Source: Nitrospirota bacterium
GTDB lineage: Bacteria; Nitrospirota; Thermodesulfovibrionia; UBA6902
Assembly: GCA_016222905.1 (NCBI GenBank)
Contig: JACRPZ010000048.1
Span: 1 to 58,225, forward strand
Reading direction: 5' to 3'
Length of the DNA: 58,225 nucleotides
Shown piece by piece: positions 1 through 58,225 of this stretch (the stretch's first letter is position 1; each line of letters opens with the position of its first letter). The notes below the pieces were generated by a model that was not told the origin of the DNA, searched no databases, and saw only the letters and a program-made list of their open reading frames with translations. Both the position numbers and the translations under genes were made by a program.

Positions 1-136
1 AAAAAATCGTAACAAGGCAAGAAAGTTTAAGTAAAAACAGGAAATAACGATAGACTTATAAAAACAGAAGACGGATTTTAAAAAATCCGGCATGGAAAAA
101 CTGAAAATCTCTAAATGACTTTTTCAGGAGTCTCAA
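1..136. repeat. 136-bp terminal repeat, left copy
   Basis: This stretch is identical, base for base, to the reverse complement of the last 136 bases of the window (58090-58225); identity stops at base 137. It contains a perfect inner palindrome (CGGATTTT-AA-AAAATCCG). The adjacent restriction-enzyme fragment starts directly at its inner border, as if the repeat had inserted into or replaced the upstream part of that gene. A dispersed repeat on which the assembly ended is the likeliest reading. Confidence 0.9.
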
Positions 137-137
137 T

Positions 138-911
138 TTGGGATTAATTACTAATCGTCAGGTGAATGGAGAGTTTAGACATGCGCTTTGTTCTGACAAG
201 ATTACTAATGACTGCACAGTATCTTTAGAGACAAGAGAGCGTTCTTATCTTTTTCCTCTTTATCTTTATAGCGATACAAAGAAACCCAAAAAGAGCAAAT
301 CTTTAGGTAATGTCATGATGCTCTTTGAACCGGAGACGCCCTATAACATAAAGAGACCAAATATTTCTGAAACTCTTCAAAAAAGTCTTTCCTCAACATA
401 CAAGAAAGAGCCTTCACCTGAAGAAATCTTCTATTACATTTATGCTCTCCTTTATTCAGAGACATACCGAACAAAATTTGCAGAGTTCCTGAAGATAGAC
501 TTTCCGAGAGTTCCTTTTACAACAGACTATAAGCTCTTTAAAAAAATGGGTGTGCACGGGAAAAGACTTGTTGACCTGCATCTGATGAAATCAGAAGACC
601 TCAATACGCCAGCAGCTAAGTATCAGGGAATGGGAGGCAATAAGGTTGAAAAAATGAGATTTGTTGATGGGAAGCTCTACATAAATAGTGAACAGTATTT
701 TGAAAGAATCACTAAAGATGTGTGGCAGTATCAGGTCGGCGGTTATCAGGTCTGTGACAAATGGCTCAAAGACAGAAAAGGCAGAGTGCTCTCAGTTGAT
801 GATATAAAGCATTACTGTAAAATCGTTACCGCGCTTCAAAAGACAATTGAAATCCAGAAAGAGATCAATGAAATCTATCCAGAGATTGAGGTAGAAACAA
901 TTGCAATGTGA
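138..911 (+). pseudogene. Type ISP-like restriction-modification enzyme, C-terminal fragment
   Basis: The 257 codons resemble the C-terminal target-recognition part of single-chain type ISP restriction-modification enzymes: an opening GLITNRQ, then a DKI...SLETRERSYLFPLYLY stretch, followed by a helical region. Full enzymes of this type exceed 1000 residues and carry nuclease, helicase and methyltransferase domains upstream; none of these is here. The reading frame is open only from base 105, inside the terminal repeat, and the first usable start is a TTG at 138, so the gene is 5'-truncated where the repeat begins. Without motor and methylase domains it should be inactive. Family assignment rests on remembered motifs. 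Confidence 0.65.
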
Positions 912-946
912 TTCCATCGAATCAAATGCTCGTATGAGACAGGTGA

Positions 947-1219
947 GATAGGGGAGCCAAGGATTATCTATTTAACGGGATTAGTAAAGAGATCGTCCGC
1001 CGGGTGGAGACGTTGTTTACTCTGGCTGACCAGATCGAGGCCCGCTATACAAAGGCAAAAGCCTATGTAAACAAGCTCACTCAGTCCATCCTTGCCAAGG
1101 CCTTTCGCGGCGAACTCGTCCCCCAGTACCCGAATGATGAACCTGCCTCAGTATTGCTGGAGAAGATTAAGACGGAGCGGGCGAAAAATGAGACAAAGAA
1201 AAAGCGTAAGAAGAAATGA
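947..1219 (+). pseudogene. hsdS: Type I restriction specificity subunit (HsdS), C-terminal fragment
   Basis: From base 947 the frame reads through [39 protein letters not shown] and a lysine-rich tail. This is the typical end of an HsdS subunit: the second conserved coiled-coil helix and the terminal RGELV motif. The two DNA-recognition domains are missing and no hsdM or hsdR is nearby. A GTG at 1004 could start a 71-residue product, but the homology runs upstream of it to a TGA at 944, so this is a truncated remnant fused to the end of the preceding R-M fragment. Together the two form a decayed restriction locus. Confidence 0.75.
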
Positions 1220-1253
1220 AATCTGTTAGAATATACAAAACTGGGTAAATGTT

Positions 1254-1577
1254 ATGGCTGAATTTTCACTTGATAATATTCTAAAAGAGACTGTTAAACG
1301 TATTTTGTCTGTTGTGCAGCCTACAAAAGTGCTGCTATTCGGCTCTGCGTCTCGCGGAGAAATGCACGAAAACAGTGATATAGACATCCTTGTTATTGTT
1401 CCTTCCGGACTTCACCGCCGCAAGACCGCACAAAAGATATACAGGAATCTTATAGGGTTAGGTTTTGCCGCTGATATAATTGTTGTTACTGAAGATGATG
1501 TTGCGCAGTTCAAAAATCATCAAGGCATGATTATTCAGCCTGCGATTGAAGAGGGAAGGTTATTGTATGCCGCGTGA
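1254..1577 (+). CDS. MNT-type nucleotidyltransferase antitoxin (MntA-like)
   Basis: This 107-residue protein has the minimal nucleotidyltransferase signature FGSASRGEMHENSDIDILVIV (GS...DxD; residues about 29-50), which holds the metal-binding aspartates. Proteins of this kind act as antitoxins, in characterised cases by adenylylating a partner HEPN ribonuclease. The partner follows directly: its ATG at 1567 overlaps the last codons of this gene, the usual toxin-antitoxin layout. The gene looks intact although its partner is frameshifted. Confidence 0.85.
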   Translation: MAEFSLDNILKETVKRILSVVQPTKVLLFGSASRGEMHENSDIDILVIVPSGLHRRKTAQKIYRNLIGLGFAADIIVVTEDDVAQFKNHQGMIIQPAIEEGRLLYAA

Positions 1578-1967
1578 AATAAGCGAACTCGGCACGCCCG
1601 AAGAGTGGCTTAGAAGGGCAAAGAGTAATCTTGCAATTGCCATGCAGCCCAAAACCGAAGAGATATTATGGGAAGATTTCTGCTTTGAAGCCCAGCAGGC
1701 TGCTGAAAAAGCATTGAAAGCAGTTCTCTTAGCCAAAGGCATTAAATTCAGATTTGTCCATGACCTTGCTGAACTCTTGACCCTCCTGGAGCAAAATGGA
1801 ATCTTTCTGTCCGAAGAGATCCGTGTGCCGCTGACTTAACAGATTTCTCGGTAGAAACCAGATATCCGGGGCCTTTTGAACCTGTGACTGAAAATGAGTT
1901 TAAGGACGCGCTTAAAATTGCCGAGTCGGTAGTCAAGTGGGCAGAATCTCAGATTTCATCCTCATAG
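1567..1967 (+). pseudogene. HEPN-domain toxin partner of MNT, frameshifted
   Basis: The frame from ATG 1567 encodes a HEPN-domain protein (PREISELGTPEEWLRRAK, FEAQQAAEKALKAVLL, FVHDLAELL), but runs into a TAA at about 1837. The homology continues in another frame as ADLTDFSVETRYPGPF and on to SQISSS, ending at TAG 1965-1967. Restoring one base near 1830 (GTGCCGCT read as GTGGCCGCT) would give a continuous protein of about 133 residues. It is either a real one-base deletion that inactivated the toxin or a sequencing error. Confidence 0.8.
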
Positions 1968-1970
1968 ATA

Positions 1971-2630
1971 ATGAAAAAAATATCTGATATTCCTAAATCA
2001 GATCGGCCACGCGAAAAACTTCAACAAAAAGGCGCGGAAGCATTATCCGACCTTGAACTTATGGCAATCCTTTTAGGCAGCGGAACAAAGGGCCATGACG
2101 TAATGAAGGTGGCTGATAGAATACTCAAAGCTCTTGATGGTAATAAGGCAACCCCAAACATTGAAGAGTTGCAAAAAATTGAAGGCGTTGGCTTGGCCAA
2201 GGCAACGCTTATTGTTTCTGCTCTTGAATTTGCCCGTCGGCGTATCCGCCCGGAAGGTTTAAAAATATCTTTTCCGGCTGATGTGCTGCCCCTCATTCAG
2301 CATTATGCCGACCGCAAGCAGGAGCATTTTATTTGTGTTTCTATCAACGGAGCAAATGAAGTGATTAAAAGCAGGGTTGTATCAGTTGGTCTCGTCAATA
2401 AAACACAGGTTCACCCGCGTGAAGTTTTCGCTGATCCAATCACAGATAGGGCATCAGCAATAATCGTTGCTCATAACCATCCGTCAGGGAGCTTAACCCC
2501 AAGCATGGAAGATAAAGAAATTACCGCACAATTGAAATCCTCAGGCGAAACCCTCGGAATCAGACTTCTCGACCATATTATTTTTAATCAGAAAGGTTAC
2601 TATAGTTTTTTAGAAAGCGGGGAGTTGTAA
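1971..2630 (+). CDS. radC: RadC-family JAB-domain protein
   Basis: This 219-residue protein has the family's usual layout. An N-terminal helix-hairpin-helix part (SDLELMAILLGSGTKGHDV; IEGVGLAKATLIVSALEFARR) is followed by a JAB/MPN metalloprotease-like domain with the metal-binding HNHPSG motif and a downstream aspartate (residues about 165-200). RadC was once linked to DNA repair, but its role is uncertain, and homologues are frequent near mobile and defence genes, as here. The ATG lies 3 nt after the HEPN stop, so it may be cotranscribed with the MNT/HEPN pair. Confidence 0.92.
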   Translation: MKKISDIPKSDRPREKLQQKGAEALSDLELMAILLGSGTKGHDVMKVADRILKALDGNKATPNIEELQKIEGVGLAKATLIVSALEFARRRIRPEGLKISFPADVLPLIQHYADRKQEHFICVSINGANEVIKSRVVSVGLVNKTQVHPREVFADPITDRASAIIVAHNHPSGSLTPSMEDKEITAQLKSSGETLGIRLLDHIIFNQKGYYSFLESGEL

Positions 2631-2669
2631 TCAAATACAACATTCGTTACCCATGGGCTATACTTTATT

Positions 2670-3908
2670 TCAGTCGGTCTGGCTATGTAATAAAGATGAT
2701 GCCCTCACAGGACGTCTTATAAGGTCGTTTTCTCTTACGCCTTTCGGTAAGGAGATAATTACCCTTTCCTCATTTCTGCCGCTCTCAACAGGATTACCTT
2801 TTTGATCATTTATCTCTCTAACCTCAAAAAGCCTATTCTCAAGACCGCTTGAGAGAAATTCTATCTTATCCCCCGCCTTAAGGAGATTTCTTAACGCAAC
2901 AAGTCCATGCCCGTAATTTACTGATTCAACAATGCCAACCAGCTCGTGGCTCATCCTGTATCCCTCTTCTTCGTCATGATTATAAGCATTGTCAGGCTGT
3001 CTGCCGCAGAACATGCCGGTCGTATATCCCCTGTTTGAGAACATTGCGAGTTCCCGGAGCCACTCTTCTCTGACTTTGAATGGCCTCTTCTCAAGGCTGT
3101 CAACCGCTTCCCTGTATGTCTTTACAACACCTGCCACATAATTGACGCCCTTCATACGTCCCTCGATCTTAAAGCTGTCTATTCCGGCATCTGCAAGCTC
3201 ATCAAGGTGCTCGATCATACACAGGTCTTTTGAACTCAAAAGGTATGTCCCCCTGTCGTTTTCATACACCGGCGTATATTCACCCTGCCTCTTCTCCTCC
3301 ATCAATGTATAATTCCATCTGCATGAATTCGTGCATTCTCCCCTGTTTGCCGGCCTGTTTGCCAGAAAGCTGCTTATATAGCACCTGCCCGAATATGATA
3401 TACATATCGCGCCGTGCACAAAACATTCAAGTTCAAGAGAGACCTTATCGCGGATATCCTTTATCTCTTCAATGGTAAGCTCTCTTGAAAGCACAAGCCT
3501 CTTTGCGCCGAGCCTCTCCCAGAAACCGGCTGCCCTATAGTTTGTAATATTCGCCTGTGTGCTTATGTGGATCGGGATATCAGGAAGTGCCTCCGAGGCC
3601 ATCTCAAACATGCCGACATCCGACAGGATTACCCCGTCAGGAGAAACTTCTTTAAGCAGCGTAAGATGTTCTTTGATCAAAGCGATGTCCCTGTTGTGGG
3701 GGAATATATTTATCGTGACGTAGACCTTCTTCCCCTTATCATGTATAAAGCGGACAGCTTCTGATAGACCCTCTGGCGTAAAGTTATCTGCTTTTGCCCT
3801 GAGACTGAATTCAGACAATCCCAGATATACCGCATCAGCGCCGTAATGGAGGGTGGTCTTAAGCTTTTCTGGATCCCCGGCCGGGGCAAGGAGTTCAGGT
3901 TTTTTCAT
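2670..3908 (-). CDS. U32-family peptidase-like protein (TrhP/YegQ type)
   Basis: This is a 412-residue member of the U32 family. It starts KPELLAPAGDPEKLKTTLHYGADAVYLG, a TIM-barrel-like entry, and has the family signature ECFVHGAICISYSGRCYIS near residues 160-180 with more cysteines following (ECTNSCRW). Relatives include TrhP (YegQ) and RlhA, which take part in hydroxylating tRNA and rRNA; others were described as collagenases. Length and the C-terminal beta-barrel extension fit the TrhP-like subgroup, but the substrate cannot be read from sequence. It is transcribed away from radC, alone. Confidence 0.85.
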   Translation of the reverse strand: MKKPELLAPAGDPEKLKTTLHYGADAVYLGLSEFSLRAKADNFTPEGLSEAVRFIHDKGKKVYVTINIFPHNRDIALIKEHLTLLKEVSPDGVILSDVGMFEMASEALPDIPIHISTQANITNYRAAGFWERLGAKRLVLSRELTIEEIKDIRDKVSLELECFVHGAICISYSGRCYISSFLANRPANRGECTNSCRWNYTLMEEKRQGEYTPVYENDRGTYLLSSKDLCMIEHLDELADAGIDSFKIEGRMKGVNYVAGVVKTYREAVDSLEKRPFKVREEWLRELAMFSNRGYTTGMFCGRQPDNAYNHDEEEGYRMSHELVGIVESVNYGHGLVALRNLLKAGDKIEFLSSGLENRLFEVREINDQKGNPVESGRNEERVIISLPKGVRENDLIRRPVRASSLLHSQTD

Positions 3909-3933
3909 GTTTCATTTAACCCCGAAACTGCAA

Positions 3934-4080
3934 TTAACCACAGAGTACACAGAGATAAAAGAATTCATATTCAAAAGCTTACTCACCTTATTTGTATTGT
4001 TTTGATTTCACCCAAAAGGTGAAATGACTTTATGTCTTAACATCTTGACGTTCAGGTCTTTCTCTGTGTTCTCTGTGGTT
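3934..4080. repeat. Palindromic repeat with CACAGAG arms
   Basis: The arm TTAACCACAGAGTACACAGA (from 3934) is matched in inverted orientation by TCTCTGTGTTCTCTGTGGTT (4061-4080). Between them sits a second hairpin with an 8-bp stem (ATTTCACC, 5-nt loop, GGTGAAAT; 4005-4025). The element fills the gap between the U32 gene and the TerC gene and looks like a small non-coding mobile or REP-type element. Confidence 0.7.
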
Positions 4081-4097
4081 CAATTGCTTTATGTGGA

Positions 4098-4811
4098 TTA
4101 AGAAGATTCAGAAGCGCTAAAATGTTTGTCTTTGTTCTTCTCATATCGCAGTTGCAATATCTCAACAAAGAGCGCGAATCCCATAGGCAGATAGATGTAG
4201 GCTTTTGGAACATGCTGGTGAAGCCCTTCCATGAAAATAGTGACACCGATAGTGATCAAAAAAGAGAGGGCCAAAATTTTGAGTGTGGGCTTCCTTATAA
4301 TAAATTCGCCGATCGGCTTTGCAAAGGCAAGGATTGCAAGAAATGAGACTATTACCGAAGTAATTATGATCCATATTTTATCAGTCAGGCCGATGGCGGT
4401 TACAACTGAATCTATGGAAAATACGATGTCAAGAATAACGATCTGATAGATAACAGAAAGTAAATTTTTGGATGCTGATTGAAGAGCACGCTGCTTTTCT
4501 TCTTTAAATTCAACCGTAAGATGGATCTCCTTTACAGCCTTCCACAAAAGGAAGAGGCCCCCTGACAAGAGAATTATATCCCGTATTGAAAATCCGAGCA
4601 CTATATTGTTGGTAAGGCCGGCTAACTTCAGGAGGATGAAGAGCATCAGGATTCTTGCAACCAAAGCAACCGCCAGCCCGAAGACCCGTGCCCTATTTCT
4701 CTCTGATTTAGGAAGACGGCCTACGAAGATTGAGATGACAAGGATATTGTCCACTCCCAGGACCAGTTCCAAGCCTACTAAAAGCATTAGCAATGTAAAT
4801 GAATCAGCCAT
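4098..4811 (-). CDS. TerC-family integral membrane protein
   Basis: This is a 237-residue polytopic membrane protein of the TerC/Alx family. TM1 holds the conserved acidic motif LELVLGVDNILVISI (D21), and a second motif LDIVFSIDSVVTAIG lies near residue 130; these intramembrane aspartates are thought to handle metal ions. About seven hydrophobic segments are visible. Family members have been tied to tellurium resistance and to manganese or calcium export linked to secreted-protein metalation. No other ter genes are present, so a metal-homeostasis role is more likely than tellurite resistance. Confidence 0.88.
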   Translation of the reverse strand: MADSFTLLMLLVGLELVLGVDNILVISIFVGRLPKSERNRARVFGLAVALVARILMLFILLKLAGLTNNIVLGFSIRDIILLSGGLFLLWKAVKEIHLTVEFKEEKQRALQSASKNLLSVIYQIVILDIVFSIDSVVTAIGLTDKIWIIITSVIVSFLAILAFAKPIGEFIIRKPTLKILALSFLITIGVTIFMEGLHQHVPKAYIYLPMGFALFVEILQLRYEKNKDKHFSASESS

Positions 4812-5115
4812 AGTTAATATTATTGATGGTTCTATAAAAAGTCATTCCGGCTTGTCCGGAATCTTCCCCTCTAATTAAGAGGGGTTAGGGGTGTGTTTCA
4901 TCTCAACATCCCCCTGTATCCCCCTTTTCCAAGGGGGAATTTAAAAAACCTGATTCCAGATCCCGAAGTTTCGGGAGAAATGAGGACTGTTTACGAGTGC
5001 ATCATAATAACATAAACAAATACCTATCAGGCAAATATGTGTTGCGCGGTCGGTCTGAATAAAGATGTTTAAGATTGAGCTGCCAAAATGTTAGTATTTG
5101 TAAATCGCAGGTTAT
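4812..5115. repeat. Cluster of four different hairpin repeats upstream of folP
   Basis: This 300-bp gap holds no gene. It contains four perfect hairpins in a row: ATTCCGG-cttgt-CCGGAAT (4844-4862), CCCCTCT-aatta-AGAGGGG (4866-4884), CCCCCTT-ttcc-AAGGGGG (4920-4937) and TCCCGAA-gt-TTCGGGA (4961-4976). The second and third resemble the copies near 8063 and 9299. They are probably interspersed repeat elements rather than single terminators, because the row is flanked by divergent gene starts. Confidence 0.75.
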
Positions 5116-5124
5116 GGAGGAGCG

Positions 5125-5967
5125 TTGAAACTTAGATGGCAGAGATTCAGCTTTGACTTTACTCAGAGAACCTATATCATGGGCATACTGAATGTTACGC
5201 CTGACTCCTTCTCTGACGGAGGGATTTATTTTGATAAAGAAAAGGCGGTTGAGCACGCGCTAACGATGCAGGAAGAAGGCGCTGATATAATTGACATCGG
5301 CGGAGAGTCTACAAGGCCGGGGGCAAAGGCTGTGACCCTTAAAGAAGAGATAAAGCGGGTCGTTCCTGTGATTGAAGCGCTTGCAAAGAAGGTCAGCATC
5401 CCGATATCGATTGATACTTATAAAGCCGCTGTTGCGGATGCCGCAATATCTGCCGGAGCATCAATTGTAAATGACATAAGCGGATTAAGATTTGACAGAG
5501 GAATGCCGAAAGTTGCGGCAAGACATAAAACACCCGTTGTTATAATGCATATCAAAGGCACGCCTAAAAATATGCAAAAGGACCCTTCATACAAAGCGCT
5601 CATTCCTGAGATATTGGATTATCTGACGGAATCAATAGCGATTGCCCGTGATGCGGGAATTCCTGATAATATGATAATCATAGACCCTGGTATCGGTTTT
5701 GGTAAGACGCTTGAGCATAATCTGGAGATACTTAACCGCCTGCATGAGTTCAGAGGCTTTGAAAAACCGATAATGATAGGGCCTTCAAGAAAGTCATTTA
5801 TCGGCAAGATACTCGGCGGGCTCCCTGCTGAAGAGAGGATTGAGGGGACTGCGTCCGCGGTCGCAATCGGGATATTCAACGGCGCGAATATCATAAGAGT
5901 GCATGATGTAAAGGCGATGAGCAGAGTGGCAAAAGTTGCGGATGCTGTCATTAGGGCGTCCGCTTAA
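5125..5967 (+). CDS. folP: Dihydropteroate synthase
   Basis: FolP joins p-aminobenzoate to dihydropterin diphosphate in folate synthesis. The 280-residue protein shows the family motifs: GILNVTPDSFSDGG (residues 20-33), DIGGESTRPGA, SIDTYKAAVADAA, ISGLRFD, HIKGTPKNMQ, IIDPGIGFGKT, GPSRKSFIG and a final RVHDVK. The start is TTG 5125, preceded by GGAGG at 5116-5120 at good spacing; the next in-frame ATG would cut into the first conserved strand. It is not beside other folate genes. Confidence 0.96.
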   Translation: MKLRWQRFSFDFTQRTYIMGILNVTPDSFSDGGIYFDKEKAVEHALTMQEEGADIIDIGGESTRPGAKAVTLKEEIKRVVPVIEALAKKVSIPISIDTYKAAVADAAISAGASIVNDISGLRFDRGMPKVAARHKTPVVIMHIKGTPKNMQKDPSYKALIPEILDYLTESIAIARDAGIPDNMIIIDPGIGFGKTLEHNLEILNRLHEFRGFEKPIMIGPSRKSFIGKILGGLPAEERIEGTASAVAIGIFNGANIIRVHDVKAMSRVAKVADAVIRASA

Positions 5968-6101
5968 AAAAGAGAGGATAATTCAATACATTTCTGATAT
6001 TATCTATAAGACTATCTAATAACTGGAGAGACACTGAAGGAATTTGAAGGACATAATAAACTCAACCGTTCCCGTAATGGAAGCAAAGAAGGAGGTACAC
6101 T

Positions 6102-6617
6102 ATGAAAAGGGCCGCTTCGTTGATTCTTGCTGTATCTATCACCTTACTCTTATCCGGATTGGCAACTGCTGAAATATACAAATGGGTGGATGAAAAGGGC
6201 GGCACACATTATTCCGATGTTATGCCTCTGGACGGCAAGTCAACTGGTAATGTTACTAAGATGCCCGCGTATCCGGACAGCCCGCAATCGGATTATCACC
6301 GTACGTATGACACCCCGGCTACCAAAAGCGGTTCTGATAGAAAAGCAACCTCGCCAGAGAAAATTGAACCTTCAGCATCGCCGGAAGTTGAGCTCTATGT
6401 CACAAGCTGGTGTCCTTACTGTAAAAAGGCCAAGGAGTATTTTCGCTCACGAGGTATCTCTTTCACAGAGTACGACATCGAAAAGGACAAGAGTGCTGAC
6501 CTTCGAAAAAGAGAATTAGATGGCGGAACAGGAGTGCCGTTTGCCGTCATTAACGGGCAGAAAATAAGTGGATTCGTACCATCAGCTTATGACAGTGCGC
6601 TGCGGTTAAGGCGATAG
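6102..6617 (+). CDS. Exported DUF4124-glutaredoxin fusion protein
   Basis: This 171-residue protein has three parts. Residues 1-23 form a signal peptide (LILAVSITLLLSGLATA), residues about 24-50 are a DUF4124 segment (EIYKWVDEKGGTHYSDV), and after a polar linker residues about 98-171 form a glutaredoxin-like domain with an active-site CPYC and the cis-proline stretch GTGVPFAVING. It probably acts as a thiol-disulfide or mixed-disulfide enzyme outside the cytoplasm. An AAGGAGG Shine-Dalgarno lies just before ATG 6102. It stands alone. Confidence 0.88.
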   Translation: MKRAASLILAVSITLLLSGLATAEIYKWVDEKGGTHYSDVMPLDGKSTGNVTKMPAYPDSPQSDYHRTYDTPATKSGSDRKATSPEKIEPSASPEVELYVTSWCPYCKKAKEYFRSRGISFTEYDIEKDKSADLRKRELDGGTGVPFAVINGQKISGFVPSAYDSALRLRR

Positions 6618-6879
6618 TTTGAAAGTTATAAAATAAATTAGGGTTCGGCTTACCTATTGACATTTATAAAAACCGGCCTCAGGTTTGTTTCTGTTCAAAT
6701 AGAACCTGCAATATTCATTCGCTATGGCAGATAAATAAGCCTGATTCATTTATCACTCCTACCGATGCTTGCTATTCTTAGCCATAACTCCGATTCAAAC
6801 ATTGCCGTTTTCTTGCAAAAATAAAGGGAAATTGATACATTAAACCTTACCTGTATCACTGCATACTCAAGGATAGAAT

Positions 6880-7947
6880 ATGGCAAAACTCAAAGATCTA
6901 AGAAAAAATATTGACGCTATTGACCTCAATATACTCAAGCTCCTCAACAGCAGGGCAAAGATAGTCCTTGATATAAAAGAGGCGAAGAAGGACAACCGCC
7001 TGAAGGTCTACTCGCCCACAAGAGAGAGGGAGATATTAAACAGGATAGAGAGGCTGAATACCGGCCCTTTTCCAAGCGACGCTCTTATCGCACTTTACAG
7101 GGAGATACTTTCGACATCACGCTCGCTGCAGCAGCCTTTAAAAATTGCGTATCTGGGGCCTTCTGCGACCTTCACTCACCTTGCGGCAAGAAAGCAGTTC
7201 GGCTCATCGGCTGAGTATCTGCCCGAGAGCACGATCAAGGCTGTTTTTGAGTCGGTTGCAAGGGACAAGGCACAGTATGGGGTCGTGCCGATTGAGAATT
7301 CAACGGAAGGCGTTATCAACTATACGCTTGATGTGTTTATGGATCTGGATCTGAATATAGCCTCAGAGATAATGCTTAAGATAACGCATAATCTGATGTC
7401 AAAGACCGGAAGCAAGCGCGGGATAAAGAAGATATATTCCCATCCCCAGCCTATAGCGCAGTGCAGGGGCTGGCTTGAAGAGAATTATCCCGGCATTCCG
7501 GTAATAGGCAGCATGAGCACCGCTGCCGCTGCCAAGCGGGTCGCCAAAGAGCCGTCTTCAGCAGCTATCGCCAGCGAGCTTGCCGCTGATATTTATAAAT
7601 TGAAATTTATCGAAAAAGGGATAGAGGATTACAAGAATAATTACACGCGCTTTCTGGTGATCGCCAAAGATTCCCCGGGCAGAACCGGCAAAGACAAGAC
7701 AACGATCATGTTCTCTGTAAAGGACAGGCCGGGCGCTCTTTACTCGATACTTAAACACTTTTCGAAACACAAGATAAACCTGACCAAGATCGAATCAAGG
7801 CCGTCAAGGAGAAAGGCCTGGGAATATATCTTCTTTGCGGATATGGAAGGCCATATTGAAGATATAAAGGTGAAGAAGGCTGTTGATGAAGTGAAAGGGG
7901 AATGCCTTTACCTTAAAGCGCTCGGCTCCTACCCGTCTGCAGAGTAA
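6880..7947 (+). CDS. pheA: Bifunctional chorismate mutase / prephenate dehydratase
   Basis: The P-protein turns chorismate to prephenate and then to phenylpyruvate for phenylalanine. Of 355 residues, about 1-85 are an AroQ-type chorismate mutase helix bundle (LRKNIDAIDLNILKLLNSRA), about 88-260 the dehydratase (AYLGPSATFTHLAA, PIENSTEGVINYTLD, and NNYTRF with the catalytic TRF), and about 268-350 an ACT domain. The ACT domain has the phenylalanine-binding GAL and ESRP motifs (DRPGALYSIL; KIESRPSRR), so feedback inhibition by Phe is expected. AAGGA precedes the ATG. It is the first gene of a six-gene aromatic operon. Confidence 0.97.
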   Translation: MAKLKDLRKNIDAIDLNILKLLNSRAKIVLDIKEAKKDNRLKVYSPTREREILNRIERLNTGPFPSDALIALYREILSTSRSLQQPLKIAYLGPSATFTHLAARKQFGSSAEYLPESTIKAVFESVARDKAQYGVVPIENSTEGVINYTLDVFMDLDLNIASEIMLKITHNLMSKTGSKRGIKKIYSHPQPIAQCRGWLEENYPGIPVIGSMSTAAAAKRVAKEPSSAAIASELAADIYKLKFIEKGIEDYKNNYTRFLVIAKDSPGRTGKDKTTIMFSVKDRPGALYSILKHFSKHKINLTKIESRPSRRKAWEYIFFADMEGHIEDIKVKKAVDEVKGECLYLKALGSYPSAE

Positions 7948-7956
7948 AACCGGGTA

Positions 7957-8194
7957 ATCCACAGATTTCGCAGATTACACAGATTAAGAAATAAAGTTAA
8001 ATAATTAGAAAGCTCATTATAATACAAGCGCATTAAATTACTTTACATAAAATCTCCCCTAACCCCTCTTTGCCAAAGAGGGGAATTCGAGCAATCTCCC
8101 ACTTTGTAAAAGGGGGATGAAGGGGGATTTTTTAATTGTATTCATTTTACTGAAGTTTATTTTTGAAGTAAATAAATCTGAGAAATCTGCGGAT
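7957..8194. repeat. Nested repeat: CACAGATT palindrome arms flanking a CCCCT hairpin element
   Basis: An outer arm at 7957-7985 (units CACAGATT, GCAGATTA, CACAGATT) is answered by an inverted arm at 8174-8194 (AAATCTGAGAAATCTGCGGAT). Inside lies a second element with a perfect 9-bp-stem hairpin, CCCCTCTTT-gcc-AAAGAGGGG (8063-8083), plus a G-rich tail. The same outer arms occur almost uninterrupted at 21221-21296, so here one repeat seems to have landed inside another. The block separates pheA from hisC. Confidence 0.75.
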
Positions 8195-8205
8195 ATATTC
8201 TTTTC

Positions 8206-9285
8206 ATGATTAACGCTCCAGAATACATTAAGACCATAAAACCATATGTGCCGGGCAAGCCCATAGAGGAGTTGGAGAGAGAGCTCGGCATCACCGGCTC
8301 GATCAAGCTCGCCTCTAATGAAAACCCCCTTGGGCCGTCGCCCCGCGCGATAGAAGCGCTGAGCAAAGGCATCGAAGGGCTGAACAGATACCCAGACGGG
8401 AGTGCTTTTCATCTTAAAAAAAGCCTTGCTGCGCGATTAGGTGTTTCTCCTGACGAGATACTTCTTGGCAACGGCTCTAACGAGCTCATTGAGCTGGCGG
8501 TAAGGACTTTCCTTGCGCCGGGGGATGAGGCGATATCAGCCCGGCCGTCATTTGTTGTCTATCCAACAATTGTTCAGTCGGCAGGAGGCAAGAATGTAAT
8601 CGTTCCGCTTAAAGATTGGCGTCACGACCTCGACGCGATGGCAGACCGGATAACGGGAAAGACGAAGCTCATTTTTATTGCAAATCCGAATAATCCTACC
8701 GGCACTATAAATACGAATGCTGAGATGGACGCATTCATGAATAGAGTGCCTGAGAACGTGCTTGTAGTGGTTGATGAGGCTTACTATGAATATGTAACTT
8801 CTTCTGAATACGCAGACAGCATGAAGTATTTCAGGCAGGGGAGGAACATCCTTATATTAAGAACATTCTCCAAGATATATGGACTTGCAGGGCTGAGAAT
8901 AGGCTATGGCATTGCACACACGTCCATAATAACAGAGAAGAATAAGGTGCGCCAGCCTTTCAATGTCAATTCTCTGGCTCAGGTTGCTGCCCTGGCAGCG
9001 CTTGAAGATGAAGGGCATGTTGAGAAAGCAAAAAAGATAAACGAGGAAGGAAAGAAGTTTCTTTGTGATGAACTCAGATCAATGAATATTGATTATGTGC
9101 CGACCGAGGCAAATTTTATATATATTATTTTAAGAGATGGGAACGCTCCTGAACTTTACAATGAACTTCTCAAAGAAGGTGTAATTGTCAGGCCTATGGG
9201 GAGCTCTGAGATACGTGTTACAATAGGGCTTCCTGAAGAGAACAAGAGGTTTGTTCAGGCGCTTAGAAAAATTCAGGGCAAATGA
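8206..9285 (+). CDS. hisC: Histidinol-phosphate / aromatic aminotransferase
   Basis: This 359-residue class II PLP aminotransferase of the HisC type shows KLASNENPLGPSPRA, LGNGSNELIELAVR, ANPNNPTGT, DEAYYEY, the PLP-lysine motif RTFSKIYGLAGLRIGY (Lys near residue 223) and a final RVTIGLPEEN. HisC enzymes transaminate histidinol phosphate, and many also act on phenylpyruvate or 4-hydroxyphenylpyruvate. No his gene is nearby and it sits between pheA and aroF/tyrA, so I infer that it performs the last step to Phe and Tyr, possibly besides histidine. No clear Shine-Dalgarno precedes ATG 8206. Confidence 0.93.
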   Translation: MINAPEYIKTIKPYVPGKPIEELERELGITGSIKLASNENPLGPSPRAIEALSKGIEGLNRYPDGSAFHLKKSLAARLGVSPDEILLGNGSNELIELAVRTFLAPGDEAISARPSFVVYPTIVQSAGGKNVIVPLKDWRHDLDAMADRITGKTKLIFIANPNNPTGTINTNAEMDAFMNRVPENVLVVVDEAYYEYVTSSEYADSMKYFRQGRNILILRTFSKIYGLAGLRIGYGIAHTSIITEKNKVRQPFNVNSLAQVAALAALEDEGHVEKAKKINEEGKKFLCDELRSMNIDYVPTEANFIYIILRDGNAPELYNELLKEGVIVRPMGSSEIRVTIGLPEENKRFVQALRKIQGK

Positions 9286-9288
9286 ATA

Positions 9289-9334
9289 ACTCCCCCTTCC
9301 CCCTCTTATCTTAAGAGGGGGTGCCGAAGGCGGG
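9289..9334. repeat. CCCCCT/AGGGGG hairpin repeat between hisC and aroF
   Basis: CCCCCTCTT-atctt-AAGAGGGGG (9299-9321) forms a 9-bp stem, flanked by a second weaker C-rich/G-rich pair. It belongs to the same family as the copies near 4866 and 8063. No T-tract follows, so it is unlikely to be a simple intrinsic terminator, though it could attenuate read-through. Confidence 0.65.
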
Positions 9335-9379
9335 GGCGTTACTTAAAGATATTACAACTTATTTGTCATAGGGGGAAGA

Positions 9380-10405
9380 ATGGATATCATAGTACTTCAA
9401 CGAAATGCTACAGCAAAGGACCTTCGCCACATAGTCAAGAAACTTGAGAAGCGAGGCTTCAAGGCAAACATATCAAAAGGGACAGAAAGAACAGTCATAG
9501 GCGTAATAGGCGATACATCAAAGATCACAGAGGATGAGAGCAACGCCTTCGGCGCTATGCAGGGGGTTGAGAATATCCACAGGATCACGCAGCCGTTCAG
9601 GCTTGCGAGCAGGGATTTTAAACCCTCAGACACTCTTATCAGAGTAGGAAAGACCGTCATAGGCGGCAAAAAGATACAGGTTATGGCGGGGCCGTGCGCT
9701 GTTGAGAATATGCAGACGCTTATGAATATAGGCCGTGAGGTAAAAAAAGCAGGCGCATCATTCATAAGAGGCGGAGCTTTTAAGCCGAGGACATCTCCTT
9801 ACAGCTTTCAGGGGCTAGGCGAAGAGGGGATGAAGATACTCGCAGAGGTAAGAGAGAAGACAGGCCTGCCGGTTGTAACGGAGATCATGGATCCGAGAGA
9901 TATTGACGTGATCCTTAAATACTCCGACGTTATTCAAATAGGCGCAAGAAACATGCAGAACTTCAGGCTGCTTCAGGAGGTCGGAGAATACGATAAGCCG
10001 GTTCTTCTTAAGAGGGGACTCTCGGCGACAATAAAAGAACTCCTGATGGCTGCCGAATATATTATGTCGCGCGGTAACAATAAGGTGATACTCTGTGAAA
10101 GAGGCATAAGGACCTTTGAGACCACTACAAGAAATACCCTTGACCTGAGTGCCGTGCCTGTTCTGAAGAAGCTTTCACATCTTCCTGTAATTGTTGATCC
10201 GAGCCACGGGGTTGGCATATGGGACCTTGTGGCGCCGATGGCAAAAGCTGCAATTGCAGCGGGCGCCGACGGCCTGATGATAGAGGTGCATACAAATCCT
10301 GAAGAGGCGCTCTCGGATGGAGAGCAGTCTCTGAAACCCGCCAACTTTAAAACATTGATGAAGGAACTGAGACTGGTTGCAAAGGCAGTAGGAAGAACAA
10401 TATAA
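9380..10405 (+). CDS. aroF: 3-deoxy-7-phosphoheptulonate (DAHP) synthase, type I-beta
   Basis: This enzyme condenses phosphoenolpyruvate and erythrose 4-phosphate, the first step of the shikimate pathway. Of 341 residues, about 1-68 are a ferredoxin-like (ACT-type) regulatory domain ([24 protein letters not shown]), followed by the catalytic barrel with [44 protein letters not shown] and IVDPSHGVG. The regulatory domain suggests feedback control, probably by Tyr or Phe. A GGGGGA Shine-Dalgarno precedes the ATG. The stop codon abuts the tyrA start. Confidence 0.96.
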
Positions 10406-11260
10406 ATGGACTTTAATAAAGTCACGATAATCGGGATAGGCCTTATGGGCGGTTCTTTTGCGCTTGCGCTCAAAGAGAGCGGTTTTAAAGGCATGGTGGC
10501 TGGTGTCGGAAGAAAAAAAGACAACCTTATAAAGGCAAAGAGTCTCGGGATCATAGATGAGTATTTCATAGATCCTGCCGCTGGGGTAAAAGATGCCGAC
10601 CTTATCCTGCTTGCTCCGCCTCCGGGACAGTTTGAGGCAATAGCTGAGGACATTAAAGGACGGCTTAAGTCCGGAGCAATAGTCACTGATGTTGGCAGCG
10701 TTAAAGGTGAGATCGTTAAGAGGCTTGAGGCTCTGATGCCTGAAGGCGTCAGCTTTGTAGGCGGTCACCCCATTGCAGGTAAAGAGTCTTCAGGAGTGGA
10801 CGGCGCTGATGCCGGTCTCTTCAGAGATGCAAGATGCATTATTACCCCGACCCGCAACACAGACGGCTCAGCGCTTGAAAATGTTGTTGAACTCTGGGAA
10901 ACATTCGGCTGTAAGGTATCACTGATGACCCCTGAAGAGCATGACATGATCTTTGCCGCTGTAAGTCATATGCCGCATGTGCTTGCATATGTTCTTGTCA
11001 ATTCCGTTATGGATATTAAAGAGGATATACTCCGTTACGGAGGCAGCGGGCTTAAAGATATGACGAGGATCGCATTGAGCTCCTCAGAGCTATGGAGCGA
11101 CATATGCTCCTGTAACAGAGAGGCTGTGCTGAAAGCGCTCAAGGGCTTTTCATCATCTCTTACGCATACCATAGAGCTCATTGAAAGATCAGAATGGGCA
11201 TCTCTTGAAAAAGAGTTTAAAAAGGCGAAGAAGAGGAGGCAACTCCTTGAGTCAGATTAG
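10406..11260 (+). CDS. tyrA: Prephenate (arogenate) dehydrogenase
   Basis: TyrA oxidatively decarboxylates prephenate toward tyrosine. The 284-residue protein has an N-terminal NAD(P)-binding Rossmann motif (IIGIGLMGGSFALAL, residues about 6-20), then DVGSVKGEIV, GGHPIAGKESSGVDGA and an all-helical C-terminal domain with AAVSHMPHVLAYVL. There is no ACT or mutase domain, so it is the short monofunctional form. Its ATG follows the aroF stop with no gap (TAAATG), which indicates translational coupling. Confidence 0.95.
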   Translation: MDFNKVTIIGIGLMGGSFALALKESGFKGMVAGVGRKKDNLIKAKSLGIIDEYFIDPAAGVKDADLILLAPPPGQFEAIAEDIKGRLKSGAIVTDVGSVKGEIVKRLEALMPEGVSFVGGHPIAGKESSGVDGADAGLFRDARCIITPTRNTDGSALENVVELWETFGCKVSLMTPEEHDMIFAAVSHMPHVLAYVLVNSVMDIKEDILRYGGSGLKDMTRIALSSSELWSDICSCNREAVLKALKGFSSSLTHTIELIERSEWASLEKEFKKAKKRRQLLESD

Positions 11261-12539
11261 CATTAAAGAGAAAGCGCCTCTGCAAGGAGAGCTTTCCCCC
11301 CCTTCCGACAAATCAATCTCCCACAGGGCAATAATTTTTTCAGCCCTTGCAGACGGGAGGAGTCTAATCCGAAACTTTCTTCAGGCAGAAGACCCTTTAC
11401 GGACTCTCCAGGCATTCAGGCAGATGAACGTTAAGATCGATGATAAAACTCCAAACCAAGAGATAATAATTCATGGCAAGGGATTGAATGGTCTAAAAGA
11501 ATCCCGTGACATAATAGACTGCGGAAACTCAGGCACTACGATGAGGCTCCTGAGCGGCGTACTTGCCGGACAGCCTTTTACATCAACCTTAACAGGCGAC
11601 AAGTATTTGCTCCGCAGGCCTATGAAGAGGATAATAAGTCCTCTTACAGAAATGGGCGCTCTTATCACTTCGGATAACAGCGGGTTTCCGCCTATCAAAA
11701 TAAAAGGCGGGGGATTGAAGCCGATTAATTATATATCTCCGGTTGCAAGCGCGCAGGTCAAATCAGCGATCCTGCTTGCAGGTCTCTATTGCGAAGGGCT
11801 CACAACTATCACCGAGCCGGAAAAATCAAGGGACCATACTGAAAGGATGCTCAAGGCCGCAGGTGTTGATATTGACATCAGGGGCTTGGAAGTAGGAGTA
11901 AGGGGCAGGGCTGTTCTTAAGCCTATGGATATAACCATCCCCGGAGACTTTTCATCTGCCGCATTCTTTATGGTTGCAGGCTCCCTTGTCCCCGGCTCAG
12001 AGATATTAATAAAGAATACCGGAATAAACTCCACAAGAACAGGCTTGATGGATATTCTTAAAATGATGGGGGCTAATATAGAGTTTCACAATATGAGAGA
12101 GGTGTCAGGCGAGCCTGTTGCCGATATTTCTGTAAAGTATGCGGAGCTGAGAGGGGTTGAGGTCGGCGGAGAGCTGGTTCTCAGGGCGATTGATGAATTC
12201 CCCATACTCTGTGTTGCTGCGGCAAAAGCCATCGGCACAACAAGAATCACCGGAGCCGGTGAACTGAGGGTCAAGGAGTCGGACAGGATAGCAGCAATGG
12301 CTTCGGAACTTAGAAGGATGGGGGTCTCAATTGAGGAGCTTGAAGACGGCCTTGTAATAGAAGGAAGAGAGAGGCTGAATTCTGCGGTCATTCAGAGCCA
12401 CGGCGACCACAGGATCGCGATGGCGATGCTGATTGCAGGGCTTATTGCCGAGGGCGAAACAAGGGTTGAAGATACGGATTGTGTCAATACATCATTCCCC
12501 GGATTTGTTGAGATGCTAAAGGGGTTGATGAAGAGGTAG
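11247..12539 (+). CDS. aroA: 3-phosphoshikimate 1-carboxyvinyltransferase (EPSP synthase)
   Basis: AroA transfers enolpyruvyl from PEP to shikimate 3-phosphate. I place the start at TTG 11247 (LSQISIKEK...), which gives 430 residues and overlaps the end of tyrA by 14 nt; GAGGAGG at 11233-11239 sits 7 nt upstream. A longer frame is open back to 11181 but only extends over tyrA. Motifs: PPSDKSISHRAIIFSAL, DCGNSGTTMRLLSG, GDKYLLRRPMKRI, ASAQVKSAILLAG, IPGDFSSAAFF, DEFPILCVAAA and ESDRIAAMA. The glyphosate-site motif GNSGT carries no obvious resistance change. Confidence 0.95.
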   Translation: MSQISIKEKAPLQGELSPPSDKSISHRAIIFSALADGRSLIRNFLQAEDPLRTLQAFRQMNVKIDDKTPNQEIIIHGKGLNGLKESRDIIDCGNSGTTMRLLSGVLAGQPFTSTLTGDKYLLRRPMKRIISPLTEMGALITSDNSGFPPIKIKGGGLKPINYISPVASAQVKSAILLAGLYCEGLTTITEPEKSRDHTERMLKAAGVDIDIRGLEVGVRGRAVLKPMDITIPGDFSSAAFFMVAGSLVPGSEILIKNTGINSTRTGLMDILKMMGANIEFHNMREVSGEPVADISVKYAELRGVEVGGELVLRAIDEFPILCVAAAKAIGTTRITGAGELRVKESDRIAAMASELRRMGVSIEELEDGLVIEGRERLNSAVIQSHGDHRIAMAMLIAGLIAEGETRVEDTDCVNTSFPGFVEMLKGLMKR

Positions 12540-12542
12540 GGA

Positions 12543-13199
12543 TTGGTTACGAAAGATATAATTACCATAGACGGCCCCTCAGGCGCAGGCAAGAGCACCA
12601 TAGCAAAGATGCTTGCAAGGAAGCTCGGTTATAAATATCTCGATACAGGCGCGCTTTACAGGGCGGTTGCATGGAAGGCGAAGGAAGAAAAAGCCGATAT
12701 TGAGAGCGAAGAATCCCTAAAAAAACTGCTTAAAAATATTGTTATAACATTTGAGAATGAGAAGGTCATTGTCAACGGCATTGACGTTTCTTCAGATATA
12801 AGGACAGGAGAGATTGGAGAGCTGAGTTCGCGTGTCTCTGCCATGCCTGTTGTGAGAGAAGGACTCTTCTCGATACAGAGAGAGATGGGACTGAACGGCA
12901 AAGTAGTCATTGAAGGCAGGGACACCGGCACAACAATATTTCCTGAATCCGAGAATAAATTTTTTCTGGACGCCGGACTTGAGGAGAGGGCAAAGAGACG
13001 GCATAAAGAGCTGATGGACAAGGCACAAACTGAGATTGCTCTGAAGGCGGTCACAGACGACATTGCAAAGAGAGATACGAGAGACTCAACAAGAGAGAGT
13101 TCTCCTCTCAAAAGAACAGAGGACATGTTTTATATAGATACGAGCAAGCTAACCATAGAGCAGGTCATTGAAGAGATCATCAAAAACCTTAAATCATAA
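12543..13199 (+). CDS. cmk: Cytidylate kinase
   Basis: Cmk phosphorylates CMP and dCMP. The 218-residue protein has the P-loop GPSGAGKSTIAK, LDTGALYRAVAW, IEGRDTGTTIFP and a lid region RRHKELMDKAQ...AKRDTRDSTRESSPL. The start is a TTG three bases after the aroA stop, so it is probably translated by coupling. It is the last gene of the aromatic operon. In many bacteria aroA-cmk is followed by rpsA or ispH; neither is here. Confidence 0.95.
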   Translation: MVTKDIITIDGPSGAGKSTIAKMLARKLGYKYLDTGALYRAVAWKAKEEKADIESEESLKKLLKNIVITFENEKVIVNGIDVSSDIRTGEIGELSSRVSAMPVVREGLFSIQREMGLNGKVVIEGRDTGTTIFPESENKFFLDAGLEERAKRRHKELMDKAQTEIALKAVTDDIAKRDTRDSTRESSPLKRTEDMFYIDTSKLTIEQVIEEIIKNLKS

Positions 13200-13286
13200 A
13201 AAAATCCGACCACTCCCGTCCTCAAAACCGGCTACTTCTTAATCCCTCAGTTATGCTACGCTATTGGTGCTATACTATTGGTGCTA

Positions 13287-13315
13287 TTGACAAAAAGATA
13301 AATCTGTTTTAAGAT
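13287..13315 (+). promoter_or_regulatory. Putative sigma70 promoter of rho
   Basis: TTGACA (13287-13292) and TAAGAT (13310-13315) are separated by 17 bp. Transcription from here would give a leader of about 140 nt before the rho start, in line with the long autoregulated leaders of rho genes. Just upstream a 14-bp direct repeat occurs (CTATTGGTGCTATA, then CTATTGGTGCTATT). Confidence 0.5.
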
Positions 13316-13460
13316 TATTTCAACAGTTCTTCTTTTTTTCCCATTTTAAACTTAAAGGTAAAACCTCCAGAGAGTATATTTGTTTCAAAATATGTATTCC
13401 CTCTAATTAAAAGGAAGTTATAATTCAATGGCTAATAAAACCAAAACCCAAGGAGATAGT

Positions 13461-14708
13461 ATGAATATTACCAACCTCAAAGAAAAGACAATTGAGGAGT
13501 TGACAAAAATGGCCAAAGACCTGAATGTTAATGGCGCAAGGGGTCTTAGAAAGCAGGATCTTATCTTTGCGATACTGCAGGCGCAGACAGAAAAGACAGG
13601 TTTGATCTTTGGTGAAGGTGTGCTTGAGACCCTTCCTGACGGTTTTGGTTTTCTCCGTTCTCCGAATTACAGCTATCTGCCGGGGCCAGATGATATTTAT
13701 GTATCGCCTTCTCAGATAAGGAGGTTCAATCTTAGGACAGGCGACCTTGTCACAGGACAGATAAGACCTCCAAAAGAGAGCGAAAGGTACTTTGCATTGC
13801 TAAAAGTTGAAGCAATCAATCACGAATCGCCTAATGAAAATATTGAGAGGCCGCTTTTTGACAACCTCGTCCCATACTATCCGACAAAGGCCATAAATCT
13901 TGAGTACAGCAAAACAGACTATTCAACAAGAGTAATGTCTTTTGTTACGCCGATGGGCATGGGACAGAGGGGAATGATCGTCGCGGCGCCGAGGACCGGC
14001 AAGACAATGCTTCTTCAGTCCATAGCAAAGGCGATAAAAAAGAATCACTCTGATATTCATCTTATAGTTCTTCTTATAGATGAGAGACCTGAAGAGGTTA
14101 CAGACTGGAAAAGGCAGGTTGAGGCCGAGATAATCAGCTCTACTTTTGATGAACCGCCGCAGAGACACCTCCAAGTTGCCGAGATGGTGATAGGCAGGGC
14201 AAAGAGACTCGTTGAGTCAAAGAAGAATGTTGTTATCCTCCTTGATTCAATAACAAGGCTCGCAAGGGCATATAATGCTGTAATCCCGGCAAGCGGCAAA
14301 GTTCTCTCAGGCGGCCTTGATTCAAACGCGCTTCAGCGTCCGAAGAGGTTTTTCGGGACTGCAAGGAATATTGAGGACGGAGGAAGCCTGACAATTCTTG
14401 CTACAGCCCTTGTTGACACAGGAAGCAGGATGGATGACGTTATATTCGAAGAATTTAAGGGCACAGGTAATATGGAATTACATCTTGACAGGAAGCTCGT
14501 TGACAAGCGGATATTCCCGAGCATAAATATTAATGCTTCAGGCACAAGAAAAGAGGAACTGCTTGTAGACAAGGACGTTCTTCAGAAAATGTGGATTTTA
14601 AGAAAGGTGCTTCATTCACTTAGCCCTGTTGAGAGCATGGAATTTCTGCTTGACAAGCTTACCGGGACCAAAGACAATAAAGAATTTCTGGATATGATGA
14701 ATAAATAG
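13461..14708 (+). CDS. rho: Transcription termination factor Rho
   Basis: Rho is the hexameric RNA helicase that ends transcription. I choose ATG 13461 ([21 protein letters not shown], 415 residues) because AAGGAG lies 5 nt before it and the protein then starts like other Rho proteins; an ATG at 13428 would add 11 residues. Domains: a Rho N-terminal helical domain (about 1-45), the RNA-binding cold-shock-like domain (about 48-115: [20 protein letters not shown]), and the RecA-like ATPase with P-loop [20 protein letters not shown] and [13 protein letters not shown]. No long N-terminal insertion is present. Confidence 0.96.
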
Positions 14709-14729
14709 AATATAGAGTATCTTGCCGGT

Positions 14730-15416
14730 CTACTTAGCCTCTGCTGTAGAATTCTCTGCTGGAAGACTTATGACATTTAAAGGGCATCTTTCGCATCTTG
14801 GTTTCGGCTTGCAATATTCTTTCCCAGCTTTCACAAAGAGGGCATGGTATTCATTGAATAGCTGGACATCAGGAAGAAGATTTCCGTGAAAAAAATCCTG
14901 AAGTTCATGATATGATGCATTTTCCGGCACAACACCGTGCCTATGAAGCACCCTCTTTGTATATGCATCAATTACAAAAACAGGCCGCTGAAAAGCGTAG
15001 AGGAGAATAGAGTCCGCAGTCTCCGGCCCTATGCCGTTTACATCAAGCAGTTTCTCCCTTAACGCATAAGTCTTCTCGGCATTCATACGTTTTATGCTGC
15101 CTTTGTAATTATTATCGAAGAAAGCAAGAAAATTCTTGAGCCTCCCGGCTTTTATATTGAAGTATCCGGCGGGCCTGATCAGCGAAGCAAGTCTTTTATG
15201 AGGCATTTTATGAAGTGTTTTTGAATTAAGCGCCTTATCTGTTTTTAAATTATTTATCGCCTTCTCTACGTTTCCCCAGTTTGTATTTTGTGTAAGTATA
15301 GCTCCGACAATTATCTCAAAAGGGGTGTCCCCGGGCCACCACTTCTGCGGGCCGAAGGAGATGTAGAGGGTTTTATAAATTCTGGAAATAATTTGCTTGT
15401 TATGCATTGCTGTCAT
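14730..15416 (-). CDS. Endonuclease III-related HhH-GPD DNA glycosylase
   Basis: This 228-residue protein belongs to the HhH-GPD base-excision glycosylases, in the endonuclease III-related branch that includes MagIII. It has ILTQNTNWGNVEKAI, the helix-hairpin-helix VNGIGPETADSILLYA and the catalytic aspartate in VIDAYTKRV. The lyase lysine found in true Nth is Glu here (GIGPETA), so a pure glycosylase is expected. The tail CKPKPRCERCPL has only three cysteines of a possible [4Fe-4S] site. It starts 4 nt after the hinT stop on the same strand. Confidence 0.85.
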   Translation of the reverse strand: MTAMHNKQIISRIYKTLYISFGPQKWWPGDTPFEIIVGAILTQNTNWGNVEKAINNLKTDKALNSKTLHKMPHKRLASLIRPAGYFNIKAGRLKNFLAFFDNNYKGSIKRMNAEKTYALREKLLDVNGIGPETADSILLYAFQRPVFVIDAYTKRVLHRHGVVPENASYHELQDFFHGNLLPDVQLFNEYHALFVKAGKEYCKPKPRCERCPLNVISLPAENSTAEAK

Positions 15417-15419
15417 TAG

Positions 15420-15761
15420 CTATCCAGGCGGCCAGTGCATGCCCCGGCCTGCAAGGAGATGAAGATGGATATGAAAGACGGTCTGACCCGCGTCACGATT
15501 ACAGTTCATAACAAGTCTGAACCCTTTTTCAGCAACACCGTTATCCCTTGCTATCTTATTGGCGGCTTGGAACATGTGCCCTATCAATTCATTCTCCTCC
15601 TGCCCCGCATCGAGTATAGTAGAGATGTGCTTCTTCGGCAAGATGAGAATATGTACTGGAGCCTGGGGATTTATATCGTTAAATGCAAAAACGCGCTCAT
15701 CTTCATAAACACTTTTTGCCGGAATTTGCTTATTTATAATCTTACAGAATAAACAATCCAT
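15420..15761 (-). CDS. hinT: HIT-family (HinT-type) hydrolase
   Basis: This is a 113-residue histidine-triad protein. It has CLFCKIINKQIPAKSVYEDERVFAF at the N-terminus, APVHILILPKKHI in the middle, and the catalytic triad HIHLHLLAGRGM near the C-terminus. HinT-type proteins hydrolyse purine nucleoside phosphoramidates and aminoacyl adenylates. It is the first gene of a two-gene minus-strand unit with the glycosylase. Confidence 0.93.
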   Translation of the reverse strand: MDCLFCKIINKQIPAKSVYEDERVFAFNDINPQAPVHILILPKKHISTILDAGQEENELIGHMFQAANKIARDNGVAEKGFRLVMNCNRDAGQTVFHIHLHLLAGRGMHWPPG

Positions 15762-15784
15762 CTTTTTGTCCCTCCTTAAAATGT

Positions 15785-15815
15785 TTTACAATAAAATGAT
15801 TTTTTCTATTATAAT
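15785..15815 (+). promoter_or_regulatory. Putative promoter giving a leaderless transcript
   Basis: TTTACA (15785-15790) and TATAAT (15810-15815) lie 19 bp apart. The ATG at 15823 is only 7 nt after the -10 box and has no Shine-Dalgarno, so the transcript would begin at or next to the start codon. The spacing is a little long. Confidence 0.4.
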
Positions 15816-15822
15816 ACATCCC

Positions 15823-16191
15823 ATGGGAATCTATAGCTATACCATTGACGAACTGAAAGAGAGTGAAAAATTTTTAAAGAGTATCCAGTGGGACCTCTCG
15901 CCAAAGGCGTTCATAGCGCCGGGACATTCTGAACATAAGACCGAACACGGAGAAGCAGAGAAGGCAATACTCAGATATATGCTTTATGTTGACCTTCTCG
16001 ACAACAAACCAACTGTGATGATCATGAAAATCAGAGGAGGCAGCAGTGCAACAGCAGGATGCATTGAGGATGTGCCGGAGGATTTGCTCAAAGAGGCCTT
16101 GAGTTGTAAGGCCGAAGAATGTGCATCAGGCATGTATCCCCTGACTGATAAACTCATGGACTGGCTGAAAAAAGAGTTAGGGATTTCTTAG
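15823..16191 (+). CDS. Small soluble protein of unknown function
   Basis: I do not recognise this 122-residue protein. It starts MGIYSYTIDELKESEKFL and is mainly helical and acidic. A central strand-turn MIMKIRGGSSATAGCIEDVP is followed by two more cysteines (SCKAEECASG) and a helical end. There is no signal peptide or membrane segment. I prefer ATG 15823 over the upstream ATG at 15781, since the intervening stretch is hydrophobic, AT-rich and overlaps a promoter-like element. Confidence 0.65.
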   Translation: MGIYSYTIDELKESEKFLKSIQWDLSPKAFIAPGHSEHKTEHGEAEKAILRYMLYVDLLDNKPTVMIMKIRGGSSATAGCIEDVPEDLLKEALSCKAEECASGMYPLTDKLMDWLKKELGIS

Positions 16192-16193
16192 CC

Positions 16194-16652
16194 TTACTCA
16201 TTAATCTTATAGTTCACTTTAACCTCTATGTCTTTCCGCAATGAATGATAAACAGAACAGTATTTTTCCTGTGAAAGCGAAATAGCCCTTTCAACTTTCT
16301 TGGGGGCGATTCCTTTTCCTGTAATGTGGATTGTCATCTCAATGGACTTATAGTACTGCGGCGGATTTATATTTCTATCTCCGGCAAAGTCAATCTTGAA
16401 ACTGTTTATCTCAGCCCTCATCTTCTGCAAAAAAGAGAATACATCAATGGCGAGACAGCCTGCCAGACTCATCAGGAGCGTTTCTGTTGGAGAACATCCC
16501 CATTGCATACGCGCATCAAACTCCACCTCATATCCCATCTGTGTCCTCGCATTAAAGATCAGGTCCTTATCCCAAACAAGGGAGCCTTTGTTTGTCTGAA
16601 GGATTGTCCCTTTGTATCCTTCCAATGATTTTTCTAATATATCTTCTTCCAT
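16194..16652 (-). CDS. OsmC/Ohr-family protein
   Basis: This 152-residue protein has the two family cysteines in their motifs, GCSPTETLLMSLAGCLAIDV (near residues 53-71) and EKYCSVYHSLRKD (near residue 130). OsmC-type proteins are thiol peroxidases that reduce organic hydroperoxides, although the YhfA-like subgroup that this resembles has no firm function. Its Shine-Dalgarno, a run of G, lies within the final codons of cutA upstream, so the two are cotranscribed and probably coupled. Confidence 0.88.
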   Translation of the reverse strand: MEEDILEKSLEGYKGTILQTNKGSLVWDKDLIFNARTQMGYEVEFDARMQWGCSPTETLLMSLAGCLAIDVFSFLQKMRAEINSFKIDFAGDRNINPPQYYKSIEMTIHITGKGIAPKKVERAISLSQEKYCSVYHSLRKDIEVKVNYKINE

Positions 16653-16655
16653 AAT

Positions 16656-17009
16656 TTACCCCCCCGATTTTATCGAGGTAGATTCCCTTAACCATTTAAG
16701 ATAATCTTCTGAACCGCCTGCAATTGGAAGAGCGATGATTTCAGGAAGATCATAACTATGAAGTTTTTTTGTCTTGTCTGATAAAGCAGCAAAAAGTTTC
16801 TTTTGAGTCTTCACTATCATGAGAACTTCTGAATCGTCCTCCAGATCGCCTTGCCAGTTATAAATTGAGCGAACACCTTTTATGATGTTTACGCATGCGG
16901 CAAGCTTTGACTTCACCAGCACTTTTGCGATTCCAGCCGCCTCATCCTCATTAGGTGCGGTTATAAAGACTACTATCTCATCCTGAACAATCATAATATA
17001 TTTTTGCAA
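16656..17009 (-). CDS. cutA: CutA1 divalent-cation tolerance protein
   Basis: CutA is a small trimeric protein linked to divalent-metal tolerance; its biochemical role is unsettled. The sequence shows VVFITAPNEDEAAGIAKVLVKSKLAACVNII, IYNWQGDLEDDSEVLMIVKT and SYDLPEIIALPI, all typical. Two starts are possible: TTG 17009 (117 residues) or ATG 16994 (112 residues, beginning MIVQDEIVVFITAP); the ATG fits the family length better. It lies directly upstream of the OsmC gene. Confidence 0.92.
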   Translation of the reverse strand: MQKYIMIVQDEIVVFITAPNEDEAAGIAKVLVKSKLAACVNIIKGVRSIYNWQGDLEDDSEVLMIVKTQKKLFAALSDKTKKLHSYDLPEIIALPIAGGSEDYLKWLRESTSIKSGG

Positions 17010-17063
17010 AGAGGCGGTAAAAAAGCAAATTCATGATATTATATCGCATTAGACTACCTTGAT

Positions 17064-17092
17064 TTGCCTTTTCTGATAAATTTACCTATACT
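17064..17092 (+). promoter_or_regulatory. Putative promoter of the prepilin gene (leaderless)
   Basis: TTGCCT (17064-17069) and TATACT (17087-17092) are 17 bp apart. The pilin ATG at 17100 begins 8 nt after the -10 box, with no Shine-Dalgarno, so transcription probably starts at the ATG itself. Confidence 0.45.
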
Positions 17093-17099
17093 TGTATTA

Positions 17100-17585
17100 A
17101 TGAAAATTCTGTGGAATAACAGAGGGTTTTCACTTATCGAACTGTTAATTACTGCTGTAATTATCAATATACTTGCAGGGGTTGCAATAGTTGCCTACAT
17201 CGGCACCCAGGAAAAGGCGCGTATATCACAGGTCATCAGAACTGCAAGCAGCGCAAGCGCTGATCTGCATTTATGGATTAACTCCTCGCTTTCCGATAAA
17301 AAGAATCTTAGGGAGATTGATACGAACCTGGATGGAAAAATTAATTCTTCCGACAAGACAAACGGGGAACTTCTAACTGCCGGGGTTGCAAAAACTTACA
17401 TAAACGCAAGAAGTATTGTTTACAGAGAGCATTCTCCCTGGTTTGATCTTAAGCTATGGAATGAAGACGATCCGCCGACCAACGGCACGATCAGCTTAAG
17501 GCAGCCGTCAAACAATCAATTAATAATTATTGCAAAAGAAAAAAATGGTATTACCGTTTATAAAAATATTATTTTTGCCAACTAA
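17100..17585 (+). CDS. Type IV prepilin-like protein
   Basis: From ATG 17100 this is a 161-residue type IV pilin-like protein. It has a short leader (KILWNNRG), a prepilin peptidase site G/FSLIELL with Glu at +5, and a hydrophobic helix (LITAVIINILAGVAIVAYIG). The globular part includes DTNLDGKINSSDK, which looks like a calcium-binding loop or dockerin-like turn. No other pilus genes are adjacent, so it is a minor pilin, a pseudopilin or an orphan major pilin. Confidence 0.85.
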   Translation: MKILWNNRGFSLIELLITAVIINILAGVAIVAYIGTQEKARISQVIRTASSASADLHLWINSSLSDKKNLREIDTNLDGKINSSDKTNGELLTAGVAKTYINARSIVYREHSPWFDLKLWNEDDPPTNGTISLRQPSNNQLIIIAKEKNGITVYKNIIFAN

Positions 17586-17610
17586 ATCTTTTAACCAAGG
17601 AATCTTAACT

Positions 17611-17635
17611 TTGCCTGCCTTTGAGTAAGGCGGCA
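17611..17635. other. Stem-loop between prepilin and membrane-protein genes
   Basis: TTGCC-t-GCCTT, a short loop, then AAGGC-GGCAA forms a 10-bp stem with one bulge. No T-run follows, and it lies just ahead of the next gene's ribosome binding site. It could be an RNA-stabilising or regulatory hairpin. Confidence 0.35.
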
Positions 17636-17653
17636 AGAACATGAGGTGTTGAT

Positions 17654-18214
17654 ATGGACAATACGGAAGAGAAAGTCTCAGGCGTTTCCCATGATACTTA
17701 CATAGCTCTCATGAATTCAATAACGAACATGGAGGACCGTCTCAGTCGGTCGGACCTGATTAATTTATTCCTCAACATAGTTATACTTCTCTTTGTAGTT
17801 CTTTTGATCTCTTCGCTGGTTCATAAAGTGGATTATTATTTAACATATATAGATTTAGCTTTAATTTTTTCCTGTTTAATGATCGGGATGTCTATTGACG
17901 CTCATTGGGTTGCTTCCGCAATGCGGGCGCAGCTTAAACTGAAACTGCGGTATTTTCAGGCAAGGTCAATGGAACGAATGTTCAATAATACCGGTGAATA
18001 TATATTTTCTGATGAATCTGTCTTTTTTGATCCGAATTTCAGGCAACTTAAGAGCCCTGATAATAAAGAGAGCCTTCAATACCCGACTGCGGGTTTAGCA
18101 AGGATGGATGGATTTATCGGGTCTGCCAAGCCGAGGTACTTTTCATGGATGCTGCCCTGCCTCTTTATTGCTATTTACTGGTTCATATTTTTCGTGGTCT
18201 TGACCAAGGTTTAA
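17654..18214 (+). CDS. Uncharacterised membrane protein
   Basis: This 186-residue protein matches no family that I recognise. It has a charged N-terminus, a first membrane pair (LINLFLNIVILLFVVLLISSLVH and YIDLALIFSCLMIGMSI, residues about 35-100), a middle cytoplasmic part rich in Phe and Tyr, and a last membrane segment (FSWMLPCLFIAIYWFIFFVVL, about 160-183). A GAGGTG ribosome site precedes the ATG. Confidence 0.75.
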   Translation: MDNTEEKVSGVSHDTYIALMNSITNMEDRLSRSDLINLFLNIVILLFVVLLISSLVHKVDYYLTYIDLALIFSCLMIGMSIDAHWVASAMRAQLKLKLRYFQARSMERMFNNTGEYIFSDESVFFDPNFRQLKSPDNKESLQYPTAGLARMDGFIGSAKPRYFSWMLPCLFIAIYWFIFFVVLTKV

Positions 18215-18323
18215 TAGGGAACGCAGATTTATCCGCAAGCAAAACCCGGTCTTTCTTTCTAACCTGAGAAAGTTGTAAAATGACATTCAAACCAAACTCT
18301 AAATTATCATACGGGGGTTTTTA

Positions 18324-19778
18324 TTGGAACTTTACAGAATGACGATTGAAGAATCGAAAGGGGCTATTGATAAAGGCGACATAACCCCTTCAGATTTAAC
18401 AAATGATCTGTTGCAAAGAATCAGTGGGGTTGAAGAGAAGTTAAGGGCTTTTGTAACAGTTAACAGCGAAGAGGCACTTATTCAGGTAAAGATGGCTGAA
18501 GAGCGCCTAAAAAAAGGCGGCAAACAAGCGCTTCAGGGCATCCCGATTGCTGTAAAAGACAATATCTGCACAGAAGGTTTCAGAACCACCTGCTCATCAA
18601 AAATTCTCGAAAATTTCGTTCCTCCTTATGAAAGCACGGTTACAAGAAAACTTAAAGAGAGCGGCTATATATTAATCGGCAAGACGAACCTCGATGAGTT
18701 TGCCATGGGATCATCTACTGAAAACTCTGCCTTTGGCCACACAAGAAATCCTTGGGATATTTCAAGAGTTCCCGGCGGTTCAAGCGGCGGCTCTGCCGCT
18801 GCGGTCGCGGCGGATATGTGTATTGCGGCTCTCGGCTCAGATACTGGAGGCTCCATACGCCAGCCTGCGGCATTTTGCGGTGTTGTTGGACTAAAACCGA
18901 CATACGGCAGGGTCTCGCGTTACGGCCTTGTTGCCTTTGCCTCATCGCTCGATCAGATAGGGCCGATTACAAAAACAGTTAAGGATTCCGCAATCCTGCT
19001 GAATATCATCAGCGGGCATGACCCGTATGATTCTACGTCAGCCAATCTGCCTGTGCCTGACTACACCTCAGTTTTAGGGGAGAGTATCAAAGGAATAAAA
19101 ATAGGCATTCCAAAGGAATTTTTTGCAAAGGGACTGGATAGTGAAGTGGAAGATTCTGTAAAGAAAGCTGTAAAGGAGCTTGAATCTCTTGGCGCTCTGC
19201 CTGTTGAAATATCACTGCCTCATACAGAGTATGCAGTGGCGGTCTATTATATTCTTGCAACTTCCGAGGCTTCATCCAACCTTGCGCGGTATGACGGCGT
19301 AAAATACGGTTTGCGGGTTGAAGGGAAAGACCTGCTTGATATGTATATGAAGACAAGAGAGGCTGGTCTCGGGGCTGAGGTAAAGAGGAGGATAATCCTC
19401 GGAACGTACGCCCTGTCGTCAGGATATTATGACGCCTTCTACAAGAAAGCCCAGCAGGTGAGGACGCTCATAAAGCAGGATTTCGATAAAGCGTTTGAAA
19501 AAGTTGATGCCATAGTTACGCCGACAACTCCTACTCCCGCTTTCAAAGCAGGGGAAAAGACTAATGACCCTCTTCAAATGTATCTTGCCGACATCTTCAC
19601 TATTTCCGTAAACCTCGCAGGTGTGCCGGGAATTTCAATCCCTTGCGGTTTCACTTCGAATAATCTGCCGGTCGGGCTACAGATAATCGGAAAGCAGTTT
19701 GATGAAGAAATGATTTTGAAAATTTCATATGCTTATGAGCAGTCAACTAATTGGCATAAGAAAAAGCCACCGTTGTAA
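18324..19778 (+). CDS. gatA: Asp-tRNA(Asn)/Glu-tRNA(Gln) amidotransferase subunit A
   Basis: GatA is the glutaminase subunit of the enzyme that converts misacylated Glu-tRNA(Gln) or Asp-tRNA(Asn). The 484-residue amidase shows the Ser-cisSer-Lys triad: the lysine in [13 protein letters not shown] and the serines in [33 protein letters not shown]. The start is TTG 18324 behind a GGGGG ribosome site. It is followed 11 nt later by gatB; gatC is not in this cluster. Confidence 0.96.
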
Positions 19779-19789
19779 AAGGATAATAA

Positions 19790-21220
19790 ATGCAATATGA
19801 AGCTGTTATAGGTCTTGAAATACACGCGCAATTAATGACGGAGTCGAAGATGTTCTGCGGGTGTTCGGCAAAGTTCGGCTCGGAGCCGAATACTCAGACC
19901 TGTCCGGTGTGTATCGGGATGCCCGGAGTTCTGCCGGTGATGAACAGGAAAGCGATTGAATATGTAATAAAGACAGGGCTTGCCGTGAATTGCGACATCG
20001 CCCCGCACAGCAGGTTTGCGAGGAAGAATTATTTCTATCCCGACCTTCCCAAAGGATACCAGATAAGCCAGTATGAACTTCCAATATGCGAACGCGGTTT
20101 TGTTGAGATTATTGTGAACAGCGAAAAAAAGAAGATAGGATTGACGAGGATTCATCTTGAGGAAGACGCGGGAAAGAATATCCACGAAGGCGCAGAAGAT
20201 TACAGTTTTGTAGATTTAAACCGCGCTGGTACGCCTTTGATGGAGATTGTCTCTGAGCCGGACATCCGCACTCCGCAGGAAGCCGCTGAGTACGTAAAGA
20301 AGTTAAGGGCGATCGTGCGCTATCTTGGAGTGTGTGACGGGAATATGGAACAGGGTTCTCTGAGATGTGACGCAAATGTATCTGTCAGGCCGACGGGACA
20401 GAAAGAATTCGGCACAAGGACTGAGATCAAGAACATGAACTCTTTCAAATATATTGAGAAGGCGCTTGAGTATGAGATAAAGAGGCAGGTAAAGCTGTTG
20501 AATGATGGCGGAAGGATCATTCAGGAGACGAGGCTCTGGAATACGAACAAAGGGATCACGGAATCCATGCGCTCAAAAGAAAAGGCGCATGATTACAGAT
20601 ATTTCCCTGACCCTGACCTTGTGCCTGTTGAGGTTAATGATAAGTGGATTGAAGAGATAAGGTCTCAGCTTGTTGAGCTTTCTGATTCGATACGGCAGAG
20701 ATTTGTCAGTCAATACGGTCTTCCCGTACAAGATGCGGATTTACTGACATCTGAAAGATCAATTGCAGAATGGTTTGAAGAGGCTGTGAAACTCGGCGGC
20801 GAACCGAAAACCGTTAGCAACTGGATGATGGGCGAGTTTATGAGACTTCTCAATGAAGAAGGCAAGCAGATTGAGGAATCCTCTCTAAAGCCGGAACACA
20901 TAGTCGGCTTATTAATGCTGATAGATAAAAATGTAATCAGCGGGAAGATCGCAAAAACTGTTTTTGAAGAGATGTATAAAACCGGCAACGCCGCAGACGT
21001 TATTGTCAAAGAAAAAGGGCTCGTTCAGGTAAGCGATGAATCAGAGATTGAAAAGGCAGTGGATGAAGTGCTTGCAAACAGCCCGGATGAAATTGAACGC
21101 TTCAAGGCAGGAGACGCAAAGTTGATGGGATTCTTTGTCGGACAGATAATGAAGATTACAAAGGGCAAGGCGAATCCTAAGGTTGTAAATGAATTACTGA
21201 GGAAGAAGCTTATAATTTAA
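19790..21220 (+). CDS. gatB: Asp-tRNA(Asn)/Glu-tRNA(Gln) amidotransferase subunit B
   Basis: GatB binds the misacylated tRNA and activates its acyl group as a phosphate. The 476-residue protein starts [23 protein letters not shown] and has zinc-site cysteines (CGC...CPVC), [52 protein letters not shown] and a C-terminal YqeY-like tail with [23 protein letters not shown] precedes the ATG. It forms an operon with gatA. Confidence 0.97.
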
Positions 21221-21296
21221 TCCACAGATTACGCAGATTGCACAGATTAGGAAAAAAGTTTTAAAAAATCTGTGTTAATCTGAGTCATCTGCGGAT
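21221..21296. repeat. CACAGATT palindromic repeat
   Basis: Units CACAGATT-ACGCAGATTG-CACAGATT are followed by an inverted set (AATCTGTGTTAATCTG...ATCTGCGGAT), giving a 76-bp near-palindrome that fills the space between gatB and the regulator gene. It is the uninterrupted form of the repeat split at 7957-8194. Confidence 0.75.
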
Positions 21297-21308
21297 GATT
21301 CAATTCTT

Positions 21309-22679
21309 ATGGAAAAGATCCTCGTAGTTGAAGACAAAGAGTCTATGGCGCAGATGCTCAAGGAGACGCTTGAGCTTGAGGGGTACGAGGTTGTCATTGC
21401 AAAGGACGGCGCGGAGGGGATAAGGGTTATCAGAGAGAATAAGATTGACCTTGTCCTTACTGACCTGAGATTACCAAAAAAGGATGGGATAGAGGTTCTC
21501 AAGGCATCGAAAGATGAGACCCCTTTGATTCCTGTAATTGTCATGACAGCATTCGGCTCTGTTGAGACTGCCGTCAATGCCATGAAGCTGGGCGCTTATG
21601 ATTTCATCACAAAACCTCTTGATACAGACCATCTCCGTCTGCTCATAGAGAGGTCGCTGAGAAACCGGAGGCTTGCTACTGAAAACCTGCTCTTGAAAGA
21701 TGCCTTGTCACAGCGCATCGGGATGCCGAAGATCATAGGGAAAAGCCCGAAGATGCTCAGCGTTGCCGAGAATATCCGGAAGGTCGCTCCGACAAAATCC
21801 ACTGTTTTATTGCTTGGAGAATCAGGCACCGGCAAAGAACTATTTGCAAGGGCTATTCATGAATTGAGCCCGAGGAAAGAAGATCCGTTTGTCACGATAA
21901 ACTGCGCCGCGATTCCGCGGGAGCTTCTTGAATCCGAGCTCTTCGGCTATGAAAAGGGGGCGTTTACAGGAGCCGGCGACAAAAAATTGGGCAAATTTGA
22001 GCTTGCAAACAAAGGCACAATATTCCTTGATGAGATCGGCGAAATGGATATCGTCCTTCAATCAAAAGTCTTAAGGGCATTGCAGGAGGGAGAGATAGAG
22101 AGGGTTGGAGGCACGAAACCCATTAGAGTGGATATCAGGATAATCGCCGCCAGCAATAAGAACCTTGAAGCGTCTGTTGCCGAGAAGACATTCAGGGAAG
22201 ACCTTTTCTACAGATTGAGCGTCTTCCCATTAACAATTCCTCCATTAAGGGAGAGGAAAGAGGATATCCCTGCTCTGGTTGAGCACTTCATCGCCAAATA
22301 TTCTCTTGAGATGAACATTCCCAAAAAGAACATCTCTCAGGACGCAATAGATCTTCTAATGAGTTATTCATGGAAGGGGAATGTAAGAGAGCTTGAGAAT
22401 GTTATAGAGAGGGCGCTGATACTATGCGATGGGGATACAATAGCAGAGAAGGAATTAAGATTGAACCCTTCAGGATATGCTGATTCAGGGCTTGAAACCA
22501 TTCCCCTTGATGGAACTCTTGATGACTCCGCAAAAGCAGCTCTCAGGATAGCAGAGTCTAAAAGGATAAAAAAGGCTCTTGAGGATACGGGCGGCAACAA
22601 GAGCAGGGCTGCTGAGATACTCAAGGTCAGCTATAAGACTCTTCTTACAAAGATCAAGGATTACAGGATAGAGGACTGA
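21309..22679 (+). CDS. NtrC-family sigma54-dependent response regulator
   Basis: This 456-residue protein has three domains. Residues about 1-120 form a receiver domain with the phospho-acceptor D52 (LVLTDLRLPKKDG). Residues about 145-375 form an AAA+ domain with Walker A GESGTGKE, the sigma54-contacting GAFTGA loop (near 217-222) and Walker B IFLDEIGEMD. The end is a Fis-type helix-turn-helix (NKSRAAEILKVSYKTLLTKIKDY). It activates sigma54 promoters when phosphorylated. No histidine kinase is next to it, so it is an orphan and its targets are unknown. Confidence 0.94.
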   Translation: MEKILVVEDKESMAQMLKETLELEGYEVVIAKDGAEGIRVIRENKIDLVLTDLRLPKKDGIEVLKASKDETPLIPVIVMTAFGSVETAVNAMKLGAYDFITKPLDTDHLRLLIERSLRNRRLATENLLLKDALSQRIGMPKIIGKSPKMLSVAENIRKVAPTKSTVLLLGESGTGKELFARAIHELSPRKEDPFVTINCAAIPRELLESELFGYEKGAFTGAGDKKLGKFELANKGTIFLDEIGEMDIVLQSKVLRALQEGEIERVGGTKPIRVDIRIIAASNKNLEASVAEKTFREDLFYRLSVFPLTIPPLRERKEDIPALVEHFIAKYSLEMNIPKKNISQDAIDLLMSYSWKGNVRELENVIERALILCDGDTIAEKELRLNPSGYADSGLETIPLDGTLDDSAKAALRIAESKRIKKALEDTGGNKSRAAEILKVSYKTLLTKIKDYRIED

Positions 22680-22701
22680 GAAATTAGCGGCTGGGTAACT
22701 T

Positions 22702-23334
22702 TTATATATTCCTTGACGGGCAGATGTCGTAAAGAACGCATTCTTTGTGCATAGGCTTATTCGCCTGACACACATTCCTGCCGTGAAATATCAGAAGATG
22801 CGAAATATTGGACCATTCTTTCTGCGGCGTTACAGCCATTAAATCTTTTTCTATCTTTACCGGGTCTTCGTTCTCTGTAATTCCGAGCCTCTGAGAAAGC
22901 CTTCTCACATGCGTATCTACAGCGATTCCCTCATTGATGCCATATATGTTGGAGAGTATGATATTTGCTGTCTTTCTTGCAACCCCCGGCAAAGCCGTCA
23001 GCTCGTCCATAGTCTTTGGAACCTTTGAATTGAACTTTTCCGTTATCATCTTCGCTGATGCCTGAATGTTCTTTGCCTTGTTCCTGTAAAAATTTATCGA
23101 GCTTAGGTCCTTCTGGAGCGTGTCAAGATTGACATTCGCGTAGTCTTTAATGGATTTGTACTTTTTAAATAGTTTTTCAGTGACTTTATTAACATGCGCG
23201 TCCATCGTCTGCGCGGAAAGGATAGTCGCGGCGAGTAGTTCAAAGGGGCTGCCGAAATTAAGGGCTGTCTTAGGCTCAGGGTATTCTTTCTTCAGCAGCT
23301 TTAAGATTTCCGATATCTGTTCTTTAGCGTTCAT
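22702..23334 (-). CDS. nth: Endonuclease III
   Basis: Nth removes oxidised pyrimidines and cuts the abasic site. The 210-residue protein has LLAATILSAQTMDAHVNKVT, the helix-hairpin-helix LPGVARKTANIILSN with the catalytic lysine, and the catalytic aspartate in AVDTHVRRLSQRLG. The iron-sulfur loop is unusual: CQANKPMHKECVLYDIC reads C-x6-His-x2-C-x5-C, so the second of the four cluster cysteines is histidine. It is convergent with the NtrC gene. Confidence 0.94.
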   Translation of the reverse strand: MNAKEQISEILKLLKKEYPEPKTALNFGSPFELLAATILSAQTMDAHVNKVTEKLFKKYKSIKDYANVNLDTLQKDLSSINFYRNKAKNIQASAKMITEKFNSKVPKTMDELTALPGVARKTANIILSNIYGINEGIAVDTHVRRLSQRLGITENEDPVKIEKDLMAVTPQKEWSNISHLLIFHGRNVCQANKPMHKECVLYDICPSRNI

Positions 23335-23423
23335 GAGTTCTCCCGTTTTACACCTTTATGGGCCAGATGCCACAAATTCCCTGTTGTAACACAAAGGGCA
23401 ACAATAAATGAACCTCGCATCAA

Positions 23424-24701
23424 TCAGAAAATTCTTTTAAGCACGAGCACCGCGTTAACCCCACCGAAACCGAAAGAGTTTGTTATCGCAATATTTATAT
23501 CTTTCTTGATAGCTGAAGTTGCATGATTGAGGCCGCAATCAGGATCCGGATTGTCAAGATTGATTGTTGGGATTATAATTCCTCTCTGTATTGAAATAGC
23601 GGTTACCGCAGCCTCGACAGCTCCGGCAGCGCCTAACATGTGGCCGAGCATGGATTTGCAGGAGCTTACATAAATATCATCTGCTCTTTTGCCAAAGACT
23701 TTTTTTATAGCCTCTGCCTCAGCTATATCTCCGAGCACAGTTGACGTGGCATGCGCATTAATATAGTCAACTTCATCCGTCGTAATGTCGGCGTCATTGA
23801 GCGCCTTGATAATTGCGGCAGCCTCGCCTTCGCTGTCAGGCTTTGTCTGATGAAACGCGTCTGAAGATGTGCCGTATCCTGCAAGTTCCGCATAAATTAG
23901 CGCGCCTCTTTCAAGCGCATGATTCATTTCTTCAATCACGAGGACTCCCGCCCCTTCGGAAACCACGAAACCGTCTCTGTCTCTGCCAAAAGGCCTGCTC
24001 GCCTTCTCCGGATCATGGTTCCTTCCTGACAGAGCGCCGGATGCTGCATATCCTCCGACAGCCAGTCTGCAAACAGGAGCTTCGGCCCCGCCTGCGATCA
24101 CGATATCAATATCACCGTTTTGTATCATCCTGAAAGCTTCGCCGATCGCATTGGTCCCTGAAGCGCATGCTGTTGATATTCCAAGGGAAGGCCCTTTTAT
24201 GCCTAATCTCATAGAAATATATGAAGATGCCATATTTATAGTGCTTGCCGACATTAAGTAAGCTGAAAAATGCCTGCCTTTTAAGAGATTATCGCCAAGC
24301 GCTTTCTCCATACTCGTAATTCCCCCCCTGCTTGAGCCGATGATAATGCCGGCAGAAGCGGGTTCGCAGTTTGAAATTCGGAGTTCATGGTCTCTTTCTG
24401 ACCCCTGACCCCTGACCCCTGACCCCTGACGTATTATCCCTGCGTCTTTCGCTGCCATCAGTGCCGCTGCAACCGCATAATGAATAAAAGGATCAAGCCG
24501 TTGAATATCTTTTTTTGAGATATATTCTTCAGGAGAGAAGTCTTTCAGTTCTCCCGCGATACGGCTTGTCAATCCAGAGGGATCGAATTTTGTTATCTGA
24601 CTTATTCCGGTAATCTTTTCAGTCAGATTGTCCCACGTGGTTTCGATATTATTGCCAAGAGGTGTTACCGCGCCAATGCCTGTGATTACAACACGTCTCA
24701 T
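23424..24701 (-). CDS. fabF: 3-oxoacyl-ACP synthase II
   Basis: FabF elongates fatty acids. The 425-residue protein has the catalytic cysteine in GISTACASGTNAIGEA (near residue 180) and both histidines in NAHATSTVLGDIAEAEA and SMLGHMLGAAG, plus the terminal NSFGFGGVNAVLVL. Between KDAGI and AGIIIGSSRGG lies an insertion of about 27 residues encoded by a repeat-rich stretch (24361-24432), in what should be a surface loop. Apart from this insertion it looks like a functional enzyme. Confidence 0.95.
   Translation of the reverse strand: MRRVVITGIGAVTPLGNNIETTWDNLTEKITGISQITKFDPSGLTSRIAGELKDFSPEEYISKKDIQRLDPFIHYAVAAALMAAKDAGIIRQGSGVRGQGSERDHELRISNCEPASAGIIIGSSRGGITSMEKALGDNLLKGRHFSAYLMSASTINMASSYISMRLGIKGPSLGISTACASGTNAIGEAFRMIQNGDIDIVIAGGAEAPVCRLAVGGYAASGALSGRNHDPEKASRPFGRDRDGFVVSEGAGVLVIEEMNHALERGALIYAELAGYGTSSDAFHQTKPDSEGEAAAIIKALNDADITTDEVDYINAHATSTVLGDIAEAEAIKKVFGKRADDIYVSSCKSMLGHMLGAAGAVEAAVTAISIQRGIIIPTINLDNPDPDCGLNHATSAIKKDINIAITNSFGFGGVNAVLVLKRIF
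24361..24432. repeat. In-frame insertion with 7-bp tandem repeat inside fabF
   Basis: The unit TGACCCC is repeated four times, plus a partial copy, at about 24400-24430. It adjoins a short stretch (24361-24398) that is also out of place relative to FabF homology. The block keeps the fabF frame and encodes QGSGVRGQGSERDHELRIS. Because the unit is 7 bp, gain or loss of one unit would frameshift fabF. Confidence 0.75.
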
Positions 24702-24794
24702 AACAGATTATATTAGCACAAGTTAATTTATAGGGCAGGATTCGCTGCTATTGTTTTATGTGAAATTTTCTCTGCAAGAGGTTATTATACAACC

Positions 24795-25211
24795 ATGAAT
24801 AAGATTGAAGATCCTGCTTTGCTGTTTAATAAAGGATTTAACTGAGCGCAGTCAATATTAGCGGCTTATGGAGCTAAGCTGGGGCTTGATTATGAAACAG
24901 CAGTGAAGATTGGAAGCGCGTTCGGCGGAGGCATGGGCGAGGTATGCGGCGCGGTGACAGGCTCGCTTATGATCATTGGATTAAAGTATGGCAGCGCTGA
25001 CGCCGAAGGTTCAAAAGCAAAGACTTATGAGCTTGCCGAAAAGTTCACAAAAGAATTCAAGGTGGGGCACAATACCATCATTTGCAGGGAGCTTTTAGGT
25101 TTTGAGATTGGTTTGAAAAAGGATTTAGACCCTGATGAGCGGATGATTATTTCTGAGCGGTGTCCAGTATATGTAAAGGCTGCCGCTGATATTTTAGAGG
25201 AGATAATATGA
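24795..25211 (+). CDS. C_GCAxxG_C_C-family redox protein, probable selenoprotein
   Basis: Read from ATG 24795, the frame gives [16 protein letters not shown], then TGA (codon 17), then [53 protein letters not shown] and [18 protein letters not shown]. This is the family's usual cysteine pattern with the first cysteine (FNCAQ/FNCSQ) replaced by TGA. A hairpin with a GG-containing loop follows the TGA, so selenocysteine insertion is likely, giving a 138-residue protein. Downstream of the TGA the first in-frame start would be GTG 24903, which would lose the conserved helix. The stop overlaps the moaC start (ATGA). The family is thought to be redox-active; substrates are unknown. Confidence 0.8.
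24862..24881 (+). promoter_or_regulatory. Putative bacterial SECIS element
   Basis: CGGCTTA (24862-24868) pairs with TAAGCTG (24875-24881), including one G-U pair, around the six-base loop TGGAGC. The loop begins 23 nt after the TGA codon and its second and third bases are GG, which fits the known rules for bacterial SECIS hairpins that bind SelB. Confidence 0.65.
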
Positions 25212-25681
25212 AGAAACTTACCCATATTGACAATGAAGGCCAGGCAAAGATGGTAGATGTCGGAGCTAAACCGGCAACTCAGAGGGAGGCAACCGCAAGA
25301 GGCGCTGTCTATATGAAGATGGAGACTCTCCGCCTTATTACTAATAAAAAGATTGCTAAAGGTAATGTGTTTGAAATCGCAAGGCTTGCCGGCATTATGG
25401 CGGCAAAGAGAACTTGCGAGCTAATACCGTTATGCCATCAGTTGAACCTCACCTCCGTCTCAGTGGATTTAGATATTGACAGGAGAAAGAATAAGGTTGA
25501 TATCGAGGCAAAGGTAAAATGCACAGGCCAGACGGGCGTTGAGATGGAGGCGCTTACCGCGGTCTCGGTTGCAGCACTCACTATTTATGATATGTGCAAG
25601 GCAGTGGATAAGGCTATGGTTCTCTCTGATATTATGCTTATTGAAAAACGCGGCGGTAAGAGCGGGGAATGGAAAAAATGA
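25208..25681 (+). CDS. moaC: Cyclic pyranopterin monophosphate synthase
   Basis: MoaC forms cyclic pyranopterin monophosphate in molybdenum cofactor synthesis. The 157-residue protein has [47 protein letters not shown] and [32 protein letters not shown]. It overlaps the selenoprotein stop by four bases, so the two are coupled. No other moa gene is present. Confidence 0.96.
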
Positions 25682-25708
25682 AATGTCAGGCTTTGTTTTT
25701 TTCTCTTT

Positions 25709-26857
25709 TCATTTTAATCTGTCAAGTTCAATCTTCGCCTTTTTATTGTCAGGATTAAATTTTAGGGCGTTTTCAAATTCCCGGATTGCTCTCAGCTTCA
25801 GTCCGGAACTGAGAAAAATAAGTCCGAGATGCATATGATAATCTGAATTTTCAGGCTTAAGACTTATCGCTTTAAGCATAGCCTCTTCAGCCTCTTTTGT
25901 CCTCTTAGGCATCTTGCTCAGGGCTAATGAGAGATGCGCCCAGTAAACGGCTTCACGTGGTTGTATATTTGTTGCTACGCGAAAGGAGTCCGAAGCCCCC
26001 CAGAAGTTTCCTTTGAGAAAATCATCAATGCCCTTTTTGAAATGGTTCTTTGCAAGTATCATATTGGGGTCCTGAACTTTTTTAGATTTTTTGATCTTGA
26101 ATATTGAGTTGTCATATTCTGCCCGGGTCTTCTCATTCTTCAGCGTATTGTAAGCATAATTCAGCGCTGAGAAAAGTTTGGAGAGGTGCTCATTCAAGGT
26201 ATCATTGTGCATGTAATCATGCTTGTCAGGATGGTATTTCTTCACCTTTTTCAGGTACGCTTTTTTTATCTCGTCGAAAGGAACATTTACATTGACTTCA
26301 AGCAATTCATAGTGAGTCAATGAGTCTTTTTTTTCATAAAGTTGAGTTATCTCTTTGTTGAAGTCGGACGCCTGCTCTTTTTCAATCCTCAGGCTTCCTG
26401 CGCTGATAAGGTCATTTGCAGGCATATCGAGCGTAATCACTTCTTCGCAAGGCGGGGAACTTTTAAACTTAAAATGACCTTCTTCCCATTCAAAGAGACT
26501 CAGTATAATCTCTGTGATATGGTGCCTTATTGCCGATACAAGCTCTTTCGGGCTCAGATATCCCATCTCCACAAGTATCATCCCCTTGCGTTTGCCTGTC
26601 CCTTCATATATTTTTGCCGACTTTTCATATTCTTCTTCTGATAAGTCGCCTCTTCTGAGTAGAAAATCCCCGAGCCGGTCCGTTGTGACGCTGGATGAAG
26701 CAAATACAATTGAGCCGTTATTGAAATATATATTTTTACGGGCGTCGCCTTTTGTAAAAGTTACTATGCCTGTTTTTTGCTCTTTACTAAAAGAGACAAG
26801 TAGCTGCGGTAGGCTCTGTTGGTTGAGATTTCCTTCTTGATTCAGGTCGTCGCTCAT
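25709..26857 (-). CDS. DUF4388-DnaJ-TPR protein
   Basis: This 382-residue protein has three parts. About 10-130 is a DUF4388 (PATAN-like) domain (LPQLLVSFSKEQKTGIVTF, IYFNNGSIVFA, GDFLLRRGDLSEEEY), about 180-250 a J domain with HPD (YHPDKH), and about 275-382 TPR repeats. DUF4388 proteins are common in gliding and polarity regulation in delta-proteobacteria-like lineages. The J domain implies a link to DnaK, but the role here is unknown. No signal peptide is present. Confidence 0.85.
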   Translation of the reverse strand: MSDDLNQEGNLNQQSLPQLLVSFSKEQKTGIVTFTKGDARKNIYFNNGSIVFASSSVTTDRLGDFLLRRGDLSEEEYEKSAKIYEGTGKRKGMILVEMGYLSPKELVSAIRHHITEIILSLFEWEEGHFKFKSSPPCEEVITLDMPANDLISAGSLRIEKEQASDFNKEITQLYEKKDSLTHYELLEVNVNVPFDEIKKAYLKKVKKYHPDKHDYMHNDTLNEHLSKLFSALNYAYNTLKNEKTRAEYDNSIFKIKKSKKVQDPNMILAKNHFKKGIDDFLKGNFWGASDSFRVATNIQPREAVYWAHLSLALSKMPKRTKEAEEAMLKAISLKPENSDYHMHLGLIFLSSGLKLRAIREFENALKFNPDNKKAKIELDRLK

Positions 26858-26905
26858 ATTAATATTGAATTTTCACAGAGGCATTTTTAGGGAGGATGAG
26901 CATTT

Positions 26906-27181
26906 TTAATTGCTACGGCTTAAATCAGACTTCAAGTCCATGGATTGATTCTCATACTTTTTAATCTTGGTTAAAAATTTATTTGTCTCTTTCTTGAAAT
27001 CATCTTTTATTTTAGCGATCTCCGCATCCTTTTTTCTAATATCCTGCTTGAGCTTATATGAATATGCCCCGACAGTGCCTATAACGATTAATAGGAGAGC
27101 TATGAATAGACGGACACCTTTCGGCGTTCTGAGGATTTCGCGGCTTTCTATGTCTTGCTCAAGTCTGGTTTTATCTAACAT
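26906..27181 (-). CDS. Small membrane-anchored coiled-coil protein
   Basis: This 91-residue protein has one transmembrane segment (VRLFIALLLIVIGTVGAYSY, about residues 23-42) and then a charged helix (IRKKDAEIAKIKDDFKKET...) likely to form a coiled coil facing the periplasm. No family is recognised. It lies between the DnaJ-domain gene and the AMMECR1 gene on the same strand. Confidence 0.65.
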   Translation of the reverse strand: MLDKTRLEQDIESREILRTPKGVRLFIALLLIVIGTVGAYSYKLKQDIRKKDAEIAKIKDDFKKETNKFLTKIKKYENQSMDLKSDLSRSN

Positions 27182-27224
27182 GGTGATGTGTATAAAATAA
27201 CAGATTTCAGCCGGTAAATGATAA

Positions 27225-27731
27225 TCATTTATACCTTTTCACCTCAAAGCGGTAAAGTTCTATTTTTTCTGAAGGGTGGATTCCGGCCTTCATTGATGCT
27301 ATGCCAATCTGCTCATCAACAGTATTAACTCCTTCAAGGGCAGGCAGTAACAATCCCCTCCGTTCGCCGCTTTTTACGATCACCCCGTATTTTTTTGGAT
27401 CGAGTTCCTTCTTGCCTGCAACTTTTTCTGGTTCTGTCAGCACATCAACAGAATATTCAAGTCCATTTAGTTCTTCTGGACTTACAGGAAGGAATCTCGG
27501 ATCCTGCGTAGCTGCGCTTATGGCGTTCTGCATGATCTCACAAGCCACGTTTTTCGTACATGGAGAAAACGTTCCTATACATCCCCTCAATTCACCATTT
27601 TTCTTTATAGAGACAAAAACTCCGGCTCTCCCTCTCATTTCAGATGAAATATCCGCGGGGATTTGCGCAGGCTCTCCTTTAAGGACAAACCTCTCAACGG
27701 TCTCTTTTGCAAGATTTACAAGAGGATGCAT
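27225..27731 (-). CDS. AMMECR1-domain protein
   Basis: This 168-residue protein belongs to the AMMECR1 family: GRAGVFVSIKKNGELRGCIGTF (about residues 28-50), AISAATQDPRFLPVSPEELNGLEYSVDVL, and GVIVKSGERRGLLLPALEGV near the end. The family is widespread in bacteria, archaea and eukaryotes; its reaction is unproven, with proposals including a radical-SAM partner. It is near the polyprenyl synthase gene on the same strand. Confidence 0.9.
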   Translation of the reverse strand: MHPLVNLAKETVERFVLKGEPAQIPADISSEMRGRAGVFVSIKKNGELRGCIGTFSPCTKNVACEIMQNAISAATQDPRFLPVSPEELNGLEYSVDVLTEPEKVAGKKELDPKKYGVIVKSGERRGLLLPALEGVNTVDEQIGIASMKAGIHPSEKIELYRFEVKRYK

Positions 27732-27761
27732 ATCAGTAAAATAGAATATTTAGGTCTAATA

Positions 27762-28736
27762 CTATTTCTCTCTTCTTAATGCGTAATTTGACAACGCAAG
27801 AAGAGCGGTCTTCTCCATGGAATTTTCAAAGATATTGAGTTCCGCCCCCGCTTCTTTAATTATAGCGGTCGCCTTCGTATAGGACTGCTCAATGGATTTG
27901 TACTTATTCAGCAAATCCTGTATGTAATTAAGGTCTGCTGCCGATAGCTTCTCATTCTTTATTATTATCTTTAATTTTTCTGCCTCATCATAAGATGCCT
28001 TCTTAAACAGGTATATTAGCGGGAGAGTTATCTTGCCTTCTTCGATGTCTTTTCCGAGGCTCTTGCCAAGCACTTTCTCTTCCGCCATATAGTCAAGGAT
28101 GTCGTCGGCCATCTGAAACGCCCTGCCCAATTTTAATCCAAAGGATGCGAGCGCATCCACTTTTTCTTTAGAAGAGTCTCCAAGAATGGCTCCGCTCATA
28201 CAGGCCGCCGACATAAGGGTTGCGGTTTTGCCTGTTATTATCTCCATGTAATCTTCTTCTGATATATCCGGGTTGCCTTTTAAGGCAAGCTGGAGCATCT
28301 CCTTTTCAGCCATACCTGCGGTTGCGCCTGAAAGCGCGTCCATAATTTTCTGATTTTTGAGCGAGTTGGCGAGTCTCAGCGCATTTGAGTAAAAGAAATC
28401 TCCTGCAAGAACCGCAATCTGGTTGCCCCATACTGAGTGTGCCGGAGGCCTTCCCCTTCTGAGATTAGCGCTGTCAACTACATCGTCGTGAAGAAGTGAA
28501 GCTGTGTGTATTGATTCAATGCTGCATGCAAGAGTGCTGGTCTTTTCTCCTTTATAGCCGGATATCCTGGAGCAGAGTATGACAAGAAGCGGCCGTATGC
28601 GTTTGCCCCCGCCTGTGAATATATGTCTGCCCACATCATATACAATAGGGGCGGCTGTCTTCAGGGTCTCGTGTATCTTCTCCTCTGCAGCAGCAAGGTC
28701 TTTCCCGTAATATTCCCACATCTCTTTAATGTTCAT
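27762..28736 (-). CDS. ispB: Trans-polyprenyl diphosphate synthase
   Basis: This 324-residue all-trans prenyltransferase adds isopentenyl units to give the side chain of respiratory quinones. It has GGKRIRPLLVIL, the first aspartate-rich motif LLHDDVVDSANLRRGRP and the second QMADDILDYMAEE. Chain length cannot be read reliably. Its ATG overlaps the mtnA stop by four bases, so the two form an operon. The symbol ispB is by similarity only. Confidence 0.92.
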   Translation of the reverse strand: MNIKEMWEYYGKDLAAAEEKIHETLKTAAPIVYDVGRHIFTGGGKRIRPLLVILCSRISGYKGEKTSTLACSIESIHTASLLHDDVVDSANLRRGRPPAHSVWGNQIAVLAGDFFYSNALRLANSLKNQKIMDALSGATAGMAEKEMLQLALKGNPDISEEDYMEIITGKTATLMSAACMSGAILGDSSKEKVDALASFGLKLGRAFQMADDILDYMAEEKVLGKSLGKDIEEGKITLPLIYLFKKASYDEAEKLKIIIKNEKLSAADLNYIQDLLNKYKSIEQSYTKATAIIKEAGAELNIFENSMEKTALLALSNYALRREK

Positions 28737-29803
28737 AACATTTCAGGTTCAAGCATTATGCTCTTTAAATCCATATCTTCTTTATTAATTTTATGCAGGT
28801 CTTCAGGTCTGAAGACACCTTTTTCAGTAATTATGCCAGTCACATATTTTGCCGGCGTCACGTCAAAGGCAGGATTTCTTACTTTGACACCTTCTGGAGC
28901 TACCCGACACCCAAATACACTGGTGACTTCATTTGGATCACGCTCTTCAATAGGTATAAATTTTCCAGAGGCGATTGAAAAGTCAATGCTGCTTATAGGC
29001 GCGGCTACATAGAAAGGTATCCCGTGCTCCTTGCAGAGTATCGCCAGAGAGTATGTGCCTATCTTGTTTGCCACATCGCCGTTCGCAGCGGTTCTGTCCG
29101 TGCCGACTATCGCCAGATCTATCTCACCTTTTTGCATAATGGCGCCCGCCATATTATCAGTGATCAGCGTTACAGGTATATTGTCTTCCATAAGTTCCCA
29201 TGCGGTTAAGCGCGCTCCCTGCAGCACCGGCCTTGTCTCATCAGCAATAACCTGGATTTTCTTGCCCTGCTCCGTTGCCGCACGCATCGGGCCTGTGGCG
29301 GTTCCGTATCCGCCTGTGGCAAGCGATCCGGCGTTGCAGTGTGTAATAATTGTGTCGCCGTCTTTTATAAACCGGGCGCCCCATCTGCCTATAGCCTTAT
29401 TAATTTCTACATCCTCTTTAAGAATGGCATCGGCTTCTTTTATCAGGAAATCCTTTAATTTGCTTACCGGTTCATCTCTCCTCTCGTGCAGGGCCTTCTT
29501 TATCCTCTCCACCGCCCATCTGATATTCACCGCAGTGGGTCTTGTTGCGAGCAGAGTCTCAAAGACAACCTCCATCTCTTTCATGAAGTCATCGAAATTA
29601 TCTGAATCTATATCCTGTGCGCCAAGGGCCATGCCCATAGCAGCGGCAATCCCTATGGCCGGGGCCCCGCGTATCCAGAGCTTTTTAATTCCCTCTGCAA
29701 CCATCCTGTAGTCTTTGCACTCAATATACCGGACCTCAATAGGAAGTCTGCTCTGATCCAGCATCAACACTTTTCCGTTAACCAGTTCTATTGTTTTAAC
29801 CAT
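28733..29803 (-). CDS. mtnA: S-methyl-5-thioribose-1-phosphate isomerase
   Basis: MtnA converts 5-methylthioribose 1-phosphate to methylthioribulose 1-phosphate in methionine salvage. I choose ATG 29803 (MVKTIELVNGKVLMLDQSRLP, 356 residues) because AAAGGA precedes it at the right distance; an open frame to 29869 only adds 22 unconserved residues. The catalytic cysteine lies in THCNAGSLATGGYGTATG and the aspartate in VGTDRTAANGDVANKIGTY. No other salvage genes are here, so the substrate could come from radical-SAM or MTA-isoprenoid routes. Confidence 0.94.
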   Translation of the reverse strand: MVKTIELVNGKVLMLDQSRLPIEVRYIECKDYRMVAEGIKKLWIRGAPAIGIAAAMGMALGAQDIDSDNFDDFMKEMEVVFETLLATRPTAVNIRWAVERIKKALHERRDEPVSKLKDFLIKEADAILKEDVEINKAIGRWGARFIKDGDTIITHCNAGSLATGGYGTATGPMRAATEQGKKIQVIADETRPVLQGARLTAWELMEDNIPVTLITDNMAGAIMQKGEIDLAIVGTDRTAANGDVANKIGTYSLAILCKEHGIPFYVAAPISSIDFSIASGKFIPIEERDPNEVTSVFGCRVAPEGVKVRNPAFDVTPAKYVTGIITEKGVFRPEDLHKINKEDMDLKSIMLEPEML

Positions 29804-29950
29804 ATTATCCTTTTTTTCTTGAATTACAGGGGTTATGTAAGACATATGAAAAATCCCAACAACTTGCAACGGTTTAGTATAGTTGAAAATTTAATATGAT
29901 TCAATATTAAAGCAGATTTTGATAAAAAGGCTGCGCAGGATCTGTTTAAT

Positions 29951-31195
29951 TCATATAGACTTAAATCCCGGCAATACCGTCATGACTATCAGGGCAGTTG
30001 TCAGTATTATTAAAACAGCCACTGTGCCCCATGCTATGTAATTATAGCCTCTCGGGTTGGTATGTTTCCCCATGAGCCTCTTGTTATTCACAAGCGATAA
30101 GGCAAAGACAAGGACAAAGGGCAGCAATATGCCGTTCAACAATGACGAGAGGATCATTAAGAGTATTAACGGAGCGCCGGGAATTAATACCAAAAGAGCC
30201 GATATGACTATCAGGGCTGTGTAAATCCACATGAACTGGGGGGCTTCCCTGAAACTCTTGTTAACTCCTGCTTCCCATCCCATCGCCTCGCAGACATAGT
30301 AGGCTGTTGCAAGCGGAACAACAATGGCCCCCAGTATAGATGCATTTGCGAGACAGACAGCAAAAAGGATAGATGCATATTGGCCTGCCAAAGGCGCGAG
30401 AGACAGGGCCGCTTCTTTTGCCTCATTTATTCTGATGCCATGAGGATACAAGGTCGTAGCGCAGGTTACTATTATAAAGAACGCGATAATATCTGTTATG
30501 ACACATCCTATAATTACATCGAGTTTTGTGACCTTGTAATTCTCTTTCTTGATACCTTTTTCAGCTATTGACGACTGAAGGTAAAACTGCATCCATGGGG
30601 TAATGGTTGTCCCTATGATAGCAATAGTTAACATGACAAATTCGGACTCGAACTTAACCTTCGGGATAAATGTGCTCTGCATGACCTCGCCCCATTTTGG
30701 AGCGGCCATAAAAGCAGAAACTACATAACCCAAATAAATCATGCATGCCATAAGCAATACCCCCTCCACAACTCTATAGCTGCCCCTTGTGACTAACAGC
30801 CATATCAAGAAAGCCCCGGAAGGAACCGTCACGTATTTGCTAAGGCCGAATATCTCCATGCTTGCCGCCCACCCTGCAAACTCGGCAATCGTAGTTCCGA
30901 AGTTAGCCACCAGCAGGATTATCATCATGAAAAAGGTTATCTTTACTCCGTAATTTTCCCTGATGAGATCGGAAAGCCCTTTGCCGGTTACAACGCCCAT
31001 TCTTGCCACCATCTCCTGTATGACTATAAGAGCTATCGTTGTCGGGATAAGCGTCCACAGAAGCATATAACCGTAGCGCGCGCCAGCGACCGAATAGGTT
31101 GTAATCCCTCCGGCATCATTGTCTATGGAAGCGGTTATAATGCCTGGCCCTATTATTGACAGAAATACAAGGAAAGTTTTCCAGCGGCCCCTCAT
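29951..31195 (-). CDS. NRAMP-family divalent metal transporter, non-canonical
   Basis: This 414-residue protein with about 11 membrane segments has the NRAMP fold pattern. In TM1 the usual DPGN is replaced by D25-N-D-A (GIITASIDNDAGG), and in TM6 the MPH motif by TPWMQFYLQSS. Canonical residues that select Mn or Fe are therefore changed, as in NRAMP-related magnesium transporters (NRMT). It overlaps by four bases the end of the upstream PRC/MgtE_N/CBS gene, supporting magnesium as substrate. Which ion it moves is inference. Confidence 0.85.
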   Translation of the reverse strand: MRGRWKTFLVFLSIIGPGIITASIDNDAGGITTYSVAGARYGYMLLWTLIPTTIALIVIQEMVARMGVVTGKGLSDLIRENYGVKITFFMMIILLVANFGTTIAEFAGWAASMEIFGLSKYVTVPSGAFLIWLLVTRGSYRVVEGVLLMACMIYLGYVVSAFMAAPKWGEVMQSTFIPKVKFESEFVMLTIAIIGTTITPWMQFYLQSSIAEKGIKKENYKVTKLDVIIGCVITDIIAFFIIVTCATTLYPHGIRINEAKEAALSLAPLAGQYASILFAVCLANASILGAIVVPLATAYYVCEAMGWEAGVNKSFREAPQFMWIYTALIVISALLVLIPGAPLILLMILSSLLNGILLPFVLVFALSLVNNKRLMGKHTNPRGYNYIAWGTVAVLIILTTALIVMTVLPGFKSI

Positions 31196-32451
31196 ACGCT
31201 CCTCCTCTTCTTTCTTGAAGATGGCGGCAGGAGGAAGTCAACAATGTCGTCAATAGTCACAATGCCGAGGAGCGCTCCTTCAGCATCTATTACCGGGATG
31301 GCGAGCAGATTATACTTGGATATAAGCTCGGCAACTGCCTGTTCGTCCGTGTCAGGTGAAACGGTCTTTAATTTTGTCTCCATTATCTCAGACAAACGGA
31401 CATTAGGCGATGGAAGGATCAAGTCTCTTAATGAGGCAACGCCGATGAGCTTCTCACCTTGAACAACGTATATATAATAAACGTCCTCCACATTAGGAGA
31501 ATCTACCCTGAGCTTTTCAATTGCCTCCATAACTGTCCATTCAGGAGGATAGGCTAAAAATGCATTTGTCATGATGCCGCCTGCAGTGTCTTCTTCATGT
31601 GCAAGCAGTTCCTGAATGTCCTCAGCTTCGTCCTTTTCAATGGATTCAAGAAGCTCTTTTGCCGTGTCTGATCCAAGGTCAGATAGCAGATCCGCTGCCT
31701 CGTCAGGAGGCATTCTTTCCACAACGTCAGTAGCATGGGCTTTATCAAGCCCCTCTATGATGGCCCTCTTTACATTGGGTTCAAGCTCATGAAGAGCCTC
31801 TGCCGCAACATTCGGGTCAAGCCCTTTGAAGAGCGCCACGGCCTGTTCATGCGGCACTTTGCTTATGATATCAGCAATGTCCGAGGGATGGAGCGCTGAT
31901 ATCATCTGGCGCGGGACGATCAGCGAAATAGTTGTAAGTCTCGGTTCAAGCGGCTGAATGTATCCCCAGCGTATGAGATTGTGAGTGAGAGTTTTTCCAA
32001 AGACATTGTAAAATTTCTCGCTTTCATGCTCTATTCCGATGCGCCTAAGAATGCCCCTTATCCCGACATCAACGGCAACGAGACAGGCATGATCTTTCTG
32101 CCCCTCAAGCTTTACATCGTTTACCCTTACAACCTTGGCTCCGTTTGCATCAACTATCTGCTTATCGAATATATCACGCGCAATCAGCAGATCATCTTCA
32201 GATGGCTCATACTCTTCGATCTTCGATGCGTAGATGTTTGAAGACATGATGCGCTTGTTGAAGATACCCATATCCGTCCAGCCAAGGTAGTACCGTCTCT
32301 TCTTCTTCTCCAGAATAAGAGCCGACACCCTGGGCATGGGATCGCCTTTTATTACAATGAAATCCTTAAGCCTGCCGAGTTCATCACCCGTTGGGTCGAG
32401 CACCGGCATCTTTAATAATTCGCTGACAAAAAGTTCGCCGAAAAGAGGCAT
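31192..32451 (-). CDS. Soluble PRC-barrel / MgtE_N / CBS regulatory protein
   Basis: This 419-residue protein contains two PRC-barrel units (about 1-80 and 90-150), an MgtE_N helical domain (about 185-290: LHPSDIADIISKVPHEQAVALFKGLDP) and two CBS domains (about 300-410). In MgtE magnesium channels the N and CBS domains sense intracellular Mg2+ and gate the pore. Here the pore domain is absent, and the neighbouring overlapping gene is an NRAMP-like transporter, so this protein probably gates that transporter instead. Confidence 0.88.
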   Translation of the reverse strand: MPLFGELFVSELLKMPVLDPTGDELGRLKDFIVIKGDPMPRVSALILEKKKRRYYLGWTDMGIFNKRIMSSNIYASKIEEYEPSEDDLLIARDIFDKQIVDANGAKVVRVNDVKLEGQKDHACLVAVDVGIRGILRRIGIEHESEKFYNVFGKTLTHNLIRWGYIQPLEPRLTTISLIVPRQMISALHPSDIADIISKVPHEQAVALFKGLDPNVAAEALHELEPNVKRAIIEGLDKAHATDVVERMPPDEAADLLSDLGSDTAKELLESIEKDEAEDIQELLAHEEDTAGGIMTNAFLAYPPEWTVMEAIEKLRVDSPNVEDVYYIYVVQGEKLIGVASLRDLILPSPNVRLSEIMETKLKTVSPDTDEQAVAELISKYNLLAIPVIDAEGALLGIVTIDDIVDFLLPPSSRKKRRSV

Positions 32452-32920
32452 GGGTCTCCTGCAACAGTAGTTATAAACTTACAGCTTATGAAGTATACCT
32501 AAGGCAGGCAATTTTCGGCAACCATGGGAAGGCAAAGCTTAAATGATGAGATTCTCAACAAACTTCTTTAATAAATTCATCTCTTCATAGACAATGCTCA
32601 GAATAAGAATTCGCGGAATGTTCAAATCTCCCTTGTTACTTTCCCGCAATACACTTGTATATTCCGCCCTTCTGATTGGGGATAATAACTATATGATAAT
32701 ATTACGAGTTTAAATTGGGGTAAACTTCTTTGAACGATTTCTGTGACAAATTAATGGAGAAACTTCTTTTTATAATAAACAAACAAAATATTTTACACTG
32801 TACGACCTTAACAAAAAAAAGAATAAAAATGTTATAGTTGTTATATACTCATTATGAAGAAAGTCCTGCTTTTCATAGATAGCGTTTCATCATATCCCGC
32901 TGTAAGTTCTAAAATTAGTT
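32452..32920. other. AT-rich intergenic region, no gene seen
   Basis: This 469-bp stretch between divergent transcripts holds no convincing gene. A 27-codon open frame at 32854-32937 (MKKVLLFIDSVSSYP...) begins like many B12-binding or radical-SAM proteins and may be a relic. Promoters for both flanking genes are expected here, but I see no strong consensus. Confidence 0.5.
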
Positions 32921-33694
32921 ATGACCATAAAAGATAGCGAAGCAAATCGAGATATAAAGAAAACTCGGCCGTCTGCGCTTGTCGTCCTTCCTGTTTACAA
33001 TGAAGAGAAAGTGCTTAGGCAGAGCGTTCAAATACTGACAGATTTTCTCCTTAATCATGACAAGTATGAGTGGAAAATCGTAATAGCGGACAACAACTCT
33101 CAGGACAGCACAGGAATAATAGGCCGCGCTCTGGAGTCTGAAAACTTTCTTGTGCAGTATGTTCATATCCCGCGAAAAGGACGCGGAATTGCCCTCAGAA
33201 CAGCATGGGCTCAAACGGATTCTGACTTTGTCAGTTACATGGATATTGATCTTTCCACTGGGTTAGACGCTCTTATACGCGCTATTGATTTGCTAAGAGA
33301 AGGGGCAGATATTGTTGTCGGCAACAGGCTTGCCAAAGATTCCAATACAACAAGATGTTTTAAGCGTGAATTTATATCACGCAGTTATAACATAGTGATA
33401 AAACTGATACTTGGAACCCGTTTTAAAGATGCTCACTGCGGATTCAAGACAGGACGGCGCGATGTTGTCCAGAAAATATTGCCTTATATTGAAGATAATG
33501 AATGGTTTTTTGACACAGAATTCCTTTTTTATGGGGAAAAACTGGAGTACAAAATTATGGAAATCCCCGTGACATGGATTGAGGATACTGACACCAAGGC
33601 GAAGATATTTAAAGATGCCCGCGATGATTTACGCGGACTTTATCGCTTGCGGTTTCATAACAAATTAAACATCTCAGAGGAAAAACGTAATTAG
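32921..33694 (+). CDS. GT2-family glycosyltransferase (dolichyl-phosphate-sugar synthase type)
   Basis: This 257-residue GT-A enzyme has ALVVLPVYNEEKVLRQS, ADNNSQDSTG, RKGRGIALRTAW, the metal-binding YMDIDLSTGLDAL, VGNRLAKDS and DAHCGFKTGRRDVVQ. It resembles enzymes that put a sugar on a polyprenyl phosphate for use by membrane (GT-C) transferases. Two such large membrane proteins lie next door, a fitting pair. No membrane anchor is seen. Confidence 0.88.
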   Translation: MTIKDSEANRDIKKTRPSALVVLPVYNEEKVLRQSVQILTDFLLNHDKYEWKIVIADNNSQDSTGIIGRALESENFLVQYVHIPRKGRGIALRTAWAQTDSDFVSYMDIDLSTGLDALIRAIDLLREGADIVVGNRLAKDSNTTRCFKREFISRSYNIVIKLILGTRFKDAHCGFKTGRRDVVQKILPYIEDNEWFFDTEFLFYGEKLEYKIMEIPVTWIEDTDTKAKIFKDARDDLRGLYRLRFHNKLNISEEKRN

Positions 33695-33718
33695 AATTGC
33701 AATATCAGTAATTGACTA

Positions 33719-35782
33719 ATGACGTTAATAATCCCATTTGTTATATCAACAGTACTCATAATCTTAAATATCGAACCTTTCAAGACCGCAGGAATATTCT
33801 TTAGTATCTGTTATCTCCCAGGATTATCTATCTTTGCTCTTGCCAGGAGAGACCTCATCACATTTGAAGACCTTGTTTTGGCATTTCCCACTTCTATCGG
33901 AATTAGCAGTCTTTTAACGGTAGGTTTACTATTTGTTGGAATCCATGCAAAGTTTATAGGATACATAATATATGCAATTACAGGCTTTTTTGTATTGTTT
34001 TTCATGATCACACAATACAAGAAAGCTACTCCTTCCACTTTTAAACTTTCGAGGGAGCATCTTATCTTTTTTGGCATTGCATTAGTAGCAAGTCTCTTGT
34101 TGAGTATCCCTTTCTTTATCGGTCCTAATAGAGGTCCTTTTGCAGCACATGCTTTTCATCATTCGTCATTTGTGTCACAAATTATAGGCGATATATTCCC
34201 CCCTGAAAATCCCGGCTTGGGGGGTACCAAAATTGGATATTATTGGGGATTTCACGCTCTCATTGCCGTTCTGACATCTCTGACAAATACCCATCAACTT
34301 CAAGTCGTATTTATATTTAATACCTTATCATTATTAGCTGTCTTTAATATTGCGTACAGCTTTGCAAAAGCATTAGATCTTCCGGAACAATATTGCTATA
34401 TTTTACCTTTGGCAATAGTTGGCCTGATGCGTCCTGAAGCAGGGCTTTTCATTGTTTACAAATTCTTGTCCGGTAAATTGATTCCTGTAGATGCAATAGT
34501 AACGCATAATATTGCTTTGTTACCCAGTGATGTTCTCAGCAGCTGGATTGGGGAACTTCCTTGGCTAGATACGCGGTTGTTTTATGTAAATAAATTATAT
34601 AACGTCAGCGCTATGCCATTAGCTATTAGTTTATGCTTTTCATACCTTCTGATACTTTTTAGAAATAAATTTAGAAGTAATAAAATTTATCTTGTAAGTT
34701 TATGTTTTGTAATTATAGCATGTATTCTGAATTATCCGCCTTTGGCGATTTTTTCTATACTACATGCGCCGATTTGGGCAGTTGTAGTTTTTCTTTCACG
34801 CCAAGGTCATTTTAAAGAAAAATTTCATGATACCTCCCGAGTTCTGCTGCCGTATATCATAGCTGTGCTATCAGTAACTCCTTACCTGATTTTTGTGATA
34901 GCAGGTCGAGATATTAGTTCTAGTAGTCAGGGGGAGATCGTCAGTTTAGACTTTTATGCTCAATCAGTTAGAAATATTGTTGTATTTTTAATTCCCTTTT
35001 TGGGAATTGTTATCGGTATCTGGTTTGCATATAGGAAATCATCTTTAAGGGATTTTTACTTTTTATTAATTGGTACTGCATTATGCCTTGGATTAACAAC
35101 ACTCACAAGGTGGAGTTTTGATAATAGTTATAAATTTAACTATATACTTGTATTTTTCTTCTCGATCTTCTTTGTTATATCAATTTATAGATTGCTGTAT
35201 CAGAATACAAACCGTTGGATAACTCGATTTATATACTCAGGAGTTATTCTATTGCTTTTAATCACCCCTTTGACAATAGAAATAGCTTATATTGTTTCTT
35301 GTTTATCTCAGGATAGATTTTTTTCATTTAGCAAGGGGCATATTATCTATTCTAAAGATGAAGCAAAAAATGACGCTTACGCATGGATACGTGAAAACAC
35401 TCCTACAAACTCGCTTATCATGATGAGTTATTTTGAAACGCGAGTGCCATATGAGGGGCTTAATCCAAACTATGAAGTTGCGGCAATCAGTGAAAGAAGT
35501 TTATATGTGATTAAAGATACCGATTACACAACATCAAATCCGGAATACGCAAAACGCGTAAAGCTTAGAGAAAAACTATTTAAAAACCCTGATGATCCAC
35601 AAGTTATTGATTTTTTCAGATCATTAAATCGTCCAGTTTATCTTTTAGTTGAAGAAAATCTGCGAGACGTTTTTTTGGTAGAAGATAGATTTAAACATTT
35701 TCCGGAAAATCCCGGCGAGCCTTTTGAGCTTAAGTTCCGAAATAACAAGCAAAGAGTTTACCATATACACTTTAATAAATAA
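33719..35782 (+). CDS. Large polytopic membrane protein, GT-C-like
   Basis: This 687-residue protein has some 12-14 hydrophobic segments and a soluble C-terminal part (AYAWIRENTPTNSLIMMSYFETR, about residue 550 onward) like that of membrane glycosyltransferases of the GT-C fold. A motif GPNRGPFAAHAFHHSSFVSQI lies in the first large loop. I cannot assign a family or sugar. It follows the GT2 gene closely on the same strand, so the lipid-linked sugar made there may be its donor. Confidence 0.7.
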   Translation: MTLIIPFVISTVLIILNIEPFKTAGIFFSICYLPGLSIFALARRDLITFEDLVLAFPTSIGISSLLTVGLLFVGIHAKFIGYIIYAITGFFVLFFMITQYKKATPSTFKLSREHLIFFGIALVASLLLSIPFFIGPNRGPFAAHAFHHSSFVSQIIGDIFPPENPGLGGTKIGYYWGFHALIAVLTSLTNTHQLQVVFIFNTLSLLAVFNIAYSFAKALDLPEQYCYILPLAIVGLMRPEAGLFIVYKFLSGKLIPVDAIVTHNIALLPSDVLSSWIGELPWLDTRLFYVNKLYNVSAMPLAISLCFSYLLILFRNKFRSNKIYLVSLCFVIIACILNYPPLAIFSILHAPIWAVVVFLSRQGHFKEKFHDTSRVLLPYIIAVLSVTPYLIFVIAGRDISSSSQGEIVSLDFYAQSVRNIVVFLIPFLGIVIGIWFAYRKSSLRDFYFLLIGTALCLGLTTLTRWSFDNSYKFNYILVFFFSIFFVISIYRLLYQNTNRWITRFIYSGVILLLLITPLTIEIAYIVSCLSQDRFFSFSKGHIIYSKDEAKNDAYAWIRENTPTNSLIMMSYFETRVPYEGLNPNYEVAAISERSLYVIKDTDYTTSNPEYAKRVKLREKLFKNPDDPQVIDFFRSLNRPVYLLVEENLRDVFLVEDRFKHFPENPGEPFELKFRNNKQRVYHIHFNK

Positions 35783-35806
35783 CTGGGACCAGTGCAATAA
35801 AAAGAG

Positions 35807-37447
35807 TTAACGGAGTTGCTGGGGTATCTCTGATTCTTCCAGAGAGTATATCTTTAGATCAGGTATTTCGCCGTTTGTTAATTCTTTGTAATTATTCAGA
35901 AACTGCGGAACATGGCTTGATGCCCCCCAGAAAAAATAATAATTAATACCATATTTCTTTAATTCGTTTCCCAGTTCTTCGTCGCTAATATTTTCCTTTG
36001 CCTGCCCATAATACCTGCTATTTAACCAGTATGCCAAGCGAAAGGTCTTATGCCATGCATCATGTATAGGTACATACTCCCTGTTTGAAGCTATATTGCC
36101 TTTAATATTGTATTGTTTCAAATCAGTACTTATATAATACATGTCCTGCTCTATATTGCTTTTACTTGCCTGAAGCACATGCCTTGAAGGCGTGAATATA
36201 AAAGATACAATAAATAATATAGTTAATATCCCCTTTCTCAAACTACTTCTAAACAAATCTCTTTGAAATAATTCATAAAGTATATGTCCTCCCATCAGCA
36301 AAAGCAGAATATTGGAGAGCCATAAATACCTCTGCTCAAAATGAAACATGATATATCCTCCGGTGAATAAAGCTATGGTAAACAAAGGATAGAGCAGGTC
36401 TCCTCGCGCAAGCAGTTTATCTTTAGACTGTGCAGAAAAAGATAATATGTAAGCTATAACGATTGCTATGGATAAAGTGGAGAATGATTCAAAGATTAGA
36501 AGTCCCTCCGCAATATTCTTTAAGCAAAGCCTAATAAAATGCTTAAAATAACCCCATGATTCCCATGGGCTCCATTTTTTTCCCCTAATATAGCTCGGAT
36601 CTTCCCAAACGACAAAAGCGGTTTTATTGGGCGGCTCAAAGAACCCCTCATTAAATATCGGAACCCCGAATTCTAATCCTCCTCCCATTGCCTCCGGGCC
36701 GGGCGCGTTAAAATTGGTACTCCTCATTGTTGAGAAAGTATAGTAACCGTATTTGTTGCTTATGGTCATAATCCAGATTCCACTGACAAGGAAAAACAAG
36801 ATAAAGCCTGTCAGAGCATTTTTTAGAATATTTTTCCTCACGGCGTTTGATGAATTTCGGAAATAATGCAGAATGTTCATTATCAGAAAATGAGCGATGA
36901 AAAACGGAAATGCGTATGCCTTGGTGAAATATGCAAGCGCTCCGAGCAGTCCGCATAAAACCCCGTGAAGCATCTTATTCGGATAATCAGATTTAAATAC
37001 GATGCAAAGATAGTACACAAGAATACATAAGAGAAGAAAGTCCATCGGTTGAACTATTGAAACTCTTAAGATAATCGGACACAAAGCAATCAATATTATG
37101 CTTCTTATCTTCTCGCTTATTTCAAATCTGTAAGATAATATCCATATGCCGGTAATCGTGAATATCCCCAATAGGAGGTCTATGGCGTTTATGGCAAATA
37201 CATTTGAAAAACCGAAATAAAGAAATGGTATCAAAAGCCACGCGAGAAGAGGCCCCCAGTATCCGTTAATAGCGTTGGCGTAATCACCGTTTAGATATTT
37301 TTCAGCAATGCTGAAATACAACATCGAATCAGCAGTCAGCCTCGTATATTTATGGATAAATACGGACAGCAATGAATATATGATGAGGATGACAATGAGC
37401 GTTGCAACACCCGCTTTGAAGCGGAAAGCCGTGTTATTTTCTTTCAT
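35807..37447 (-). CDS. GT39-like membrane glycosyltransferase
   Basis: This 546-residue protein has about 10-12 membrane segments. Its first periplasmic loop carries RLTADSMLYFSIAEKYLNGDYANAINGYWGPLLAW, the ArnT/GT39-type loop with the acidic residue and tyrosines. It ends in a soluble domain (RLAYWLNSRYYGQAKENISDEELG). Such proteins move a sugar from a polyprenyl-phosphate donor to a lipid, glycan or protein outside the inner membrane. It follows the radical SAM gene by 19 nt on the minus strand. Confidence 0.78.
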   Translation of the reverse strand: MKENNTAFRFKAGVATLIVILIIYSLLSVFIHKYTRLTADSMLYFSIAEKYLNGDYANAINGYWGPLLAWLLIPFLYFGFSNVFAINAIDLLLGIFTITGIWILSYRFEISEKIRSIILIALCPIILRVSIVQPMDFLLLCILVYYLCIVFKSDYPNKMLHGVLCGLLGALAYFTKAYAFPFFIAHFLIMNILHYFRNSSNAVRKNILKNALTGFILFFLVSGIWIMTISNKYGYYTFSTMRSTNFNAPGPEAMGGGLEFGVPIFNEGFFEPPNKTAFVVWEDPSYIRGKKWSPWESWGYFKHFIRLCLKNIAEGLLIFESFSTLSIAIVIAYILSFSAQSKDKLLARGDLLYPLFTIALFTGGYIMFHFEQRYLWLSNILLLLMGGHILYELFQRDLFRSSLRKGILTILFIVSFIFTPSRHVLQASKSNIEQDMYYISTDLKQYNIKGNIASNREYVPIHDAWHKTFRLAYWLNSRYYGQAKENISDEELGNELKKYGINYYFFWGASSHVPQFLNNYKELTNGEIPDLKIYSLEESEIPQQLR

Positions 37448-37466
37448 ATTACTTGGTGATATCCTA

Positions 37467-38891
37467 TTACCTTGTGACTTTCATATAAATTTTGCGCATT
37501 GTATCTAACATCATAAATTCTACAGGGAAACCAAAGAAATTGAGACGCCATCTGAATGACGACAAAAATTTATATACCGCAATAACGGGGCGGAAGATAG
37601 GCTTGCTGCTGCCGATACTTCCGATAATATCTTTATCGTTGTAAAAATTAAAAAAAGTTACATAGCTAATACATTTATACCACCATGGATTTTTAATATA
37701 CGGCAGGTCGCAATGTTCACGCGTGTACCTTCCCCAATCTTCAAGTGTTGCAGGCGGCCGGTACCCCTTTTCCACGGTCATTTTATACAGTTGCGAGCCT
37801 GGATAGGGTGAGAATATCTTAAGCCGCTGCACAGCACCTGGCATAATCTCGGAAACTCTCCGCACGGCATTTACAGTATCCATCACATCCTCTCTGGTCT
37901 CCTGAGGGAACCCGATTATCCAGCTGAATGTGCCCGTCATGCCGCTGTCATGCAGTACTTTGGCAGCATTGAAGATATCTTCCACCTTAATTCTTTTTTC
38001 TATGTCGTTAAGCACCCGCTGGGAGCCTGATTCCGCACCGATAAAGACTCTTGTGCAGTTCTTGAACTTTTTGATATTTTCATACGTTATCACGTTAGCG
38101 CGAATATCGCCGTACCATAAAACGTTCTTCTCTTCAAGAATTTTACAGACTTCAGAAAGCCATTTAACATTGACAGCCAGATTATCATCCATAAAGGAAA
38201 TATACGAGATATCAAACTCCAGCACCTTTTCCAGTTCTTTTCGAACCTTATCAATGCTCCATGAACGCCATCTGCTTTTTGTGACACTGTTGTAGCAGTA
38301 TTGGCACTTAAATGAGCAGCCCCGCGATGTTACAAAAGAGATATAACGGCGCCCTTCGCGTACGGAAATATAAGTTTGCGGATTAATTAACGACCAGTCC
38401 AGCGAGATAGTATCCATATCAATAAATTCTCGAGGTTCAAGGTTTTCCAGCTTATCATTTCTGCAAAGAACTCCCTTAATGGATTTTTTGTCAGGATTTT
38501 TTATTAATTCAAGGAGCGGTTCTTCCCCTTCGCCATAGACAATGTAATCTATGAAATCCTGTTCAAGTACCGAGCCGGGGGCTACAGTTACATGAATTCC
38601 GCCCCAGATAATATCTATTTCCGGCCGTAACTGTTTAATTTTACGGCTTAAATCCATAGCAAAGATAATTTGCGGGCCTGTCATAGTAGAGAGGCCAACA
38701 TGAGTTACAGGATTAGATTCTATATACTGAACAATCTCTCTGGAGGATGAAATGCGTTGGTCAAAGAGTTTAACTTTTATACCGTTAGCCTTGAGATAGC
38801 TTCCTAAAAAAAATATCGAATAGGGGACATCTGGATGAGAGAATTCTATCTCCGCTGTTTTTGGATATATTAGTACACATAGTGGCTCCAA
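37467..38891 (-). CDS. B12-binding radical SAM protein
   Basis: This 474-residue protein has an N-terminal cobalamin-binding-like domain (about 1-140: PDVPYSIFFLGSYLKANGIKV, GLSTMTGPQ, IWGGIHVTVAPG) and a radical SAM core with the cluster motif CSFKCQYCYN (near residues 188-197). The start is TTG 38891 with AAGGAGA upstream. Related proteins methylate or rearrange lipids and sugars, for example in hopanoid or exopolysaccharide pathways; the substrate is unknown. It is in a glycan cluster, ahead of a GT39-like gene. Confidence 0.88.
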   Translation of the reverse strand: MEPLCVLIYPKTAEIEFSHPDVPYSIFFLGSYLKANGIKVKLFDQRISSSREIVQYIESNPVTHVGLSTMTGPQIIFAMDLSRKIKQLRPEIDIIWGGIHVTVAPGSVLEQDFIDYIVYGEGEEPLLELIKNPDKKSIKGVLCRNDKLENLEPREFIDMDTISLDWSLINPQTYISVREGRRYISFVTSRGCSFKCQYCYNSVTKSRWRSWSIDKVRKELEKVLEFDISYISFMDDNLAVNVKWLSEVCKILEEKNVLWYGDIRANVITYENIKKFKNCTRVFIGAESGSQRVLNDIEKRIKVEDIFNAAKVLHDSGMTGTFSWIIGFPQETREDVMDTVNAVRRVSEIMPGAVQRLKIFSPYPGSQLYKMTVEKGYRPPATLEDWGRYTREHCDLPYIKNPWWYKCISYVTFFNFYNDKDIIGSIGSSKPIFRPVIAVYKFLSSFRWRLNFFGFPVEFMMLDTMRKIYMKVTR

Positions 38892-39295
38892 AATAAAGCT
38901 CTCCTTTATTGTGTTAAGCTGCGAGGCATGTTTTCAATTAAACCGGTGTTATATATAAATCATTCATTAAGCTTAAAACACAGACCCATTAATTTTATTT
39001 AGTATTTTAGAATAATATAGTAAGAAAGGTCTATTTATCGAATTAAACAGGTTTCTATTGAAAAGCTCAAAAGACAAACAGGCATTAAATAAATCCAATC
39101 TGTAACAAATGTATAATTATGAAATGGAAAAATGAACTTTCAACTTAGCAAATGCTGCTTGCAATTTATTGCGTTTAAGAATGTTTTTAAACTAAAATAT
39201 AACATGCTAATCCTTCACAAAAATTAAAGTTATTTTTAAATGGCTATTAGCGCCTTATTGGTTTAATCCAAAAGTTAAGCAGCAAAGAAAATTGA
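38892..39295. other. AT-rich intergenic region between divergent genes
   Basis: This 404-bp stretch is strongly AT-rich with no coding pattern and no clear repeat. It should contain promoters for both the radical SAM and the phosphatase-fold gene. I see no structured RNA. Confidence 0.5.
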
Positions 39296-40234
39296 ATGTC
39301 AAAAAGATATAAAAATCTTGTATTAGTTTGCCTGTTAGTATTATGCGTTCTCAGTTCAGCGCGATTGTTTGATGACGTTGATTATTGGTTTATGGATATT
39401 GCTTCAAATTTCCAGGTTCAATATGCTTTTTTTGCTCTCATCCTGTTTTTAATCTGTATCTGGAAAAAGATATTTCCATTGGCTGTTCTGACTGGCTTAT
39501 TATTTGTTTTGAATGCCGATGTGTTAGTTGATAGCGGAGGCTCTGTTCAGGCTGCTGTACAGGCTAAAACTACTTTTAACGTCTATTCTGCAAACATTTA
39601 TAAGTCTAATAGTGACCTTTCGAAACTAAACTATATACTTCAGGAATCAGACCCTGAAATTGTCTTGCTTCTAGAAGTTAACCCTCAGCATATTGAACAA
39701 TTGCGCAAGGCTATACAGCGCTATCCGTACAGTATTGTAAATACTTCTTTTGCTGCCAACGGAATCGGCATCGTCTTTTTAAGTAAATTTCCTATTCTTA
39801 ATCATCAGTTAACTAAGCTTTCAGAACATGGCAATGCCATCATTGAAGCAGCAATAGAAATTAATAATAAGCCGGTAATGTTTTATGGAGTTCATGCCCA
39901 GAGGCCGGACGTGGAAAACTTTGATGAACGCAAAGAGCAATTTATCATGCTTGCTCGTCAAATAAGTAAACAGACCTTGCCAGTAATTGCTGCCGGTGAT
40001 CTGAATTCAACTCCTTCAACGCCGAACTTTCGGAAACTGCTTAAGATATCGGGGCTTCGTGATTCACGAACGGGTTTTGGATGGGAGCCGTCATGGCCTA
40101 CGTATTTTCCTTTTTTCTGGATCCCCATAGATCACATTCTCGTAAGCCCGGAGGTTCACGTTCACAATAGGGTCACGGGATCTCCTATCGGTTCAGATCA
40201 TTATCCGGTATTTGCTGAACTTTCTATAAATTAA
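39296..40234 (+). CDS. Membrane-anchored endonuclease/exonuclease/phosphatase-fold protein
   Basis: This 312-residue protein has three N-terminal hydrophobic segments (about residues 7-80) and a C-terminal EEP-fold domain: TFNVYSANIYKSN, IVLLLEVNP, GVHAQRP, the catalytic AAGDLNSTPSTPNF and the final IGSDHYPVFAEL. Enzymes of this fold cleave phosphodiesters in DNA, inositol phosphates or lipids. Being membrane-bound with the domain outside, it is more likely a lipid or glycan phosphodiesterase than a nuclease. Confidence 0.85.
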   Translation: MSKRYKNLVLVCLLVLCVLSSARLFDDVDYWFMDIASNFQVQYAFFALILFLICIWKKIFPLAVLTGLLFVLNADVLVDSGGSVQAAVQAKTTFNVYSANIYKSNSDLSKLNYILQESDPEIVLLLEVNPQHIEQLRKAIQRYPYSIVNTSFAANGIGIVFLSKFPILNHQLTKLSEHGNAIIEAAIEINNKPVMFYGVHAQRPDVENFDERKEQFIMLARQISKQTLPVIAAGDLNSTPSTPNFRKLLKISGLRDSRTGFGWEPSWPTYFPFFWIPIDHILVSPEVHVHNRVTGSPIGSDHYPVFAELSIN

Positions 40235-40258
40235 TTTTTCATCAAGGGAGAGAAATCT

Positions 40259-41908
40259 ATTTCAAGAGAAATCTATTTAACGCCGATTTTAAATAATGCT
40301 CCAAGGCTCCTTGGTTTGCTGAACAGAAATATATCTTCATCCAGCTATGGGTGCTTTGACAGGGAATTCTGGCATTACAATACTGCTGATATTGCCTGCG
40401 CGAGAAAGCAAGAGGCGGTCCTGACTTTGACTCTTCTCTACTTGATTGAGCATGAAAATAACAAATATTTTCGAAGCAGCGAAATTTTGGGCTACATAAT
40501 AGCAGCAATGAAATTCTGGACAAAAATCCAGAATAAAAATGGTTCTTTTAATGAATGGTATCCCAATGAACACAGCTTTGTTGTAACATCTTTTTCAACA
40601 TATGCCGTCTCTGAAAGTCTTCTACTGTTAAAAGACGCAATTCCTCATAACGAATATCAGTTAGTCCTTGAATCTCTGAAAAAGGCCGGGGGCTGGCTCA
40701 TCAGAAGAAATGAAACACGCGTAATGAATCAGCAGACAGGTTCTGCCATTGCTTTATTAAATCTGTATTTACTGACAAACGATTCAAAATATCTTGATTC
40801 ATCCAAAGATAAGATTGCGCTTTTAAACCAAAGACAATCAAAAGAAGGGTGGTTTATAGAATACGGCGGACCTGATATAGGATACTTGTCCCTTGCCATT
40901 GATTATCTGAGTAAATATTATCTTAAAACCGGGGATGAAACGGTAATAAATATTGTCGGACGCTCTCTGAGTTTCATAAAGCACTTCATACAGCCGAACC
41001 TGGTGGCGGGCGGAGAATATACAAGCAGAAACACTGAATATCTTATACCTCACGGATTTGAGGTATTATCAAAGATAAATGAAGATGCGCTGTTTGCCGC
41101 GTCTGTTGTAAGGAAAAAAATTATTTCAACGGATTCATTCCCTCACATACTTGATGACAGGTATCTGACATATAATGGGTACACGTGGCTTCAGGCATAT
41201 TTAGATGCCAATCCTGAACTTGACAACATGCCGGAAGGGAATATAACCGATTTTTTCAAGAGGTCTTTTACAAAACATTACGAAGAATCGGGATTGTTGA
41301 TAATTAATGACGAATATAAGCATTTTATTATTAATTTAAAAAAAGGCGGGGCCTTCAGATTGTTTGATAAAAAGGCTGACAAGACGTATTCTGATTCCGG
41401 TATTTTAGTGAAGTCAGAAAACAAGTGGTATACTTCTGGATGGCTTTCAGAAGGCCAGTATGATATGTCCGATGACAATATAACAATTTCAGGAAGCATG
41501 TGGAAAGTGCCTGACAAAACACTGACAACAGTCCGCTATATTTTATTGAGACTATTTCAGATAACCTTTGGCCGTTCAAGTTTAGTATCGCTATGGATGA
41601 AAGAACGTCTGCGTGATATTCTTATTACAAGAACAAAACCGTCGGATATGAAATATAAAAGAGAGATTGCATTAAATACAGATGCAAGGGAATTGCTCGG
41701 AATCAAAGATTCCGTCATATCCGGAGGAACAGGCATTTCATCAATATCCGTATTTACAAAAGACACATACGTTTATGTCCCGAGTTCAAGGTATTACACC
41801 TTAATGAAAGAGCCTCCTGTTATAAAAACTTTTTCTCAGCCAGTTGGCAAAGCGGAGATTGACTGGAAGCTCGGGAGAGATAAGGGAGTAGAGGTTATTG
41901 GAAAATAA
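40259..41908 (+). CDS. Alpha/alpha-toroid-like protein, possible polysaccharide-active enzyme
   Basis: This large soluble protein is rich in paired helices: NRNISSSSYGCFDREFWHYN, VVTSFSTYAVSESLLLLKD, NQQTGSAIALLNLYLL, GWFIEYGGPDIGYLSLAIDYL, SRNTEYLIPHGFEVL. This recalls alpha/alpha-toroid glycosidases and lyases of the heparinase kind, with a beta-rich end. The first canonical start is TTG 40316 (530 residues), but the frame is open upstream and ISREIYLTPILNNAPRLLG reads like real coding sequence. The only start with a ribosome site (AAGGGAGAG) would be an ATT at 40259, so the true start is unsettled. Function is inferred only from fold hints. Confidence 0.65.
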   Translation: MSREIYLTPILNNAPRLLGLLNRNISSSSYGCFDREFWHYNTADIACARKQEAVLTLTLLYLIEHENNKYFRSSEILGYIIAAMKFWTKIQNKNGSFNEWYPNEHSFVVTSFSTYAVSESLLLLKDAIPHNEYQLVLESLKKAGGWLIRRNETRVMNQQTGSAIALLNLYLLTNDSKYLDSSKDKIALLNQRQSKEGWFIEYGGPDIGYLSLAIDYLSKYYLKTGDETVINIVGRSLSFIKHFIQPNLVAGGEYTSRNTEYLIPHGFEVLSKINEDALFAASVVRKKIISTDSFPHILDDRYLTYNGYTWLQAYLDANPELDNMPEGNITDFFKRSFTKHYEESGLLIINDEYKHFIINLKKGGAFRLFDKKADKTYSDSGILVKSENKWYTSGWLSEGQYDMSDDNITISGSMWKVPDKTLTTVRYILLRLFQITFGRSSLVSLWMKERLRDILITRTKPSDMKYKREIALNTDARELLGIKDSVISGGTGISSISVFTKDTYVYVPSSRYYTLMKEPPVIKTFSQPVGKAEIDWKLGRDKGVEVIGK

Positions 41909-41911
41909 ATT

Positions 41912-42559
41912 ATGGATATATTTGAAGCGCTAAAAAACCGAAGAAGCATTCGAAGATTCGAAGATAAGCCTGTCCCTGATGAATTAGTAAAAAAGATTAT
42001 TGAATCTGGACAATGGGCCCCTTCTGCATGCAACAGGCAGGACTGGAAATTTATTGTCATTGATGATAAAGAAATAAGAGGGCAAATTACAAGGAACACC
42101 TCCGCATATTTTGTAGGCAAGGCCCCCTTGCTTATTATGGTGCTTTACAGCAACCGTACGGACAATCTTGAATATAAAGATCATCTGTTAAGCGCTGCAA
42201 TGGCCATTCAGAATATGCAGCTTGCGGCATGCTCTTTAGGGCTCGGCTCTTGCTGCGTAAACAATTTGCCGGTCAAATCTAAACTGAGAAAGATATTAAA
42301 TATCCCGCGCCATTATGACCCGGTATCTCTACTTTGTCTTGGTTTTCCCAAATCCTATCCCAAGCCTTTAAAACGCAAGGAAAGCCTCGATGAAATTATA
42401 TGTAAAAATAAGTTTGATTTTAAGGTTGATTTTCACGGGCTTGATCTGAAATTAAATGTTAAACGGGCTGTAAGATATATATATTACAGGCTCCCTGCTT
42501 CTGTTAAGAAATTGATGGATCCGATAGCAAGAAAGTTTGAGAAGAGGTTTGACGAGTGA
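41912..42559 (+). CDS. Nitroreductase-family flavoprotein
   Basis: This 215-residue protein starts MDIFEALKNRRSIRRFEDKPVPDELV, the FMN-binding start of the nitroreductase family, and continues with SGQWAPSACNRQDWKFIVI, AAMAIQNMQLAACSLGLGSCCVNN and LCLGFPKSYP. Such enzymes reduce nitro groups or quinones, or act in cofactor and natural-product pathways. A C-terminal basic extension (about 165-215) may contact membrane. It starts 3 nt after the previous gene's stop, within the glycan cluster. Confidence 0.9.
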   Translation: MDIFEALKNRRSIRRFEDKPVPDELVKKIIESGQWAPSACNRQDWKFIVIDDKEIRGQITRNTSAYFVGKAPLLIMVLYSNRTDNLEYKDHLLSAAMAIQNMQLAACSLGLGSCCVNNLPVKSKLRKILNIPRHYDPVSLLCLGFPKSYPKPLKRKESLDEIICKNKFDFKVDFHGLDLKLNVKRAVRYIYYRLPASVKKLMDPIARKFEKRFDE

Positions 42560-42665
42560 TTTTGAATCCGGATCAGGTTTTATCATGAATCTGCCGCCTT
42601 ACGTTGTTATCAGCCTGCCCGTATCCCCAGAGGCTGTTATTTAGAACATCCGAGGTCTCTCCCTA

Positions 42666-44153
42666 ATGGCAAAGAATATAAAACAAGAAAACGATAACCT
42701 GGCAGTAGGCGCAAAAGGAAGCGCTATAGCATTTATCTTAAAGATATCGTCCGCTGGACTGGGTTTTGTAAACCAGGTTATTTTAGCGCGGATACTGGGT
42801 GCCGGCGGGGTTGGCGAGTTCCTGCTTGCCATGACTGTGGTCAGGATATCCGTTCATATTGCAAAATTCGGCATGGAAGAGACCATGATGAAATTTATAC
42901 CCCTATATATTGATCAGAGAGATGATTCCCGATTAAAGGGGACCATCTCTTTTTCAATAAAATTCTGCCTTCTGGTCTCAGCGATATTTATGCTGCTAAT
43001 ATTATTGCTTTCAAAATTTATTTCAGTCAATATTTTTCATTCAGAAGTTCTGTTAAAATTGATGCCCGTTATAGTCATGATGATACCTGTGTGGGCTGTA
43101 AGAGATTTAATCGGCGGCATTTTGAGGGGATATAAAGATGCATTCAGGGCATTAATTCCGGAATACCTTATCTCCCCTTTCTTCAGGATAGTGATTTTTT
43201 TAATTTTAACTCTCCAAGGCGTCTCTTCCTTATATGCGGTAATTGCTTTTTTAGCAGGAGAAATTCTATCGCTTGCCGTTTCAATTATGTTTTTGAAAAA
43301 TGTATTACAAAAATTAAGTCCTGTAAAAAAAGCATGTGATAAAAAGAAAGTTCTGGACGTGGCGCATACTATTGTTTTTACCAGTATGAGCATACTGCTC
43401 TATACACAGGCCGACATCTGGATACTCGGCATGTTCAAATCAACAGAAATAGTCGGTATATATGGTGTTGCCGCTAAGCTTGTTCTTCTCGTATATTTCC
43501 CGATAATGGCATTTGCCGCCGTGATCCCTTCCTTAATATCAGTAATACATACCTCAGGTGATATTAAAGAGTTAAAGCGGGTCGTCAGCGAGAGTTCACG
43601 CTGGATACTCAGCCTGTCAATGCCAATAATGCTGATACTCGTATTGGAAGGCAGGTTCATTCTTAAATACTTCTACGGCCCTGCGTTTGAGGCAGGTTAT
43701 GCTGTTTTGCTGATCCTCGTGCTTGGACAGATGATAAAAGCAGGTGCTGGATTGATAGGCGTCATACTTCAAATGACAGGTGAACACAAGGTCTATATGA
43801 AGATAAATATTTTCTGGGGTATCATGAATATTATTCTAAATATCTTATTGGTGCCCAGATACGGGATGTTAGGCGCGGCCTCGGCAACGGCATTCTGTCT
43901 TTCAATGGTGGATATAATCTGTATTTTTGTAATACACAAGAGGTTATCGGTGCTTACTCTGGCAAAGGGGTTGAAATTTGATATCATTTTCATCGCCATG
44001 GTTAGTATTTTTTACTTACTGATAACTTATTATAAATTTTATCCCGGTCAACATTTACTTTTGGTTGGCGCTCTTATGGTGTATTTCTGGAAGGCTATAT
44101 CTAATCATGAAATTCCCTGGCGTCTTTTAATTGATAAATATAAAACAGGTTAA
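42666..44153 (+). CDS. Wzx/MATE-type polysaccharide flippase
   Basis: This 495-residue protein has about 12-14 membrane segments and the MOP-superfamily pattern of lipid-linked oligosaccharide flippases: FILKISSAGLGFVNQVILARILGAGGVGEFLLAM at the N-terminus and YGMLGAASATAFCLSMVDIICIF near the C-terminus. It would move polyprenyl-linked glycan units to the outer face of the inner membrane. It closes the glycan cluster. Confidence 0.88.
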   Translation: MAKNIKQENDNLAVGAKGSAIAFILKISSAGLGFVNQVILARILGAGGVGEFLLAMTVVRISVHIAKFGMEETMMKFIPLYIDQRDDSRLKGTISFSIKFCLLVSAIFMLLILLLSKFISVNIFHSEVLLKLMPVIVMMIPVWAVRDLIGGILRGYKDAFRALIPEYLISPFFRIVIFLILTLQGVSSLYAVIAFLAGEILSLAVSIMFLKNVLQKLSPVKKACDKKKVLDVAHTIVFTSMSILLYTQADIWILGMFKSTEIVGIYGVAAKLVLLVYFPIMAFAAVIPSLISVIHTSGDIKELKRVVSESSRWILSLSMPIMLILVLEGRFILKYFYGPAFEAGYAVLLILVLGQMIKAGAGLIGVILQMTGEHKVYMKINIFWGIMNIILNILLVPRYGMLGAASATAFCLSMVDIICIFVIHKRLSVLTLAKGLKFDIIFIAMVSIFYLLITYYKFYPGQHLLLVGALMVYFWKAISNHEIPWRLLIDKYKTG

Positions 44154-44198
44154 AATTCTAACTTAAAAATCCGTTATTTGCTACAATACTATTCAGCA

Positions 44199-44882
44199 AT
44201 GAAGAAACTTCTCATCACAGAAAATATCAGAACGATTATAGAGAAGGGAGAGAGTCTCCTTTCAAGGAAAGATATTAAGATATTCACGGCGTTGTCCGGC
44301 GAAGAATTGATTGAAATTCACCTGATTGAAGATGTAGACCTCATAATAGCAAGCATCGGCTTTATAACGGGCGGGGATGAAGATATCTGCCCTTACCTTA
44401 AAGGTATTAGAAATGACGACCGCTACAAGAAGGTATCCATATTGACAATATGCGAAAACGATAAATCAGCCATTGAAAAGTCCTATGACTGCGGAGCAAA
44501 CACTTTTGTCACAAAACCGGTTGATATCTCCGCCCTGATTCTAAAGATAATAAAGCTTATCAATATTGCGGAGAGGATTCATCTGAGGGTTATCGTGAAT
44601 GTCCTGGTTGAGGCAAGATTCAACGGCAGATCTTTCTATGCCAATTCAGAGAACATCAGCGTAACGGGCATGCTCTTTGAAACAAATGATGATGTTGAAA
44701 ATGGCACAAAGGTGACCTGTAAATTTCATCTCGGCAAGGATTTAATAACCACAAACGGAAATATTGTAAGGGCTGAAAAAAGGGATTCGGGCAAATATTT
44801 TTATGGCGTGGAATTTATAGAACTTGACGCATCAACAAAAGAGAAGATAGAAAAATTCATAAGATCATCTGCCGGGAATTAA
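44199..44882 (+). CDS. Degenerate receiver-PilZ protein, c-di-GMP effector
   Basis: I choose ATG 44199 (MKKLLITENIRTIIEKG, 227 residues). Residues about 1-115 form a receiver-like domain that keeps the lysine (TFVTKPVD) but has serine where the phospho-acceptor aspartate should be (DLIIASIGF). Residues about 122-227 form a PilZ domain with both c-di-GMP-binding motifs, RIHLR (RxxxR) and NISVTG (NxSxxG). It is therefore likely to respond to c-di-GMP rather than phosphorylation. It ends 10 nt from the convergent polymer-ligase gene, a suggestive neighbour. Confidence 0.85.
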   Translation: MKKLLITENIRTIIEKGESLLSRKDIKIFTALSGEELIEIHLIEDVDLIIASIGFITGGDEDICPYLKGIRNDDRYKKVSILTICENDKSAIEKSYDCGANTFVTKPVDISALILKIIKLINIAERIHLRVIVNVLVEARFNGRSFYANSENISVTGMLFETNDDVENGTKVTCKFHLGKDLITTNGNIVRAEKRDSGKYFYGVEFIELDASTKEKIEKFIRSSAGN

Positions 44883-44892
44883 GGTTTTCGGT

Positions 44893-47800
44893 TTATTTTT
44901 TACCGGCGGGTTTCCTGATAAGAAGGTTCTTTAACTCTGTAAACTGCGCCCAGAACCAGCCGCCTTTCTGGCGCTTGTTCAGTTCTTTCAGCTGTATTAT
45001 AGCTCGTTCATGGCTGATCCGCTCTGTTATCATGTCTTTGTAAATGCGGTCCGCTGTCTTTCTCCGCTTTACAGCATCCCCGATATCCAGAAACGCCTCG
45101 ATTGCGTCAACTATGGTTATTAAGAAGCCTGCTTTGCGCTGGGTCTCCATCTTGGAACGCACCCATGTCATTGCGCCTTCAAGGTTTGAGAGCACGACAG
45201 CTAATTCAGCCTGGGCTTTTTCATTCTGCGACAGCGGGGCTGCCTTTGCAATCTCAACCTTCTCTCTCACATGGTCCTCGCAGAGCACCCCGTATTCCTG
45301 AAAAACAGAGAGGTCGCTCAGTCCCTCCTCAAACTCTCTGGGGTCATTGCTCGGCAGTTTTGCGCAGTAGCTGAAACACTTCTCCCATGCCTGCCAGCGG
45401 TAAACAAAGTCAAGTCCCGTGCCCTTTATATTCTGGATCCCCATAACGCGGTTAAGAAGACCCGGCGGGGTCTCCTGAGCTATGATGCTCACGATCTTGT
45501 CTCCGCTCGCGTGAAAGTCCCAGATTACAACTATCTTCTTCTCAAACCATCTCCACATCATCTCACGGAACTCTTTATCAAGCCCTTCCTTTTGAAGGCC
45601 TGCGCCGCTTAAGCGTTCTGAAAATCCCCTGTATTCTTCATATAGTGACGCATACTCTTTTAAATGCTTAATAATATCCTCGCTCTGTTTTTCAAGGCCT
45701 TCTGCATCCAGCCTCTCCTTGAGTTTCTCAGGAGAATTCCAGAGAGATAGCAAGTCGCTCTTCTCAGTATCAACCTTCAGCCCCTTTAACATTTCACTTA
45801 GCCTTTTGATCACCTGCGCTTCAGATATCGGGATCCTCAGCCTGCGGGCTGATTGTTTCAGGATTTCCGCCGGAGGCGGAGGTGTTTCTCCCGTGTCGGG
45901 CCACAGACTTATCTGCGCGATATAATCCTGCCACGCCTCCTGTATATAGCCCGTGAGCCCCTTAAGGTTTGAGCCTATCAGGAAATGCCTGTCAGCGTTT
46001 GCGTCCTCAACCACTATCTTTGCGAAGAGGCGGGAGCGTGTTACCCGGTCTGCCCGGTTGTTGACGACTGTGGAAAGCCAGACCCCGGGATCCTCTTCAT
46101 AGTCATGCTCTTTAAAGCCCATTCTCTGCCAGTTGCTGAGGAAACCGTAACGCTCGTTTGCGGACATTCCGTTCACAAACTCAAGCCGCCGCGATTTAAC
46201 TGATGCTATGGGAAATGCCTTCAGCACGCCGATATCAGGGATGACCCTGTCAGCCATCTCCTTTATCGCAAAATCCTTTTCCATTCCCAATTCTTCTGCA
46301 AGAGACAGAACCAGCGCGATATTGTAGGGATGCTCCTGATACGGGAAGCGTTCAAGCACTTCGGGCGTAAGCATTCCCGCCTCAAGCCAGCCGACGAATC
46401 TTATATCGGTCTTCAGTCTCTTTGCAGCCTCTACGAGCACCGGCCTCATCTGATCTTCGCTGCATAGAACAGTGCCTGATTCAGGGATGAAGTTTGATAT
46501 GACCTCCGGAATATTTATACCGGCGGGGCCCTGAAGGTCTTCATGGTCGGGGTATGTGTTTGTGATCGTTGATATGTCGTCCCGTCCCCATTTGCGCTGG
46601 AGGATCTTTACGTATGACGGCGTAAGCCCCATGCATTCCCAGAGAAAGACATCCGCCTTAAGCCCTCTTCCAAGCCGCATCAGATTGAACTGCTCCCAGA
46701 TGGTCGCCTTGTCATAAGGCCTGAAGAGAAACATCTCCTGGGTCTTTTCATAGTGGCGCGCGTGAAGGAACATCGCCTCGCAACCTGTGGTCTTTGAGAC
46801 GAGGCTGTATCCCATTGAATTTATCAGCGCGGCCTTAAGCCTCTCAACGCCTGACTTCCCGCGTGTCCCCCATCCTCCCAGCATCAAGGGGAAACTGTCC
46901 CTGATCCTGCGTATCATTCTGCTCTGTAAAAGAATGCTAAGCACAAACGCCAGAATGATTATTCCGGTAAAGATGCCGAGTTCATAGAGCGAGTTTTTAT
47001 ATACAGAGAAGAAGTAATCCTTCATGTCCGCCCATGTATTCGGATCAATAAATGCCAATAAAGGGAAGAAGCGCTTTACAGAAGGGTCAGGAGAAGTTTT
47101 TATATTATCAGCCTCGTGCTCTGAATGTTTTATTGTAAAACCAAGGTCCGTTAAAGCCCGTATATATGTTGACGGACTGCTCTGGCTCCCCTCCTGCCAG
47201 TTTCGCAGGCGCGCATAATGAGGAAAGTTCCATGTCAGCTTCATATAGGCAAGCAACCGCTTAGAGATCAATTTCGGCGGCGTAATCTCAGTGACGCCCT
47301 CGCTTGTAAATATCTTTACCGCTCCGGGCGAGAGCCCGTACCTCAGGCTTGATACAACCTCATCCGCCAGCGGAAGATACGGCCTCCATCCTGATTCATA
47401 AGGCATGAAAAGAGGCTCTCCGGGGACCTTTGTCTCGGTCAGTTCCGCCATAATTGAGGACGGGACATGTATATTGCCTGTGAATATCCTGCCTATTGTG
47501 TGGCTGAATGCCTGCCTCTTATCAGGAGAGGGATGCCGGAACTCGTGCAGGAACCTCCATAGGCGGAAATGAAAGAAGTTGCCTCTCGCAATATATTTTC
47601 CTACGATGTCCTGCCCTATCTGGCAGCCGTAATCTTCCTGGCACAGGACAGAGAGCGTCCTTGCGATTGTTTCAAGATTAAAATCCGAAAGAAGCTGTCC
47701 GGGCAGGCGTTTCTGTTTTCCGGGCTTTATCTCAGCCATTTCCTTAAGCAGGATCTCTTTAATTGTTCTCGCGTCCCTGTTATATTCCGCCCATATCTGC

Positions 47801-49086
47801 TCCCTTGCCAAAGCCGCCCAGCGCCTGACCGCAAGACTCTCCGCGTCTGTATGCAGGCGTTCTATCTCCGAATGCATTGCGTCATGCCATTTTGCTGCGA
47901 GGCCCTCATCGCCGCTCTTGATATTTACTGTTGTTGTGCGGACAGCGCACCTGAGGGCAGTGCGGAGCACGAACTCATCTCTTTCATGCCTCAATGCCTC
48001 GGTCATGATCTTCAGCATATCTTCAAACATTCCCCTGCTGCTTAATATGTTCTCGATCTCAAGCAGGGCAGCAGCCCGCACCTGATGCATACTGTCATTG
48101 CGGCTCAGGTGAAAAAGCCATTCAGAGATATATTCATCCGGCGCTTCAATGAGGGCCTGCGGCAACGCCTGCCTTACAAAGGCTGATGGGTCATTTGCAA
48201 CAACAGGTATAAGTTCGAGCAGTTCGGGCAGATGCTTCAGATTCCTTCCAAGCAGATGAACAGCCGTCTTACGCACAAAAAAGTCATTGCCTTTGAGCGG
48301 GTTGCTTAGGCGTTTCTGGAGCGTCTTGATCAACGATGATGACGACAGGCTGTCAAGCAGGACCAGGGCCTCGCACTGTATCCAGACCTCCTGCCTGCTG
48401 TCCAGAGCGGAAAGATATATATACTGCATTACGCTGTCTTCAACAATATGCTCCTGAAATTCATCAGGCATAGACCATAAGATCGCTGCGAGACACTTAA
48501 AGGCGGCAATGCGCACGCGGTTGTCGCCGCCGTATGCCAGCAGAGGTTTCACAGCCCTTTCAATATTGAACTGCCTCCATAACTGCTGATATCCAACAAC
48601 AGGCCCCTGCCTCTCAATAAATAGCGCGGCTATAACTCCGAGCCTGTCAAGGCCGAAGGCAATATCCCTCTCTGTCTCTTTAAGCGCGCCTATGTAGCGG
48701 TCGGTTATGGCATCATGTCCGAACCAACGCTTAAAGGCGCGGCTGTCTCCTTTTAACTGCCGTGCAGAGGCCCCGAAATCCGCGGCATAATCGAGGATAT
48801 ACTTTCTCCTCTCATCTTCCGCGATGATCTTTGATATGCCTTTGTTGAATTCAGCATGAAGCAGGCGGATCTTTGATATATGCTTTACCTTCTCATCTAT
48901 GTAGAAGAGCAGGAAGTTTATAATCTCTTTCTCAGGTTCTTCCGCGCCTCCTCTTGAGTATTTCCCCAGCCTGTCAAACCACGCAAAAAATTCCGTCAGG
49001 AGCTTCTCAAGACGTCTTGATTCCATCTTGATCAGGAGAGGCGTCATCCCTGAGCCTAAAATATCTTTAATATCTTTTTTCTGCAT
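44893..49086 (-). CDS. HEAT-repeat / PgsB-CapB poly-gamma-glutamate ligase fusion
   Basis: This protein has 1397 residues. Residues about 175-430 hold HEAT-like repeats (VRIAAFKCLAAIL, FFVRKTAVHLLGRNL, FVRQALPQALIE, VRAAALLEIENIL), and about 700-722 is the only clear membrane segment. Next comes a PgsB/CapB ligase domain: ATP loop GGWGTRGKSGVERL (K744), KTTGCEA, IWEQFNLMRLGRGLKADVFLWECMG split over about 795-815, NTYPDHEDLQGP (about 845-856), FVNGMSANE (about 970) and NNRADRVTRS. Known PgsB/CapB is about 400 residues, so some 700 N-terminal and 300 C-terminal residues are extra. PgsB ligates glutamates into poly-gamma-glutamate at the membrane. PgsC and PgsA partners are not in the window. 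Confidence 0.88.
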   Translation of the reverse strand: MQKKDIKDILGSGMTPLLIKMESRRLEKLLTEFFAWFDRLGKYSRGGAEEPEKEIINFLLFYIDEKVKHISKIRLLHAEFNKGISKIIAEDERRKYILDYAADFGASARQLKGDSRAFKRWFGHDAITDRYIGALKETERDIAFGLDRLGVIAALFIERQGPVVGYQQLWRQFNIERAVKPLLAYGGDNRVRIAAFKCLAAILWSMPDEFQEHIVEDSVMQYIYLSALDSRQEVWIQCEALVLLDSLSSSSLIKTLQKRLSNPLKGNDFFVRKTAVHLLGRNLKHLPELLELIPVVANDPSAFVRQALPQALIEAPDEYISEWLFHLSRNDSMHQVRAAALLEIENILSSRGMFEDMLKIMTEALRHERDEFVLRTALRCAVRTTTVNIKSGDEGLAAKWHDAMHSEIERLHTDAESLAVRRWAALAREQIWAEYNRDARTIKEILLKEMAEIKPGKQKRLPGQLLSDFNLETIARTLSVLCQEDYGCQIGQDIVGKYIARGNFFHFRLWRFLHEFRHPSPDKRQAFSHTIGRIFTGNIHVPSSIMAELTETKVPGEPLFMPYESGWRPYLPLADEVVSSLRYGLSPGAVKIFTSEGVTEITPPKLISKRLLAYMKLTWNFPHYARLRNWQEGSQSSPSTYIRALTDLGFTIKHSEHEADNIKTSPDPSVKRFFPLLAFIDPNTWADMKDYFFSVYKNSLYELGIFTGIIILAFVLSILLQSRMIRRIRDSFPLMLGGWGTRGKSGVERLKAALINSMGYSLVSKTTGCEAMFLHARHYEKTQEMFLFRPYDKATIWEQFNLMRLGRGLKADVFLWECMGLTPSYVKILQRKWGRDDISTITNTYPDHEDLQGPAGINIPEVISNFIPESGTVLCSEDQMRPVLVEAAKRLKTDIRFVGWLEAGMLTPEVLERFPYQEHPYNIALVLSLAEELGMEKDFAIKEMADRVIPDIGVLKAFPIASVKSRRLEFVNGMSANERYGFLSNWQRMGFKEHDYEEDPGVWLSTVVNNRADRVTRSRLFAKIVVEDANADRHFLIGSNLKGLTGYIQEAWQDYIAQISLWPDTGETPPPPAEILKQSARRLRIPISEAQVIKRLSEMLKGLKVDTEKSDLLSLWNSPEKLKERLDAEGLEKQSEDIIKHLKEYASLYEEYRGFSERLSGAGLQKEGLDKEFREMMWRWFEKKIVVIWDFHASGDKIVSIIAQETPPGLLNRVMGIQNIKGTGLDFVYRWQAWEKCFSYCAKLPSNDPREFEEGLSDLSVFQEYGVLCEDHVREKVEIAKAAPLSQNEKAQAELAVVLSNLEGAMTWVRSKMETQRKAGFLITIVDAIEAFLDIGDAVKRRKTADRIYKDMITERISHERAIIQLKELNKRQKGGWFWAQFTELKNLLIRKPAGKK

Positions 49087-49385
49087 ATTCTATATATTCA
49101 ATTGTATCAATACCAGAGACTATTTTTATAAAGCCTGTGCTGTATCTGAATAACACTACTCCTGTCTAACTGGAATATCATAATTTTACTGCAATAAGCG
49201 ATAAAATGTGTTAATGAAAGAAACTATGGACAAAGCAGACCCTATCATATATCGCAAAGGACATTATGAAAGCATGCCGGCAGGAAAGATATAGCTGAAA
49301 AACTTGAGGGGTTGTTTTGGAAAAAGGGTTACAAAAATAGATCCTCTCATCAGAAGGTATTGTAATATAAAAAATGTTTAATTCT
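49087..49385. other. Gene-free region upstream of the ligase
   Basis: This stretch holds no intact gene. A short open frame near 49214-49293 (MDKADPIIYRKGHYESMPAGK) ends at TAG and may be a relic. The ligase ATG is preceded by no clear Shine-Dalgarno. Confidence 0.45.
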
Positions 49386-49419
49386 TTGCCTAAGTCTCAC
49401 TTTTTTCTGTATGATACAG
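49386..49419 (+). promoter_or_regulatory. Promoter and palindromic operator of a toxin-antitoxin unit
   Basis: TTGCCT (49386-49391) and TATGAT (49410-49415) are 18 bp apart. The perfect palindrome CTGTAT-G-ATACAG (49407-49419) covers the -10 box, as expected for autorepression by an antitoxin or toxin-antitoxin complex. Confidence 0.45.
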
Positions 49420-49483
49420 TTATTAATCTTGTTAGGGCACATATTGATGGGAATAGTGAATATTTTAAATGGGAGGTGTTTGT

Positions 49484-49711
49484 ATGATGTCAAGTGAGAT
49501 TATAAAGGAAATAGATAATTTGGGTCTGTCGGAGAAATTGATATTGGTTGAGGAGATTTGGGATTCGATTGCCCGAAATAATGCGGAGCTGCCAATGCCG
49601 GAATGGCAAAAGGCCGAGCTGGATAAGAGATACAGTGATTATAAAAATGGGAAATTAAAGCTTCATAATTGGGAAGGTGTTCACGAGGAACTACGGGACA
49701 AATATAAATGA
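49484..49711 (+). CDS. Addiction-module antitoxin
   Basis: This small acidic protein belongs to the addiction-module antitoxin family that pairs with ParE/RelE toxins: IKEIDNLGLSEKLILVEEIWDSIA at the N-terminus and ELPMPEWQKAELDKRYSDY in the middle. I choose ATG 49484 (75 residues) because GGGAGGTG lies just before it. It overlaps the downstream toxin start (ATGA). The toxin partner is truncated, so this antitoxin is an orphan. Confidence 0.88.
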   Translation: MMSSEIIKEIDNLGLSEKLILVEEIWDSIARNNAELPMPEWQKAELDKRYSDYKNGKLKLHNWEGVHEELRDKYK

Positions 49712-49826
49712 TTCTTCGTTATACGGACAGATCCAAAGATGATATTGAGTTTGCTTTCAGGTGGTACGAAATACAAAGAAGAGGCCTTGGTTTTGATTTT
49801 CTTGATTGTATTGAAATGTCAGTACG
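49708..49826 (+). pseudogene. ParE/RelE-type toxin, 3'-truncated
   Basis: The first 40 codons read MILRYTDRSKDDIEFAFRWYEIQRRGLGFDFLDCIEMSV, a ParE-type toxin start. After about 49826 the sequence is the antisense of the integrase fragment, so the frame runs on to 49929 with foreign codons. The catalytic C-terminal half is lost. Both convergent genes lost their 3' ends at the same point, pointing to a deletion. Confidence 0.85.
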
Positions 49827-50181
49827 ACATGTGCCTCAACCGCATAGCCTTTTGCATATTGGTCTCAACAATGCTCCATTCACCTTTATTTTGAGGAGAC
49901 TTTTGTTTTGCGGATGTTTGCAAGCCTGATAGGTAATAGTCATAACGCCTGAGCGCAGCCTGTTTAACCTGCCAGTCTTCATGGTTTTTCGTAAAATACT
50001 TGAAGAAATCTTCTTTTTGTTCCTTAGGCAAAACTTCAGAAAGCGGTTGGTTTACAAAGTCATAACAGGCTGAAACCCACCTGGCATAATAAGGCGCATA
50101 CTTATCATTCACCACAGAGTTTGATGAAAGGTAGGCGCTAGCCAGTTTTTGACAATTTTTGTTGACATACCAGTAAGGCAA
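49827..50181 (-). pseudogene. Integron integrase (IntI-type), N-terminal fragment
   Basis: Read on the minus strand from about TTG 50181: PLPYWYVNKNCQKLASAYL, KYAPYYARWVSACYDFV, an EDFFKYFTKNHEDWQVKQA stretch, ALRRYDYYLSGL, then MQKAMRLRHMSY. The last part is the start of the SAM-like core-binding domain of integron integrases (normally LRxxHYSYRTE). The catalytic tyrosine-recombinase domain is missing, cut off at 49827. Its divergent orientation to two cassettes supports identification as the intI of a relic integron. The exact start is uncertain. Confidence 0.75.
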
Positions 50182-50191
50182 GGGATAAACT
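50162..50191 (+). promoter_or_regulatory. Putative integron cassette promoter (Pc)
   Basis: TTGACA (50162-50167) and TAAACT (50186-50191) are 18 bp apart, reading toward the cassettes from within the 5' end of the integrase fragment, the usual place for Pc. It would transcribe both cassettes. Confidence 0.5.
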
Positions 50192-50224
50192 TCATCAAAA
50201 TGCAGAAGAAAGATAAAAATGAAT

Positions 50225-50231
50225 GTTGGGT
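50225..50231 (+). other. Integron recombination core (attI/cassette 1 junction)
   Basis: GTTGGGT matches the G^TTRRRY core. Its TTGGGT is the exact complement of the R'' box ACCCAAC at 50636, as required if the cassette was inserted here. The attI site should lie just left of it. Confidence 0.75.
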
Positions 50232-50239
50232 CAAAGTAT

Positions 50240-50665
50240 ATGACGGACAATAACAAATCATACACATGCCCGGTGTGTGGATATCTTGTGTTCGCGGAAC
50301 CCCCGGGTTCTTATGACATATGTCCGATTTGTTTTTGGGAAGATGATATTGTGCAGATCGCATATCCCGATATGGCAGGTGGTGCAAACAACGTATCTTT
50401 AATTGAGGCACAGAATAGTTTTGTTAGATTTGGCGTCAGTGAACAGAGATTTAAGGAGAATGTTCGAGAAGCATCAGCAGAAGATAAACGAGACCAATTC
50501 TGGAGACCTATCAATTTGGACAAAGACATTTACTTGCATTGGGACTCTGATGAAGACCAAGCTCGTTGGCAGGCATATAAGGATGAGCCATCACCTCGCC
50601 TCTATTATTGGCGTGATGATTATTGGCTGAGGCAGACCCAACAAAACAATCAAGGCGACGGGTGA
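50240..50665 (+). CDS. CPCC-type cysteine-rich protein (integron cassette 1)
   Basis: This 141-residue protein starts at ATG 50240 inside the cassette; an ATG at 50219 lies before the recombination point and is unlikely. It has YTCPVCGYLVFAEPPGSYDICPICFWEDD, two CxxC pairs as in the CPCC zinc-finger-like family, followed by DMAGGANNVSLIEAQNSF. Such proteins are common in integron cassettes and toxin-immunity loci; function is unknown. The stop codon lies inside the attC site, the usual compact layout of a cassette. Confidence 0.85.
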   Translation: MTDNNKSYTCPVCGYLVFAEPPGSYDICPICFWEDDIVQIAYPDMAGGANNVSLIEAQNSFVRFGVSEQRFKENVREASAEDKRDQFWRPINLDKDIYLHWDSDEDQARWQAYKDEPSPRLYYWRDDYWLRQTQQNNQGDG

Positions 50666-50721
50666 TAGGCCGTGCCTTTTATGGAAGTTGGTGCCCCCGC
50701 GCCTTATTTCTAGCGTTAGGA
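50636..50721 (+). other. attC site of cassette 1
   Basis: R'' ACCCAAC (50636-50642) and R' GTTAGGA (50715-50721) bound an imperfect palindrome. The arm AAGGCG-a-CGGG pairs with CCCG-CGCCTT, leaving one extrahelical base, a feature that IntI uses to choose the strand. R'' is complementary to the cassette start at 50226, which fixes this as the site of cassette 1. Confidence 0.8.
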
Positions 50722-50739
50722 GCACAAAGGAGATAATAA

Positions 50740-51543
50740 ATGAATCATGATCGATTGATCAGAGTTACGAATAGAGTTGCAGTATTTGCTACATTTGCAT
50801 TGTTCTACTGGGTTTTTGTATTTCTGATAATCACGGCATTTGATTTGAAGATATTTAAGGAATACATGACTCAGATTTTCTACCTAAGCCTTCTCAGTAT
50901 CTTCGCAATTTTGGGCGGAGCCATTGTTTTGAACGTGATGTCAAATCTATCAAAAATATCGACCCTGCTATCAGAACAGCGTGGTAACAATGCCCAGATA
51001 CAGAAACTCTCAAGAACAACACTTATTGCTATAGCACTATCTTTTCCCTTGCTTTGCGGTCTTCTGTTTGCAGGAAACACATTATCTGCCGAAAAAAAGA
51101 AAAATATGCTTATAGCTGCCGCTCAGACGCTGATATCTGAAAACCAGACTGAGCTTGCTTCTCTTTCCGATTACGAATTTTCCAAGGAGTACGTTAAGAA
51201 AGCCGAAAAAACATTAGCCGTAATTAAGAAGATAGACAAATATTTTCCAGAGGTGGTTCTTATATTACCTGATGATATTGACAAAAAGAGAGTCTTTCTT
51301 GGTTTTGGGACACGTGAATACTTTTACGACAAGGACGAGGTAGTTGAAAAGCCTAAGTTCATATATTCTGCATCGCATGATGAGAGGCTATACCTGGATA
51401 GAGCATTTAGCGGGCAAGAGAAGAACTATAAGTTCTCATATCGCCAAGGCAACTACGAATTATATTTTCCTGTTCAGATCAACGGAAAGAATATGGTTCT
51501 CTTTTTCTCAGATTATCAGCAGTATGGAAAATTCGGCTCCTAA
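50740..51543 (+). CDS. Membrane protein of unknown function (integron cassette 2)
   Basis: This 267-residue protein has three membrane segments (about residues 12-35, 45-67 and 92-112) and a C-terminal domain (FSKEYVKKAEKTL, VFLGFGTREYFYDKDEVVE) of mixed character, probably outside the membrane. I do not recognise it. AAGGAG precedes the ATG. It occupies the whole cassette 50716-51664 and its stop lies in the attC R'' box. Confidence 0.75.
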   Translation: MNHDRLIRVTNRVAVFATFALFYWVFVFLIITAFDLKIFKEYMTQIFYLSLLSIFAILGGAIVLNVMSNLSKISTLLSEQRGNNAQIQKLSRTTLIAIALSFPLLCGLLFAGNTLSAEKKKNMLIAAAQTLISENQTELASLSDYEFSKEYVKKAEKTLAVIKKIDKYFPEVVLILPDDIDKKRVFLGFGTREYFYDKDEVVEKPKFIYSASHDERLYLDRAFSGQEKNYKFSYRQGNYELYFPVQINGKNMVLFFSDYQQYGKFGS

Positions 51544-51670
51544 CAACGCGCTGCAGTGAAATCGAACCACACGGCGCTGTTTGGGCAGGTTAGAGTTTGG
51601 GGTTTGCAAATCGGTTATTTGGCTCTGTGAAGTCATTCAGTGGTTCGATTCACTGAGCTTAGCGTTCCCT
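51538..51670 (+). other. attC site of cassette 2
   Basis: R'' TCCTAAC (51538-51544) is the exact complement of the cassette 2 start GTTAGGA at 50715. The arms GTGAAATCGAACCAC and GTGGTTCGATTCAC pair with one unpaired A, and outer AACGC and GCGTT also pair. The site is about 130 bp, within the known attC range. The right core reads GTTCCCT, off the GTTRRRY consensus, so the sequence after it may not be a normal cassette. Confidence 0.82.
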
Positions 51671-51701
51671 CCGCTTCGCTAACCGAAAAGAATAATCTTT
51701 T

Positions 51702-51959
51702 CCCAATGTAATAGCAGGCATATTGATTGGTATCGCAAATGACACGTGGCTTGCGCGGTAACTTATTCCCTTTGCGTGGGGCATTGTTTTTTGCATTAAC
51801 ATTTCCATTACTCAACGAAATGCATTTGTAAAACAGGGTGAAATAATTAAATGGGGAATGTCTTATGTGAAAGCATTTTATTTTGCGGAATATATGGCCT
51901 CAACTTCTACAGATATTCTCCTCTCAATTATATCGGGACTGCGTAAGGAATTATTTTAA
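51702..51959 (+). pseudogene. Decayed membrane-protein gene after attC
   Basis: One frame gives PNVIAGILIGIANDTWLAR, a TAA at 51759-51761, then LIPFAWGIVFCINISITQR and on to LLSIISGLRKELF before the final stop. It reads as one small membrane protein broken by a nonsense codon and lacking a start. It may be a third cassette without its attC. No other function for this stretch is seen. Confidence 0.5.
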
Positions 51960-51976
51960 GCTTTTGCAAAAAACAA

Positions 51977-52006
51977 TTGCTATTGTATATACAATAGCTT
52001 TATAAT
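51977..52006 (+). promoter_or_regulatory. Promoter with 20-bp palindromic operator of second toxin-antitoxin pair
   Basis: TTGCTA (51977-51982) and TATAAT (52001-52006) are 18 bp apart. A perfect 20-bp palindrome, GCTATTGTATATACAATAGC (51979-51998), fills the spacer. An operator bound by the RHH antitoxin encoded downstream is the obvious reading. The GTG start at 52013 is about where transcription should begin. Confidence 0.6.
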
Positions 52007-52012
52007 TGATTT

Positions 52013-52270
52013 GTGATTATCTGGGATGAAAACAAGAATAACAAGCTAAAGTTAGATCGGAATATATCGTTTGAAACTATTTCTGAAATTATTTTAGAAA
52101 AAAAGTATCTTGATATTCTGGAACATCCCTCCAAGGATAATCAGCTGATTTTCATCATAGAATTGAATAACTACATTTACTCGGTGCCATTTGTCATAGA
52201 TGCCGAATCAAATATTATTTTGAAAACTGTTTATCCAAGCCGAAAACTTCAGAAAAAATATAAGGAGTAA
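52013..52270 (+). CDS. BrnT-like toxin
   Basis: This 85-residue protein starts at GTG 52013: IIWDENKNNKLKLDRNISFETISEIIL, then an IIELNNYIYSVPFVI strand and KTVYPSRKLQKKYK. The WDExKNxxLKxxRxISF start and YPSRK end are typical of small RelE-fold, BrnT-like toxins that act as ribonucleases. Its antitoxin gene follows after 5 nt. The toxin-first order matches this family. Confidence 0.75.
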   Translation: MIIWDENKNNKLKLDRNISFETISEIILEKKYLDILEHPSKDNQLIFIIELNNYIYSVPFVIDAESNIILKTVYPSRKLQKKYKE

Positions 52271-52275
52271 CTACC

Positions 52276-52584
52276 ATGGTTGATTTTAAATTAGATGAAT
52301 ATGAGAAAGATATTGAGAAAAACATTCTGAAATATAAAAAAGCCTCAAAAAGCAAAGTTGCAAAAATAGAACAAATAATAAACAAGGCCGGCGAGAAAAA
52401 GAATATAAGCCTCAGGGTTAACAGCCAGGATTTGGATCAGTTGAAATTGAAGGCTGAAAAAGAAGGCGTGCCATATCAAACGCTTATTTCAAGTATCCTT
52501 CATAAATTTGTTTCAGACAGGTTGGTTGATCAAAATGAAATAGTAAAAAGCATTCAATTACTAAAAAATCAGGTAAAATGCTGA
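52276..52584 (+). CDS. Ribbon-helix-helix (CopG-like) antitoxin
   Basis: This 102-residue protein has an N-terminal helix likely to bind the toxin and a ribbon-helix-helix DNA-binding segment (KNISLRVNSQDLDQLKLKAEKEGVPYQTLISSILHKFV, about residues 47-85). It should neutralise the upstream toxin and repress the operon by the palindrome at 51979. Confidence 0.85.
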   Translation: MVDFKLDEYEKDIEKNILKYKKASKSKVAKIEQIINKAGEKKNISLRVNSQDLDQLKLKAEKEGVPYQTLISSILHKFVSDRLVDQNEIVKSIQLLKNQVKC

Positions 52585-52591
52585 CAAATCG

Positions 52592-52624
52592 TTAGAGAAT
52601 ATCTTTAATCTCTTTCTTCTGCAC
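52592..52624 (-). pseudogene. Ten-codon relic of the ligase gene start
   Basis: On the minus strand a GTG at 52624 opens GTG-CAG-AAG-AAA-GAG-ATT-AAA-GAT-ATT-CTC-TAA, giving (M)QKKEIKDIL. The ligase at 49086 begins MQKKDIKDIL. About 31 of 38 bases match around this point, including upstream bases. The relic overlaps the last codons of the 1806-residue gene, so the ligase start once overlapped that gene directly. Confidence 0.6.
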
Positions 52625-55600
52625 CTTCTATCGTATTGTTTCTCTCAGACGGAACTCTCCGTTCCCGTATATCAAGAAAATCGCCCTCTCCGTAATTAAA
52701 ATCCCGGAATCCCCTGCCGTTGCCCATATGCCATCTCAGGAATATCATGCCGGAGTTTACGCCTGTATCCATTTCGTGTATCAGGTCAAGTCCGAGTTCA
52801 AGCCGTCTTTCCGACTTGCTCCATTTTTCCCAGAGAACTTCAACCTCAACCCTCTCTCTGTCCGAAGCGCTCTTTCTATCGTCGTCGCTTAAATAATGAT
52901 TGCGCCGGTATTCCGCGTTTACCTGAAATGCCCCGATAAGCTGCTTCCATCCCGCCCTGAGCGATATATTATCAGGGTTAAGGATATCCATATCCTCGTT
53001 TGAAACAACGGATGCGCCAAGATACAGGTTAGTATCGAGCCACGGCCGGTAAGTCAATGTGTCGGAGAGTATGAGCCCGCGCTTATGCTCGAACTTATAA
53101 GGAGTGAATATGTCCTGATCCACTTTTTCAGGAATGTAAGAGCCGTAACTCTCCATGCTCAGATAACGCTGGAAGACGGCCAAAGAAGGAACATGAGAAG
53201 TCTTTGTCCCAAGCTCTATCCTCTTCGCTGCCTTTGCGTTCAGCAGAGCCGACCATTCTCTATTACCGCTCAGTAATTTTTCGGGATACTGGAAAAACAG
53301 GTTTCCGCCAAACTGAAAATCGAGCGATGAATTTATAGGCCGCCAGTCGAGGCTTCCCTTTAAGCCGACTGTTGGGCCGCCGGACTCCCGTATCCTGCCA
53401 AGCATATCTGTCCTGAAGAGCGTTCTCTTTAAATCGTCAAAACTGCGGAATGTTGCCTTCATCTCTATGAACTCTTCAAGCCCGTCCTGATAGTTGCTGT
53501 CTTCCTGAAGATTTCTCCTCTCCACAAACTCCCCTGAAAGAGTCCATGTGCCGTCCTCCTGCCCGCCGAGATGATAATCATCCTTCAGCTTCACATATTC
53601 TAAAACCTTGGAAGATGCCGGTCTGATAACAGGCTCAGGCATAGGTTCGCTTTCCACCGTATATTGCCTGACAGGAGTTGCCGGTTTATCTTTAACCCCT
53701 CTTCGGTAAAATCTGTAAAGCGTCTCTTTTTGTCCTGCTCTTGGAGGTATCTTCACCGTCTGCCAGCCTTCTTCTATCTTCCTGTAGCCTTCAAGGATCT
53801 TTCCGTCACTCATCTCCTCGATCTGAAGGACTGACGGCCCTTCTATCTCCATAACAATAGGCTCTTCCTCCGTAGCTGTGTAATATTGAAGCTCAAGAGG
53901 CCTGCCCCATACCGATATCTCCTTCCCCTTTTTTACCTCGGCAATATGCATCCTTAAAAACTGATTCGGCACAGGCTCTTTTATCCCTATTCTGAGGAAG
54001 TGTTCTCCCGGAGGGATCTTCATTAATAGCACGGTCTTCTGGCGGCCTTCAGCAAGATTGATATTATCAACCCTTTCACTGTCAAGCTGAAAATACCCTG
54101 TCATCGGAAGGAGCGGCAGATATGCGACATCTTCAATACTTACATTCACCTGAAGCTCTTTGCTCCCGATATTCTTCATGTATATTATTTCGCTGTCATA
54201 TCCGTAAAGTATGTGCTCATCCGGACTGACCGGCGCAAGCAGGGCCTTTCTTACACGGAGTCCCGGACTGAAAGGGTCCCAGCCCTTCTCCTCTATCATG
54301 CGGACTCCCGCGCTGCTCTGGATGTTTCTGTAAGGCATAAGCGTGGTTCCCCTGAAGATACGGTTAAGAAGAGGCCTTGTTCCGCGAGCATACGGATGCT
54401 TAAGAGAAAGCTCCTCTGCCTCTGCAAGCGCGTGACCGCGCTGCTCCGGCCTCTTCTCAGCAAGCCAAAGAAGCGTGACCATCTGCTTTAACACCTCGTT
54501 GGAAGGGTCGTTATCTATAAGAGCAGGAGCCGCTGCAAGTTCCGCCTCTGGGAATTCAGCCTTTTGCACAATCATTCCGCGAGTAAGGGCAGCGAGCGTA
54601 TCAGGCGTTATAGGCGGCAGAACGCCGATCCTTATTTCAGGAGATTTTATATACGTCTGTATGAGCATAGGCATCTCCCCGCCAGACACTTCAATATCAT
54701 GCAATCCAGGGCCGACATTGTATTCCGCAACAGCCTTTATGCCCGGTATCAATCCTTCATCACCTGAAATTACAAGAGACTGTGACGGCACGTTATTGCT
54801 TACCGGCAATACCTTTAAGTTTCCCTGTCCGCGAATTTCCAGCCATCCGTCAAGCGGTTCGGCAGATTTATCCGGATGCAGGGGCCTTGCCTCGATCCTG
54901 ATACTCACAGGCCCCATAAGGCTCAGTTTTACAGGCCTCTCCTTTTGTGAGATAACAGCGCGGCTGTACATGTCCCTGTCTTTGTTGTAGAGATTTGCGG
55001 CGCCTGCGTAATCCGTTACAATATACGGCGCGTCCTCCCATATAAACGGCTGCGGATGCTGCTCCTGCCATCTCTGCCATTCTGTCAGAGCAGCGGCACC
55101 GCCACCAGTCAAATCTGAGCGTATCGAGATCGCCTTCTCTATCGCAGATGCCCGTTCCATTCCTCTTGCGCCTGCCCTGCGAAGATGATAAAGCGCCTTT
55201 GAATAATCGCCGTCCTTCTCAAACTTCAGCCCTCTCCAGTAATGCCCTTCTTCCGTCTCTTCTATCCTGCTCAGGAGCGCTTCAAAAGTCCTCCACCATC
55301 CTGCCTTATAAGCAGACTTTATCATTGCCTGAACAGGCTGTTCCGGTTCAGGCAGAAGAAGTCCGAGGGCAACAGCCATCTCAAACTCGCTGTTTTCAGC
55401 AAGAAACTCCGACAGAGCGGCAAACTTCTTAAAGTCCGGCTGATGAATCGCGGCAGCGGCAAAGAGCGAAAGCAGCCCCTCGCTGTCAGACCTCTTCCTG
55501 TAAAAATCAGTCAGCTTTATCAATGCCTCTTCGCGAGTCTCTTTCTCCTGAGAGAAGAAGAGTATGCCCCTGAGAATATTCTCTGCTAAAAATTCTTCGC

Positions 55601-58025
55601 CGATCTTTTCAAGTATGGCTGAGCGCGCAAATTGCGCCCTGTCTTTATCTCTCCCGTCAGAGCCGTGCACTATATTGGTCCATAGCTGGAGCGCGTCAAC
55701 CAACTCGCCATTCTTTTCAGCCATTTCCGCATTGGTAATAAGTCCGGCTATCTCTGCCTGAGAGAGGATTGAACTCTTGGCCTCAGGTTTTATTGGAGGA
55801 GCTATGCCTGACATGAAAGCCTTCTCCATGGAGTGCAGAAGGCGGGTCAAGGGCAGCAGGTGATTGAAAATCTCTATCCCGGATATCACTTCTTTCTCAA
55901 GAAGTGGCAGCGGCAAAATTATCTTCTGCCCGGCGTAGATTTTTTCCGTATCTTCAATTTCAGGATTAAACTCCTTGAATATGCCTATATACTTCTTCCT
56001 GATGATATCTTCCGGCAGTTTTAATTCTCTCTTCAGAATATCTATCAAATCTTCGTCTTCTTTAACGATGTATGTATATTGCGCGTATTCTTCGGAGCGC
56101 AGCGTCTCGTGCAATGAAAGAGAGGGGTCATGGAGCAGTGCGGTCTCCGAGATGCTCGCTAAAGATTTAATCAGGAGATCATACGGATCATTCACACTGC
56201 TTAAGAAATTCATATATTCCGATTCAGACAGTTGATACGGCCTTGAAGAACGATACTGAAGCGCTGCTCTTACTTTGCCGGGAAGAGAATTTAATGACCA
56301 TAATTTAATCTCCTTTACCTCCTGCGGAAGAGGTATTTCAGCAAAGGCTGCTTTTATCAAACGTCCCGCAGGCTGTCTTGCGCTGAATGCGCCGCTGAGG
56401 GTCGTATCATCTAAAGGCATACCAATCTGTTTAATTATCTTCAGCGCATTCTCTGCTGTATTCGCCGTATACCGGCGTTTCGTCAGGCCCTCTTCTTTTG
56501 TAACCAGCATTTTAACCGGCTGCATATCATCAAGCTGTATCATAAGCGCCTGCCCGTCGTCTGCGGTCTCAGCATCAACGATTACCCGAAGAAATGAAGG
56601 AGCAAATCTTTGCGGAAGGCTGTATATCTGGATAATGGGTTCGTTCTCTGTTCCTGACTGCAGAGGTATGAAGACGGAGCGTGAAAGCGTATTAAGCGCG
56701 TCATCAAGGTGCTGTTCCAAAACCAGAGCTGTATCAGGCTGCTGCGGCTCATTTAAAGCTGGGGTCAGAAACCAGCAGAACTCCTGCGGCTCTCTGCTAA
56801 GTTTATCTGACGGCATGAGGTCGCGGTAAAAGGTGTGAGAAAGAAATATCTCCTCTGCCTCTTTCTTGACTTCAGGATAATCAGGAAGCTCAAGCCCTTT
56901 CTGGTCCATAAGCATGGCAGCCGCAATGCCGCCCTCACGGCGGCTGTTGTCCCGCGCAAGAAGAGACGCGCCGCTCTCTACCATGGAAGCCGAACCATCC
57001 CGCGTTACGGCAGCATCCTGAATCTCTCCGTCACTTATGTCCCATGAAGATTTTCTCGGCATAGCCGGAAAGCCTTCTTCTCTTACCTCTTTTGCCGATA
57101 TATCCGGCTCGTTGGCTCCGGCAAAGAGATAATCTGGAACTTCCTGCTTTAACAGCCTGATGTACATGGGGGCCGTTGTCTCTATCTCAAAGGTGTGCTC
57201 TCCCTCCGGGATCTCTATGTATCCGCTCTCCTCACGGCCGACCGCTGCTGGAAATCCGTTTACATAAGTGACTGTGATCTCCGGCTTTGTCTCAAACTCA
57301 AGGGTCTGAAACGGCCGCTTATCAATTCTTAAATAAATGCTGTATGACTGCGCTCTCCGGCTCTCAGAAGAGGGATAGGTGACCCTGCTTTCAATCGTCA
57401 CTCTTTGAGCCTCTTTTGTACTGAATGATACAGGCTCATGGGGTTTGATAAGCTTAAAACTTTTCTCTACGGATCTTCCGCTGCGGTGAATGCGCGCAAA
57501 TTTTCCGGGCAGGCTTATCATGTTGCGGTAAGGGGCTATCTCATCCTGCGTCTCATGGCGCGAGATAAAGAGGGCTATCTTTATGCCCTCCTCTTTGTTA
57601 GACTTACGGCTTACGCGCACCAGAGACGGTTCCCTGTTTAATGGGGAGAAGATTATAGATTTGAGGTCCGAGGAGAATTGATAAGGCAGAAATGAATAGG
57701 CTCCTGATCCGTTTGAGACTGAAAGCTCAAGGTCGTCATCGGAGAACTCGCATTCCGGCTTGTAAATACGCGCTGTCTCGCCGGAAGGAACCCTGAAAGT
57801 GACAAATTCTCCGGGCTTAAGCTCAGCCATATGAAGACCCGTATAGCGGTTATAAGCAAGGCCCTTGCCGCTCACCCATTGCGGCGCGCCTTCTACATTG
57901 TCCCAGCGCAAAGGCTGGTCATACTGCTCAAGAAGCCTTAGCTGAAGATCGTCAAGCTTTGCAATGCTCCCAAAAGGAGCCAGTATCAGGCAGATGAATA
58001 TTAGAGAGAAGATAAATTTATTCAT
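52605..58025 (-). CDS. Giant secreted LysM / TPR / beta-barrel protein, probable polymer exporter
   Basis: This protein has 1806 residues. Residues 1-22 are a signal peptide (FIFSLIFICLILAPFGSIA). The N-terminal 600 residues are beta-rich, perhaps carbohydrate- or polymer-binding. About 650-704 is a LysM-like domain (YIVKEDEDLIDILKREL, IYAGQKIILPLP). About 750-980 has TPR-like helices (AEMAEKNGELVDALQLWTNIV, YSKALYHLRRAG). About 1475-1775 shows alternating amphipathic strands (GLKGSLDWRPINSSLDFQFGG, DTNLYLGASVVSNEDM, GAFQVNAEYRRNHYL), as in an outer-membrane barrel. TPR plus barrel recalls the exporters PgaA and BcsC. It is upstream of the ligase and probably in its operon originally. Function is inference. 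Confidence 0.75.
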   Translation of the reverse strand: MNKFIFSLIFICLILAPFGSIAKLDDLQLRLLEQYDQPLRWDNVEGAPQWVSGKGLAYNRYTGLHMAELKPGEFVTFRVPSGETARIYKPECEFSDDDLELSVSNGSGAYSFLPYQFSSDLKSIIFSPLNREPSLVRVSRKSNKEEGIKIALFISRHETQDEIAPYRNMISLPGKFARIHRSGRSVEKSFKLIKPHEPVSFSTKEAQRVTIESRVTYPSSESRRAQSYSIYLRIDKRPFQTLEFETKPEITVTYVNGFPAAVGREESGYIEIPEGEHTFEIETTAPMYIRLLKQEVPDYLFAGANEPDISAKEVREEGFPAMPRKSSWDISDGEIQDAAVTRDGSASMVESGASLLARDNSRREGGIAAAMLMDQKGLELPDYPEVKKEAEEIFLSHTFYRDLMPSDKLSREPQEFCWFLTPALNEPQQPDTALVLEQHLDDALNTLSRSVFIPLQSGTENEPIIQIYSLPQRFAPSFLRVIVDAETADDGQALMIQLDDMQPVKMLVTKEEGLTKRRYTANTAENALKIIKQIGMPLDDTTLSGAFSARQPAGRLIKAAFAEIPLPQEVKEIKLWSLNSLPGKVRAALQYRSSRPYQLSESEYMNFLSSVNDPYDLLIKSLASISETALLHDPSLSLHETLRSEEYAQYTYIVKEDEDLIDILKRELKLPEDIIRKKYIGIFKEFNPEIEDTEKIYAGQKIILPLPLLEKEVISGIEIFNHLLPLTRLLHSMEKAFMSGIAPPIKPEAKSSILSQAEIAGLITNAEMAEKNGELVDALQLWTNIVHGSDGRDKDRAQFARSAILEKIGEEFLAENILRGILFFSQEKETREEALIKLTDFYRKRSDSEGLLSLFAAAAIHQPDFKKFAALSEFLAENSEFEMAVALGLLLPEPEQPVQAMIKSAYKAGWWRTFEALLSRIEETEEGHYWRGLKFEKDGDYSKALYHLRRAGARGMERASAIEKAISIRSDLTGGGAAALTEWQRWQEQHPQPFIWEDAPYIVTDYAGAANLYNKDRDMYSRAVISQKERPVKLSLMGPVSIRIEARPLHPDKSAEPLDGWLEIRGQGNLKVLPVSNNVPSQSLVISGDEGLIPGIKAVAEYNVGPGLHDIEVSGGEMPMLIQTYIKSPEIRIGVLPPITPDTLAALTRGMIVQKAEFPEAELAAAPALIDNDPSNEVLKQMVTLLWLAEKRPEQRGHALAEAEELSLKHPYARGTRPLLNRIFRGTTLMPYRNIQSSAGVRMIEEKGWDPFSPGLRVRKALLAPVSPDEHILYGYDSEIIYMKNIGSKELQVNVSIEDVAYLPLLPMTGYFQLDSERVDNINLAEGRQKTVLLMKIPPGEHFLRIGIKEPVPNQFLRMHIAEVKKGKEISVWGRPLELQYYTATEEEPIVMEIEGPSVLQIEEMSDGKILEGYRKIEEGWQTVKIPPRAGQKETLYRFYRRGVKDKPATPVRQYTVESEPMPEPVIRPASSKVLEYVKLKDDYHLGGQEDGTWTLSGEFVERRNLQEDSNYQDGLEEFIEMKATFRSFDDLKRTLFRTDMLGRIRESGGPTVGLKGSLDWRPINSSLDFQFGGNLFFQYPEKLLSGNREWSALLNAKAAKRIELGTKTSHVPSLAVFQRYLSMESYGSYIPEKVDQDIFTPYKFEHKRGLILSDTLTYRPWLDTNLYLGASVVSNEDMDILNPDNISLRAGWKQLIGAFQVNAEYRRNHYLSDDDRKSASDRERVEVEVLWEKWSKSERRLELGLDLIHEMDTGVNSGMIFLRWHMGNGRGFRDFNYGEGDFLDIRERRVPSERNNTIEGAEERD

Positions 58026-58089
58026 CGGAGTTTAAATCTCTTGCTTAAAAGAAACTTCTGAAACTCAGGAAGAACCTCTTTAGTAGAAT

Positions 58090-58225
58090 TTGAGACTCCT
58101 GAAAAAGTCATTTAGAGATTTTCAGTTTTTCCATGCCGGATTTTTTAAAATCCGTCTTCTGTTTTTATAAGTCTATCGTTATTTCCTGTTTTTACTTAAA
58201 CTTTCTTGCCTTGTTACGATTTTTT
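58090..58225. repeat. 136-bp terminal repeat, right copy
   Basis: This is the exact reverse complement of bases 1-136. It starts 64 nt upstream of the giant gene's ATG, so the promoter of that gene is cut off or lies within the repeat. Confidence 0.9.

What the first reader, a model, noticed from the sequence alone, without database searches (positions are those of the whole stretch)
22702..22800. Endonuclease III with a Cys-to-His change in the [4Fe-4S] loop
Seen: the loop reads CQANKPMHKECVLYDIC, that is C-x6-His-x2-C-x5-C instead of C-x6-C-x2-C-x5-C; the codon is CAC. The catalytic Lys and Asp are intact. Known: four cysteines normally hold the cluster that helps DNA binding and has been proposed to act in redox signalling between repair enzymes. 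Inference: His may ligate iron, altering the cluster potential, or the cluster may be lost.
Basis: partly seen in the sequence, partly recalled or inferred. Interest (0 to 1): 0.5.

Follow-up and report, generated by a model that had tools for sequence, protein, structure and literature searches.

The report
DNA-repair enzyme with histidine cluster ligand
This DNA-repair enzyme (endonuclease III) has a histidine where one of the four iron-sulfur-holding cysteines normally sits; the swap is not an error but a fixed trait of a widespread group of such enzymes, which makes it a natural test of what the iron-sulfur cluster does.

Summary
The minus-strand ORF 22702-23334 is an endonuclease III (Nth) whose cluster loop reads C189-x6-H196-x2-C199-x5-C205. 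These are its only cysteines. It is neither a sequencing error nor private to this genome. In a class-wide protein search that ignores the loop, all 110 Nth of its lineage have His there (CAC and CAT both used); all 49 examined of 79 in the other lineage have Cys. No third residue was seen. At E 1e-40 no genome of the class has both lineages, and the Cys-type's conserved neighbours never flank the His-type gene. His at this ligand also occurs in Aquificaceae, Methanoculleus, "Deltaproteobacteria" and another glycosylase family; a single His clade is rejected (p-AU 0.002, hand-picked rows). The PDB holds a mutant precedent: MutY entry 1kqj has His at exactly this ligand. Most likely H196 ligates one iron of a retained [4Fe-4S] cluster in a working Nth. 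The window genome also has a second, four-Cys, NTHL1-like Nth, so His196 is not needed for want of an alternative there; 99 of 110 His-type genomes show no such second enzyme. Altered potential is plausible but untested. Pfam's cluster model already tolerates His here; I found no paper describing it.

The parts
22702..23334 (-). nth gene, endonuclease III, 210 aa, His-ligand type
   Evidence: TIGR01083 251.4 bits, cut-off 211.7; AlphaFold2 model, mean pLDDT 95.4, matches endonuclease III 1orp at Z 29.4, rmsd 1.7, 209 residues
22720..22770 (-). iron-sulfur cluster loop C189-x6-H196-x2-C199-x5-C205
   Evidence: translation; same spacing as E. coli Nth
22747..22749 (-). codon CAC for His196 at the second cluster-ligand position
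22972..22974 (-). catalytic Lys121 (E. coli Lys120)
   Evidence: invariant in the 50 His-type sequences of alignment A1
22915..22917 (-). catalytic Asp140 (E. coli Asp138)
   Evidence: invariant in the 50 His-type sequences of alignment A1

Best explanation
The gene encodes a working endonuclease III from a lineage in which the second of the four cluster ligands is His. His196 replaces Cys as the ligand of one iron of a retained [4Fe-4S] cluster, which keeps the C-terminal loop folded for DNA binding; base removal uses Lys121 and Asp140 as usual. Shown here: the residue, its invariance, the intact partner cysteines, the predicted fold, the absence of a Cys-type copy of the same Nth group beside it in the class at E 1e-40, and repeated Cys/His change in the family. 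Inferred: iron ligation by His, cluster retention, enzyme activity. Not shown: any change of redox potential or link to lifestyle. The window genome has a second, four-Cys, NTHL1-like Nth (L002), so the His-type is not its only Nth.
For: (1) His in 110 of 110 lineage members of the class, CAC 61 and CAT 49, while residues 195, 197 and 198 vary freely; the other three Cys intact in 109 of 110. (2) The 49 Cys-types examined, of 79 genomes, are all C-C-C-C; no third residue, although TGY to CAY needs two base changes. (3) Only three Cys in the protein. (4) In one search no genome of 189 has both lineages at E 1e-40; a second NTHL1-like Nth was found in 11 of the 110 His-type genomes, so in 99 the His-type is the only Nth these two searches found. 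In G022 and G015 the Cys-type neighbourhood is present without nth. (5) PDB 1kqj: MutY with His at this very ligand, crystallised; the title of Messick 2002, 'unusual histidinyl-coordinated cluster', is in two reference lists. (6) Pfam PF10576 scores His only 2.2 (L048) or 1.4 bits (L062) below Cys here, but Ser, Ala, Asp or Tyr 13.2-14.2 bits below, and His at the third ligand 12.5 below. (7) On trees the fewest Cys/His changes are 6-7, of which starred branches force 2 or 3; one His clade is rejected, p-AU 0.002.
Against: No metal or activity measurement exists for a His-type member. The window genome keeps a four-Cys NTHL1-like Nth as well, so here the His-type could be less essential. The window's own loop does not reach the Pfam cluster model; its Cys form scores 12.3, also under the 20.5 cut-off. 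His at the first or fourth ligand also costs little in Pfam (3.2 and 2.7 bits), probably because the local alignment drops the end column. In D. radiodurans Nth2, Ser at the first ligand gave [3Fe-4S] and an unstable protein, and Ser at the other three ligands, the second included, gave no protein (PMC9268735, passages).
Confidence: 0.78

Rival explanations
1. Labile-iron variant: the cluster forms, but the His-bound iron is exchangeable, so the enzyme cycles between [4Fe-4S] and [3Fe-4S] and the loop acts as a sensor or switch.
For: Ser at the first ligand of D. radiodurans Nth2 gives [3Fe-4S] apparently without loss of activity (PMC9268735 abstract and passages).
Against: That is another ligand and another residue. 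A merely labile site need not be strictly His; only His occurs in 110 of 110.
Confidence: 0.11
2. Cluster lost: the loop holds without metal and His is a packing residue.
For: A bacterial 'clusterless MutYX' structure exists (8uuc, title).
Against: The three remaining Cys are intact in 109 of 110 His-type members; loss of the cluster should release them.
Confidence: 0.05
3. Zinc site: three Cys and one His hold a zinc ion instead of a cluster.
For: Cys3-His is a common zinc-ligand set (general knowledge, no call).
Against: Spacing and predicted fold are those of the cluster loop, and the MutY mutant is described as a His-coordinated [4Fe-4S] cluster (title only).
Confidence: 0.05
4. Sequencing error or a decaying gene in this genome.
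For: One relative (G039, L255) has an in-frame TAG in the loop.
Against: His is shared by 110 of 110 lineage members; the window ORF is open and full length.
Confidence: 0.01

Closest known systems
Canonical endonuclease III (E. coli Nth 2abk; G. stearothermophilus 1orn, 1orp, 1p59)
   Same: Fold, HhH motif, catalytic Lys and Asp, loop spacing 6-2-5, first, third and fourth Cys; Z 29.4 to 1orp and 26.5 to 2abk.
   Different: Second ligand is His, not Cys; one extra residue between catalytic Lys and Asp; GVARKTAN for GVGRKTAN in the HhH hairpin.
E. coli MutY mutant with His at the second ligand (PDB 1kqj)
   Same: His at exactly the same ligand position of the same loop.
   Different: A point mutant of an adenine glycosylase; here the His is natural and fixed in Nth.
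NTHL1-like Nth of the same genome (L002)
   Same: Endonuclease III with the HhH and VDTH motifs; best PDB matches 9nzc endonuclease III and human NTHL1.
   Different: Four Cys in the loop, as in 20 of 20 such loci read; 34% identical; TIGR01083 180.8 bits, under the cut-off.
His-bearing glycosylases under 40% identity (Chloroflexi, Methanotrichaceae, Micrarchaeota)
   Same: The same C-x6-H-x2-C-x5-C loop (23 of the 116 pattern loci with a hit).
   Different: Another HhH-GPD group: two of the 23 were scored and fit the DR2438 model best (138 and 161.9 bits, cut-off 400) and TIGR01083 only below its cut-off.

Membership tests
Endonuclease III (Nth, TIGR01083) | score above curated cut-off | tested here: met
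   251.4 bits against 211.7
Endonuclease III (Nth, TIGR01083) | HhH-GPD fold and HhH motif | tested here: met
   PF00730 88 bits, PF00633 29.3 bits; model Z 29.4 to 1orp
Endonuclease III (Nth, TIGR01083) | catalytic Lys and Asp | tested here: met
   Lys121 and Asp140 invariant in alignment A1, 50 sequences
Endonuclease III (Nth, TIGR01083) | glycosylase/AP-lyase activity | not testable with these tools
   needs purified protein
Four-Cys cluster loop (C-x6-C-x2-C-x5-C) | four cysteine ligands | tested here: not met
   three Cys and one His; only three Cys in the protein. It is filed as an Nth by the rows above, not as a four-Cys Nth
Pfam PF10576 EndIII_4Fe-2S | score above 20.5 bits | tested here: not met
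   no hit for the window protein; three other His-types pass: L032 23.7, L062 29.9, L048 30.6
[4Fe-4S] protein | bound cluster | not testable with these tools
   needs spectroscopy
MutY adenine glycosylase | TIGR01084 score above cut-off | tested here: not met
   77 bits, cut-off 286.5

The most novel reading that the evidence does not exclude
His at the second ligand is a recurrent, selected retuning of the repair-enzyme cluster: it shifts the 2+/3+ potential or adds proton-coupled redox chemistry, and lineages have swapped whole Nth genes between the two cluster types to suit their cells; some, like the window genome, run a His-type and a four-Cys Nth side by side. If so, redox behaviour of the cluster matters in vivo and is not only structural.
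Probability: 0.2. Interest if true: 0.82.

Novelty: new variant of a known kind. Interest (0 to 1): 0.57.

Why it matters
The role of the [4Fe-4S] cluster in DNA glycosylases (structural, or redox signalling along DNA) is a long-standing argument that rests largely on laboratory mutants. Here the same Cys-to-His change is natural, fixed, and in 99 of 110 genomes of the class carried by the only Nth that two searches found. Related His- and Cys-type enzymes can be compared directly for potential, DNA affinity and repair in cells. It also corrects the rule that the cluster loop of Nth always has four cysteines.

Tried and rejected
Sequencing error or pseudogene: rejected. Phage origin: the His pattern has 0 matches in viral contigs. 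Link to anaerobic life: a PF00115 gene at E 1e-85 or better is in 45 of 110 His-type and 40 of 79 Cys-type genomes, Fisher p 0.24 (threshold chosen after seeing the list); no support, and the window genome itself has one. The second type is in 11 of 110 His-type and 37 of 79 Cys-type genomes (Fisher p 2e-8), but kinship was not corrected for, so I draw nothing from it; two weak hits (G424, G145, 40-42% identity) were dropped before this count because they look like the ordinary Nth. Single origin of His: rejected on 55 hand-picked rows with the ligand column masked (p-AU 0.002); the same test on 121 rows did not finish; gain and loss cannot be told apart. Residues that change with His in three His/Cys group comparisons: only Asn134 and loss of Pro21 pass a loose filter (an apparent Met1 signal is an alignment-edge artefact); 210 columns were screened, so probably chance. 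One search clustered all ORFs, shadow ORFs included, and is replaced by the direct neighbour count. Literature: the searches listed no paper on a natural His ligand in Nth; the library lacks most subscription papers, so this is weak evidence of absence. Recalled, from no call: MutY Cys199 numbering, the link of entry 1kqj to Messick 2002, and anything of that paper beyond its title and one citing sentence.

Full report
The observation. The minus-strand ORF 22702-23334 (210 aa) is an endonuclease III: TIGR01083 251.4 bits with a cut-off of 211.7, PF00730 88 bits, and an AlphaFold2 model (50 aligned sequences, mean pLDDT 95.4) that matches endonuclease III 1orp at Z 29.4, rmsd 1.7, 209 residues. 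The cluster loop is C189-x6-H196-x2-C199-x5-C205, and these are the only three cysteines in the protein, so no other Cys can be the fourth ligand. Lys121 and Asp140 are intact.

A trait of a lineage. In the window's family 30 of 37 genomes have a match at E 1e-40 or better: four have His (the window and its 68-71% relatives in G015, G022, G029) and 26 have Cys. In the class, 189 of 230 genomes have a match. By best score they fall into two groups with a gap between 3.9e-78 and 2.6e-66: 110 genomes (57% identity or more) and 79 (53% or less among the rows listed). I read the loop of all 110 of the first group and of 49 of the 79. All 110 have His; in 109 the other three Cys are intact and one (L255, genome G039) has a TAG inside the loop. 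All 49 are C-C-C-C. His is CAC in 61 and CAT in 49, and residues 195, 197 and 198 vary freely: purifying selection on the amino acid. Cys to His needs two base changes; neither one-step intermediate (Tyr, Arg) was seen. A pattern that leaves this codon open matched 162 of 395 genomes of the phylum; by eye the rows listed all have TGY or CAY there, but I did not count them, and the list was cut.

One lineage per genome, in different places. In one search no genome has a second match that could be the other lineage; the one genome with two matches (G341) has a best E of 1.9e-54, so both are on the Cys side. Of 26 Cys-type loci in the window's family, all 26 carry at least one of three neighbours within about 1.5 kb (a metallo-beta-lactamase-fold gene in 23, birA in 21, coaX in 25); of 33 His-type loci none carries any. 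Gene names are mine, from the look of the sequences. In the His-type genomes G022 and G015 the three neighbours are still together with no nth between them; in the Cys-type genomes G025 and G027 nth sits between them; in G029 and the window genome only birA and coaX were found together. So the His-type gene sits elsewhere and the Cys-type gene is gone.

A second Nth. The window genome also encodes, at G000:C52, a protein 34% identical to the window Nth whose loop has four Cys. It scores 180.8 bits on TIGR01083, under the cut-off, and its best PDB matches are endonuclease III 9nzc (1.1e-50) and human NTHL1. So the His-type is not the only Nth-like enzyme here. Of 230 genomes in the class 69 match it at E 1e-40; two of these, at 40-42% identity, look like the ordinary Nth and were dropped. 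It is in 11 of 110 His-type and 37 of 79 Cys-type genomes. In the other 99 His-type genomes the His-type is the only Nth that these two searches found, though genomes are incomplete and weaker relatives may be missed. All 20 second-type loci read have four Cys, so both cluster types can be used in one cell.

Spread. A DNA pattern that fixes His catches 4 of 4 known His loci; its Cys twin catches 25 of 26 Cys loci. 116 have a hit to the window protein: 53 at 56% identity or more, 40 at 40-56%, 23 below 40%; L050 is cut short and L139 is a chance match. Titles name Nitrospirae, Deltaproteobacteria, Thermocrinis, Hydrogenobacter, Methanoculleus, Hydrothermarchaeum, Chloroflexi and others. The five His-types scored from such groups (L032, L048, L062, L085, L112) all exceed the TIGR01083 cut-off. 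Of the best 30 loci in the class of Thermocrinis 22 are His and 8 Cys; of the best 30 in the class of Methanoculleus 5 are His and 25 Cys. Among 27 genomes reached through named loci one (G467) has a His-type and a 45% Cys-type, and six (G458, G459, G460, G470, G471, G480) have a second hit at 32-37%, of which the two read (L367, L368) have four Cys.

Phylogeny. On a 124-row tree the fewest Cys/His changes are 6, with 3 forced by starred branches; with the ligand column masked, 6 with 2 forced (121 rows); on 55 hand-picked rows, masked, 7 with 3 forced, and one His clade is rejected at p-AU 0.002. Branch support is mostly weak and gain cannot be told from loss.

Why His is most likely the ligand. 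PDB 1kqj, 'Crystal Structure of a Mutant of MutY Catalytic Domain', has His at exactly this ligand of E. coli MutY, where the two other entries shown have Cys. [quoted passage not shown] Pfam's 17-residue cluster model scores His 2.2 bits (L048) or 1.4 bits (L062) below Cys at this position, but Asp, Tyr, Ala or Ser 13.2-14.2 bits below and His at the third ligand 12.5 bits below; His at the first and fourth, which are end columns, costs 3.2 and 2.7. Three other His-types score 23.7-30.6 bits and four Cys-types 19.3-24.2. So the curated model in effect already accepts His here, while a review gives the motif as four cysteines (PMC11138216, passage). The window's own loop misses that model, and its Cys form stays below the cut-off too.

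What is not shown. No call measures a metal, a potential or an activity. Review passages say that His ligands raise potentials and allow proton coupling in [2Fe-2S] proteins (PMC11138216); carrying this to Nth is inference. A test for a lifestyle link by oxidase genes gave nothing (45 of 110 against 40 of 79, p 0.24).

Verdict. It is a natural, fixed and recurrent variant of the Nth cluster loop, most likely a His-ligated [4Fe-4S] cluster in a working enzyme.

Noticed in passing
window 14730-15416 (-): Another HhH-GPD glycosylase with only three Cys (202, 208, 211; C-x5-C-x2-C, no fourth); nearest model 3-methyladenine DNA glycosylase PRK13913, 113.7 bits, cut-off 192. Possibly a degenerate or absent cluster.
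   Followed up: partly
L002, genome G000:C52:21561-22157: A second, NTHL1-like Nth with four Cys in the window's own genome; a four-Cys and a His cluster enzyme side by side.
   Followed up: yes
L255 (genome G039) and L069: His-type Nth with an in-frame TAG between His and the third Cys; the frame stays open beyond it. Pseudogene, error or readthrough not told apart.
   Followed up: no
L055, L057, L072, L073, L076, L083, L092, L098, L109, L121, L125, L136, L145 and others: Glycosylases under 40% identity to the window Nth that also have His at this ligand; two of the 23 were scored and fit the DR2438 model best. The share with His in that group was not measured.
   Followed up: partly
L428, L431 (genomes G022, G015): Cys-type nth absent from a neighbourhood that is otherwise kept, in genomes that carry a His-type nth elsewhere.
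   Followed up: yes
L079: Two copies of the His-type loop on one 7.2 kb Desulfobacterales contig, one in a 34-aa open stretch; duplication or assembly artefact.
   Followed up: no
window Nth residues 115-124: The His-type consensus reads LPGVARKTAN where the Cys-type consensus reads LPGVGRKTAN; L048 and L110 are His-type with GVG, so it is not tied to His.
   Followed up: partly
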